Positions 1-44,980 of a DNA stretch of 44,980 bases are shown piece after piece (position 1 is the stretch's first letter; every line of letters begins with the position of its first letter). Under the pieces are notes generated by a model. The model had not been told where the DNA came from. It saw nothing but the letters and a program-made list of their open reading frames with translations, and made no database searches. The position numbers were made by a program, and so were the translations under genes. This DNA is from Candidimonas sp. (GTDB lineage Bacteria > Pseudomonadota > Gammaproteobacteria > Burkholderiales > Burkholderiaceae_B), in contig SCQX01000157.1 of NCBI GenBank assembly GCA_004298545.1, positions 1-44,980 on the forward strand, read 5' to 3'.

Positions 1-38
1 TGCCGGGAGGCTGTCGGGCCTGAAGCGCCAACCGTCTC

Positions 39-878
39 TTAACGTCTGCGCGCATGCGTCCAGCGCTTCCAGCGATTGAACAGCGGCCCCAGCAAAGGAT
101 GGGCCGCGATGCGCACCCGCCGCCCCAAGCCAGCGCCCGCCGTGTTGCGCACGGCGAACCGGTAGATCGACGATGGGTCGCCGCCCGGACGATTCTGGCC
201 AAACGCGCGCGTGGTATACAAATAGCGGAACCCCGCCTGACGCGCGAGGGCGACATACTCGGCATCGAAATAGCCCTGCGGCCAGCACAAATGGGCGGAC
301 ACGCCACCCATCTGCGCCATCAGCGCCGCGCGCGAATCGGACAGCTCCCGCGCCATGAGACGGTTCTTGTCGTTTGCCTGCGCGCTTTCGTCCCAGCGCG
401 TATGCGTATGCGTATGGCTGTGAAATTCAATCGTGCCCGCGTCGCGCATCGCGCGCACCTCGCTCCATCGCAGCATGACGGAATCGGCGTCCCCCTCTTC
501 GATGCGCCGCGTGCAATCGCGGTGAGATGGCGTTTCCGGCAGTTTGTCCTGGCCGAGGTGGCTGCGCGCCGGCCCCTCGCCGATCCGTGATGTAATCAGA
601 AAGACCATCGCCGAGAATCCATATTTCCTGAGCAGCGGGTACGCGTAGACCCAGTTGTCCAGATACCCGTCGTCGAAGGTGATGAGAACGGACCGCGACG
701 GCGCGGGGCGGCCATCCACATGGGCCGCGAATTCGACACTCGACAGCGCCCGGTAGCCGTGACGCGCGAGCCACGCCAGCTGGAGTTCGAAGTTCACCGG
801 CGAGGTCGTGATCATGCCGTCCACAGGAGAGATGTGATGGTACATCAGCACCGGCACGGTACGGCTGCTCGGCCTCAT
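39..878 (-). CDS. Polysaccharide deacetylase family protein (NodB fold)
   Basis: 279 aa protein of the carbohydrate esterase 4 / NodB family, which removes acetyl groups from N-acetylated sugars in a metal-dependent reaction. Visible motifs are the TFDDG motif (residues 67-71, with D69 as likely base and D70 as metal ligand), the metal-binding histidine cluster HSHTH (153-157) and CWPQGYFD (198-205). I see no signal peptide or membrane segment, so it probably acts in the cytoplasm, as LPS or glycan-modifying relatives do. The start ATG overlaps the stop of dnaE as ATGA, so translation is probably coupled to dnaE. The substrate cannot be told from sequence. Relatives sit in surface-polysaccharide loci, and such genes may lie beyond the left edge. 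The family call is secure; the role is open. Confidence 0.88.
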   Translation of the reverse strand: MRPSSRTVPVLMYHHISPVDGMITTSPVNFELQLAWLARHGYRALSSVEFAAHVDGRPAPSRSVLITFDDGYLDNWVYAYPLLRKYGFSAMVFLITSRIGEGPARSHLGQDKLPETPSHRDCTRRIEEGDADSVMLRWSEVRAMRDAGTIEFHSHTHTHTRWDESAQANDKNRLMARELSDSRAALMAQMGGVSAHLCWPQGYFDAEYVALARQAGFRYLYTTRAFGQNRPGGDPSSIYRFAVRNTAGAGLGRRVRIAAHPLLGPLFNRWKRWTHARRR

Positions 879-3800
879 GGATAGACGATCTCCACTGCTT
901 CAGGCGCGGTCCAGCCATTGAGCCGCTCAAGCATGGCGTCGGCCATGCGTACGCGCCACGCATCACCCAATCGCACCGCGCAGCGGAATTCACGCCGGCG
1001 AAGCAGAATCTCTACCGCCACGCCAGGCGAATCGCCATCCGACTGTGCTCGATAGGGATCGAGCAACTCGCGCAGCCGCGCGGTGTCTCCGTTGCCGTTC
1101 AACGGGATGCGAAGCGCACGCGCGCGCGCTTCCCGCACCAGGGGCAAGTCGTACACCGACTCGGCCACCACGCGCAGCCCGCCGGTATAGTCGTCACTGC
1201 CAACCTTCCCGTGAATGATGATCAAGCGATCTTCCTTGAGGCGCGCGCGGTGCTGTTCGTAGAGCTCGTTGAAAATGGCGACTTCGACCTGGGCCGAGCC
1301 GTCATCGAGCGTGGCATAAAGCATTTTTCCGCGGCGCGTCATCTTGACACGGACGGCGTTGAGCACGCCCGCAAACCACTGCGAGTCACGACTTGGCGCC
1401 AGGCGCGCCAGGGGCTTTGGCGCAAACCGGCGCACTTCGTCACGCCAGGCATCGAAGAGGTGCCCGCTGAAGAAGAAGCCCAGCGCCGACTTCTCGTGCA
1501 TGAGGCGCGCCTGCAGATCCCACGGGGTCACATTCGCCAACTCATCGGCGACAATCTCACCGGTATCGTCCGCGAAAAGCGACACCTGATTCGCGCTGCG
1601 TTCGGTCTGCTCGGCCGCCTCCATGGCGCTGCCCACGGTCTCGAGCAAAGCGGCGCGATTGTCGCGGATACTGTCGAACGCGCCCGCGCGGATCAGTGCC
1701 TCGATGGTGCGGCGGTTGACCGTGCGGCGATCTACCCGGCGGCAAAAATCGAACAAGCCGGTGAACGGCCCGCCCGCCGAACGCGCGCGTATGATCTCTT
1801 CCACCGCCCCCTGCCCCGTGCCCTTTACCGCGCCAAGCCCATACCGCACGGTGCGCGGTGGCAGCCCCTGATCGGTATGGGCGTCATCCACCGGCTCGAA
1901 GCGGTAATTCGACGCGTTGACGTCGGGGGGCAGCACCGCAATGCCATTGGCCAGGGCGTCCTTCCAGACAACCCGCACTTTGTCGGTGTCGTCGAGGTCG
2001 GAAGAAATCGTCGCCGCGAGAAATTCGGCAGGATGGTAGGCTTTCAGCCAGGCCGTCTGATACGTGATCAGGGCGTACGCGGCGGAATGACTCTTGTTGA
2101 ACCCGTAGCCCGCGAACTTCTCCATCAGATCGAACAGCTTGACGGCAAGGTCGGCGGCGTATCCCTTCTTGACGGCTCCCGCTTCGAAGGTAACGCGGTG
2201 CTTGGCCATCTCGGACGGCTTCTTCTTTCCCATGGCACGCCGCAGCAGATCGGCGCCGCCCAGGCTGTAGCCACCGATGATCTGAGATATCAGCATCACC
2301 TGTTCCTGATACACGATCACACCATACGTGCTTTTCAGAACAGGCTCGAGATCAGGGTGGAAGTAATCGACCGTGGCCTGGCCATGTTTGCGGTCGACGA
2401 AGTCGATGACCATGCCCGACTCCAGCGGCCCCGGGCGGTAGAGCGCCAGGATGGCGATCAGATCCTCGAAGGTATTCGGCCGCAGCCGCCCCAGCAATTC
2501 CTTCATGCCGCGCGATTCAAGCTGGAACACAGCGGTCGTGTTGCCCTCGCACAGCAGCCGGTACGTTCCCTCGTCATCGAGCGGCAGCGCCATGAGATCG
2601 AAATCGCGCTTGTTCGGGTTGAATCGGCGCACGTAGCGCACCGCCCAGTCGAGAATGGTGAGATTGCGCAAACCGAGGAAGTCGAACTTCACCAGTCCGA
2701 CTGCTTCGACATCGTCTTTGTCGAACTGAGACACGGCGCTGGCGCCGGCGCCCTGGCAGTACAGCGGGCAGAAATCGGTGAGTTTGCCCGGAGCGATCAG
2801 CACACCGCCCGCATGCATGCCCACGTTGCGGGTCAGCCCTTCCAGCGGACGCGCCAGGTCGATCAGCGCCTTGACCTCTTCGTCCTGCTCGTAGCGCTCT
2901 TTGAACGCTGGTTCATTGGCCAGTGTGCGATCCAGTGTCCAGGGATCGATCGGGTTGAAGGGAATGAGCTTTGCCAGACTGTCGCACAGGGAATACGGCA
3001 TCTCGAGCACCCGTCCCACGTCGCGCAGGACCGCCTTGGCCCCGAGGGACCCGAACGTGGCGATCTGACTCACCGCATCACGCCCGTATTTCTGCTTCAC
3101 ATACTCGATGACGCGCTCGCGGTTGTCCTGGCAGAAGTCGACGTCGAAGTCGGGCATGGACACCCGCTCGGGATTCAGGAATCGTTCGAACAGCAGGTCG
3201 TAACGGATCGGATCGAGATCGGTGATGCCCAGCGAAAAGGCCACCAGCGAACCAGCGCCCGATCCCCGCCCCGGACCAACCGGTACGCCATTACCCTTGC
3301 CCCAGTTGATGAAGTCGGCAACGATCAGGAAGTAGCCGGAAAACCCCATGCTGGTGATCGTCTTGCACTCGCGCTCCAGCCGTTCGCGGTAGGCCGGATA
3401 CTTTTCACGGCGCAGCGCTTCATCGGGAAACAGCACGGCCATGCGCGCCTCGAAGCCCCGCTCGGCCAGCCCCACCATGTAATCATCCAGGGCGACGCCA
3501 TCGGGCGTGGGGAACTCGGGCAGGCGCGGCGTTCCCAGTGTCAGCGTCAGCGTGCAGCGGCGGGCGATCTCCAGGGTGTTGGTCAACGCCGCCGGAACGT
3601 CGGCAAAGCGCGCCGCCATCTCCTGCGAGCTGGCGAAGTATTGCTCCGTCGTATAGCGGCGCCGGCGCCTTGGATTGGCCAGCTGCTCGCCCTCGGCGAT
3701 GCAGACACGGACTTCGTGCGCGCGAAAATCGCCCGGCTCCAGATACTGCACCGGATGCGTGGCGACCACCGGCAGACCGAGTGCCGCAGCCAGCCGCACG

Positions 3801-4363
3801 GCGGCCTGCACATAGGCTTCGTCGCCATCCACGCCAGCGCGTTGCAACTCGATGTAATAGCGATTCGGGAACAGGCGCGACCATGCCAGCGCCGCATCAC
3901 GCGCTTCTTCGACCCGCCCCGCATCCAGCGCATGCCCCACGTCGCCGGCACGCGCACCGGACAGGGCGATTAGGCCGTCGACGCCCTGAAACCACTCGGC
4001 GCGCACTTCGGCGCGGCCGCGGTACTGGTTGTCCAGCCATGCGCGCGTAAGGATCTGGCACAGGGCAAGATAACCGGCACGACTCGCAACCAGCAGCAAA
4101 AGCCGATACGGCTTGTCGCGATCGGTATCGTTCTGCACATAGACATCGCACCCCGCAATGGGCTTGACGCCAGCCTTGCGGGCCGCCTTGTAGAGTTTCA
4201 CCAGCCCGAAGACGTTGGCAAGATCGGTCAGCGCCACCGCCGGCTGGCCGAATTCCACGGCCTTGGCGACGAGTTCGGGAATACGCACGATGCCGTCCAC
4301 CACCGAAAATTCGGAGTGGACGCGCAAATGCACGAACGGGGATGTGAGGTTCGGTTCGGTCAT
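875..4363 (-). CDS. dnaE: DNA polymerase III subunit alpha
   Basis: 1162 aa, matching the E. coli DnaE length of 1160. It is the replicative polymerase that extends DNA at the fork within the Pol III core. The N-terminal PHP domain begins with FVHLRVHSEFS (residues 10-20). The palm carries PGRGSGAG (364-371) and PDFDVDF (404-410), whose D405 and D407 correspond to the catalytic aspartates, with a further catalytic region at KFDFLGLRNL. A C-terminal OB-fold region is recognisable (QWFAGVLNAVRV and following). The frame is open upstream to 4522, but MTEPNLTSPF at 4363 is the natural start and leaves a 79-nt gap after hrpA. The downstream deacetylase overlaps by 4 nt. Confidence 0.98.
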   Translation of the reverse strand: MTEPNLTSPFVHLRVHSEFSVVDGIVRIPELVAKAVEFGQPAVALTDLANVFGLVKLYKAARKAGVKPIAGCDVYVQNDTDRDKPYRLLLLVASRAGYLALCQILTRAWLDNQYRGRAEVRAEWFQGVDGLIALSGARAGDVGHALDAGRVEEARDAALAWSRLFPNRYYIELQRAGVDGDEAYVQAAVRLAAALGLPVVATHPVQYLEPGDFRAHEVRVCIAEGEQLANPRRRRRYTTEQYFASSQEMAARFADVPAALTNTLEIARRCTLTLTLGTPRLPEFPTPDGVALDDYMVGLAERGFEARMAVLFPDEALRREKYPAYRERLERECKTITSMGFSGYFLIVADFINWGKGNGVPVGPGRGSGAGSLVAFSLGITDLDPIRYDLLFERFLNPERVSMPDFDVDFCQDNRERVIEYVKQKYGRDAVSQIATFGSLGAKAVLRDVGRVLEMPYSLCDSLAKLIPFNPIDPWTLDRTLANEPAFKERYEQDEEVKALIDLARPLEGLTRNVGMHAGGVLIAPGKLTDFCPLYCQGAGASAVSQFDKDDVEAVGLVKFDFLGLRNLTILDWAVRYVRRFNPNKRDFDLMALPLDDEGTYRLLCEGNTTAVFQLESRGMKELLGRLRPNTFEDLIAILALYRPGPLESGMVIDFVDRKHGQATVDYFHPDLEPVLKSTYGVIVYQEQVMLISQIIGGYSLGGADLLRRAMGKKKPSEMAKHRVTFEAGAVKKGYAADLAVKLFDLMEKFAGYGFNKSHSAAYALITYQTAWLKAYHPAEFLAATISSDLDDTDKVRVVWKDALANGIAVLPPDVNASNYRFEPVDDAHTDQGLPPRTVRYGLGAVKGTGQGAVEEIIRARSAGGPFTGLFDFCRRVDRRTVNRRTIEALIRAGAFDSIRDNRAALLETVGSAMEAAEQTERSANQVSLFADDTGEIVADELANVTPWDLQARLMHEKSALGFFFSGHLFDAWRDEVRRFAPKPLARLAPSRDSQWFAGVLNAVRVKMTRRGKMLYATLDDGSAQVEVAIFNELYEQHRARLKEDRLIIIHGKVGSDDYTGGLRVVAESVYDLPLVREARARALRIPLNGNGDTARLRELLDPYRAQSDGDSPGVAVEILLRRREFRCAVRLGDAWRVRMADAMLERLNGWTAPEAVEIVYP

Positions 4364-4442
4364 GCTGCGATTGTACCCAGGGTAGCCGTGAACATTAAGC
4401 CCATCCGGCCGCCGCGCACCGTCGATGGGCGCGCAGTCGCCA

Positions 4443-7400
4443 TCAAGGGATGGCGAGGGCCCCCCAGGCTTTCCGCAAACGTTTGACGGACACCGGCACG
4501 GGAGTGCGCAACTCCTGTGCAAACAACGCCACCCTCAACTCTTCGAGCAGCCAGCGGAACGCACTGAGCCGCGCATCCGGCGCGCCTTTGAGCGCCGACC
4601 GCGCGCGCTGGTATTGCGCCAGCAGATCCGCCATTGCCGCCATCGACCGGCAATCACGCTGAGGATCGGCCTTGAGTTTGTCCACGCGCAGCCGCGCCGC
4701 TTTCAGATAGCGTGGAAAATGTCGGAGTTGGTCGTGCGGCGTATCGCGAATGAACGTTTTGGTCATCAGGCTTCCGATCTGAGCTTGCAGATCGGCATAA
4801 CTCGCCTTCCAGGGCTTCGCCTGAGGAAGTTTCTTTTGCAGCGCGGCCCACTCCGACAGAATATCGCCCGCCAGCCGGGCCACCTCTCCGGCCAGCAGCC
4901 CGAAACGCGCCCGGCCTTCGCCACAGCGTTGCTCGAACGTCGCCGCGTCCACCGGCCACGGCTCGGCCAGGCACGCCTGAGCAAGGCTGCGCGCAATGAT
5001 CTGATCTTTCAGCTCGTCCCGGGTGCCCAGGCTCATGTACAACAGACTCAGGCGGGTCAAGTCCGCCAGATTCTTCTCCTGGAACCGCAGCGCATCGCGC
5101 AAAGCCAGTCGAAAGAGACACAGCAAGCCGCCACGATGATGCGTACGGGCATCGTGAGGGTCGTCGAAGACGTCGATGTCGCAGGTTGCGCCGCGATCCA
5201 CCAGCGCGGGATAACCGACGAGCGACTGGCCCGCACGGCAGATCTCCACGATCTCCGGCAGTACGCCGAATGTCCAGCCGGTGAGATGCTCATGGTCGAG
5301 TATGCGCACGACGTCGGCGTCGGCCGCGGCCGCCTTCTGAAACGAGGCCTGTGCCTGGCGCGCATGCTCGGCCTTGAGCTGATCGAGGTTGCGCCCCGCC
5401 GAAAGCATCCGCCCATGCTCGTCGACGACCTTGAAATTCATGAACAGATGCGGCGGCAGCGATTCGATTTTGAAATCGCCAGGCGTCACGCGGACTTTGC
5501 CATGCTCCCAGATGTCCTGCGCCAGGGCGTCGAGCAGGCCGGTATTCGGATCCGCGGCGCGATCGAACCACCGTTCGTGAAACCCCGCGGCATAGTCCGG
5601 CAATGGGACACAGTGGCGCCTCAACTTCTGCGGCAATGATTTCAAGAGCAGCAGCACTTTTTCCTTGAGCATGCCACGGACCAGCCATTCACAGCGCGCC
5701 GCATCGATAGTGTTGAGCGCGAAGAGCGGTACGGTCAGCGTCACCCCATCGCGCGGCGACCCCGGTTCAAAATAATAGTCGAGCGCCATCTCGAGGCCGC
5801 GCCAGCGCAGCGTCTTCGGGAAAACGTCGGTCGTGACGCCAGCCGCTTCGTGTTGCATGAGGTCGGTGCGCGTCAGCAATAGAGCGCGCGCCTGGTCGGC
5901 ATTCAGACTTTTCGCCCATTGCTCCAGGGTGGCGGTCTGGCAGACCTGCGCCGGAATCTGCCTGTCGTAAAACGCCTGGATCAGCGTGTCATCGACCAGA
6001 ATGTCGGGCCGGCGCGCGCGATGTTCAAGCTTCTCGATCGCCGCGATGAGCCGGCGATTCTTCACCACGAACGGCAGCGAGGTGTCGATTTCGCCATTGA
6101 CGAGGGCATCGCGAATGAACACTTCCCGCGCGCGCGCCGGGTCGACGCGACCGTAATGCACGCGCCGTCCCGCGTAGACCGGTACGCCGTAGAGCGTCGC
6201 CCTTTCGCTGGCGACGACCTGCCCCGCTTTTCTGTCCCACCGCGGATCCGACCAGGCGCGTTGCAGCAGATGCCCGGCGGCCCGCTCCACCCAAACGGGA
6301 TCGACGCGCGCCACACAGCGCGCATAGAGGCGGCTCGTTTCGACGAGTTCGCCCGCCAATATCCAGCGGCCGGCCTTCTTGCGCAATGGCGATCCGGGAT
6401 GAATGGAAAAACGAATGCCGCGCGCCCCCAGATAGTCCGCGCGCTCTTCACTCTTCAACCCGATGTTGCCCAGCAAGCCCGCAAGCAGCGCCATGTGCAC
6501 TTGCTCATAGGTGGCGGGCGTGCCATTGACGCGCCAGCCCTGTTCGCCCACCAGCGCCGATAGTTGGCCATGTACATCGTGCCATTCGCGCAACCGCGGT
6601 GGCGACAGGAAGTTCTGCCGGATCAACGCGACGAGCCGGCGCTGCGATTCCCTGTGCGCGACGCGGTCGGCGTACCATCGCCACAGCTTGACGAATGCCA
6701 GGAACTCGGACTTGTCGTCGCGGAACTTCGCATGGGCCGCTTCCGCCGCCTCGCGCTGCGCCATCGGACGATCGCGTGGATCACGGACCGAAAGCGCCGA
6801 GGCGATGATCAAAATCTCATCGAGGCACGTCCACTCCCGCGCGGCCAGGATCATGCGCCCCAGCCGCGGGTCGACGGGCAATCGCGACAACAACCGTCCC
6901 GTATCGGTCAGCTGGTTCTGATGGTCCAGAGCGCCCAGTTCCTGCAGCAGCTGATAGCCGTCCGCAACGGCGCGGCCCGACGGTGGATCGATGAACGGGA
7001 ACGATTCGATGTCATCCAGCGACAGCGCCTTCATGCGCAGGATGACCGAAGCAAGCGACGAACGCAGAACCTCCGGGTCGGTGTAGCGCGGTCGCGCCGC
7101 GAAATCCGCTTCATCGTAGAGGCGTATGCACACGCCCGGTCCGATGCGGCCGCAGCGGCCGGCGCGCTGGTTCGCCGACGCCTGGCTGACCGGCTCGACG
7201 TGCAGCTGCTCCACCTTGTTGCGCCAAGAATAACGCTTGACGCGAGCCAGGCCGGTATCCACGACGTAGCGGATGCCGGGAACGGTCAGCGATGTCTCGG
7301 CGACGTTGGTGGCGAGGATGACGCGGCGCGCGTTGCCGCGCGGATGGAAGATGCGCTCCTGCTCGGCCTGCGACAGACGCGCGTAGAGGGGAAGCACGTC

Positions 7401-8270
7401 GGTGCCGGCCGGGTGGCTTTTGCGCAGCGCCTCATCCGCCTCGCGGATTTCACGCTCGCCCGGGAGGAAGACCAGCACATCGCCCGTGCCCAACGCGGCG
7501 CACTCGGCAACGCCATCGACCACCGCATCGATCAGATCGCGTTCCTCGTCACGCGGCGCCGACCCGCCTTCTTCGACCGCACGGTCCGCGTCGAGCACTG
7601 GCCGGTAACGCACTTCGACCGGATACAGGCGCCCCGACACCTCAATAATCGGAACCGACCGCGCGCCGGCGGAAAAATGGGCGGCAAAGCGGTCGGCGTC
7701 GATGGTCGCCGACGTGACGATCACCTTCAGATCAGGCCTTTTGGGAAGCAGTCGCAGCAGGAATCCGAGCAGGAAATCGATGTTCAGGCTGCGCTCATGA
7801 GCCTCGTCGATGATCAGTGTGTCGTACCGGCGCAACAGCGGATCGCGCTGCGTCTCGGCCAGCAGGATGCCATCGGTCATGAGCTTGACCGCCGTGTTCG
7901 GCCCGCTGCGATCGCTGAAACGTATCTGATACCCCACCCATTCGCCCAACGTCGTTTTCAGCTCGTCGGCGAGACGATGCGCCACGGACGTGGCGGCCAG
8001 GCGGCGCGGTTGCGTGTGCCCGATCATGCGTTCGGCGCCACGCCCGAGCTCGAGGCAGATTTTCGGAATCTGCGTCGTTTTGCCCGACCCGGTCTCGCCG
8101 CACACGATGACGACCTGATGCGTGCGCAGCGCCGCGGCGATTTCCTCGCGGCGCGCGCTCACCGGCAGCGCTTCGGGGTACTCGATGTGAAGGGGCGGCC
8201 GACCGGCGCCGCGCCCGTCCGCGGCCGGGCCGGCGTTTACGCGCGCGGGCAAATCAACTGACTCTTGCAT
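4443..8270 (-). CDS. hrpA: ATP-dependent RNA helicase HrpA
   Basis: 1275 aa (E. coli HrpA has 1300). It is a DEAH-box (SF2) RNA helicase acting on mRNA or ribosome-associated RNA in the cytoplasm. Motifs seen are Walker A GETGSGKT (residues 58-65), TQPRR (86-90), DEAH (155-158), SAT (187-189) and the motif VI region QRAGRCGRIGPG. After these come the helicase-associated, OB-fold and long DUF3418-type C-terminal regions that distinguish HrpA from shorter DEAH helicases. The frame runs open to 8441, but I take ATG 8270 (MQESVDLPARV) because the upstream part lies in the divergent promoter region. It is divergent from argA and 79 nt ahead of dnaE. Confidence 0.96.
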   Translation of the reverse strand: MQESVDLPARVNAGPAADGRGAGRPPLHIEYPEALPVSARREEIAAALRTHQVVIVCGETGSGKTTQIPKICLELGRGAERMIGHTQPRRLAATSVAHRLADELKTTLGEWVGYQIRFSDRSGPNTAVKLMTDGILLAETQRDPLLRRYDTLIIDEAHERSLNIDFLLGFLLRLLPKRPDLKVIVTSATIDADRFAAHFSAGARSVPIIEVSGRLYPVEVRYRPVLDADRAVEEGGSAPRDEERDLIDAVVDGVAECAALGTGDVLVFLPGEREIREADEALRKSHPAGTDVLPLYARLSQAEQERIFHPRGNARRVILATNVAETSLTVPGIRYVVDTGLARVKRYSWRNKVEQLHVEPVSQASANQRAGRCGRIGPGVCIRLYDEADFAARPRYTDPEVLRSSLASVILRMKALSLDDIESFPFIDPPSGRAVADGYQLLQELGALDHQNQLTDTGRLLSRLPVDPRLGRMILAAREWTCLDEILIIASALSVRDPRDRPMAQREAAEAAHAKFRDDKSEFLAFVKLWRWYADRVAHRESQRRLVALIRQNFLSPPRLREWHDVHGQLSALVGEQGWRVNGTPATYEQVHMALLAGLLGNIGLKSEERADYLGARGIRFSIHPGSPLRKKAGRWILAGELVETSRLYARCVARVDPVWVERAAGHLLQRAWSDPRWDRKAGQVVASERATLYGVPVYAGRRVHYGRVDPARAREVFIRDALVNGEIDTSLPFVVKNRRLIAAIEKLEHRARRPDILVDDTLIQAFYDRQIPAQVCQTATLEQWAKSLNADQARALLLTRTDLMQHEAAGVTTDVFPKTLRWRGLEMALDYYFEPGSPRDGVTLTVPLFALNTIDAARCEWLVRGMLKEKVLLLLKSLPQKLRRHCVPLPDYAAGFHERWFDRAADPNTGLLDALAQDIWEHGKVRVTPGDFKIESLPPHLFMNFKVVDEHGRMLSAGRNLDQLKAEHARQAQASFQKAAAADADVVRILDHEHLTGWTFGVLPEIVEICRAGQSLVGYPALVDRGATCDIDVFDDPHDARTHHRGGLLCLFRLALRDALRFQEKNLADLTRLSLLYMSLGTRDELKDQIIARSLAQACLAEPWPVDAATFEQRCGEGRARFGLLAGEVARLAGDILSEWAALQKKLPQAKPWKASYADLQAQIGSLMTKTFIRDTPHDQLRHFPRYLKAARLRVDKLKADPQRDCRSMAAMADLLAQYQRARSALKGAPDARLSAFRWLLEELRVALFAQELRTPVPVSVKRLRKAWGALAIP

Positions 8271-8353
8271 GAATTCATGATGTCGATGGCGGCTCCTCAA
8301 GCGCGGGCAACCGACCGGGGGTTCCCGAAACGATGCGAACAGCATGGCGCCAA

Positions 8354-8377
8354 GAGAATAATTATAATTTTGTTCTC
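8354..8377. promoter_or_regulatory. AT-rich imperfect palindrome with divergent -10 boxes between hrpA and argA
   Basis: This is a 24-bp AT-rich island in a GC-rich intergenic region. It starts GAGAA, ends TTCTC and is centred on the perfect palindrome AATTATAATT. A consensus TATAAT lies on the plus strand (8363-8368) pointing to argA, and another on the minus strand (complement of 8361-8366) pointing to hrpA. No good -35 is visible for either. It could be overlapping divergent promoters, an operator (the shape loosely recalls ARG or Fur boxes but matches neither well), or both. A plus-strand transcript would have a leader of about 120 nt before argA. Confidence 0.4.
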
Positions 8378-8495
8378 TGCCGGGATGCCGGCGGGGATAC
8401 CGGCGCGGCAAGGTACCGGCGCACGCGGGCCTGTCGCTCACGTATCAATACCGGCCAACCCGGTGCCCACCACCGCCAGTGTTTCAAAAAGCGAC

Positions 8496-9848
8496 ATGGC
8501 AACGACCGACGACATTCTTTCTGCGCAAGACGCCCCCGAAAACGCGCCCGCCCAATTCGTGCGCTGGTTCCGCGACGTTGCGCCCTACGTGCACGACTTC
8601 CGCGGCAAGATCTTCGTCATTGGTTTCGGTGGCGAACTCGTGAGAGACGGAGCGCTGAACGCGCTGGTGCAAGATCTTTCACTGCTCTCGGCGCTTGGCA
8701 TCCGCCTGATCCTCGTGCATGGGTCGCGCCCGCAAGTCAACGAACAACTTCGGCTCAAGGGCTATGCCACGCAATTCGGCCGCGGCACCGAGCCAACCAG
8801 CGCTGACGCGCTGGAATGCGCCAAAGAGGCGGCCGGCGAGATTCGCCTCGACATAGAGGCCGCATTCAGCCAGGGGCTGCCCAACACGCCGATGTCGCAC
8901 GCGCAGATTCGCGTCATCTCCGGCAACTTCGTCACCGCGCGCCCGGTCGGGATCATCGACGGGGTCGATTACAAACATGCTGGCGCCGTGCGCAAGGTCG
9001 ATCTCGAGGCTATCAGAAACATCATCAGCCAGGGGGCGATCGTTCTGTTGTCGCCACTGGGTTTTTCACCCACGGGCGAAGCGTTCAACTTGGCCATGGA
9101 AGATTTGGCAACCAGTGCCGCGGTGGCGCTGCGCGCGGAAAAACTCATTTTTCTGACTCAGGACAGAACCGTTCACAACACGGACGGCACGATAGACACC
9201 GAGCTGGCGCGCGAGGATGCCGAGGCCCTGCTCGCTTCCAGGACACTGGACGAGGACACCGCCTCGTTCCTGGCGCATGCCTCGCTCGCCGTCAAACGCG
9301 GTGTCGCGCGCGCTCACCTCATCCCCTACACGCTGGACGGCAGCGTATTGCTCGAGATCTTCACGCACGATGGTGTCGGCACCATGGTGGTGGAAGATAC
9401 GCTCGACGATATCCGCCCCGCCACCGTCGACGACGTGGGTGCCATCGTTCAGCTGATCGAACCGCTGGAGGAAGACGGCACCCTGGTTCCGCGCGGGCGT
9501 TCCATCATCGAACGGGAAGTGGAAAAATTCACGGTGCTGGAGCACGACGGCGTCATATACGGCTGCGTCGCCCTCAGGCCATATCTGGACGAGGGCATGG
9601 CCGAAATGGCGTGTCTGATCGTACACCCCGAATGGCAGGGAACCGGCGAGGGCGAAGTTCTGCTGCGCCACACCGAGTCACAGGCACGCGCCATGGGCGC
9701 CAAACGCCTGTTCGTGCTGACGACGCGCACTTCTCACTGGTTCCTGAACCGCGGTTTCGTGCAGGGCGGCGTCTCGGACCTGCCCCATGAGAAACGGGCG
9801 CACTATAACCGTTCTCGTAACAGCCTGGTGTTCATCAAGCGGCTGTGA
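8496..9848 (+). CDS. argA: N-acetylglutamate synthase
   Basis: 450 aa amino-acid N-acetyltransferase (E. coli ArgA has 443). It transfers acetyl from acetyl-CoA to glutamate, the first step of arginine synthesis. The N-terminal amino-acid-kinase-like domain shows VIGFGGELV (41-49) and VHGSRPQ (74-80). The C-terminal GNAT domain shows the acetyl-CoA motif QGTGEG and a long conserved end. In bacterial ArgA the kinase-like domain holds the arginine feedback site. The frame is open from 8265, but ATG 8496 (MATTDDILSA) gives the family length. Its ribosome binding site is poor. It is convergent with phoU, 13 nt away. Confidence 0.97.
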   Translation: MATTDDILSAQDAPENAPAQFVRWFRDVAPYVHDFRGKIFVIGFGGELVRDGALNALVQDLSLLSALGIRLILVHGSRPQVNEQLRLKGYATQFGRGTEPTSADALECAKEAAGEIRLDIEAAFSQGLPNTPMSHAQIRVISGNFVTARPVGIIDGVDYKHAGAVRKVDLEAIRNIISQGAIVLLSPLGFSPTGEAFNLAMEDLATSAAVALRAEKLIFLTQDRTVHNTDGTIDTELAREDAEALLASRTLDEDTASFLAHASLAVKRGVARAHLIPYTLDGSVLLEIFTHDGVGTMVVEDTLDDIRPATVDDVGAIVQLIEPLEEDGTLVPRGRSIIEREVEKFTVLEHDGVIYGCVALRPYLDEGMAEMACLIVHPEWQGTGEGEVLLRHTESQARAMGAKRLFVLTTRTSHWFLNRGFVQGGVSDLPHEKRAHYNRSRNSLVFIKRL

Positions 9849-9861
9849 ACGGCCCGTCACG

Positions 9862-10584
9862 TCACGCGTCGTCACGCGGCGGCGTTTCGCCACGCGCCAT
9901 GCGCTCGGCATTCTTCACGCCAGTGTGGCGCACATCGTCTCCGCGCACCATGTAAATGACGCGCTCCGACATATTCTTCGCATGATCGCCAATACGCTCC
10001 AGCGACCGGGCGATGAAAATCAAATCGATGGAACGCGAGATGGTATGCGGGTCTTCGATCATGTAGGTAATCATCTGGCGCAGCGCCGCCTTCCATTCCT
10101 TGTCCACCGACTTGTCGCGGCGCACAACCTCTGCCGCATGCAGCGCGTCTTTGCGCGCGAACGAATCCAGCGCGTTGCGCACCATTCCCGTCACGCACTC
10201 GGCGATGTGTTCGAGATCGACCGCTGGACTGTAATGGGCATCTGCTTCGTAGAGACGCCGCGCAAATTTCGCGATTTTGTCCGCTTCGTCGCCGCAACGC
10301 TCCATATCGGTCAACATTTTTGAAATGGACAGCAGCAGCCGCAAGTCTCCGGCAGTTGGCTGGTGACGCGCGATCAGCACGCCGATGCGTTCATCGATGT
10401 CAACCTCCAGCTGGTTGACGGTCTTTTCGTGCTCGCGGACCCGTTCGGCGACAACCAGATCGCCCGTCGTCAACACGGCCATGGCATCCCGCACCATGGA
10501 CTCGACCAATCCCCCCATTTGCAGAAACGTGGAACAGGTGGCCTCGAGATCGGTGCGAAACTGTTTGTTGGTGTGCTCGAACAT
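9862..10584 (-). CDS. phoU: Phosphate signalling protein PhoU
   Basis: 240 aa, the usual PhoU length. It is a cytoplasmic protein of two three-helix bundles, each with a metal-binding D/E-rich motif; here these are MERCGDEADKIAK and LERIGDHAKNMSER. PhoU normally links the PstSCAB phosphate transporter to the PhoR kinase and keeps the Pho regulon off when phosphate is plentiful. Here it stands without pst or phoBR genes and follows rpiA after 24 nt on the same strand, so the two are probably co-transcribed. Pst and PhoBR must lie elsewhere, or PhoU may serve another phosphate transporter, such as the Na/Pi type at 36668. Confidence 0.96.
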   Translation of the reverse strand: MFEHTNKQFRTDLEATCSTFLQMGGLVESMVRDAMAVLTTGDLVVAERVREHEKTVNQLEVDIDERIGVLIARHQPTAGDLRLLLSISKMLTDMERCGDEADKIAKFARRLYEADAHYSPAVDLEHIAECVTGMVRNALDSFARKDALHAAEVVRRDKSVDKEWKAALRQMITYMIEDPHTISRSIDLIFIARSLERIGDHAKNMSERVIYMVRGDDVRHTGVKNAERMARGETPPRDDA

Positions 10585-10608
10585 GCCGGCCCTCGATGCG
10601 GAAAATGG

Positions 10609-11292
10609 TTATGAGCGGCCGGGCGCCAGTTCGCGCATGCCGCTTTGCGTTGCAACCAACGCCAGATCGGCCCCGGCTATGGCAAACAGACCGCAGGCGA
10701 CCACACCCGGAATATTGTTGATGGTGGTCTCCAGCGCGACAGGATCGACAATGTCGAGATTCGACACATCGAGGATGCCGCACCCATTGTCGGTCAGGAA
10801 CCCGCGACGCTCGCGCGGAACGCCCCCCAACCCCCGCAGGCGCCGCGCCACTGCGGCCGTGGCCATGGGAATCACCTCGACCGGCAGCGGGAACTTCCCC
10901 AGCCGCTCGACACACTTGCTTTCGTCGACGATGCACAGAAAGCGCTTGGCGACAGATGCCACGATCTTTTCGCGGGTCAACGCACCACCGCCGCCCTTGG
11001 TCAGGCGCAGGGCGCGGTCGACCTCGTCGGCGCCATCGACATACCAGGGAAACGACTCGATTTCGTTCAGATCGAGTACCTCGATACCGTACCCCCTGAG
11101 GCGATCGGCGCTGCGCCCGGAACTGGACACCGCCGCGCGGAATCGATGCTTGTGCGCCGCCAGCGCATCGATGAACAGATCGACGGTGGAGCCCGTGCCC
11201 ACGCCAAGCACGGCATCGGGATCGATGCGGGGAAGGACGTAGTCGAGCGCCGCGCGCGCGGCATTCTCTTTAAGCGCTTGCTGAGACAGCAC
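10609..11292 (-). CDS. rpiA: Ribose-5-phosphate isomerase A
   Basis: 227 aa (E. coli RpiA has 219). It interconverts ribose-5-phosphate and ribulose-5-phosphate in the pentose phosphate pathway, and ribulose-5-P also feeds KDO synthesis. Motifs are the phosphate-binding GVGTGSTVD (30-38), DGADEVD (86-92) and [11 protein letters not shown] (99-109), which contain the active-site Asp, Glu and Lys residues. The start is GTG at 11292, with a GAGG about 10 nt upstream; no in-frame ATG gives a complete N-terminus. It lies 70 nt after kdkA and 24 nt before phoU on the same strand. Confidence 0.97.
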
Positions 11293-11362
11293 GGTACATC
11301 AGCCTCGTTCAAAATGGATGACGACTATTTCACCACACTTTCACCCAATGCCCCAGTGCCGC

Positions 11363-12082
11363 TCACGTGTTCGATCGCCGGCGCGCAAGTGCCCAGTAGG
11401 CCGCCTCGAGCGCGGCGCCATAGCGCTCCCCCTCGTCGCCAGCCACCTTCGCGAGCGAGCGCCCGAGCCGCGACAGGTTTGCAGCCCTGCGCCGCGCGGT
11501 CGACCGGCATTGCCGCCCACGATCGAAATCGATGAGCCAGACCTGGCCACAGGCATCGAACAAGATGTTGTAAGCATTGAGATCGGCATGCCAGAAACCC
11601 GCTTCATGCAGGTCGAATATGGCTTTTGCGACCCGTGGACACGACTCGATGGCAAGCGCGCACGCCAGCGGCACCGCGCCGTCGATGCGCTCGACCAGGA
11701 TGGCGGCGGTATACGTCAACCCCCGCCGCCAGTATGCCGCGGCAATTGGCCTGGGGACCGCCAAACCGCGCGCGCGCAGGGTGGCGAGGAGGGCGAATTC
11801 CGCAAACGACCGGGTTCGACACGCGCCGGCCCACAAATAGCGCGCACGGCTGACACGCGCCGCCAGCCCGCCGCGGCGGTAATGGCGCAGCACCGCCGCA
11901 CCGAATTCCCCGGTGGCGAACCACGCCGCGCGGCGCCCCCCCGCGCCAACGGGCGACGCGCCCAGGCGGGGATCCCGTGGGTCGAAAAGAAACGCCCCCG
12001 CGTCGCGAACCCGCGCCGGATCGAAGCGCATCGCACCGCCCGCCAGCGGGCGCGTGACGGAAGAGAACGACGGTTGCGGCAT
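11363..12082 (-). CDS. kdkA: 3-deoxy-D-manno-octulosonic acid kinase
   Basis: 239 aa protein of the KdkA/Rfa kinase family, with a small protein-kinase-like fold. KdkA phosphorylates the KDO residue of LPS (O-4 position in Haemophilus and Bordetella-type inner core) at the inner membrane. The catalytic loop is HADLNAYNILFD (165-176) with D167 as likely base, and the metal-binding segment is LIDFDRGR (183-190). The N-terminal part is alanine/glycine-rich with no transmembrane segment. It sits between radA and rpiA on the same strand. The family resemblance is clear; the exact phosphorylated position is inferred from the family. Confidence 0.88.
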   Translation of the reverse strand: MPQPSFSSVTRPLAGGAMRFDPARVRDAGAFLFDPRDPRLGASPVGAGGRRAAWFATGEFGAAVLRHYRRGGLAARVSRARYLWAGACRTRSFAEFALLATLRARGLAVPRPIAAAYWRRGLTYTAAILVERIDGAVPLACALAIESCPRVAKAIFDLHEAGFWHADLNAYNILFDACGQVWLIDFDRGRQCRSTARRRAANLSRLGRSLAKVAGDEGERYGAALEAAYWALARRRSNT

Positions 12083-12180
12083 GGCGATCGATTCCTCACA
12101 GGGTTGATTATCACGCGCGGTTCACACCCGGCGGCGTGAATCGGCAGTTCGCAGGCGTTCGGAGCAACCCCGCGGAGTGC

Positions 12181-13539
12181 TCACTCGACCCGGGCCAGCG
12201 CGCCGTCGACGCGATCGACCGCCCAGATATCGAGCCCCTCGATCGGCCGTCGCGGTGCGTTCGCCCGCGGAATGAGCGCGGTGCCGAACCCCAGCTTCGC
12301 CGCTTCCTTCAAACGTTCCTGACCGCGTGGCGCCGGCCGAATCTCGCCGGCCAGACCAACCTCCCCGAAGACGACGAGGCCCGCGGGCAGTGGGCGGTTG
12401 TGCAGCGACGAAACGATGGCCAGCAGAACGGGCAGATCGGCCGCCGGCTCCGCAATCTTGACGCCGCCCACCGCGTTGACGAAAACATCCTGATCAAACG
12501 TGGCAATGCCGGCGTGGCGGTGCAGTACCGCCAGCAACAATGCCAACCGGTTGCTCTCCAGGCCCACCGACAGCCGCCGCGGATTGGGCACGTGCGCGCC
12601 ATCGACCAGGGCCTGTATTTCGACCAACAGCGGCCGCGTCCCCTCTTGGGTGGCCATGACGCATGCGCCCGCCACGTCGCGATCATGCCGTGACAGAAAC
12701 AGCGCCGACGGATTGCTGACACCGCGCAAGCCGTGATCGGTCATGGCGAATACACCGAGTTCGTTCGCCGCGCCGAAGCGGTTCTTGAACGCGCGTATCA
12801 GGCGATACGCCGAGTGCGTATCGCCCTCGAAGTAGAGTACCGTGTCGACGATGTGCTCGACGACCCGCGGCCCAGCCAACGAACCGTCCTTGGTCACGTG
12901 TCCGATCATGACCACGGAAACGCCCATCTGCTTGGCCACGCGCGTGAGTTGCGCCACACATTCGCGCACTTGCGACACTGAGCCAGGCGCCGCGCCCAAG
13001 GCCGAAGAATAGAGGGTTTGAATGGAATCGATCACCGCCACGCGCGGTCGGCGCTGCTCCAGGGAATCCAGGATCGCCTCGAGCCGAATTTCCGCCAGCA
13101 GCTCCACGTCCGTGTCGCCAATGCCAACGCGGCGGGCGCGCAGGGCCACCTGCTCGGGCGATTCTTCACCCGTCACATACAGCACGCTGACGACGCGCGA
13201 CAACGACGCCGTGGCCTGCAGCAGCAGGGTCGACTTGCCTATCCCCGGATCACCACCCAGCAGAACCACGCCGCCGTTCACCAGCCCGCCGCCAAGGACA
13301 CGATCGAATTCGTCCAGGCCCGTCGGCTGGCGCGAAGTTTCATGCGCATCGATGTCGGCAAGGCGCAACACCGGCGAGCTCCCCGCAAGCGGCGCGTAAC
13401 GGTGTGCCTCTTCGACCGCCCGCGGGGCGGCCTCCTCTCGCAGCGAATTCCATTCACCACACTGCGCACAGCGGCCCTCCCACTTGGGGTACGAAGCGCC
13501 GCATGCGCTGCAGACGTATATCCGCTTAGCTTTTGCCAC
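12181..13539 (-). CDS. radA: DNA repair protein RadA
   Basis: 452 aa from the GTG start, near E. coli RadA (460). It is a RecA-like ATPase that helps branch migration and processing of recombination intermediates. An N-terminal four-cysteine zinc finger (C10, C13, C24, C27) is followed by the RecA core with Walker A GGDPGIGKST, the RadA hallmark KNRFG, and a C-terminal Lon-protease-like domain without an evident catalytic Ser-Lys pair. GTG at 13539 makes the family-typical start (M/V)AKAKRIYVC, with a GGGGGCGG stretch just upstream. In-frame ATG 13557 or GTG 13569 would add 6 or 10 residues. It is part of the minus-strand run from alr to phoU. Confidence 0.96.
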   Translation of the reverse strand: MAKAKRIYVCSACGASYPKWEGRCAQCGEWNSLREEAAPRAVEEAHRYAPLAGSSPVLRLADIDAHETSRQPTGLDEFDRVLGGGLVNGGVVLLGGDPGIGKSTLLLQATASLSRVVSVLYVTGEESPEQVALRARRVGIGDTDVELLAEIRLEAILDSLEQRRPRVAVIDSIQTLYSSALGAAPGSVSQVRECVAQLTRVAKQMGVSVVMIGHVTKDGSLAGPRVVEHIVDTVLYFEGDTHSAYRLIRAFKNRFGAANELGVFAMTDHGLRGVSNPSALFLSRHDRDVAGACVMATQEGTRPLLVEIQALVDGAHVPNPRRLSVGLESNRLALLLAVLHRHAGIATFDQDVFVNAVGGVKIAEPAADLPVLLAIVSSLHNRPLPAGLVVFGEVGLAGEIRPAPRGQERLKEAAKLGFGTALIPRANAPRRPIEGLDIWAVDRVDGALARVE

Positions 13540-13590
13540 GATCTGGCCCGCCCCCATCGGTTTGCGCACACGAATTGACCAAACCGTGCA

Positions 13591-14298
13591 CTACAGGCCG
13601 CCTCCACCGTCCACGCCCAGCACCTGGCCGGTGATGTAGCCCGCATCGTCCCCCAGCAGGAACACGACCGCAGCGGCGACGTCGGCGGGCTGCCCCACCC
13701 GCTTCATGGGGATGGATGCCAGCGCCCGGGCTTCCTGCTCGCTTCCCACCGGATGATTGGCGCGGAACAATTCGGTTTCGATCGGCCCCGGCGAGACCGC
13801 ATTCACCGTAATGCCGTATTCGGCCAGCTCGATCGCCCAGGTGCGGGTACAGCCGATGAGGCCGCACTTGGCAGCCGCATAGCTCGTACGGCCGATCGCC
13901 CCGCGCGCGGCTCGACTGCAAATATTGACGATGCGCCCCTGGCGGCGCGTCTTCATCGAATCCACGAACGCCTGGACCGTCTGCACCGCCACGCGAACGT
14001 TCAAATCGAACACGCCATAGAGTGACGCCAGTTCTACTTTACCCAATGGCTCGGGCATCACGATGCCAACGTTGTTGACCACCGCATCGACCGGATATTT
14101 TTCGCGTATCACCCGCAGGATTTCTTCCGTTTCGCCCGCATTGGCGAGATCGCACGAGTACAGGTAACCGGGAAAATCAATGTCTTGGGTATGGCGCGCG
14201 ATGCCGACCACGTGACAGCTCAGGTCGGCCAGCCGGCGACTGATGGCCCAGCCGATTCCTTTGGTTGCGCCAGTGACTAGTACGCACTTGTCTTTCAC
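13591..14298 (-). CDS. SDR family oxidoreductase
   Basis: 235 aa classical short-chain dehydrogenase/reductase, NAD(P)-dependent. The Rossmann motif is TGATKGIG near the N-terminus, followed by NNVG, the catalytic Ser in NICSRAA, and YAAAK with the catalytic Tyr and Lys. The C-terminus ends in the SDR-typical ITGQVLGVDGG. I chose GTG 14298 because AGGAGG (14305-14310) sits 6 nt upstream of it, but would directly abut the other candidate GTG at 14304. FabG is possible, but sequence alone does not give the substrate. It lies between alr and radA on the same strand with short gaps (36 and 51 nt), suggesting one transcript. Confidence 0.9.
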   Translation of the reverse strand: MKDKCVLVTGATKGIGWAISRRLADLSCHVVGIARHTQDIDFPGYLYSCDLANAGETEEILRVIREKYPVDAVVNNVGIVMPEPLGKVELASLYGVFDLNVRVAVQTVQAFVDSMKTRRQGRIVNICSRAARGAIGRTSYAAAKCGLIGCTRTWAIELAEYGITVNAVSPGPIETELFRANHPVGSEQEARALASIPMKRVGQPADVAAAVVFLLGDDAGYITGQVLGVDGGGGL

Positions 14299-14334
14299 GA
14301 ACACCCTCCTCTTGGCTCCGGCAGCAAACGCCAG

Positions 14335-15465
14335 TCAGTTGGAAACCACCTTCCGCGGCACGCGGGGCGCCACGGCGCACAGCAGCTCATAACCGATGGT
14401 GCCACAGGATGCGGCGACTTCATCGACCGTGGGTCCGCCCTCGCCCCACAGGACGACCCGCAATCCCACACGGGCATTCGGCACCGCGGTCAGGTCGACC
14501 GCGAGCATGTCCATTGAGACGCGTCCCAGCACCCGCGTGCGCACTCCGCCCACAGTGACGGGGGTGCCCGTGGGCGCATGCCGCGGGTAGCCGTCGGCAT
14601 ACCCACAGCATACGACACCGATCGTCATCGGCCGCGGCGCGCTGAACAAGTGGCCGTAGCCGACGCGATAACCGGCCGGAATCCGGCGCACGCTGATGAG
14701 TTCGGCCGAGAGTGTCATTCCGGGGCGCAGGTCGAAATCCGCGGCGGGCCGGCTGGCAAAGGGCGAAGCGCCGTAAAGGCAGATGCCGGGGCGCACCCAC
14801 TGTTCGACACCCGCCGGCAGGCGTGCCCAGAAGCCGGCGGTGAGCGTCGCCGCGGAATTGCAGACACTGACTCGCCCCGGAAGACCGTCCGTGACATTGC
14901 CAAACACTTGCAGCTGTCGACCCGTGGCGTCGGGGTCGTCATCCGCGCGGGCGAAGTGCGTCATCTTGCCGAGGCGCCCCAATATGCCGCGCCGTTGCAA
15001 ATCACCCGCCACGCGATAGGCATCCCGGTAAGCGTCGGGCGGGAAACCCAGGCGACCCATGCCTGAATCGAGCTTGATCATTGCGTCGATGGGCGTGCAC
15101 GGCGCCGCCAGCCGCAGCATGTCGAGTTGTTCCCGGGTGTGCACGGTGACCGTGAGACCATAGTGGTCGATCACCGGCAGGTCGGCGGCCTCGAAGAAAC
15201 CCTCCAGCAGCAAGATTGGCCGGGTCCAGCCCGCCGCGCGGCACTGGATGGCTTCATCGAGGTCGAGCATGGCAAGACCATCGGCCCGGGAAAACGCCGC
15301 CACCGCGCTCAAGATGCCATGGCCATAGGCGTTGGCCTTGACGACCGCCCAGATGAACGGCGCCGGGCGCGCGGGCGGACGGCTCCGGTCGAGGCCAGTG
15401 GCCACGACGGCAAGGTTGTGTGTCAACGACGGCAGGGAAACCGTGGCCAGGATGGGGCGCGGCAT
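14335..15465 (-). CDS. alr: Alanine racemase
   Basis: 376 aa PLP enzyme with a fold-type III TIM barrel. It converts L-alanine to D-alanine for peptidoglycan. The PLP lysine is K43 in VVKANAYGHG, and the second catalytic residue is Tyr270 in VGYGHLF. KLDSGMGRLGF (131-141) and GYADGYPR are family hallmarks. The frame is open to 15561, but ATG 15465 has a strong GGAGGAA a few bases upstream and gives the family length. It is first of a minus-strand series (alr, SDR, radA, kdkA, rpiA, phoU). I cannot tell the biosynthetic form from a catabolic DadX; the lack of dadA nearby favours the biosynthetic role. Confidence 0.96.
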   Translation of the reverse strand: MPRPILATVSLPSLTHNLAVVATGLDRSRPPARPAPFIWAVVKANAYGHGILSAVAAFSRADGLAMLDLDEAIQCRAAGWTRPILLLEGFFEAADLPVIDHYGLTVTVHTREQLDMLRLAAPCTPIDAMIKLDSGMGRLGFPPDAYRDAYRVAGDLQRRGILGRLGKMTHFARADDDPDATGRQLQVFGNVTDGLPGRVSVCNSAATLTAGFWARLPAGVEQWVRPGICLYGASPFASRPAADFDLRPGMTLSAELISVRRIPAGYRVGYGHLFSAPRPMTIGVVCCGYADGYPRHAPTGTPVTVGGVRTRVLGRVSMDMLAVDLTAVPNARVGLRVVLWGEGGPTVDEVAASCGTIGYELLCAVAPRVPRKVVSN

Positions 15466-15648
15466 ACTTCCTCCAGAAGAGCCAAAGTCTAATCCAGTTC
15501 GAGGGCATGCGCGACTTCGGGGCCCCCACCACCACACACGCCCCGCCACGCGCAAACCCATGATGATGAACGGGTTGCGCGTCGCGACGCGCCCACAGCT
15601 ACTACACTATGGACAGCGCCTGGCGGGGTCCCACTCACGGCCTCGACG

Positions 15649-15726
15649 GCGCGCCCCGCGCCGATGCAAGAGCATCCTCAAGGCGCCGCAGGGCTTCCAC
15701 AGCGCGGACGCGCGCCCCGCGCCGAT
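15649..15726. repeat. 17-nt exact direct repeat upstream of the HpnD-like gene
   Basis: The 17-mer GCGCGCCCCGCGCCGAT occurs at 15649-15665 and again at 15710-15726, a 61-nt period. The second copy runs almost into the ribosome binding site (AGGA) of the gene at 15738. The whole alr/HpnD-like divergent region (15466-15737) contains no other gene that I can support. Confidence 0.5.
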
Positions 15727-15737
15727 ACAGGAAAACC

Positions 15738-16601
15738 ATGGATCCCAACGAATACTGTAAAGAGAAGGCCGCCCGCGCCGGCACCAGCCTTCATTACGCC
15801 TTTCTGTTTCTGCCGCTCGAGCGCCGGCGCGCCGCCATTGCGCTGCATGCCTTCTCGCGCGAAATCGGCGATACGATCGCCAAGACGACCGAAATCTCAG
15901 TGGCGCGCGTCAAACTCGCCTGGTGGCGAACTCAGGTGGACCAGCTGTTCGCCGGGCAAACCAGCCACCCGGTCATGATCGCCCTCGCACCCCACGTGCA
16001 GCCTTACGGAATCACCGCCGAACGGATGCATGCGGTCATCGACGGCATGGAAACAGACCTCGACCAGTCAGGCTACCCCGATTGGCCAAGCCTTCAATCC
16101 TATTGCTGGCACGCCGCCGGCGTGGTGGGCGAAATGGCGGCGGGCGTGTTCGGCTACACCGATCCGGGCACCCTTCTTTATGCGGAAAAAATGGGGCTGG
16201 CCCTGCGGCTCACCAACATCATCCGCGATGTCGGCGACGACGCGCGGCGTGGGCGCATCTACCTGCCGGCCGACGATATGGAACGGTTCGGCGTGGCGCC
16301 GACCGACATTCTGAACGGCCGCTATACGGATCAGTTCCTGGCGCTGATGCGTTTCGAGACACAGCGCGCCCGCGACTGCTACCGCGAGGCAATGCGGATG
16401 CTGCCCGACGCCGACCGGCGGTCGCAACGCCCGGGCCTGATGATGGCGTCCATCTACCATACGCTGCTCGATGAACTTGAACGCGACCAATGGCACGTGC
16501 TGGACCAGCGCATCGGGTTGACGCCCATCCGCAAGTTCTGGCTCGCCTGGTCTGGCTGGGTCGGCGGCGGGCGGTCCATTGTGCGGCGGCTGAGCCATTG
16601 A
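15738..16601 (+). CDS. Squalene/phytoene synthase family protein, HpnD-like, with degenerate first Asp motif
   Basis: 287 aa, full length for HpnD (presqualene diphosphate synthase, which condenses two farnesyl diphosphates). Family features are LHYAFLFLPLERRRA at the N-terminus, KLAWWRTQVD (59-68), AAGVVGEMA (126-134) and the second Asp motif DVGDDARRGRIYLP (164-177). The first Asp-rich motif, normally DDxxD after a Cys/Ser-Arg-Glu, reads G44-D45-T46-I47-A48. Both outer aspartates that should bind Mg-diphosphate are therefore absent. No other hopanoid, carotenoid or squalene gene is in the window. It may be inactive, work differently, or have acquired another role, and this may be true of a whole clade. 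ATG 15738 has AGGA upstream. It is divergent from alr. Confidence 0.85.
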   Translation: MDPNEYCKEKAARAGTSLHYAFLFLPLERRRAAIALHAFSREIGDTIAKTTEISVARVKLAWWRTQVDQLFAGQTSHPVMIALAPHVQPYGITAERMHAVIDGMETDLDQSGYPDWPSLQSYCWHAAGVVGEMAAGVFGYTDPGTLLYAEKMGLALRLTNIIRDVGDDARRGRIYLPADDMERFGVAPTDILNGRYTDQFLALMRFETQRARDCYREAMRMLPDADRRSQRPGLMMASIYHTLLDELERDQWHVLDQRIGLTPIRKFWLAWSGWVGGGRSIVRRLSH

Positions 16602-16619
16602 GCCTGGCCGCGCCGCGCA

Positions 16620-18032
16620 TCAAATGGCGTGCTGGGTGATGTAGTCGCGCACCAGCGCGGGCTGGCAGGCCATGACGTGCACGCGTTGTGGCAGATCGAG
16701 CAGGTTGCGCAAATGCGCCGGCACGGGCGCGGGATGGCCCACCGCCTCGCGAATAGTCGCATCGAACTTCACGGCCAGCGCCGTTTCGAGCACCAGCATG
16801 GGAACGCCCGCCTCCACGTGCGCCCGCGCCACCTTGATGGCATCGGCCGTATGGGGGTCGACCAGCACACCCGACCGCTCATGCACCGTGCGTATCGTGG
16901 CCAGGCGATCGGCATGCGTACTCGTGCCGCCGACAAACCCGTAGCGGGCTTCGAAGCTGGGCTGTAGATCGCGCAGGTTGAACTCGCCGTCAGCGGCAAG
17001 CCGCTGCCACAGATCGCGTACGCGCGCCGCGTCGCGACCGACCAGATCGAACACGAAGCGTTCGAAATTGGAGGCGCGCGAGATGTCCATCGAAGGGCTC
17101 GACGTCGCGTAGGTTTGAGCCGCCGACCGCGGCCGATACACCCCCGTGCGAAAGAATTCTTCGAGCACGTTGTTTTCGTTGGTGGCAAGCACCAGATGAC
17201 GTATCGGCAGCCCCATGACGCGCGCGAAATGCCCCGCCAGAATGTTTCCAAAATTTCCCGACGGCACCGCGAATGATACTTCGCCGGGCGAGCGCGAACC
17301 GTCGGTCATGCGCAGCCAGCCCCAAAAGTAATACACCACTTGCGCGGCGATGCGCGCCCAGTTGATGGAATTGACCGCACCCAGCCGGTAGCGCGACTTG
17401 AACGCAAGATCGCCGGCCAGCGCCTTGACGATGTCCTGACACTCGTCGAACACACCGTCCATTGCCAGGTTGTGAATGTTCGCGTCTTGCAGCGAGTACA
17501 TCTGCGCGCGCTGGAATGCGCTCATGCGGCCGTGGGGCGACAGCATGAACACGGCCACGCCGCGCTTGCCGCGCAATGCGTATTCGGCCGCCGAGCCGGT
17601 ATCGCCCGAGGTAGCGCCCAGAATATTCAGCGTGGCGCGCCGCTGCCCGAGCACATATTCGAAAACCTGGCCCAGAAACTGCATGGCGATATCTTTGAAT
17701 GCCAGCGTGGGGCCCTGCGACAACCCGAGCAGCGTCAGACCGCCGTCGAGCGGCTTCAGCGGCACGATCTCGCGGCTGCCGAAGAGTGCCGGCGTATAGG
17801 CCGCACGTGTCAGGCGCAGAAGATCGGACGGTGGAATGTCGTCGATGAACAGCCCCAGGACAGCGGCGCCCAGCTCGGGGTAGCTCAGTGCCCGCCACGC
17901 CTCCAGTGTGTCACGTGGCACCCGCGGGGGCGACACTGGCACGGTCAATCCGCCATCGGGTGCCAGCCCTTCGAGCAAAATGTCGGAAAACGGCCGCGGC
18001 GTCATGCCGCCACGCGTGGATTCATAGTTCAT
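16620..18032 (-). CDS. thrC: Threonine synthase
   Basis: 470 aa PLP enzyme converting O-phosphohomoserine to threonine, of the longer proteobacterial/yeast type. The N-terminal MNYESTRG is typical. The PLP lysine is K113 in LAFKDIAMQFLG. The phosphate-binding loop is GATSGDTGSAA, followed by FMLSPHGRMSAFQRAQM. The ATG overlaps the stop of hom by 4 nt (ATGA), so translation is coupled. It is the last gene of alaC-hom-thrC and is convergent with the HpnD-like gene across an 18-nt gap. Confidence 0.97.
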   Translation of the reverse strand: MNYESTRGGMTPRPFSDILLEGLAPDGGLTVPVSPPRVPRDTLEAWRALSYPELGAAVLGLFIDDIPPSDLLRLTRAAYTPALFGSREIVPLKPLDGGLTLLGLSQGPTLAFKDIAMQFLGQVFEYVLGQRRATLNILGATSGDTGSAAEYALRGKRGVAVFMLSPHGRMSAFQRAQMYSLQDANIHNLAMDGVFDECQDIVKALAGDLAFKSRYRLGAVNSINWARIAAQVVYYFWGWLRMTDGSRSPGEVSFAVPSGNFGNILAGHFARVMGLPIRHLVLATNENNVLEEFFRTGVYRPRSAAQTYATSSPSMDISRASNFERFVFDLVGRDAARVRDLWQRLAADGEFNLRDLQPSFEARYGFVGGTSTHADRLATIRTVHERSGVLVDPHTADAIKVARAHVEAGVPMLVLETALAVKFDATIREAVGHPAPVPAHLRNLLDLPQRVHVMACQPALVRDYITQHAI

Positions 18033-19333
18033 AGCAGATGTTCCACCCTCAGGCGCGTCACGCCCGACTTGACGAAAGGCAGCGCCTGGATGCGGTCGAT
18101 GGCGCCATCGACCGCGCCCTCGCGTGCGTCGTGCGACAGGAAAATGATATCGGCATCGCTATCGCCGTGCGGGGTCTGGAACATGGAGCCAATCGATATG
18201 CCCGCCGCCGACAGGATACGCGAAAGATCGGCAAGCACCCCGGGGCGATCCTCCACGCGCAACCGCAAATAATAAGAGGACACGATTTCCGCCATGGGCA
18301 AGACCGGCGTGTCGTCCAGCGCATCGGGCTGGAACGCCAGATAGGGCACCCGGTGGTCCGGATCGGCCGAATCCAGGCGCGCCACGTCGACCAGGTCGGC
18401 CACGACCGCCGAGGCGGTCGGCAGGGCGCCAGCGCCCTGCCCATAGTACAAGGTTGGCCCGACCATGTCGCCGCTGACCAGCACCGCGTTCATGGCTCCC
18501 TCGACGTTGGCCAGCAGGCGGTCCGCCGGAATGAGCGTTGGATGCACGCGCAGTTCGAAGCCATCTGGCCGCCGCCGCGCGATGCCCAGCAGCTTGATCC
18601 GATAGCCCAGGCGCTCGGCGTGAGCGATGTCTTCCTGCGCGAGCTTTGACACACCTTCGATGTGCACCTTGTCGAACTGGACGGGAATGCCGAACGCCAG
18701 CGACGCGAGCAGGGTCAGCTTGTGCGCCGCGTCCACACCCTCGACATCGAACGTGGGGTTGGCCTCGGCATAGCCAAGTTGCTGCGCCTGCGCCAACGCG
18801 TCGTCGAACGACAGCCCGCGGGCGCGCATCTCCGACAGGACGAAGTTTGTCGTGCCATTGATGATGCCCGCCACCCACTGAATATGGTTGGCGGCCAGGC
18901 CCTCGCGTATGGCCTTGACGATCGGAATTCCGCCCGCGACGGCCGCCTCGAAGGCAACCATGACGGCATGTTCCCGCGCCGCGGAAAAGATCGTATTGCC
19001 GTGTATGGCAAGCAACGCCTTGTTGGCCGTGACGACATGCTTGCCGCGTCGGATGGCTTCCATCACCCAGGCGCGCGCCACCGTGTCGCCGCCGATGAGT
19101 TCGACCACGACGTCGATGGCGGGATGGCGCACGACTTCCATGCCGTCGGACGTGACCAGCACCCCGTCGCCGACCAGGCGGCGGGCCTTGGCGACGTCGC
19201 GTACGGCAATGGCCGCCACCTCGATGCGCCGACCCGCCCGACGGGCGATTTCCTCGGCGTTGCGCGTCAGGACTTCCCAAGTACCGGCGCCAACGACTCC
19301 CAGGCCAAGCAGACCGACCCTCAGGCCGCGCAT
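18029..19333 (-). CDS. hom: Homoserine dehydrogenase
   Basis: 434 aa, reducing aspartate semialdehyde to homoserine with NAD(P)H, the branch point to threonine and methionine. The N-terminal nucleotide-binding motif is [12 protein letters not shown]. The catalytic domain has [11 protein letters not shown] and [15 protein letters not shown]-terminal ACT domain ([20 protein letters not shown] and after) is the usual site of threonine feedback. It is monofunctional, with no fused aspartokinase. It overlaps alaC by 13 nt upstream and thrC by 4 nt downstream. I see no threonine attenuator leader in front of the operon. Confidence 0.97.
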
Positions 19334-20517
19334 TTGATCAAGCCATCTTTGCGAAACATGTCGCGTATGCCCCGTATGGCCTGGCGGGTGCGCTGCTCAT
19401 TCTCGATGAGCGCGAAACGCACGTGGCCGTCGCCATAATCGCCGAATCCGATCCCGGGCGAAACCGCCACCCTGGCGTCGGCCAGGAGGCGCTTGGAGAA
19501 TTCGAGCGACCCGAGGCCGCGATAAGCCTCTGGAATGCGCGCCCAGATGTACATGGACGCCTTGGGAACTTCAACCTTCCAGCCGATCTCGCACAACCCG
19601 TGGGCGAGAACGTCGCGGCGGGCACGGTATTTCTCGACCACCTCCGCCACACAGTCCTGGGGCCCTTCAAGCGCGGCGATGGCTGCTACTTGAATGGGGG
19701 TGAACGTGCCATAGTCGTGGTAGCTCTTGATGCGCGCCAGGGCGTTGACGAGCTCCGCATTGCCCACCATGAAGCCGACACGCCAGCCTGCCATGTTATA
19801 GCTCTTGCTCATGGTGAAGAACTCCACCGCCACATCGCGGGCGCGATCCACCTGCATGATCGATGGCGCCACGTACCCGTCGAAGGTGATGTCGGCGTAT
19901 GCCAGGTCGTTCACGACCAGAATCCCGTGTTCGCGCGCCAATGCCACCACGCGTTCGAAAAAGGCGAGATCGACGCACTGCGCGGTCGGATTGCTGGGAA
20001 AGCCAAGAATCATCATCTTGGGCTTCGGTATGCTTTCGCGCACGGCGCGTTCGATTTCATCGAAGAAATCGAGCCCCGGTGCCATGGGTACCGAGCGAAT
20101 ATTCGCGCCCGCGATGACCGCACCATAAATATGGATCGGGTAACTGGGATTGGGCACGAGCACCGTGTCGCCGCGATCGAGCGTCGCCAGCATCAGGTGC
20201 GCCAAGCCTTCCTTCGACCCAATGGTGACAATGGCTTCGGAATTGGAGTCGATCGATACGCCATAGCGGCGCGCGTACCACCCCGCGATCGCGCGCCGCA
20301 GGCGCGGGATACCGCGCGACACCGAATAGCCATGGGTGTCGGGACGGTTCGCGACCTCTACCAGTTTGCGCACGATATGGGCCGGCGTCGGACCGTCGGG
20401 ATTACCCATCGACATGTCGATGATGTCCTCGCCACGGCGCCGGGCCGCCATTTTCAGTTCGCCGGTAATGTTGAACACGTAGGGAGGCAGGCGATCGATG
20501 CGAGGAAAGCGGGTCAT
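19321..20517 (-). CDS. alaC: Alanine transaminase AlaC-type aminotransferase
   Basis: 398 aa fold-type I PLP aminotransferase, close in length to E. coli AlaC (412). The PLP lysine is K238 in [26 protein letters not shown] and the late Arg motif FALIENEQR complete the family pattern. AlaC makes alanine from pyruvate and glutamate, and related enzymes act on other amino acids, so the substrate is inferred. ATG 20517 ([16 protein letters not shown]) matches the family N-terminus; an upstream in-frame extension lies in the regulatory region. It leads the alaC-hom-thrC operon, overlapping hom by 13 nt. Confidence 0.9.
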
Positions 20518-20606
20518 GAACAAATACCCCAAAATGAGCGTGGCGAAATCGCAGGCGCGGTCGACGCATCGGCCCACCCACGCCGCGAAAACGCGGAATT
20601 CAGTAG

Positions 20607-20612
20607 TTTATA
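20607..20612 (-). promoter_or_regulatory. Candidate -10 of the alaC-hom-thrC promoter
   Basis: The minus strand reads TATAAA here, about 90 nt upstream of the alaC start. No convincing -35 is seen; its expected position falls inside the first tandem repeat copy at 20613-20642. Confidence 0.3.
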
Positions 20613-20675
20613 CCGACGGCGGACGTTTCCTTCGCCACGATTCGGCCGACGATGGAAGTTTCCCTTGCCACGATT
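20613..20675. repeat. Two 30-nt imperfect tandem repeats between divergent alaC and Mth938-like genes
   Basis: Copies at 20613-20642 and 20646-20675 match at 25 of 30 positions with a 33-nt period, about three helical turns. The first would overlap the -35 area of the alaC promoter. The second abuts the -35 of the plus-strand promoter. The layout suits a pair of regulator sites in a shared control region, but no regulator is known. Confidence 0.45.
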
Positions 20676-20700
20676 GGCACAAAACAGATTGCGCTATCAT
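20674..20700 (+). promoter_or_regulatory. Candidate promoter of the Mth938-like/bcp genes
   Basis: A -35-like TTGGCA (20674-20679) and a -10-like TATCAT (20695-20700) are separated by 15 nt, slightly short of optimal. The predicted transcript start near 20707 lies downstream of an in-frame ATG at 20699 and so supports the GTG start at 20729. Confidence 0.4.
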
Positions 20701-20728
20701 GGAAACAGCATTCCTTGGGGGGCGCAAC

Positions 20729-21181
20729 GTGTTACTGCAATCCGAATCGAACACCGAATTCAACACGGTCACGGCGTACGGCCAAGATTACGTCGAAATC
20801 AACACCGTGCAATATCGGCATGCCGTCTATTTCGCACCCGAAGGCGACGTTTCGCCACTGGACGCGAACAGCGTCGGCGACATCACCGAAACACTGCTGA
20901 AAAAAATCACCGGCCTGGCAACCGTTCGCAGCGACCCCATGGCGTTTCTCGACGCCGACCCGGCGCCAGCCCTGCCTGAAGACGCGCCGGAGGTCGTTCT
21001 GATCGGTACGGGCTCGACGCAGCGGTTCCTACCGCACGGGGTGGCCGAGTCGCTGACCCGCCTGGGCATCGGCGTCGAGGCCATGACCACGCAAGCGGCC
21101 GCCCGCACATACAACATCCTGATGTCCGAGGGTCGGCACGTCATCGTGGCGCTCCTCACACACGAGGAACCTCAATCATGA
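20729..21181 (+). CDS. Mth938-like domain-containing protein (DUF498/DUF598 family)
   Basis: About 150 aa. It matches the small Mth938/Xcc1710-like family (PF04430), whose bacterial function is not established; mitochondrial relatives (NDUFAF3) help assemble complex I. The features are a compact alpha/beta fold with EVVLIGTGSTQRFLP, a conserved loop, and the C-terminal segment TYNILMSEGRHVIVALL. I chose GTG 20729 because GGGGGG (20717-20722) lies 6 nt upstream and a promoter-like -10 overlaps the in-frame ATG at 20699. The stop overlaps the bcp start as ATGA, so the two are translationally coupled. Confidence 0.85.
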   Translation: MLLQSESNTEFNTVTAYGQDYVEINTVQYRHAVYFAPEGDVSPLDANSVGDITETLLKKITGLATVRSDPMAFLDADPAPALPEDAPEVVLIGTGSTQRFLPHGVAESLTRLGIGVEAMTTQAAARTYNILMSEGRHVIVALLTHEEPQS

Positions 21182-21645
21182 GCTCGCCTGCCGTGGGGGA
21201 ACCGATTCCCGCCTTTTCCGCCCAAAGCACACAAGGCCGGATCGACAACGCGTCGATCGCGGGGCGCGCGACGGTACTCTATTTCTACCCCAAGGACAAT
21301 ACGCCAGGCTGCACGACCGAAGCACAAAACTTTCGCGACCGCCAGGCCGATTTTGCCGCTGCCCAATGCCAAGTCATCGGCATCTCGCGCGACTCGCTGA
21401 AGTCGCACGCCGGTTTCACGGACAAGCAGTCTCTGCCGTTTCCGCTCATTACCGACACCGACGAGGCACTATGCCAGCTGTTCAGCGTCATCAAGCTGAA
21501 AAACATGTACGGCCGGCGCGTTCGAGGCATCGAACGCAGCACGTTCCTCATCGATGCGCGTGGCGTTTTGGTACAGGAGTGGCGCGGCGTGCGCGTTCCC
21601 GGCCACGTCGACGCCGTTCTGCAAGCCGTGCGAGACATGGTCTGA
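21178..21645 (+). CDS. bcp: Thioredoxin-dependent thiol peroxidase (Bcp/PrxQ peroxiredoxin)
   Basis: 155 aa, the usual Bcp length (E. coli has 156). It reduces hydrogen and organic peroxides in the cytoplasm using thioredoxin. The peroxidatic Cys is C45 in YPKDNTPGCTTEAQNFRD. The E. coli resolving Cys, five residues later, is replaced by Gln50, so this is a variant that must use another Cys (C64 and another further on are present) or an external thiol. The start overlaps the upstream Mth938-like gene by 4 nt. The next gene, PIN-PhoH, begins 62 nt on. Confidence 0.95.
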   Translation: MSSPAVGEPIPAFSAQSTQGRIDNASIAGRATVLYFYPKDNTPGCTTEAQNFRDRQADFAAAQCQVIGISRDSLKSHAGFTDKQSLPFPLITDTDEALCQLFSVIKLKNMYGRRVRGIERSTFLIDARGVLVQEWRGVRVPGHVDAVLQAVRDMV

Positions 21646-21707
21646 CCGGCGACGGCCAATCACTGTTTCGCCACACGGAACGTTTTCACTCGCCCAGGAG
21701 CCCCGCA

Positions 21708-23423
21708 ATGCCGCTACCTTCGCTGCCGACCCGTCTGGGCGGAGCCATCCGTTCGACGACCGCCGCGGCGGTGCCGCAACCCGACAGTCATCCGACGGCC
21801 GCCACGACGGCGCCACCCGCCATCCCCCCGACGGCCGCCACGACGGCGCGGCAGACCGACGAACGCCCAACGCCACCCAAGGCGCTGGCGCCGACGGCGC
21901 GGCGGACCAAGACGGCAAAAACCCTGCCGGAAGAACCAGACGGCACGGCGCGCCTATTGGCCGTCACGGCGCCGCGCCGCGGAAAAATTCGCCTGCCGAC
22001 GGCGCGGCGCAAGCTGTTCGTGCTCGATACGAATGTCCTGCTGCACGATTCGAGCTCTTTGTTCAAATTCGAGGAACATGACATCTTCCTGCCCATGGTC
22101 GTACTCGAAGAGCTCGATCAGCAAAAGAAAGGTATGTCGGAAGTGGCGCGCAATGCGCGCCAGGTCAGCCGGTTCCTCGACAGCCTGGTCAACGGCGCCA
22201 CCGGCAACGGTGCCACCAGCCTCGAAAAAGGCGTCGACCTCGACTCGGCCGGAAATCAGGAAGCGCTCGGTACCTTGTATTTCCAGACCACCGCGGTCCA
22301 CACGTCGCTGCCCATCGAACTGCCCCTGGGCAAAGCGGACAACGCGATCCTGAACATGGTGCACGCGCTGCAAAAATCACATGCCAAGCGCGATGTCATC
22401 CTGGTGTCGAAGGACATCAACATGCGCCTCAAGGCGCGCGCGCTGGGCCTGCATGCCGAAGATTATTACAACGACCGCGTTCTCGACGACTCCGATCTGC
22501 TGTATGACGGCGCCTTCGCGCTGCCAGAAAACTTCTGGGCGCGCCATGGCAAGGACGTCGAATCCTGGCAGCAGGGCGGAACGACGTTTTACCGCATCAG
22601 AGGCCCCCTTTGTTCGCAATTCATCGTCAACGAATTCGTCTACTTCGAGGGTGATCTGCCGCTTCATGCGCAGGTACGCGAGGTCAGCGGCAAAAGCGCG
22701 GTACTTGCCACGGTGCGTGATTACAGCCACGGCAAAAACAACGTGTGGGGCATCACCGCCCGCAACCGCGAACAGAATTTCGCGCTCAACCTGCTGATGA
22801 ATCCCGAGTGCGACTTCGTGTCGCTCCTGGGGCAGGCCGGCACGGGCAAGACGTTGCTCGCGCTGGCAAGCGGTCTGGCACAAACGCTTGAAACCAAACG
22901 TTATAACGAAATCATCATCACTCGGGCGACCGTTCCCGTCGGCGACGATATCGGTTTCCTGCCGGGGACGGAAGAGGAAAAAATGCTGCCGTGGATGGGC
23001 GCGCTGGAAGACAATCTGGAAGTCCTGCATCTGGGAGCCGGAAACGTCGACGCCGTCGCCGCGCAGCCGTCGGGCGCGGATTGGTCAAAGAATTCCACCA
23101 TGGAGCTCGTCCGTTCCCGGATCAAAGTCAAATCGCTGAATTTCATGCGCGGGCGCACGTTTCTGAACAAGTATCTCATCATCGACGAGGCACAGAACCT
23201 GACGCCCAAGCAGATCAAAACGCTGGTCACGCGGGCTGGCCCCGGTACCAAGATCGTCTGCCTCGGCAATATCGCCCAAATCGATACGCCCTACCTCACC
23301 GAAGGCAGCTCGGGGATCACTTATGTGGTGGACCGCTTCAAAGGCTGGCCGCACGCGGGGCATGTCACGCTGCAGCGTGGTGAACGCTCGCGGCTGTCCG
23401 ACTACGCCAGCGAAGTCCTGTAG
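21708..23423 (+). CDS. PIN domain-PhoH family ATPase
   Basis: 571 aa, a two-domain PhoH2-type protein. The PIN nuclease domain begins KLFVLDTNVLLHD (D107) with LEELDQQKKG (E134 region) and SKDINMRLKA. The PhoH-like P-loop ATPase domain has GQAGTGKT (375-382), IIDEAQNLTP (491-500) and GNIAQIDTPYL. PhoH2 proteins are described as RNA helicase/RNases in mycobacteria; the role in proteobacteria is unclear. Residues 1-100 are an Ala/Pro/Thr/Arg-rich low-complexity arm including a 12-residue repeat. The start at 21708 has AGGAG 7 nt upstream. It is followed by pdxA after 36 nt. Confidence 0.93.
   Translation: MPLPSLPTRLGGAIRSTTAAAVPQPDSHPTAATTAPPAIPPTAATTARQTDERPTPPKALAPTARRTKTAKTLPEEPDGTARLLAVTAPRRGKIRLPTARRKLFVLDTNVLLHDSSSLFKFEEHDIFLPMVVLEELDQQKKGMSEVARNARQVSRFLDSLVNGATGNGATSLEKGVDLDSAGNQEALGTLYFQTTAVHTSLPIELPLGKADNAILNMVHALQKSHAKRDVILVSKDINMRLKARALGLHAEDYYNDRVLDDSDLLYDGAFALPENFWARHGKDVESWQQGGTTFYRIRGPLCSQFIVNEFVYFEGDLPLHAQVREVSGKSAVLATVRDYSHGKNNVWGITARNREQNFALNLLMNPECDFVSLLGQAGTGKTLLALASGLAQTLETKRYNEIIITRATVPVGDDIGFLPGTEEEKMLPWMGALEDNLEVLHLGAGNVDAVAAQPSGADWSKNSTMELVRSRIKVKSLNFMRGRTFLNKYLIIDEAQNLTPKQIKTLVTRAGPGTKIVCLGNIAQIDTPYLTEGSSGITYVVDRFKGWPHAGHVTLQRGERSRLSDYASEVL
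21792..21849 (+). repeat. 36-nt-period repeat in the N-terminal arm of the PIN-PhoH gene
   Basis: A 22-nt identical unit occurs at 21792-21813 and 21828-21849. It encodes the repeated peptide PTAATTA, spaced by 12 residues, and keeps the frame. It lies in the low-complexity arm before the PIN domain. Confidence 0.6.
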
Positions 23424-23459
23424 CGCCGTCGGCGCGCCTCCCCATCCAGTCCAGTCTCA

Positions 23460-24476
23460 ATGGCTACAACCTCCTCCATCCATCCGCCCGTGGCGATCAC
23501 ACTGGGCGACGCGGCGGGCATCGGCCCGGAAATAATCGTCAAGCTCTATCACGGCGGGCTGCCGTTCCCGGCGGTCGTCTACGGCGACGCGGGCGTCCTG
23601 GCCGCCACGGTACGACGCCTCGGATTCGGCCGCCAGATAAAAATCCAGGCCATCAGCGACCCCGGACAAGCGTCGATGCGCGCCGGTACGATACCGGTCG
23701 CCAACCGCTGGCAACCGCTACCCGCCGACCTGCCCCCGGGCAAGCTGGATGCGCGCGCGGGCCGCGCGGCCTACGAATATCTGTGCCAGGCCATCGACGA
23801 CACGCTCGCCGGCAAGCTGCGCGCCATCGTTACCGCCCCTTTGAACAAAGAGGCCATGAAAGCGGGCGGGGTCGATTACCCGGGACACACCGAGGTCCTT
23901 GCGGAACGCACGCACACCCAGCACTACGCCATGATGCTGGCCAATCGGGAACTGCGCGTCGTGCTGGCCACCATCCACGTGGCGATCACCGCCGTCCCCG
24001 CTCTGATCACGCGCGCCAGCGAACTGACCGTCATCCGCCTCGCGCATGGCGCATGCCGGCAGGCCGGCATCGCGGCACCGCGCGTGGCGGTTGCGGGACT
24101 CAACCCGCACGCCGGCGAGAACGGCCGCTTCGGCCGCGAGGAGATCGAGACGATCGCGCCCGCCATCGCGCAAGCCCGCGCGGAAGGGATAGCCGCCAGT
24201 GGCCCATGGCCCGGAGACACGATCTTCATGCGGGCGCGACGGGGGGAATTCGATGTGGTGGTCGCCCAATACCATGATCAGGGCCTGATACCCGTGAAAT
24301 ACCTGGGTGTCGACCATGGCGTCAATGTGACGATAGGTCTGCCCTTCGTGCGCACCAGCGTGGACCATGGCACTGCCTTCGACATTGCCGGGCAAGGCAT
24401 TGCGGACCCGGGTTCCCTGCGCGAAGCCTATACCCTCGCGCTTGCCATGACGGCACCCGCGCCGCGTGCTCAGTAG
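23460..24476 (+). CDS. pdxA: 4-hydroxythreonine-4-phosphate dehydrogenase
   Basis: 338 aa (E. coli PdxA has 329). It oxidises 4-phosphohydroxy-L-threonine with NAD(P) in pyridoxal 5-phosphate synthesis; its product is joined with deoxyxylulose-5-phosphate, made by dxs in this window. Metal-ligand histidines are H173 (TIHVAIT), H217 (NPHAGE) and H272 (YHDQGLIPVK), matching E. coli H166/H211/H266. The N-terminal ITLGDAAGIGPEI and TAPLNKEAM are family hallmarks. It is the last gene of the plus-strand group, and its 3' end overlaps the convergent dnaB by 7 nt. Confidence 0.97.
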   Translation: MATTSSIHPPVAITLGDAAGIGPEIIVKLYHGGLPFPAVVYGDAGVLAATVRRLGFGRQIKIQAISDPGQASMRAGTIPVANRWQPLPADLPPGKLDARAGRAAYEYLCQAIDDTLAGKLRAIVTAPLNKEAMKAGGVDYPGHTEVLAERTHTQHYAMMLANRELRVVLATIHVAITAVPALITRASELTVIRLAHGACRQAGIAAPRVAVAGLNPHAGENGRFGREEIETIAPAIAQARAEGIAASGPWPGDTIFMRARRGEFDVVVAQYHDQGLIPVKYLGVDHGVNVTIGLPFVRTSVDHGTAFDIAGQGIADPGSLREAYTLALAMTAPAPRAQ

Positions 24477-25843
24477 CCGGCACCGGCCGCATAGTTCAGG
24501 AATTTGGTGAAGGCGCCCTGAAACGTCAGGCGCACCGACCCGATGGGCCCGTTGCGCTGCTTGCCAATGATGATTTCGGCCATGCCCTTGTCGGGCGAAT
24601 CGGGGTTGTAGACTTCGTCGCGATAAATGAACAGGATCAGATCCGCGTCCTGCTCTATGGCGCCCGACTCGCGCAGATCGCTCATCACGGGCCGCTTGTT
24701 GGGGCGCTGCTCGAGGCTGCGATTGAGTTGCGACAGCGCCATGAGCGGACAATTCAGTTCTTTCGCAAGGCTTTTGAGCGAGCGGCTGATTTCCGAGATT
24801 TCGGTGGCGCGATTCTCACCCGATGACGTCGCTGACATCAGTTGCATATAGTCCACGATGATCAGACCCAGTTGCCCGCACTGCCGCGCCAATCGGCGCG
24901 AGCGGGCGCGCACTTCCATGGCATTGAGCGCGGGTGTCTCGTCAATGTAGATTTGTGCCTCCTGCACCTGCTGAACCGCGCTGGTGAGGCGGGGCCAGTC
25001 GTCGTTGTTCAGCTTGCCGGTGCGAATGCGGTGCTGATCGAGCATGCCAACCGAGCCCACCATGCGCATCGCCAGCTGCACGGCCCCCATCTCCATTGAA
25101 AACACGGCGACGGGCAACCCCTCCTTGATGGCGACATACTCGCCGATATTCATCGCCAGCGATGTCTTGCCCATGGACGGGCGGCCGGCAACGATGATCA
25201 GGTCGCCGGGCTGAAGCCCCGACGTCAGACGATCCAGATCGGTGAACCCCGTGGGCACGCCAGTGACCTCACTATCGCCCTCGCGGTGATAGAGCTCGTC
25301 GATTCGCTCGATGACCAATTTGAGCAGCGGGTTGATTTCCTGGAAACCACTGGTGCCGCGCGCGCCTTCCTGGGCAATTTGAAACACACGCGACTCTGCC
25401 TCGTCGAGCAGCTGGCGTGCGTCCTTGCCCTGGGGACTGAAAGCATTGGCAGCGATTTCGTCGGCCACGGTAATGAGTTTGCGCAGCATCGCGCGCTCGC
25501 GGACGATCTCGGCATAACGACGAATGTTGGCCGCCGACGGCGTGTTGTGCGCAAGCGCGTTCAGGTAGGCGAGGCCACCGGCATCGTCGGCCTTGCCAGC
25601 GCTCGACAACGACTCATAAACCGTCACCACATCGGCTGGCCGGGCCAACCCGATCAGCCGCGTGATGTGCTGCCATATCAGACGATGGTCGAACTGGTAG
25701 AAATCATCCTCGGACAACAGGTCGGTGATCCGATCCCAGGCGGCGTTGTCCAGCAACAGCCCGCCGAGCACCGACTGTTCGGCTTCGACCGAATGGGGAG
25801 GCACCCGCAGACTGTCGAGCTGCGGGTCGCCCGCCGCCTTCAT
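24470..25843 (-). CDS. dnaB: Replicative DNA helicase DnaB
   Basis: 457 aa (E. coli DnaB has 471). It is the hexameric fork helicase: an N-terminal helical domain (SVLGGLLLDNAAWDRI), a linker, and a RecA-type domain with Walker A GRPSMGKTSLAMN, Walker B LIIVDYMQLM and an arginine finger region. ATG 25843 (MKAAGDPQLDS) is favoured; GTG 25864 would add 7 residues. An 8-codon ORF with the better Shine-Dalgarno ends exactly on this ATG (TGATG). It is last in the rpsF-priB-rpsR-rplI-dnaB series but is separated from rplI by a hairpin. Confidence 0.96.
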   Translation of the reverse strand: MKAAGDPQLDSLRVPPHSVEAEQSVLGGLLLDNAAWDRITDLLSEDDFYQFDHRLIWQHITRLIGLARPADVVTVYESLSSAGKADDAGGLAYLNALAHNTPSAANIRRYAEIVRERAMLRKLITVADEIAANAFSPQGKDARQLLDEAESRVFQIAQEGARGTSGFQEINPLLKLVIERIDELYHREGDSEVTGVPTGFTDLDRLTSGLQPGDLIIVAGRPSMGKTSLAMNIGEYVAIKEGLPVAVFSMEMGAVQLAMRMVGSVGMLDQHRIRTGKLNNDDWPRLTSAVQQVQEAQIYIDETPALNAMEVRARSRRLARQCGQLGLIIVDYMQLMSATSSGENRATEISEISRSLKSLAKELNCPLMALSQLNRSLEQRPNKRPVMSDLRESGAIEQDADLILFIYRDEVYNPDSPDKGMAEIIIGKQRNGPIGSVRLTFQGAFTKFLNYAAGAGY

Positions 25844-25869
25844 CACCGTTTCCAATCTCGGCACCCCAT
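25843..25869 (-). promoter_or_regulatory. Possible leader mini-ORF coupled to dnaB (MGCRDWKR)
   Basis: An ATG at 25869 preceded by GGAGG at 8 nt spacing opens an 8-residue frame, MGCRDWKR. Its TGA shares its A with the dnaB ATG (TGATG). The arrangement suits re-initiation or translational coupling of dnaB. Alternatively the GGAGG serves the in-frame dnaB GTG at 25864, with a poor 13-nt spacing. Confidence 0.35.
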
Positions 25870-25889
25870 GAAATCAGCCTCCAAAACAC

Positions 25890-25914
25890 GGAAAGCCGGC
25901 ATCACCGGCTTTCC
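25890..25914 (-). terminator. Hairpin between rplI and dnaB, terminator or attenuator
   Basis: A perfect 10-bp stem (GGAAAGCCGG paired with CCGGCTTTCC) closes a 5-nt loop. On the minus strand it is followed by GTGTTTT. It would end part of the transcription after rplI, leaving dnaB expressed by read-through or its own promoter. The short T tract makes it a moderate terminator at best. Confidence 0.65.
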
Positions 25915-25968
25915 AGGGTCCGCGACAGGCGACCCGCATCCCAAAAACCGGGGTGGCGGCGTGTCGCT

Positions 25969-26424
25969 TCAGACCATTTCGCCCTGGACGACGAGCGTGA
26001 TGTCGGCAACGACATCGGCGTGCAGCGCCACCTGCACCGAGTACTCGCCCACCGCCTTGACCGTGCCGCCAGGCAGCCGAACCTGGACTTTGTGAAAGGT
26101 GCCAAAACCCTGCTGCGCCAGCGCCGCCGCAACATCCATATTGGTGACGGACCCAAAAAGGCGGCCATCGACACCCGCCTTCTGGGAGATGGTCAATGTG
26201 TGGCCGATCAGCTTCTCGGCCACAGCCTGCGCCGCCGCCAGCTTTTCCGCCTGATGCTTCTCGTGCTCGGCGCGCCGCTCTTCGAACTCCTTCAGGGCCA
26301 CGGCCGTTGCGCGACGCGCAATTTTCTGGGGTATCAGGTAGTTGCGGGCAAAGCCGTCACGCACTCGCACCACTTCGCCAAGACCACCCAGATTGACGAC
26401 CTTTTCCAGCAAAATGACTTGCAT
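25969..26424 (-). CDS. rplI: 50S ribosomal protein L9
   Basis: 151 aa, standard L9 size (E. coli has 149). The N-terminal [32 protein letters not shown] binds 23S rRNA near the L1 stalk; a long connecting helix and a C-terminal domain follow. It lies 15 nt after rpsR on the same strand. The gap to dnaB (125 nt) contains a terminator-like hairpin. Confidence 0.98.
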
Positions 26425-26439
26425 AGCGATAATCCCGGG

Positions 26440-26712
26440 TTACTTGTGGTTGTCGGTGTACGGTATCAGCGCCAGGAAACGGGCGCGCTTGATGGCAGTA
26501 TCGAGTTGACGCTGATAGTGCGCGCGCGTACCGGTCAGGCGCGCCGGAATGATTTTGCCGTTTTCCTGTATGAAATCACGCAGCGTATCGAGATCTTTAT
26601 AGTCGATCTGCTCCACATTCGCCGCAGTGAAACGGCAGAACTTGCGCCGTTTGAACAACGGATTCTGTTGGTGGTATTTGCGCTTTTCCTTGCTCTTTCT
26701 ATAGAAAGCCAT
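26440..26712 (-). CDS. rpsR: 30S ribosomal protein S18
   Basis: 90 aa. [20 protein letters not shown] is followed by [19 protein letters not shown] and the conserved S18 core ([16 protein letters not shown]). It pairs with S6 on the 30S platform. ATG 26712 has GAGG upstream; an in-frame ORF start four codons earlier is not used. The 96-nt gap to priB shows nothing I can name. Confidence 0.98.
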
Positions 26713-26808
26713 GATGTGCCTCAAAGGTTTGCCGTGGCGCGATGCCGCTGGCGATGTCTGTCGTCGGCCAGCGCTTGCTCGAACGCATAGGCCAAAAATT
26801 ACGCAATC

Positions 26809-27159
26809 CTACGTCTTGCCCCTGTTTTCACCCGCATCCGCCGACGCTTTGGCCGATCCATCGCCCGCCGGCAAGGGCGCCAGCCGCTGAATGTGCAGGA
26901 CCAGCCGGGCCGCTCCCTTGCGCGTGGGCGCCACGAACCCATCGAGGGACAGCGGCGAACCAGCCGGCGTACCCAACAGCATGAGCGCCACATCCCCCAA
27001 TGCCACCGCCGCCATTTCAAATGCAACGCGGCGCATGCCGCCTGCTTCGGATACGCTGGAAACATGTTCGAGCCGCATTTCCAGAACCGGCACACCCGCC
27101 GGGGTGTACCGCAACGGCAGCGTTTCCACGACAGAAGCGTCCAGCAGCAGGCGGTTCAC
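26809..27159 (-). CDS. priB: Primosomal replication protein N (PriB)
   Basis: 116 aa single OB-fold protein that joins PriA at stalled forks and helps reload DnaB. It is identified by VNRLLLDASVVE, LRYTPAGVPVLEM, the basic-aromatic middle and its place between rpsF and rpsR, the standard betaproteobacterial position. GTG 27159 matches the family N-terminus (usually MNRL). TTG 27177 would add six residues. Neither start has a clear ribosome binding site. The C-terminus after about residue 95 is a variable charged tail. Confidence 0.9.
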   Translation of the reverse strand: MNRLLLDASVVETLPLRYTPAGVPVLEMRLEHVSSVSEAGGMRRVAFEMAAVALGDVALMLLGTPAGSPLSLDGFVAPTRKGAARLVLHIQRLAPLPAGDGSAKASADAGENRGKT

Positions 27160-27219
27160 ATCGTAGCCAGAAAACAAGGACCGCGTACGAAAAGGAGTTG
27201 AAAAGGATCGCGAAGCGGC

Positions 27220-27597
27220 TTATTTCGCCTGCCCCGCATTGGCCGTTTCCGTGGTCGATTTACGCGCTTCCTCGCGTTCGACCGACTTCATCATGAAGGA
27301 CGGCGCGGTCTCCGCGTGCTTGGCCTTGACGACGAGGTGCCGCAGCACTGCATCATTGTAGCGAAACGCATGTTCGAGTTCGTCCAAGGTTTCCTGACTG
27401 CACTCGATGTTCATGCAGACGTAATGAGCCTTGACGAGCTTCTGAATGGGATAGGCCAACTGGCGCCGCCCCCAATCCTCGAGGCGATGCACCTGGCCGC
27501 CGTTGCCCGTAACCAACGCCTGATAGCGCTCTATCATGGCCGGCACCTGCTCGCTCTGGTCGGGGTGCACGATAAACACGATTTCATAGTGACGCAT
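27220..27597 (-). CDS. rpsF: 30S ribosomal protein S6
   Basis: 125 aa. [21 protein letters not shown] and the RRLAYPIQK-type segment ([17 protein letters not shown]) are typical S6, with a short acidic/basic C-terminal tail. It is the first gene of rpsF-priB-rpsR-rplI-dnaB. ATG 27597 has AAGGAGAG upstream at good spacing. In many bacteria the S6:S18 pair binds the rpsF leader to regulate the operon; the leader here is long enough for this. Confidence 0.98.
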
Positions 27598-27892
27598 GAA
27601 CCACACTCTCCTTGAGGATGTCTTCGCCGCAAAACCGCGCAGCAAAGGGGCAGCCCGTCCGTGGATCGATCGGGCCGCCATCGACTGCCGCGGTTGATTT
27701 CCGCGGCCGCCTGATTGCGCACCACCTGACCGATGAATCAGTCAACCACCGGCGAAACCCGCAAACCCCGCCAATAAAGCGAATTTGCGGCGGATCCGTA
27801 CGGCGCCAAGAACCACGAATCGGGCAAGAAACCGTGTATTCTACTATGAATTGTGCGTCGGGCGCTGAAAAGTAAAGGGGAACGCGTGCTGC
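27598..27892 (-). promoter_or_regulatory. rpsF operon leader and promoter region (gene-free)
   Basis: This 295-nt region between folE2 and rpsF has no supported gene. A TAGAAT -10-like box sits on the minus strand (27838-27843), without a good -35. About 235 nt of leader would follow. Within it, 27687-27707 forms a perfect 7-bp stem with a 7-nt loop (GCCGCGG paired with CCGCGGC). S6:S18 autoregulation through the rpsF leader is known in several bacteria, but I cannot show that this hairpin is the binding site. Confidence 0.4.
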
Positions 27893-28792
27893 TCACCCCA
27901 CGATCTCGGCATAGGCGGAGTGATTGTGGATCGACTCGAAATTCTCGGCCTGTACGCGAAACCGTGAAATGCCCGGAACCGCGCGCAGATGCGCCGCCAC
28001 GTCGCGCACGAGATCTTCTACGAACTTCGGATTGTCGTAGGCCCGTTCGGTGACGAATTTTTCATCCGGACGCTTCAACAACCCCCAGAGCTCACAGGAC
28101 GCCTGCTGTTCCACCAGGCGTATGAGCGCATCCACGTCGACATGTGCGGGTGAATCGAACGCCACGACAGCGGTCACGTGCGAACGCTGGTTGTGCGCGC
28201 CGTAGTTGGAAATGGCTTTCGAGCAGGGACACAGGCTGGTCAGCGGCACCTGCATGGATAGCTCGAATCGCGGCGGCTCCTTGCGGGTGACACCGACCTT
28301 CCAGACCAGATCATAGTCGAGCAGGCTCTCGGCGCCGGATACGGGCGCTCTCTTTACCATGAAGTAAGGGAATTCCACTGAAATCTCGCCCCGATCGGCC
28401 TTGAGCAACGGCAGCATTTCTCCAGCCATGTCGCACAGCACAGCAGGCGTCATGGGGCGTGTTCGATAAGCCTCCAGCAACGCCACGAAGCGCGACATGT
28501 GCGTGCCCTTCTCTTCTGGCGGCAACCCGACGGTGAGTTCCCACCGCGCCACGGTCGACAGCGCCGCCTGCCCGGCCTGCGCGATCAGCATCGGGTGGCG
28601 CACGCCGCGCACCCCGACGCGCTGAATGGCGAGATGGCGGGAATCGAAAGCGCTCTGCACATCGGGCATGCCCGATGCCGCCTCGTCGAACATTGCGCCG
28701 CCGACCTCGCCCGGCGGCGCGAATTCCGCTTCGGCTCGATCGGACACGATTGCCTCCGACGCCGCTGCTGAAAAATCAGTTGAAGAATTCAT
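27893..28792 (-). CDS. folE2: GTP cyclohydrolase FolE2 (type IB)
   Basis: 299 aa protein of the COG1469 family. It converts GTP to dihydroneopterin triphosphate, the first step of folate synthesis, using a metal set different from FolE. Key features are KGTHMSRF (95-102), the metal/active-site Cys segment LTSLCPCSK (185-192) with C188/C190, and [11 protein letters not shown] 28792 ([11 protein letters not shown]) is chosen over an upstream extension that overlaps dxs. It lies 64 nt after dxs on the same strand and is probably read through from it. FolE2 serves as the only or the zinc-poor enzyme in many bacteria; no FolE is in this window. Confidence 0.95.
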
Positions 28793-28856
28793 ACGCACAA
28801 GCCCTGAATGCGCCTGCCGGCGCGTCGAAAAAAACCGGAATGGTGATGCGCCGTGT

Positions 28857-30743
28857 TCAAGCCCCCGCCACCAACGACGGTCGGGCGGCGGCGGGAAACC
28901 GCAGCCGGATGGCGCGCTCGATTCCCTCGGCATCAAGCCCAAGCTCGTGGAGCAGGGCCGCCTGGTCGCCGTGGTCGATGAACCGGTCAGGTATGCCAAG
29001 CTGCAGCATCGGAATGATGACTGCCCGCGCGCTGAGGAATTCTAGGACGGCGCTGCCTGCGCCGCCCATGACCGCCGCTTCTTCGACCGTGACGAAAACT
29101 TCGTGGGATTCGGCCAACGAGAGGATCAGCGCTTCATCCAGCGGCTTGACGAAACGCATGTCGGCCACGGTGGCGCCCAGGCGATGGCCCGCCGCGATAG
29201 CCGCCGGAACAAGGGTGCCGAAGCCCAGAATGGCGATGCGCCGGCCCCGCAACCGAACGACCCCCTTGCCAATTTCAACTTCCTCGAGCCCGGCGGTGAC
29301 CGGGGCGCCGCACCCCGCGCCGCGCGGATAGCGCACGGAAGCGGGGCCCGCATGGCGGTAACAAGTGCTGAGCAGCAGCCGTGCTTCATTTTCGTCGGAC
29401 GGCGTCGCCACGACCATGTTCGGGACGCAGCGCAGGGAGGCGATGTCGTAATTGCCCGCGTGCGTGGCGCCGTCCGCGCCGACGATGCCCGCGCGATCCA
29501 GTGCGAAGGTTACGTCGAGATTCTGCAAGGCCACGTCGTGAATCACCTGGTCGTAGCCACGCTGCAGAAAGGTCGCATAGATAGCCAGCACCGGCTTGAG
29601 CCCCTCGCAGGCCAACCCCGCGGCGAAAGTGACTGCATGCTGTTCGGCGATGCCCACGTCGAAATAGCGATTGGGGAAGCGCTGCTCGAATTCGACCAGG
29701 CCGCTGCCTTCACGCATGGCGGGCGTAATGCCCACCAGCCGGTCGTCGGCCTGCGCCATGTCGCACAACCACCGACCGAATACCTTGGAGAATGTCGGCC
29801 GCGACGGCGAGCTGGGCTTCTGTATGCCTACGGTCGGGTCGAATTTCCCCGGGCCATGGTAGAGCACCGGATCGGCTTCCGCCAGCTTGTAGCCATGACC
29901 CTTGCGCGTCACGACGTGCAGGAATTGCAGGCCACCCAGTGAACGCAAATTATCGAGCGTCGGTATGAGGGCGTCGAGATCGTGCCCATCGATCGGGCCG
30001 ACATAGTTGAACCCGAATTCCTCGAACAAGGTTGCCGGTTTGACCATCAACCCCTTGGCGTGCCCCTCGATCCGCCGGGCCAGCTCGAGCGCCGGCGGAA
30101 TGCGCTGCAGCACCGCCCTGCCAACGTTCTTCGCCGCGGCGTAGGCGCCGCCCGAAAGCAAGCGGGCCAAATACCGATTCAGGGCTCCGACGGCGGGCGA
30201 GATCGACATTTCGTTGTCATTGAGCACGACCAGCAGATTCACATCCGGTGTAACGCCAGCATTGTTCAGCGCCTCGAAAGCCATGCCCGCGCTCATGGCG
30301 CCGTCGCCGATGACGGCGATGTGGCGGCGCTCGCTGCCCAGATTGCGTGAAGCGACGGCCATGCCCAACGCGGCCGAGATCGAAGTGGACGAATGCGCCG
30401 TGCCGAACGCGTCATATTCAGATTCGGAGCGGCGCGGAAAGCCCGAGATTCCGCCGCGCTGCCGCAGGTGTGCCATGGCTTCGCGCCGGCCGGTGAGAAT
30501 CTTGTGCGGATAAGACTGATGGCCGACGTCCCAGACCAGGCGATCATCGGGCGTGTTGAACACGTAGTGGAGCGCGATGGTGAGCTCCACGGTGCCGAGG
30601 TTGGACGACAGATGGCCCCCCGTGCGCGATACCGATTGCAGCACGAACTCGCGCAGCTGCTCCGCGATGGATTTGAGCTCGCGGCGATCGAGTGCCCGCA
30701 AATCGGCGGGGGAACGGATTTGGTCGAGTGTGGCGATAGTCAT
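28857..30743 (-). CDS. dxs: 1-deoxy-D-xylulose-5-phosphate synthase
   Basis: 628 aa (E. coli DXS has 620). This thiamine-diphosphate enzyme condenses pyruvate and glyceraldehyde-3-P to DXP, entry point of the MEP isoprenoid pathway and a precursor of B6 and thiamine. H44 in [10 protein letters not shown], the ThDP motif GDGAMSAG (146-153) with NDNEMS (175-180), and the transketolase C-terminal domains are present. ATG 30743 (MTIATLDQI) follows the family start. It lies 132 nt after ispA, a gap containing a strong hairpin, and 64 nt before folE2. Confidence 0.97.
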
Positions 30744-30821
30744 ACGAGCGACACCTTGACAATGACGATTGGCGGTCCTCGCGACAAGCGCGCCGGAGCC
30801 ATCCATAACCACATTCTAAAT

Positions 30822-30852
30822 CGCATGGCGCGCTGGCACCACGCGCCATGCG
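30822..30852 (-). promoter_or_regulatory. 11-bp hairpin in the ispA-dxs gap
   Basis: CGCATGGCGCG pairs perfectly with CGCGCCATGCG around a 9-nt loop. There is no U-tract, so it is not a standard intrinsic terminator. A TAGAAT -10-like box follows on the minus strand (30813-30818) and may mark an internal dxs promoter. The hairpin could modulate processing or read-through between ispA and dxs. Confidence 0.45.
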
Positions 30853-30875
30853 CGAATGGGCCGAGGTTTGAGAAA

Positions 30876-31790
30876 TCAGTGATCGCGGCCCACGATGAAA
30901 TCGGCGACTTCCGCCAGACGGTGGCTCGCGGACCCCAGCGGGCGCAACGCATCGTGGGCCTGCGCGCGCAGCGACTCGAGCAGTTCGCGGGATCGTGTCA
31001 CCCCCAGGACCGAGACGTAGGTGGGCTTGTCCACCACGGCATCTTTGCCCGCGGTCTTGCCAAGGGTAGCCGTGTCGGCCGTCACATCCAGAATGTCGTC
31101 GACGACCTGGAATGCCAGGCCGATGGCCGCCGCATAATCTTCGAGCCCTTGGCGTACCGTGGAGCTGGCGCCGGCGACCACGCCGCCGAGCAACACGCTC
31201 GCCTCGAGCATCGCGCCCGTCTTCATGGCGTGCATGACCTGGAGCTCTTCACTGGTCAGCGTCCGGCCCACGCTCGTGCAGTCGATGGCCTGACCCCCCG
31301 CCATGCCCTGGCTGCCGGCCGCGCGCGCCAAGATCTGCGTGGCCTGCGCGATGAGCGCCGGCGCCACGGGCATCTGCGAAAGCAGGTCGAAAGCCAGCGG
31401 CTGCAGCGCATCGCCCACAAGCAGCGCGACCGCCTCGCCGAACCGCACGTGCACCGTCGGCTGCCCGCGCCTGAGCGTATCGCCGTCCATGCACGGAAGA
31501 TCATCGTGCACGAGCGAATAGGCGTGAACCAGCTCCACCGCCGCGGCGGCCTGGTCGAGCGCGATTTCCTGGGCGGAAACAGGTGTCTCGGGCGGAAGCG
31601 ATGCTTCGCCCGCCGCATACACCAGGACGGCGCGAACGCGTTTCCCGCCACCCAGCGTTGCGTACCGCATCGCCTGGTGCAGGACGGGGGGTACGAGCGA
31701 GGCTTCGGGAAGCGCCTGATCCAACACTGTCTCGACGTGGCGCGCCCGCGCGGCGAACCAGTCTTCAAACGCAACGGGGGTAGCCGACAT
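30876..31790 (-). CDS. ispA: Farnesyl diphosphate synthase (polyprenyl synthetase)
   Basis: 304 aa (E. coli IspA has 299). It makes geranyl and farnesyl diphosphate from IPP and DMAPP. The first Asp-rich motif is DDLPCMDGD (96-104) and the second is DDILDVTAD (231-239); GGGKRVR (47-53) binds IPP. The ATG is 2 nt after the xseB stop, a classic xseB-ispA pair, and dxs lies downstream. Farnesyl diphosphate goes to undecaprenyl and quinone pathways and would be the substrate of a functional HpnD. Confidence 0.97.
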   Translation of the reverse strand: MSATPVAFEDWFAARARHVETVLDQALPEASLVPPVLHQAMRYATLGGGKRVRAVLVYAAGEASLPPETPVSAQEIALDQAAAAVELVHAYSLVHDDLPCMDGDTLRRGQPTVHVRFGEAVALLVGDALQPLAFDLLSQMPVAPALIAQATQILARAAGSQGMAGGQAIDCTSVGRTLTSEELQVMHAMKTGAMLEASVLLGGVVAGASSTVRQGLEDYAAAIGLAFQVVDDILDVTADTATLGKTAGKDAVVDKPTYVSVLGVTRSRELLESLRAQAHDALRPLGSASHRLAEVADFIVGRDH

Positions 31791-31792
31791 GG

Positions 31793-32047
31793 TCAGGCCC
31801 CGCCCCCGCTGGAATCAGTGGTGCCCGCCACCTCATCGAGCGGTGCCAGAAGCGCCCCCTGGAGTACTTTGACCTGCTGCTCAGCCGCATCCAGCCGCTT
31901 CTGGCAGATTTTGGCCAACTCGACACCCTTGCGGTAAGCCGCCAATGATTGTTCCAGCGGGAGCGCGCCGTCTTCCATCTGAGCGACCAGCGCTTCGAGC
32001 TGCGCCAGGGCGGTCTCGAAATCCTGTGGTGTTTTCTCGTCAGCCAT
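31793..32047 (-). CDS. xseB: Exodeoxyribonuclease VII small subunit
   Basis: 84 aa, the standard XseB size (about 80). It forms ExoVII with XseA, degrading single-stranded DNA. The pattern is FETALAQLEALVAQMEDGALPLEQSLAAYRKG plus a helical C-terminal region ending LQGALL, followed by a Gly/Ser tail. ATG 32047 is preceded by GGAA at about 7 nt; ATG 32050, directly adjacent, is an alternative. It heads xseB-ispA-dxs-folE2. xseA is not in the window. Confidence 0.95.
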   Translation of the reverse strand: MADEKTPQDFETALAQLEALVAQMEDGALPLEQSLAAYRKGVELAKICQKRLDAAEQQVKVLQGALLAPLDEVAGTTDSSGGGA

Positions 32048-32355
32048 CATGTGTTCCAGTACTGTGGGTCCGCCCGCCACGCCCGGGCACACCCCGGCAC
32101 GATGCCAGCATGCCGTTGGAACGGCACCCCTGCGTCCAGCCGGGCATCGACTATTGTACTTTGCGCGACTTGCGTCGTGTGCCGTGCCGGCCCGCGTGCC
32201 CGCGACGGCTCTGCGGTACAATATCCGCCTCACGAAATCTCCTTTGATCGTGAAATTTCCTTCGGCCAGGCCGTTTTTTTCTTCGCACCAGGGCTGGGCT
32301 GACACCACGTCCGCACGCGCTATCGCCCTGGTTTTCCTACAAGCGGGGAGGAACC
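32048..32355. promoter_or_regulatory. Divergent xseB / Rieske oxygenase control region
   Basis: This 308-nt gap has no supported gene. A TACAAT box is on the minus strand (32153-32158) for xseB and another on the plus strand (32217-32222) for the Rieske gene. Neither has a good -35. The Rieske start has a strong GGGGAGGAACC ribosome binding site. No clear operator or riboswitch is visible. Confidence 0.35.
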
Positions 32356-33504
32356 ATGACCGACATCGGTCGAGAAGCGCAAATCGCGCCGGCACAAACG
32401 CAACTACCAGTCGACAATTATCTCGACGAGCGTGTATTCGCCCTGGAACGCGAGCACATATTCAGCCAATGCGCGCGCTACATCGGGCATGAGAAAATGG
32501 TGCCCGAGGTTGGCGACTGGCGCACGCTGGCGCATGAACACGCCGGGCGGGCGCTGATCCACAACCCATCCGGCGTGGAACTCATTTCCAACGTCTGCCG
32601 CCACCGGCAGGCCATCATTCTGGGCGGCGACGCACACGACGTGACCAGCCCCGCGAAGGCTCGCGGGAACCTGTGCGATACGGGCGGCAACATTGTCTGC
32701 CCGGTACACCGCTGGACATACAGCAACCGCGGCAAGCTGCTCGGGGCACCGCAATTCACACAGACCCCGTGCCTCGACCTGCAGCGGTTTCCGCTGCGCA
32801 ACTGTCACGGGCTGTTGTTCGAGGGGCCGCGCGACCCAAGCCGCGACCTGGCGCCACTGTTCGAGCGACCCGAATTCGATTTTTCCGACTATGTCCTCGA
32901 TCACGTGGAGATCCACCACTGCCACTACAACTGGAAGACTTTCATCGAGGTCTATCTGGAGGACTACCACGTCGGGCCCTTCCACCCCGGCCTGGGGCAG
33001 TTCGTCACGTGCGACAACCTGACGTGGGAGTTCACGGAACAATACAGCCTGCAACGCGTGGGAATTCACGACGCGCTGACGCACCCGGGCACTGATGTCT
33101 ACCGGGCGTGGCATGACCGGCTGCTCGATTATCGCGGCGGCGTCACACCCGATTTCGGTGCGGTCTGGGTCACATACTTTCCAACTCACATGATCGAGCT
33201 CTACCCGCATGTGGTCGTGCTTTCGACGCTGTACCCAGTCGATCCGCAAGAAACGGTGAACGTCGTCGAGTTCTACTACCCCGAGGAAATCGTGGCGTTC
33301 GAACGGGAATTCGTGCTGGCGCAACGCGCCGCGTACCTGGAAACGGCCGTCGAGGACGACGAGATTGCCGAGCGCATGGACGCGGGCCGCAAGGCGTTGT
33401 GGCGGCGTGGCACGAGCGAGTCAGGTCCGTACCAATCGCCGCTGGAAGACGGCATGCTGCACTTCCACGAATGGTACCGGCGCACGATGCGCTTGCCGGT
33501 CTAG
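32356..33504 (+). CDS. Rieske 2Fe-2S oxygenase alpha subunit
   Basis: 382 aa protein of the aromatic ring-hydroxylating dioxygenase alpha family, closest in style to choline/carnitine-type monooxygenases. Rieske ligands are C81-x-H83 (VCRHRQ) and C115-x2-H118 (CPVHRW). The mononuclear iron ligands are H205 and H210 in EDYHVGPFHPG, with a later Asp expected. The 31-residue spacing between the two Rieske pairs is longer than the usual 15-17. No reductase or ferredoxin partner gene is adjacent, so electrons must come from elsewhere. The substrate is unknown. It is divergent from xseB. Confidence 0.88.
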   Translation: MTDIGREAQIAPAQTQLPVDNYLDERVFALEREHIFSQCARYIGHEKMVPEVGDWRTLAHEHAGRALIHNPSGVELISNVCRHRQAIILGGDAHDVTSPAKARGNLCDTGGNIVCPVHRWTYSNRGKLLGAPQFTQTPCLDLQRFPLRNCHGLLFEGPRDPSRDLAPLFERPEFDFSDYVLDHVEIHHCHYNWKTFIEVYLEDYHVGPFHPGLGQFVTCDNLTWEFTEQYSLQRVGIHDALTHPGTDVYRAWHDRLLDYRGGVTPDFGAVWVTYFPTHMIELYPHVVVLSTLYPVDPQETVNVVEFYYPEEIVAFEREFVLAQRAAYLETAVEDDEIAERMDAGRKALWRRGTSESGPYQSPLEDGMLHFHEWYRRTMRLPV

Positions 33505-33519
33505 CGCGCCATTGCAGTT

Positions 33520-33542
33520 GGTTCGTTGTTCGAACCGTTTTA
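33520..33542 (+). terminator. Terminator-like hairpin after the Rieske gene
   Basis: GGTTCG pairs with CGAACC around TTGTT, followed on the plus strand by GTTTTA. It is a short stem with a modest T run, placed 15 nt after the stop codon, and is a plausible weak intrinsic terminator. Confidence 0.5.
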
Positions 33543-33590
33543 TTGCCAGATGATTCCGGTTTCGCGTGAGGCGATCCCATTTCGCGTGGG

Positions 33591-33612
33591 GTGCCGTCTG
33601 TCAAGACGCCAC
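33591..33612 (-). terminator. Hairpin after sseA
   Basis: GTG-CGTCT pairs with AGACG-CAC with one C-C (plus strand) mismatch and a 4-nt loop, 8 nt beyond the sseA stop. There is no T tract on the minus strand, so termination is uncertain. Confidence 0.35.
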
Positions 33613-33620
33613 GAAACGCG

Positions 33621-34484
33621 CTAGGCGCCGGTGGCGACGGGACGTGACGGGTCGCTGCACCATTCGCTCCACGACCCCGGATACAGAGCCGAGCCATTCA
33701 GGCCCGCAAGTTCCATGGCAAACAAATTGTGGCAGGCTGTAATACCGGAGCCGCACTGATGAACGATTTCCGTCGCCGGCCGCTTATGGATGACCGCCGT
33801 GAACTCGGCGCGCAGCGCATCGGGCCGTTTGAAATGGCCGTCGGCGGCCAGGTTTTCCTGACACGGCCGGTTCAGGGCGCCGGGAATGTGACCCGCAACC
33901 GGATCCATGGGCTCGGATTCGCCACGAAAGCGGGCGCCGGCGCGCGCATCGACCAGCGTGAACGCTTGCGTATTCAGGTTTTTCCGCACCGCTTGCGCAT
34001 CGACGGTGGGCATCATGGGTTCGACCGCCTGGTCATCACTCCCCGCCGCCCGCGCTCCCGGCGCCGGATCGTTCGACCCCGTTTCCACCACGCCACCTGC
34101 CGCCTGCCACGCGGCCCAGCCGCCATCGAGAATGGCCGCGCCACGATGGCCCAGCCAACGCAGCATCCACCACAGGTGCGCCGCGAACAAGCTGCCCGAA
34201 TCGTCATAGACGACGACCTGGGTATCGGGCGCAAGCCCCTGAGACGCCATCAGGGCGGCGAAATCCCTCAGCGCCGGCAAGGGATGGCGCCCATTGTGAC
34301 CGGTGCGCGGGGCGGCAAGCTGCCGCTCGTGATCGAGGTACAGAGCGCCGGGAATGTGACCGCGTTCATAGGCCACGCGCCCCGCCCCATGATCAGCGAG
34401 GCTGTGTCGCACGTCGAAGACCAGGCACCCGGGGCGCGTCAGCCTGTCCTGCAATTGCGTGGCGCTGATCAGCAGATTGAACAC
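33621..34484 (-). CDS. sseA: 3-mercaptopyruvate sulfurtransferase
   Basis: 287 aa tandem rhodanese-domain protein (E. coli SseA has 281). It transfers sulfur from 3-mercaptopyruvate to acceptors such as thioredoxin or cyanide. The active-site loop CGSGITA (C244-A250) is of the mercaptopyruvate type rather than the thiosulfate type; RGHIPGALYLD and AGHIPGALNRP mark the two domains. GTG 34484 (VFNLLISATQLQ) has GGGAG 8 nt upstream, better than the ATG at 34556. EamA lies 229 nt upstream on the same strand. Confidence 0.92.
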   Translation of the reverse strand: MFNLLISATQLQDRLTRPGCLVFDVRHSLADHGAGRVAYERGHIPGALYLDHERQLAAPRTGHNGRHPLPALRDFAALMASQGLAPDTQVVVYDDSGSLFAAHLWWMLRWLGHRGAAILDGGWAAWQAAGGVVETGSNDPAPGARAAGSDDQAVEPMMPTVDAQAVRKNLNTQAFTLVDARAGARFRGESEPMDPVAGHIPGALNRPCQENLAADGHFKRPDALRAEFTAVIHKRPATEIVHQCGSGITACHNLFAMELAGLNGSALYPGSWSEWCSDPSRPVATGA

Positions 34485-34713
34485 AGCGAAATCTCCCAAA
34501 GAATTGTGATGAGGGAACACGTACGCGCAAGCATCTGAACGGCCTCCGTGTGGCACTCGCCGTCTCGCCCGCTCGAGCGCCCGGATTCAGACCATAGGCT
34601 CGTCGACATCAGTAGAACACGTCTGTATCCCATTGACCAGAAGCAGCTGCCTCGGTGCCAGAGCCTGCCAGCCGGCCGGCGGAACCGGGCCCTACCGACG
34701 GGCGGGGCGGAGC

Positions 34714-35607
34714 CTACCGACTGGCCGCGTTCGACGCCACCACGGGGTCACCGCGCAAGACGCGGCCTTCGCTGTAAGTACGCCAGATGGACAGCAGACC
34801 GGACGCGATGATGAGCGCCATGCCGGCCCACGCGATCGGGTCGGGAAAATCACCCCAGAAGACAATCCCCAGCACGGCGGCGAAGATGATCGTCACATAC
34901 TGCAGGGCGGCGGTCAACAGCGTCGAACCGAGGCCAAAAGCGCGCGTCATCGCCAACTGACCGACCATGCCCAGAACGCCCAGGCCCACCAGCGCCAGCA
35001 CGGAAGTCACGCCAAGCGGCGCCCTTCCTTCGAGCGCAAACCCGCCAAGGCTGCTCAGGCATACCCCCGTGGAAAAGAACAACACAGTGCGCCACTCGGG
35101 CTCACCCACCCGCCCAAGCTCGCGGATCTGCATCATTGCCACCGCAGCCAGCGCGCCGGCTCCCAGCCCCAGCGTCGCCGCCAGCCAGTGGTCGTGCTCG
35201 ACACTGGGGCGCAGCACGCCGACCACGCCGAGAAACCCGAATACTACGGCCACGATACGGACCGGATCGCGTTGCGAGCCGCCCCACACCAGCATCCACC
35301 CGGCGATGAAGAGTGGCGCCGTGTAATTCAGGCTGATGGCGGTGGACAGCGACAGGTGCGCAAGGGCATAGAACCCCAGCCACATGGAGGCAATACCCGA
35401 CACATTGCGCCAGAGGTGCAGGCGCCACGATATCGGCCGCAGCGAGCGGCGCGAGACGCGCGCCCACACCAGCAGAAACAGGACGGAGGGGATACCCCGA
35501 AAGAGGACGATTTCCGGCAGGGTGGCGCCGTAGTCGAACGCAATCTTCACGCAGGCGCCCATGGCGGCAAACATGGCACACGCCAGCAACATCCACAGAG
35601 ACTGCAT
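34714..35607 (-). CDS. EamA/DMT family transporter
   Basis: 297 aa with about ten hydrophobic segments arranged as two five-helix EamA repeats, so an inner-membrane drug/metabolite exporter-type protein. The N-terminus [21 protein letters not shown] is the first helix. The substrate cannot be predicted. ATG 35607 has a weak ribosome binding site. It is divergent from htpX. The 229-nt stretch between it and sseA holds only short direct repeats of GTCGGTAGG and no gene that I can support. Confidence 0.9.
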
Positions 35608-35648
35608 GCAATTGCCCCGAGTCCGGGATAAAAAGCGGGGGAACCGAT

Positions 35649-35656
35649 ACTATACT
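35649..35656. promoter_or_regulatory. Overlapping divergent -10 boxes between EamA and htpX
   Basis: The plus strand reads TATACT at 35651-35656, about 80 nt before htpX. The minus strand reads TATAGT on the complement of 35649-35654, pointing to the EamA gene. The -35 elements are not convincing. Confidence 0.3.
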
Positions 35657-35735
35657 CTGCAAATTCCATAGTTCGGAGCGTGGAATTCACGTCCGTGACC
35701 AAACCGGCAGATCCGCCCACCGGAGGCCCGCCACC

Positions 35736-36614
35736 ATGAAACGAATCGTCCTATTCCTGCTCACGAACTTCGCCGTGCTGCTCGTGCTCGGCACGGTCAT
35801 GAGCCTACTCGGCGTCGACCGCTACCTGACCGCGAACGGCCTGAACATGGCCGATCTGCTGGTATTCTGCGCAATCCTGGGCTTCGGCGGCGCGACCTTC
35901 TCCCTGCTGATCAGTAAATGGATGGCCAAACAGAGCACCGGCGCGCGCGTGATCGACCCACAGGCGCCCGCCAACACGCACGAAGCGTGGCTGGTGGATA
36001 CGGTGCATCAGCTTGCGGACCGCGCCGGAGTGGGCCACCCCGAAGTCGCCATCTACGAAGGAGCGCCCAACGCGTTTGCCACCGGCGCATTCAAGAACGA
36101 CGCCCTGGTGGCCGTTTCGACGAGCCTGCTCCAGACCATGAACGAAGAGGAAATCACCGCCGTGCTGGGGCACGAAATGACGCACGTCGCCAACGGCGAC
36201 ATGGTGACGCTCACCTTGATACAAGGGGTGGTCAACACCTTCGTGCTGTTCCTGTCGCGCGTCGTCGGCTACTTCGTCGATCGCGTACTCATGAAAAACG
36301 AGCGCGGCGTGGGGCTGGGCTACTATCTGAGCGTGATCGTCTGCGAAATCATTTTCGGAATCCTTGCCTCCATCATCGTGGCCTGGTTTTCGCGCCAGCG
36401 CGAGTACCGCGCCGACGCAGGCTCGGCGCATCTGCTGGGTTCCCGGGATCCGATGATCCACGCACTAGGCCGGCTCGGCCGCCTGGAAGCGGGCGATCTG
36501 CCGCACGCATTCCAGGCCTCTGGAATCTCCGCCGGAAGGGCAGTCGCGCTGTTCGCATCCCATCCGCCTATCGAGGCACGAATCAAAGCGCTGCAATCCC
36601 TCAACGTCACGTAG
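35736..36614 (+). CDS. htpX: Membrane zinc metalloprotease HtpX
   Basis: 292 aa (E. coli HtpX has 293). It is an inner-membrane M48B protease that removes misfolded membrane proteins alongside FtsH. Two N-terminal transmembrane helices ([17 protein letters not shown] and [19 protein letters not shown]) precede HEMTH (146-150). The third zinc ligand, Glu223, is in REYRAD. Two more hydrophobic segments lie in between. GGAGG precedes the start at good spacing. nptA follows after 53 nt on the same strand. Confidence 0.97.
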
Positions 36615-36667
36615 CGGTACAACTGCCGCGATCTCGACCGGAAATCGGACAGGCTACACTCCGACTC

Positions 36668-38329
36668 ATGCGTGAAATCCTTGCCCTACTCGACTTTGCA
36701 GGCTACGTTGCGCTACTGCTGTGGGGCGTGCACATGATTCAAAGCGGCGTCCAGCGGGCTTTCGGCGCCGCGCTGGGCGCCACGCTGGGACACGCGCTGG
36801 GCACCCGCCCGCGCGCTTTTGTGGCAGGGCTCGGCATTACCGCGGCATTGCAGAGCAGCACGGCAACCGGCCTGATGATCACCGGATTCGCAGCGGGCGG
36901 CCTGGTGGCGCTCGGCCCCGGCCTGTCGGCGATGCTGGGCGCCAACGTGGGCACGACGCTGATCGTCCAGGTGCTGTCGTTCAACCTGACGGCGCTGGCG
37001 CCCGCCCTCATCCTCGTCGGCGTCTGGCTTTTTCGCCGCCATCAGCCTGGCCGACGACGCGATCTCGGACGCGTATTCATCGGCCTGGGCCTGCTCCTGT
37101 TGTCATTGCACGAACTGGTTACCCTGTTCGCGCCCATTCAGCACGCGGCATTGTTCCACACGGTACTGGATGCGCTCGCCACCCAGCCGGTGCTGGCGCT
37201 GCTGCTGGCGACCGCGCTGACCTGGGCCGCGCATTCCAGCGTGGCGGTCGTCATATTGATCATGTCGCTCTCCGACCACGGGCTGGTCGCCCCGAACGTC
37301 GCCTACGCGCTGGTGCTCGGTGCCAACCTCGGCACGGCCATCAATCCCGTCCTGGAAGGCGTCAACGACGACGACCCCGCGGCGCGCCGCCTGCCGATGG
37401 GCAATCTCGGCACGCGGGTCATCGGCTGCGTGCTGGGCATGCTGCTGCTGCCATGGCTGCCGGCGGCCATGAGCGCCCTCACCACCAGTCCCGCGCGCGC
37501 GGTCGCCAACTTCCACACGCTGTTCAACATCGTGATCGCGGCGGCCTTCCTGCCGTTCCTCAAACCCTACGCCAAACTGCTCGTCCACCTGCTGCCGAAG
37601 CGCGTCGATCCCAACGATCCATCCAAACCCATGTACCTCGACGACTCCGCGCACGAGGTGCCGGCGGTGGCCCTGGGAAACGCGGCGCGCGAGGCGCTGC
37701 GCCTGTCGGACATGCTGCAGGCCATGCTGAACATTTCACGCGCCGGGTACCTGCGCGACAATCGACACCGGATCGCGCAAGCGCACACCATCAACAGCGG
37801 GCTCACGCGGCTGGACAACAACATCACGGGCTACCTGGCAACGCTGGACGAAGAAAGCATGAGCCAGGAGGATCGCCGCCGGCTGAACGAAGTCCTGGCA
37901 TTCAGCGCCAACATCACGCACGCGGCAAGCATCACGTCCAACGGACTGCTCAGCCACACCGCCACATTGCGGAAGAAAGGCTGGTCATTGAACGGCGAGC
38001 AGCGTCAGGAACTGACCCACACGCTGGATCGCCTGATACGCAACCAGCGCCAGACGGCGGCGCTGTTCGTCGCCGAAGACATCAAGGCCGCGCGCCAGCT
38101 GGCTTTCGAGAAAGACGAATTCCGTGCCATCGAGCTGGCGGCGGCAGAACGCCAACTGCAAAAAATCAAGTCGGGTCAGATCGAATCGGCAGAGGTCGGA
38201 TCGGTCTACCTGGAAATCCTGCGCGATATCAAGACCATCAACTCGTATCTGGTCGGCGCGGCTGCCTACCCGATACTCGCGCGCCACAATGAACTGCTGC
38301 CCAATCGCCTGCGGCCGATCGAAAATTGA
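36668..38329 (+). CDS. Na/Pi cotransporter family protein with PhoU-like C-terminal domain
   Basis: 553 aa. It is a PF02690 (NptA/YjbB-type) membrane protein with two inverted QSS-type repeats: QSSTATGLMITGF ... GANVGTT and HSSVAVVILIMSL ... GANLGTA. These form the sodium/phosphate transport core. After about residue 330 a soluble PhoU-like helical region follows (AREALRLSDMLQAML and later segments). E. coli YjbB with this layout exports phosphate; the direction here is unknown. It follows htpX by 53 nt and is convergent with the hydrolase gene. The start ATG has only a weak ribosome binding site. Confidence 0.92.
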   Translation: MREILALLDFAGYVALLLWGVHMIQSGVQRAFGAALGATLGHALGTRPRAFVAGLGITAALQSSTATGLMITGFAAGGLVALGPGLSAMLGANVGTTLIVQVLSFNLTALAPALILVGVWLFRRHQPGRRRDLGRVFIGLGLLLLSLHELVTLFAPIQHAALFHTVLDALATQPVLALLLATALTWAAHSSVAVVILIMSLSDHGLVAPNVAYALVLGANLGTAINPVLEGVNDDDPAARRLPMGNLGTRVIGCVLGMLLLPWLPAAMSALTTSPARAVANFHTLFNIVIAAAFLPFLKPYAKLLVHLLPKRVDPNDPSKPMYLDDSAHEVPAVALGNAAREALRLSDMLQAMLNISRAGYLRDNRHRIAQAHTINSGLTRLDNNITGYLATLDEESMSQEDRRRLNEVLAFSANITHAASITSNGLLSHTATLRKKGWSLNGEQRQELTHTLDRLIRNQRQTAALFVAEDIKAARQLAFEKDEFRAIELAAAERQLQKIKSGQIESAEVGSVYLEILRDIKTINSYLVGAAAYPILARHNELLPNRLRPIEN

Positions 38330-38391
38330 GCGCCGGCCGCGCGGGGGTCCGCGATCGAGATACGCCCGCGCCGGACGCGCGATGAACGCGT

Positions 38392-39171
38392 CTACCCGGG
38401 TGTTCCCTTGAGGTAATGCGCAAACCATTTCAACGCCCGGTCCCAGCCATCCTTGGCTTCTTCGGGACAGTAGCTGGGGCGGTAGTCCGCAAAAAAGGCA
38501 TGGCCGGCATTCGGATAGACCTTCAGGCGCGACGCGCGCGCGGACGCGTTGCCACCGGCCAGGAGCGCCTCGAGTTTTTCCACGTCCGCGACGGGGATGC
38601 TGGTGTCGCGGCCGCCGTACAGGCCCAGGACCGGCGCATGCAGTTCTTGCGCAAGATCGATCGGATGGTGCGTCTGCAGCGGGCCATGCCCGGCCGCAAT
38701 GCGGCCGTACCACGCGACCGCGGCCCTGCAGGACGGGTTGTGCGCGGCATACAGCCATGCAATGCGTCCCCCCCAGCAGAACCCCGTCACGCCGATGCGG
38801 CCGGATGCGCCGCCATGCGCAAGCGCCCACACCGCGCTCGCGTCGAGATCGGCCATGACCTGCGCATCGGGCGCCTTTGCCACCACAGCGCGAACCAGCG
38901 CGGAAATGTTCGTGTAGGCGGACGCGTCGCCCTGGCGCTGCAGCAGGTCGACGGCGACGGCCAGATACCCCTGATGCGCGAAGCGCCGGCAAACGTCCCG
39001 GATATGCGCGTTGAGCCCGAAGATCTCCTGGATGACCAATATCACCGGCAAAGCATTGCCGCCCGCCGGTTTGGCGAAATAAGCCTTGACCGCCACATCG
39101 GCGGTGGGCAGTTCGAACAAGCCTTCTTCCAGACCCCGGGGCGGGGTAACGATGGTGGATGATGGCGACAT
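38392..39171 (-). CDS. Dienelactone hydrolase family protein
   Basis: 259 aa alpha/beta hydrolase of the DLH family. The catalytic triad reads Cys132 in GFCWGGRIA, Asp189 in YGGRDTS and His224 in NAGHAFF, with the stabilising Glu49 in IQEIFGL. True DLH opens dienelactone in chlorocatechol breakdown; most chromosomal homologues have unknown substrates, and no chlorocatechol genes are nearby. ATG 39171 has GGAGG 8 nt upstream. It follows polA by 87 nt on the same strand. Confidence 0.92.
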   Translation of the reverse strand: MSPSSTIVTPPRGLEEGLFELPTADVAVKAYFAKPAGGNALPVILVIQEIFGLNAHIRDVCRRFAHQGYLAVAVDLLQRQGDASAYTNISALVRAVVAKAPDAQVMADLDASAVWALAHGGASGRIGVTGFCWGGRIAWLYAAHNPSCRAAVAWYGRIAAGHGPLQTHHPIDLAQELHAPVLGLYGGRDTSIPVADVEKLEALLAGGNASARASRLKVYPNAGHAFFADYRPSYCPEEAKDGWDRALKWFAHYLKGTPG

Positions 39172-39258
39172 GACACAGCCTCCAGGTAGCACAAGCTCAA
39201 CGACGAGAATTACTGCGAAAGGACGGCGGCAACGAGAGCCACGGAACCGAACGGCGGG

Positions 39259-41988
39259 TCAATGCGCCTGTTCCCAATTGGCGCCGACCCCCACCTGCGC
39301 CATGAGCGGCACACGCAACTCCGCAACGCGGCACATGAGCGCCGGAATGTGCTGAGCGACCGCCTCGACCTCGTCGGCAGGAACGTCCAGCACCAGCTCG
39401 TCGTGAACCTGCAAGACCAGCAGCGCCGCCAATTTGCGATCGTCGATCCAGGACTGGACCGCCACCATCGCCATTTTAATCAGATCGGCCGCGGTGCCCT
39501 GCATGGGCGCGTTGATGGCCGCACGCTCGGCCGCCGCCAGCCGCGGCCCCTTGGCGCCGCGAATGTCCGGCAGCCACAGACGGCGACCGAACACGGTTTC
39601 CACGTAGCCATCCTTGTGCGCCCGCCGCCGTATTTCGCCCATATAGTCGAATACGCCCGGGTAGCGTGCGAAATAACGGTCCATGTAGGCGCGCGCCGCG
39701 TCCCGCGTAATGCCAAGCGTGGCTGCCAGGCCGAACTCGCTCATGCCGTAGATCAACCCGAAATTGATGACCTTCGCGGCGCGGCGCTGTTCGGAAGTGA
39801 CCTCGTCGGGCGCGACCCCGAAGACCTCCGACGCCGTCGCGCGATGAATATCCTCGCCCGCCAGGAACGCCCTGCGCAGATTCTCGTCACCCGAAATGTG
39901 CGCCATCACGCGCAGTTCGATCTGCGAGTAGTCCGCCGACACGATCTGCCCGCCGCGCGAAGCGACGAACGCCATGCGCACCTTGCGTCCCTCGGCGGTG
40001 CGCGCCGGGATATTCTGCAAATTCGGGTCCGACGAGGCCAGGCGGCCCGTCACGACCGCGGCCTGCGCATACTGCGTGTGCACCCGCCCGGTTTGCGGGT
40101 TGATCATCTTGGGAAGCTTGTCGGTGTACGTGGACTTGAGCTTCGTCACGCCACGGTAGTCGAGCAGCGTTTGCGGCAGCGGATAATCATGCGCCAGGCG
40201 CGTCAATACATCCTCGTCGGTGGACGGCGCGCCCGACGCCGTCTTGCGCAGCACTGGCAGCCGCATGCGCTGAAACAGGATTTCGCCGAGCTGCTTGGGC
40301 GAATTCAGATTGAACGGCTGCCCCGCCTGTTCGTACGCTTTCTTCTCCAGCGCGAGCAACTGTTCCCCCAAGTCGTGACTCTGCATGGCCAGCACGTGCG
40401 CATCGACGCACACGCCATTGCGTTCCATGGTGGCCAGCACGGCGGACGTGGCGATCTCGAGCCGATAGATGCGTTCGAGCCCCGCATCGGCGGCAACACG
40501 ATGGCGCAGCACGCCATGCAGCCTGATCGTGAAATCGGCGTCTTCACTGGCATAGTGCGCGGCCTTTTCTACGGGGACCTGATCGAAGCCGATCTGCTTG
40601 GCGCCCTTGCCGCACAGATCTTCATAGGTGGTTCCGATGCACCCCAGCCAGCGCTCGCCAAGCTCCTGCAGATTGACGCGGCGATACGATTCCAGCACGT
40701 ACGCCTGCAGCATCGTGTCTTCGGTGATACCGGCGAGCACCACGCCTTCGTTGCGCAGCACGTGCGTGTCGTACTTGGAATTATGCAGCAGCTTGGCGGC
40801 GCCAGGATCGCGCAGCCACGGCCCGAGGCGGGCAAGCACCTCGTCGAGCGGCAGCTGTTTGTCCTGGTCAATGCCGCGGTGCCCCACCGGAATGTAGCAG
40901 GCGACCCCCGGCGCCGTTGCCAGCGACAGGCCCACCAGGCGCGCCCGCATCGGGTCGAGCGACGTCGTTTCGGTGTCGAGCGCGACCAGCGCCGCCGACT
41001 CGATCCGTTCGAGCCAGCGATCGAACGCCGCCCAATCCAGGATGGTGTCGTAATGCAATTCCACCGGAACACCATTCGCCTCGCGCGCCTCGGGCGCGAC
41101 GCGGGCATCCTGGGCGGGCAGGCGGTCGGGGTCGCCGCTCAGTTCGCGCAGCCACGTGCGAAACCCATACTGGTCGTACAGGCCAATGAGCGCCTGCCGA
41201 TCGGGAGGGCGCGGCTCAAGCCCCGCCAGCCCCTCGCCCAATCCGGGAAGCGCGCAGTCGGTTTTGAGCGTCAGCAGCTGGCGCGTCAACCCGAACCGGG
41301 GAATGGCGGCGCGCAGGTTGCGTCCGACCACGCCCTTTATCTCGTCGGCGCGGGCGACCAGCGCTTCGATACCTTGATAGGACGCCAGCCATTTCGCGGC
41401 TGTCTTCGGACCGACCTTCTCGACGCCGGGGACGTTGTCCACCGCATCGCCCGTCAGCATCATGAACTCGACGATCCGACCGGGCGGCACGCCAAACTTC
41501 CGCACGACGCCCGCCACATTCTGATGTTCGCCGCTCATGGTGTTGACCAGTTCGACGTTTTCATCCACCAACTGCGCAAGATCCTTGTCGCCGGTGGAAA
41601 CCACGGTGTGCACACCGAGCCTTGACGCGCGGCGGGCCAATGTTCCAATGACATCGTCACCTTCGACGCCGGGAACGACCAGTACCGGCCAGCCCAGCGC
41701 CGCCACCGCCTTCTGAATGGGCTCGATCTGCGTCACCAGGTCGGCCGCCATGGGTGGCCGGTTGGCTTTGTATTCGGGGTACAGATCGTTGCGAAACGTC
41801 GTGCCGTGAGCGTCGAAGACGCATGCGGCATAATCCGCCTTGTAATCCTGAGCAAGCCTCCTTAACATGGATAAGACACCGTACAACGCGCCTGTGGGCT
41901 CGCCGCTGGCATTGCGCAGGTCGGGCAAGGCATGGTATGCGCGGTAGAGGTAACTCGACCCATCGACAAGCAACAAGGTTTTTTTCAT
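39259..41988 (-). CDS. polA: DNA polymerase I
   Basis: 909 aa (E. coli PolA has 928). It fills gaps and removes RNA primers. The N-terminal 5' nuclease begins KKTLLLVDGSSYLYRAYH. The middle 3'-5' exonuclease domain keeps its acidic motifs (ALDTETTSLDP, LLHNSKYDT, YASEDADFT), so proofreading is probably active. The polymerase domain has DYSQIELRVMAH, the O-helix region with AKVINFGLIYGMS, and QVHDELVLDVP. The start ATG shares CATG with the divergent LOG gene, so its promoter must lie inside that gene. Confidence 0.98.
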   Translation of the reverse strand: MKKTLLLVDGSSYLYRAYHALPDLRNASGEPTGALYGVLSMLRRLAQDYKADYAACVFDAHGTTFRNDLYPEYKANRPPMAADLVTQIEPIQKAVAALGWPVLVVPGVEGDDVIGTLARRASRLGVHTVVSTGDKDLAQLVDENVELVNTMSGEHQNVAGVVRKFGVPPGRIVEFMMLTGDAVDNVPGVEKVGPKTAAKWLASYQGIEALVARADEIKGVVGRNLRAAIPRFGLTRQLLTLKTDCALPGLGEGLAGLEPRPPDRQALIGLYDQYGFRTWLRELSGDPDRLPAQDARVAPEAREANGVPVELHYDTILDWAAFDRWLERIESAALVALDTETTSLDPMRARLVGLSLATAPGVACYIPVGHRGIDQDKQLPLDEVLARLGPWLRDPGAAKLLHNSKYDTHVLRNEGVVLAGITEDTMLQAYVLESYRRVNLQELGERWLGCIGTTYEDLCGKGAKQIGFDQVPVEKAAHYASEDADFTIRLHGVLRHRVAADAGLERIYRLEIATSAVLATMERNGVCVDAHVLAMQSHDLGEQLLALEKKAYEQAGQPFNLNSPKQLGEILFQRMRLPVLRKTASGAPSTDEDVLTRLAHDYPLPQTLLDYRGVTKLKSTYTDKLPKMINPQTGRVHTQYAQAAVVTGRLASSDPNLQNIPARTAEGRKVRMAFVASRGGQIVSADYSQIELRVMAHISGDENLRRAFLAGEDIHRATASEVFGVAPDEVTSEQRRAAKVINFGLIYGMSEFGLAATLGITRDAARAYMDRYFARYPGVFDYMGEIRRRAHKDGYVETVFGRRLWLPDIRGAKGPRLAAAERAAINAPMQGTAADLIKMAMVAVQSWIDDRKLAALLVLQVHDELVLDVPADEVEAVAQHIPALMCRVAELRVPLMAQVGVGANWEQAH

Positions 41989-42655
41989 GAGAATAAATAA
42001 AACGATTCAACCACCCGCCGCCGCTCCGGTTCCCGAGGTTACCGCGGAAATGCAAGCGGCGGCCACCAAATTTCTGGAAATCGGCTACGGCGTCAGCGTT
42101 TTTGGCAGTGCCCGGGTCCGCCCCGATTCGCCGTACTATACCCTGGCGCACGAACTTGGCGAGCGTCTTGCCAAGGCCGGCATCACCGTCATCGCCGGCG
42201 GTGGCCCGGGCATCATGGAAGCGGTCAATCGAGGTGCCTTCGAAGCGGGCGGAAAAAGCGTGGGCCTGAACATTCGCCTACCGCGCGAAACCCACGACAA
42301 CGCCTACCAGACACACAGCCTGCACTTCAAGCACTTCTTCTCGCGCAAGGCCACTTTTTTTTCCCATAGCATCGGCTACATCATATTACCCGGCGGTTTC
42401 GGCACGCTGGACGAGCTCTTCGAAATATTCACGCTGGTGCAAACCTGCAAGACGGCGCCCGTACCCATCATTCTGGTCGGCAGCACCTACTGGGCCGGGC
42501 TCATCGCCTGGATCGAAAGCCAGACGCTGGCAGCCGGTTTCATCAGCCTGCGAGACTTGAGCCTATTCAGAATCTGCGACGACGTCGACTCGATCATCCG
42601 GGAAATCGAAGCGTCATGCATCGGCGACGTCGAACACACCGACTGTGCCGTCTAA
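41987..42655 (+). CDS. LOG family protein (TIGR00730-like Rossmann fold)
   Basis: 222 aa, of the family that includes cytokinin riboside 5'-monophosphate phosphoribohydrolases (often misnamed lysine decarboxylases). The nucleotide-binding and catalytic motifs GGGPGIMEAVNRGAFEAGG (71-89) and PGGFGTLDE (135-143) are intact. Start ATG 41987 has AAGG 8 nt upstream and overlaps the divergent polA start. The next ATG, 42050, is an alternative. Codons 2-8 are strikingly AT-rich. gabD follows after 61 nt on the same strand. Confidence 0.92.
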   Translation: MRINKTIQPPAAAPVPEVTAEMQAAATKFLEIGYGVSVFGSARVRPDSPYYTLAHELGERLAKAGITVIAGGGPGIMEAVNRGAFEAGGKSVGLNIRLPRETHDNAYQTHSLHFKHFFSRKATFFSHSIGYIILPGGFGTLDELFEIFTLVQTCKTAPVPIILVGSTYWAGLIAWIESQTLAAGFISLRDLSLFRICDDVDSIIREIEASCIGDVEHTDCAV

Positions 42656-42716
42656 GGACCACCCGCGACCAGTCCCTACGATATTTCTTCCAACCTCCAC
42701 TCTTCAGGCTTCGATC

Positions 42717-44198
42717 ATGGCTTCCCACACTCCGCCGATCTCACTCAAGGATTCTTCGCTCTTCAAGACGCAGTCGTACCTCAATGGTGAATGGGTCGGC
42801 GCAAGCAACGGCGCGACGTTCTCCGTCGACAACCCATTCGACGGCGCCATCATTGCCCAAGTCGCCAATCTGGGCGCCGATCAGGCGCGGGTGGCCATCG
42901 GCGCCGCCAATCGCGCGCTGCCGGCCTGGCGCGCCCGTACCGGCAAAGATCGGGCGAACATTCTGCGCAACTGGTTCAATCTTATCCTGGCGCACGCAGA
43001 GGATCTCGCGCAGATCATGACGCTGGAGCAAGGCAAACCCATCGCCGAATCACGCGGCGAAATCACCTACGGCGCGTCGTTCGTCGAATGGTTCGCCGAG
43101 CAGGCCAAGCGCGTCAACGGTGCCGTGCTGGCGCCGCCCGGGCCAAACCGCATGCTCGTGTTGCGACAGCCGATCGGGGTCTGCGCCGCCATCACGCCAT
43201 GGAATTTCCCGAACGCGATGATTACCCGCAAAGTGGCGCCGGCACTGGCAGCAGGCTGCACGGTCGTTCTCAAGCCGGCCGAGCAAACCCCGCTCTCGGC
43301 ACTTGCGCTGGCCGAGCTCGCCCAACGCGCCGGCATTCCGGCCGGCGTTCTGAACATCCTGTCGGCCGACGGCGAGAATTCCATCGAAATCGGCAAGGCA
43401 TTGTGCGCCAGCCCGATCGTCCGGAAAGTCACATTCACAGGGTCGACCGTCGTAGGCCGCCTGCTGATGCAACAGTCCGCGCCCACGGTCAAGAAAATGT
43501 CGCTCGAGCTTGGCGGGCACGCGCCATTCATCGTGTTCGACGACGCCGACGTCGATGCCGCCGTCGAGGGCGCGATGATCTCCAAATACCGCAACACCGG
43601 GCAAACCTGCGTATGCACGAACCGATTCTACGTGCAGGCGGGAATCTACGGCGCCTTCGTCAAGCGGTTCGCCGCCAAAGTGGGGGCGCTCAAAGTCGGA
43701 AATGGCGCGGTGGAGGGCAATAATCAAGGCCCGCTCATCGACGACGCGGCAATGGCCAAAGTGCGTCAGCATGTCGCCGATGCCATTGAAAAAGGCGGCA
43801 ACGTGCTGGTGGGCGGCAAGGCGCACGCGCTGGGGGGGCGTTTTTTCCAGCCAACGGTGCTGGCCGACGCCACCCAGGAAATGCTGTGCATGCGCGAAGA
43901 AACGTTTGGTCCGGTCGCGCCGGTCGTGAAATTCACCGACGAAAAGCATGTGGTCGAACTCGCCAACGACACGCAGTATGGCCTTGCCGCCTACTTTTAC
44001 AGTCGCGACATCGGCCGCATCTTCCGCGTGGCCGAAGCGCTGGAATACGGCATGGTGGGGGTCAATACTGGCTTGATCTCCAACGAGGTCGCGCCATTTG
44101 GCGGCGTCAAGCAATCGGGCCTCGGACGCGAGGGTTCGATCTACGGAATGGACGATTTCCTTGAAATGAAGTATGTATGCCTGGGCGGCATACAGTAA
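42717..44198 (+). CDS. gabD: NAD(P)-dependent succinate-semialdehyde dehydrogenase
   Basis: 493 aa aldehyde dehydrogenase (E. coli GabD has 482). It oxidises succinate semialdehyde to succinate in GABA breakdown. The catalytic Cys298 lies in GQTCVCTNR, a GabD-type loop with the second Cys, and the general base is Glu264 in LELGGHAP. The cofactor-binding segment is LKPAEQTPLSALA. ATG 42717 (MASHTPPISL) gives the family length. No gabT or GABA permease is adjacent. It is convergent with an SDR gene. Confidence 0.94.
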   Translation: MASHTPPISLKDSSLFKTQSYLNGEWVGASNGATFSVDNPFDGAIIAQVANLGADQARVAIGAANRALPAWRARTGKDRANILRNWFNLILAHAEDLAQIMTLEQGKPIAESRGEITYGASFVEWFAEQAKRVNGAVLAPPGPNRMLVLRQPIGVCAAITPWNFPNAMITRKVAPALAAGCTVVLKPAEQTPLSALALAELAQRAGIPAGVLNILSADGENSIEIGKALCASPIVRKVTFTGSTVVGRLLMQQSAPTVKKMSLELGGHAPFIVFDDADVDAAVEGAMISKYRNTGQTCVCTNRFYVQAGIYGAFVKRFAAKVGALKVGNGAVEGNNQGPLIDDAAMAKVRQHVADAIEKGGNVLVGGKAHALGGRFFQPTVLADATQEMLCMREETFGPVAPVVKFTDEKHVVELANDTQYGLAAYFYSRDIGRIFRVAEALEYGMVGVNTGLISNEVAPFGGVKQSGLGREGSIYGMDDFLEMKYVCLGGIQ

Positions 44199-44200
44199 TG

Positions 44201-44247
44201 CGAAGTCAGCCTCGTCCCACGCCGTACGAAGTCAGCCGCGTCCCACG
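44201..44247. repeat. 21-nt tandem repeat at the SDR 3' end
   Basis: Two 21-nt copies (44201-44221 and 44227-44247) differ at one position, with a 26-nt period. The second copy contains the last codons and the stop of the minus-strand SDR gene; the first is a duplicate just past the stop. It looks like a small slippage duplication in the convergent gabD/SDR gap. Confidence 0.6.
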
Positions 44248-44980
44248 AACGGCATGGCAGTGGCCATGATCGTCATGAACTGCGTATTGATGGACAACGG
44301 CAGGTCGGCCATGCGGCGCACGGCGCGCGCCACCTCGCGGACATCCATGCGCGGTTCCGCGCGCATGCTGCCGTCGGCCTGCGGCACGCCCGCCACCATG
44401 CGCGCGGTCATGTCGGTGGCGGCATTGCCGATATCGATCTGGCCGCAGGCAATATCGTACGGCCGCCCATCGAGCGACAAAGATTTCGTCAGTCCCGTCA
44501 CCGCGTGCTTGGTGGCCGTGTAGGCAACCGACAACGGCCGCGGAGAATGTGCCGAGATCGAGCCATTGTTGATGATGCGCCCGCCGCGGGGGCGTTGGGC
44601 TTTCATGAGGCGCACCGCCGCGCGCGCGCACAGGAACATGCCCGTCAGATTGACGTCGACCACTGCGCGCCACATGGCGACCGGAAGCTCGTCGATGGGA
44701 ATTGCCGGCGTGCCGCGGCCGGCGTTGTTGAAAACGACATCGAGCCGGCCGTACGCCTGTTCGATTGCGGCGAACAAGGCGTCGACCGCCTGCTCATCGC
44801 TCACATCGGTCGGCACGACGAGGGCTTGCGACAGGTCGACCGCGCCCGCCAGGCCAACAGTCTGTTCGAGCGTTTCACGGTGTCGACCGGCAAGCGCGAC
44901 ACGATAATCGTGAGCAAGCAGCTCGAGCGCCACCGCGCGCCCGATGCCGCTGCCGGCCCCCGTCACGAGCGCAACCTTGC
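44232..44980 (-). CDS. SDR family oxidoreductase (5' end beyond window)
   Basis: About 249 aa are visible, and the gene continues past the right edge. The first visible residues lead into [15 protein letters not shown], so only a few N-terminal residues are missing; a GTG at 44966 lies within the Rossmann motif and is not the start. Classical SDR features follow: NNAGRG, the catalytic Ser in INNGSIS, and YTATKHAV with Tyr and Lys. The ending [11 protein letters not shown] is usual for this subgroup. The substrate is unknown. Confidence 0.9.

Follow-up and report, generated by a model that had tools for sequence, protein, structure and literature searches.

A lone HpnD homologue without its first aspartate motif is a predicted pseudoenzyme with recurrent counterparts in the Burkholderiales

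Introduction

Why would a bacterium keep an intact hpnD gene whose product lacks the first aspartate motif and whose partners, hpnC and hpnE, are missing? The question is raised by a 44,980-nucleotide stretch of a Candidimonas sp. assembly (GCA_004298545.1, contig SCQX01000157.1; this whole stretch is hereafter the window), in which the gene at 15738..16601 (+ strand) encodes a lone HpnD homologue and predicted pseudoenzyme of 287 aa (TIGR03465, PF00494, model pLDDT 92.5). The original prediction took this protein for a catalytically dead or re-purposed member of its family under selection. As a sequence-based inference that reading is supported here: the partners are gone, omega is about 0.08 and the loss recurs.

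Results

The open reading frame begins with an ATG at 15738, its stop codon ends at 16601 on the + strand, and its 287-aa product scores 337.2 bits against TIGR03465 (HpnD), above the curated cut-off of 278.6, and 247.7 bits against PF00494. By position (synteny) and by best-scoring model the gene is an HpnD orthologue. In pathway-bearing relatives the usual order is radA-SDR-alr-hpnC-hpnD-hpnE-thrC-hom, with hpnCDE divergent from alr, and the window has the same order minus hpnC and hpnE only. The conserved neighbours, all on the - strand, are radA (12181..13569, TIGR00416), an SDR-family oxidoreductase (13591..14304, NF005753), the alanine racemase gene alr (14335..15561, TIGR00492), the threonine synthase gene thrC (16620..18032, NCBIfam TIGR00260) and the homoserine dehydrogenase gene hom (18029..19333, NF004976). 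Where relatives carry hpnC, a gap of 176 bp (15562..15737) separates alr from hpnD, and where they carry hpnE, a gap of 18 bp (16602..16619) separates hpnD from thrC; a convincing remnant was found in neither.

The rest of the genome, estimated to be 96.9% complete, tells the same story: the lone HpnD is the sole PF00494 match, with no second such gene (hpnC, for example), and a search for squalene-hopene cyclase gave no match. The best HpnE match is 1.6e-7, which is not HpnE-grade, given that values across the family f1 fall into two groups, 1e-38 or better and 7.6e-19 or weaker. I take it to represent unrelated FAD proteins, because 14 of 14 control genomes also match and none exceeds the cut-off. 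The genome-wide search for hpnC, hpnE and shc that had been proposed as a check was thus run and found none of them, and a look for a hopanoid or carotenoid pathway elsewhere in the genome gave one PF00494 gene and no cyclase match. Also as claimed, a farnesyl diphosphate (FPP) synthase, the substrate supply for a working HpnD, is encoded at 30876..31790 (- strand; NF045485, 311 bits, cut-off 275).

At the site of the first aspartate motif, residues 44-48 (15867..15881, + strand), the protein reads G-D-T-I-A in place of DDxxD, whereas the second motif, D-V-G-D-D at residues 164-168 (16227..16241, + strand), is intact. Translation and alignments confirm both readings as first proposed; of the coordinates given for the first motif, 15864-15881, the end was correct and the start was not, since 15864 includes residue 43. 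G44 and A48 align with the two outer aspartates of the first motif in the dehydrosqualene synthase of PDB 4e9u. All Alcaligenaceae relatives in the homologue search have DD..D here (DDVVD or DDIVD), and farther homologues in the same search have DDxxD wherever the alignment spans the motif. A single sequencing error cannot account for the loss, because residues 44-49 depart from the usual DDVVDE or DDIVDE at five of six positions without a break in the reading frame. I considered whether G-x-x-x-A might be a clade-wide variant, but among the aligned sequences it is present only in this genome; the recurrent feature is that HpnDs lacking hpnC and hpnE have lost the D44xxxD48 pair.

The description of the remaining protein as well kept was right in part. 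I defined near-invariant columns as those with at least 97% conservation across 73 pathway-type HpnDs, which gives 134 columns for the window; 115 are retained and 19 (14.2%) are changed, beyond all 73 controls, which with their own near relatives left out show 0-14 changes in 98-141 columns each (maximum 9.9%). These 73 sequences were chosen by their motifs, so motif counts within the set are circular, and for such counts I use a non-circular table of 60 loci classified by synteny (below). The changes include F18L, Y37H, C40S, S134A and Q157R, the last (codon at 16206..16208, + strand) lying close to the second motif at a position where Q has a conservation of 1.00 in the pathway-type set. 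Thirteen of the 19 fall within residues 1-49, a stretch with 34 of the 134 columns (hypergeometric P 2e-5, with the boundary chosen post hoc). D45, N160, R163, D164 and D168 are retained; with D45, the second motif, N160 and R163 in place, the protein may still bind FPP.

A structural model built from an alignment of 18 rows (mean pLDDT 92.5, pTM 0.89) predicts an intact SQS/PSY fold, including the helix that carried the lost motif (27-49). In a fold search the best solved matches to the model are CrtM-type synthases (Z 31-33, rmsd about 2), followed by HpnC (27.9) and YisP (26.2).

How widespread are such lone genes? A protein query with the window's HpnD finds a match in 260 of the 268 genomes of family f1, and HpnE exceeds its cut-off in 205 of 268. 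Squalene-hopene cyclase gave one weak match in the 268 genomes (26.5 bits, cut-off 26.1); apparently its members produce squalene or some other C30 compound but not hopanoids. A single and always divergent PF00494 match occurs in 7/8 genomes of g22, 8/8 of g26 and 7/7 of g39, as well as in the sole g7 genome, the three g23 genomes read (of 16) and G214 of g37, and the g13 genome G116 has one HpnD match. An HpnE-grade match was sought in the lone-HpnD genomes of g22, g26, g39, g7 and g23 and in G214 and G116, and none was found. The lone HpnD of G214 (L112/L193) is interrupted by an in-frame stop, a possible sign of decay.

The 60 loci were classified by whether hpnC and hpnE are present or absent near hpnD. 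Where they are present, D44xxxD48 and D164xxxD168 are kept in 31 of 31. In the lone HpnDs the D44xxxD48 pair is absent in 29 of 29 and D164xxxD168 is absent as well in 27 of the 29, being kept only in the window and in G116. Seven genomes are left out of this table (G092, G097, G181, G229, G263, G571 and G636) and are not counter-examples, because hpnC or hpnE adjoins hpnD in each. The first five were candidate exceptions that lack an HpnE-grade match, but hpnC adjoins their hpnD; the sequence stretches of G092, G181, G229 and G263 end just after hpnD and that of G097 ends within hpnE.

A PF00494 search found no match in three family members, G109, G140 and G124, each of which has NuoH. The genome of G124 is 3.4 Mb and 95% complete, with no PF00494 or HpnE-grade match, and its congener G123 has a full hpnCDE cluster. 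In G047, hpnD is split across two frames and NuoH also gives two partial matches, which points to sequencing errors.

In a tree of RadA, ThrC, Hom and AlaC (57 loci, built with FastTree and rooted at the midpoint), G116 is nested within the pathway-bearing g13 species, with support of 1.0. The window falls outside that clade, as the sister of g13 at 0.63, g23 lies apart with g32 (0.43, long branch), and g7, g22, g26 and g39 lie near the midpoint root. The tree thus gives at least three independent losses (G116, the window, and the basal group of g7, g22, g26 and g39), and probably a fourth in g23. G116 has changed 34 of the 134 near-invariant columns, and 10 changes are common to these 34 and the window's 19 (P 0.006); both proteins retain all 14 of the listed retained positions.

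A profile search of the order matched 356 of 399 sampled genomes, from which I selected 22 for weak or single matches. Seven of these have a lone HpnD with eroded motifs, in f3 (L237), f32 (L240-L243) and f40 (L244, L246), "lone" here meaning one profile match per genome and, in the fetched stretches, neither hpnC nor hpnE as a separate gene. They retain single aspartates, D48 in L237 and L240-L242 and D44 in L244 and L246, but never both. Of the lone HpnDs at large, the 7 that were tested against NCBIfam models score best as HpnD. Two further genomes (G571, G636), chosen for their single matches, have a pathway-type HpnD with an intact first motif and hpnE beside hpnD. Judged from the sequences by eye, two (f17, f18) have PF00494 proteins of another kind whose first motifs are intact, and the remaining 11 (f15, f31; L248-L258) have a longer SQS-type protein (open frame of 327-371 aa) that gives partial matches; no HpnD was found among the matches of the f15 and f31 genomes searched. 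Outside family f1, tig lies beside hpnD in f3 and f40, and an SDR gene and NAD kinase in f32; no common functional theme was seen among these neighbours. At L266 and L268 (and by eye L267) the trigger factor gene adjoins the lone hpnD, with clpP, and in f40 also clpX, appearing next by eye.

Selection on the lone genes, another check that had been proposed, is purifying on the window's branch. A branch model of 14 sequences (60 optimiser steps, one start) gives an omega of 0.082 for the window, 0.077 for G116 and 0.065 for the background, and omega = 1 is rejected for both lone branches (2 delta lnL 42.1 and 61.3, respectively). Pairwise values are 0.078-0.113 and 0.169-0.243 in two g22 groups, 0.045-0.164 in g26 and 0.066-0.082 in g23, with g39 saturated; pathway-type Achromobacter and Bordetella give 0-0.07. 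Since dS is large and saturated in many comparisons, these values are rough; that neutrality is rejected is the more secure finding. Lone HpnDs evolve under purifying selection where this is measurable, the 0.8-Mb genomes included.

What, then, do the lone genes retain? I compared 34 lone HpnDs (L097 and L112, which have short alignments, and identical sequences being excluded, along with the outgroup rows L058 and L172) with 22 distant homologues, which were treated as catalysts from their intact motifs alone. Of the first motif, the 34 retain D44 in two, D48 in four and both in none. W62-W63 (15921..15926, + strand) are both present in 34/34, whereas the distant homologues have W62 in 0/22 and W63 in 16/22. 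H77-P78 (15966..15971, + strand) are found in 33/34 and 32/34, against 0/22 and 6/22, and P263 (16524..16526, + strand), which starts the C-terminal LTPxRK helix, in 34/34 against 0/22. Among the 33 lone HpnDs besides the window's, W62, W63 and P263 are invariant, and H77, P78, Y20, K59, A56 and L83 occur in 82-97%. W62, H77 and P263 are present in 73/73 pathway-type HpnDs and in the plasmid-borne hpnCDE of Cupriavidus; they are absent from the HpnD beside shc in Mycetohabitans and from that beside hpnC/hpnE/shc in Sinorhizobium.

Conversely, D44, D48, R41, G131, N160, M236 and Y240 are invariant in the distant homologues and occur in 3-21% of lone genes. However, P177, L244, K266 and L60 are invariant in the distant homologues too, yet are kept by 85-97% of lone genes, and across the 134 columns lone-gene retention and distant-homologue conservation are uncorrelated (Spearman 0.08, P 0.38). 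The signature therefore rests on few columns.

Discussion

I consider it reasonably probable that the window gene encodes a pseudoenzyme that persists because of a catalysis-independent role which the enzyme already had. The gene would have been left behind when the window's lineage lost hpnC and hpnE, and without D44 and D48 the synthesis of presqualene diphosphate would be lost. HpnD of this order may be kept for a role independent of catalysis, with W62, H77 and P263 among the residues that mark it, and that second role would be older than the loss of the pathway. The active site would erode after loss of the squalene route, the window representing an early stage (first motif gone, second intact) and the 0.8-Mb genomes a late one (both gone).

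Of the alternatives, changed chemistry survives best, although I think it unlikely: the second motif and the pocket would bind Mg-FPP, and FPP would be hydrolysed or otherwise handled. The retained D45, N160, R163, D164 and D168 and the FPP synthase at 30876-31790 are consistent with it, as is YisP, a protein of the same fold that PMC10148934 describes as an FPP phosphatase (FPP to farnesol). For the window alone, with its second motif intact, a YisP-like phosphatase is possible, but it would not explain the relatives without both motifs; with D164xxxD168 lost as well in 27 of the 29 synteny-classified lone HpnDs, retention of the group as a whole is unlikely to be due to FPP chemistry. In the CrtM alignment, moreover, Q157R and the changed N-terminal helices fall close to the presumed substrate site.

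Somewhat less probable still is a relic in decay, in which hpnC and hpnE were lost recently and hpnD is on its way to becoming a pseudogene. The window's genus is represented by one genome in the comparison, G214 has its in-frame stop, and G124 has neither a PF00494 nor an HpnE-grade match, all of which would fit. Against this, the window's frame is intact, omega on its branch is about 0.08, 115 of the 134 near-invariant columns are kept, and other lineages kept the lone gene while their genomes shrank to 0.8 Mb.

That the protein is still a presqualene diphosphate synthase, working with a degenerate first motif, seems very improbable. It does exceed the TIGR03465 cut-off with its second motif intact, but D44 and D48 are present in 31/31 HpnDs beside hpnC and hpnE and in 22/22 distant homologues, and with HpnC and HpnE not found its product would lead nowhere known. 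An assembly or sequencing artefact is scarcely credible, for although the assembly is in 339 contigs with a contamination estimate of 4.8% and is the one genome of its genus in the comparison, several codon changes are in frame, the gene order matches relatives on both flanks, the GC3 of hpnD (0.80) fits that of its neighbours (0.76-0.82), and G116 is an independent parallel case.

If the window gene is instead kept for a role apart from catalysis, what might that role be? The likeliest mechanism, taken from analogy alone and itself doubtful, is that of a helical membrane-associated scaffold that matures an inner-membrane complex, as NDUFAF6 does for complex I. Only tentatively would I extend this to the order, where HpnD would be bifunctional, its second role being inner-membrane complex maturation, and the NDUFAF6 parallel would have arisen repeatedly, each time as catalysis was lost. 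NuoH is present in the window's genome and in 260 of 268 f1 members, the three without PF00494 included, and its co-occurrence with HpnD is thus non-discriminating. Because G109, G140 and G124 have NuoH without PF00494, complex I does not strictly need HpnD and the proposed role is not one that every member needs. The window's genome has two NuoH-type (PF00146) matches, most relatives one. For two trypanosomatid symbionts, PMC3616161 reports matches for all subunits of complex I and no complexes II or III in its text, and prints 0 for complex I in its Table 8.

If true, the second role matters enough to outlast the squalene route in genomes as small as 0.8 Mb, the size of an endosymbiont's. 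The non-catalytic job of the SQS/PSY fold is unsettled for NDUFAF6, to judge from PMC8007014, and the bacterial series makes the question testable: it spans recently inactivated proteins (the window, G116) to fully eroded ones (the 0.8-Mb genomes), with a presumably active form in sister species. A literature search of titles and abstract openings, with subscription journals mostly outside its coverage, returned no description of a lone inactive HpnD, and nothing linking HpnD with NDUFAF6 or Kinetoplastibacterium with phytoene synthase.

There is also a trap for annotation, in that the window protein clears the equivalog threshold for HpnD despite missing a supposedly essential motif and both partners. 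The motif-deficient window protein and L158 score 337 and 303 against the cut-off of 278.6 and would automatically be labelled presqualene diphosphate synthase.

How does the window protein compare with known systems? It is closest to HpnD (TIGR03465), of which it is the synteny orthologue, which is its best-scoring model, and whose second motif it keeps intact, but it differs in lacking the first motif, in Q157R, and in that hpnC and hpnE partners were not found. CrtM matches it in fold (2zco, Z 31.3, rmsd 2.2) but has both aspartate motifs (4e9u alignment) and only about 24% identity. YisP of B. subtilis (3we9) likewise has the SQS/PSY fold (Z 26.2, rmsd 2.0, 235 aligned), but is a distant relative only (E 4.8e-8) and its activity is that of an FPP phosphatase. 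Finally, NDUFAF6 and its fungal orthologue NDU1 are described in PMC8007014 and PMC12470011 as SQS/PSY-family proteins without the aspartate motifs that act in complex I assembly, and the latter reports no SQS or PSY activity for a nematode homologue. Although these proteins are eukaryotic, the window protein retains its second motif, and the likeness drawn here is one of description, they share with the lone HpnDs both the SQS/PSY fold and motif loss, which in 27 of the 29 extends to both motifs.
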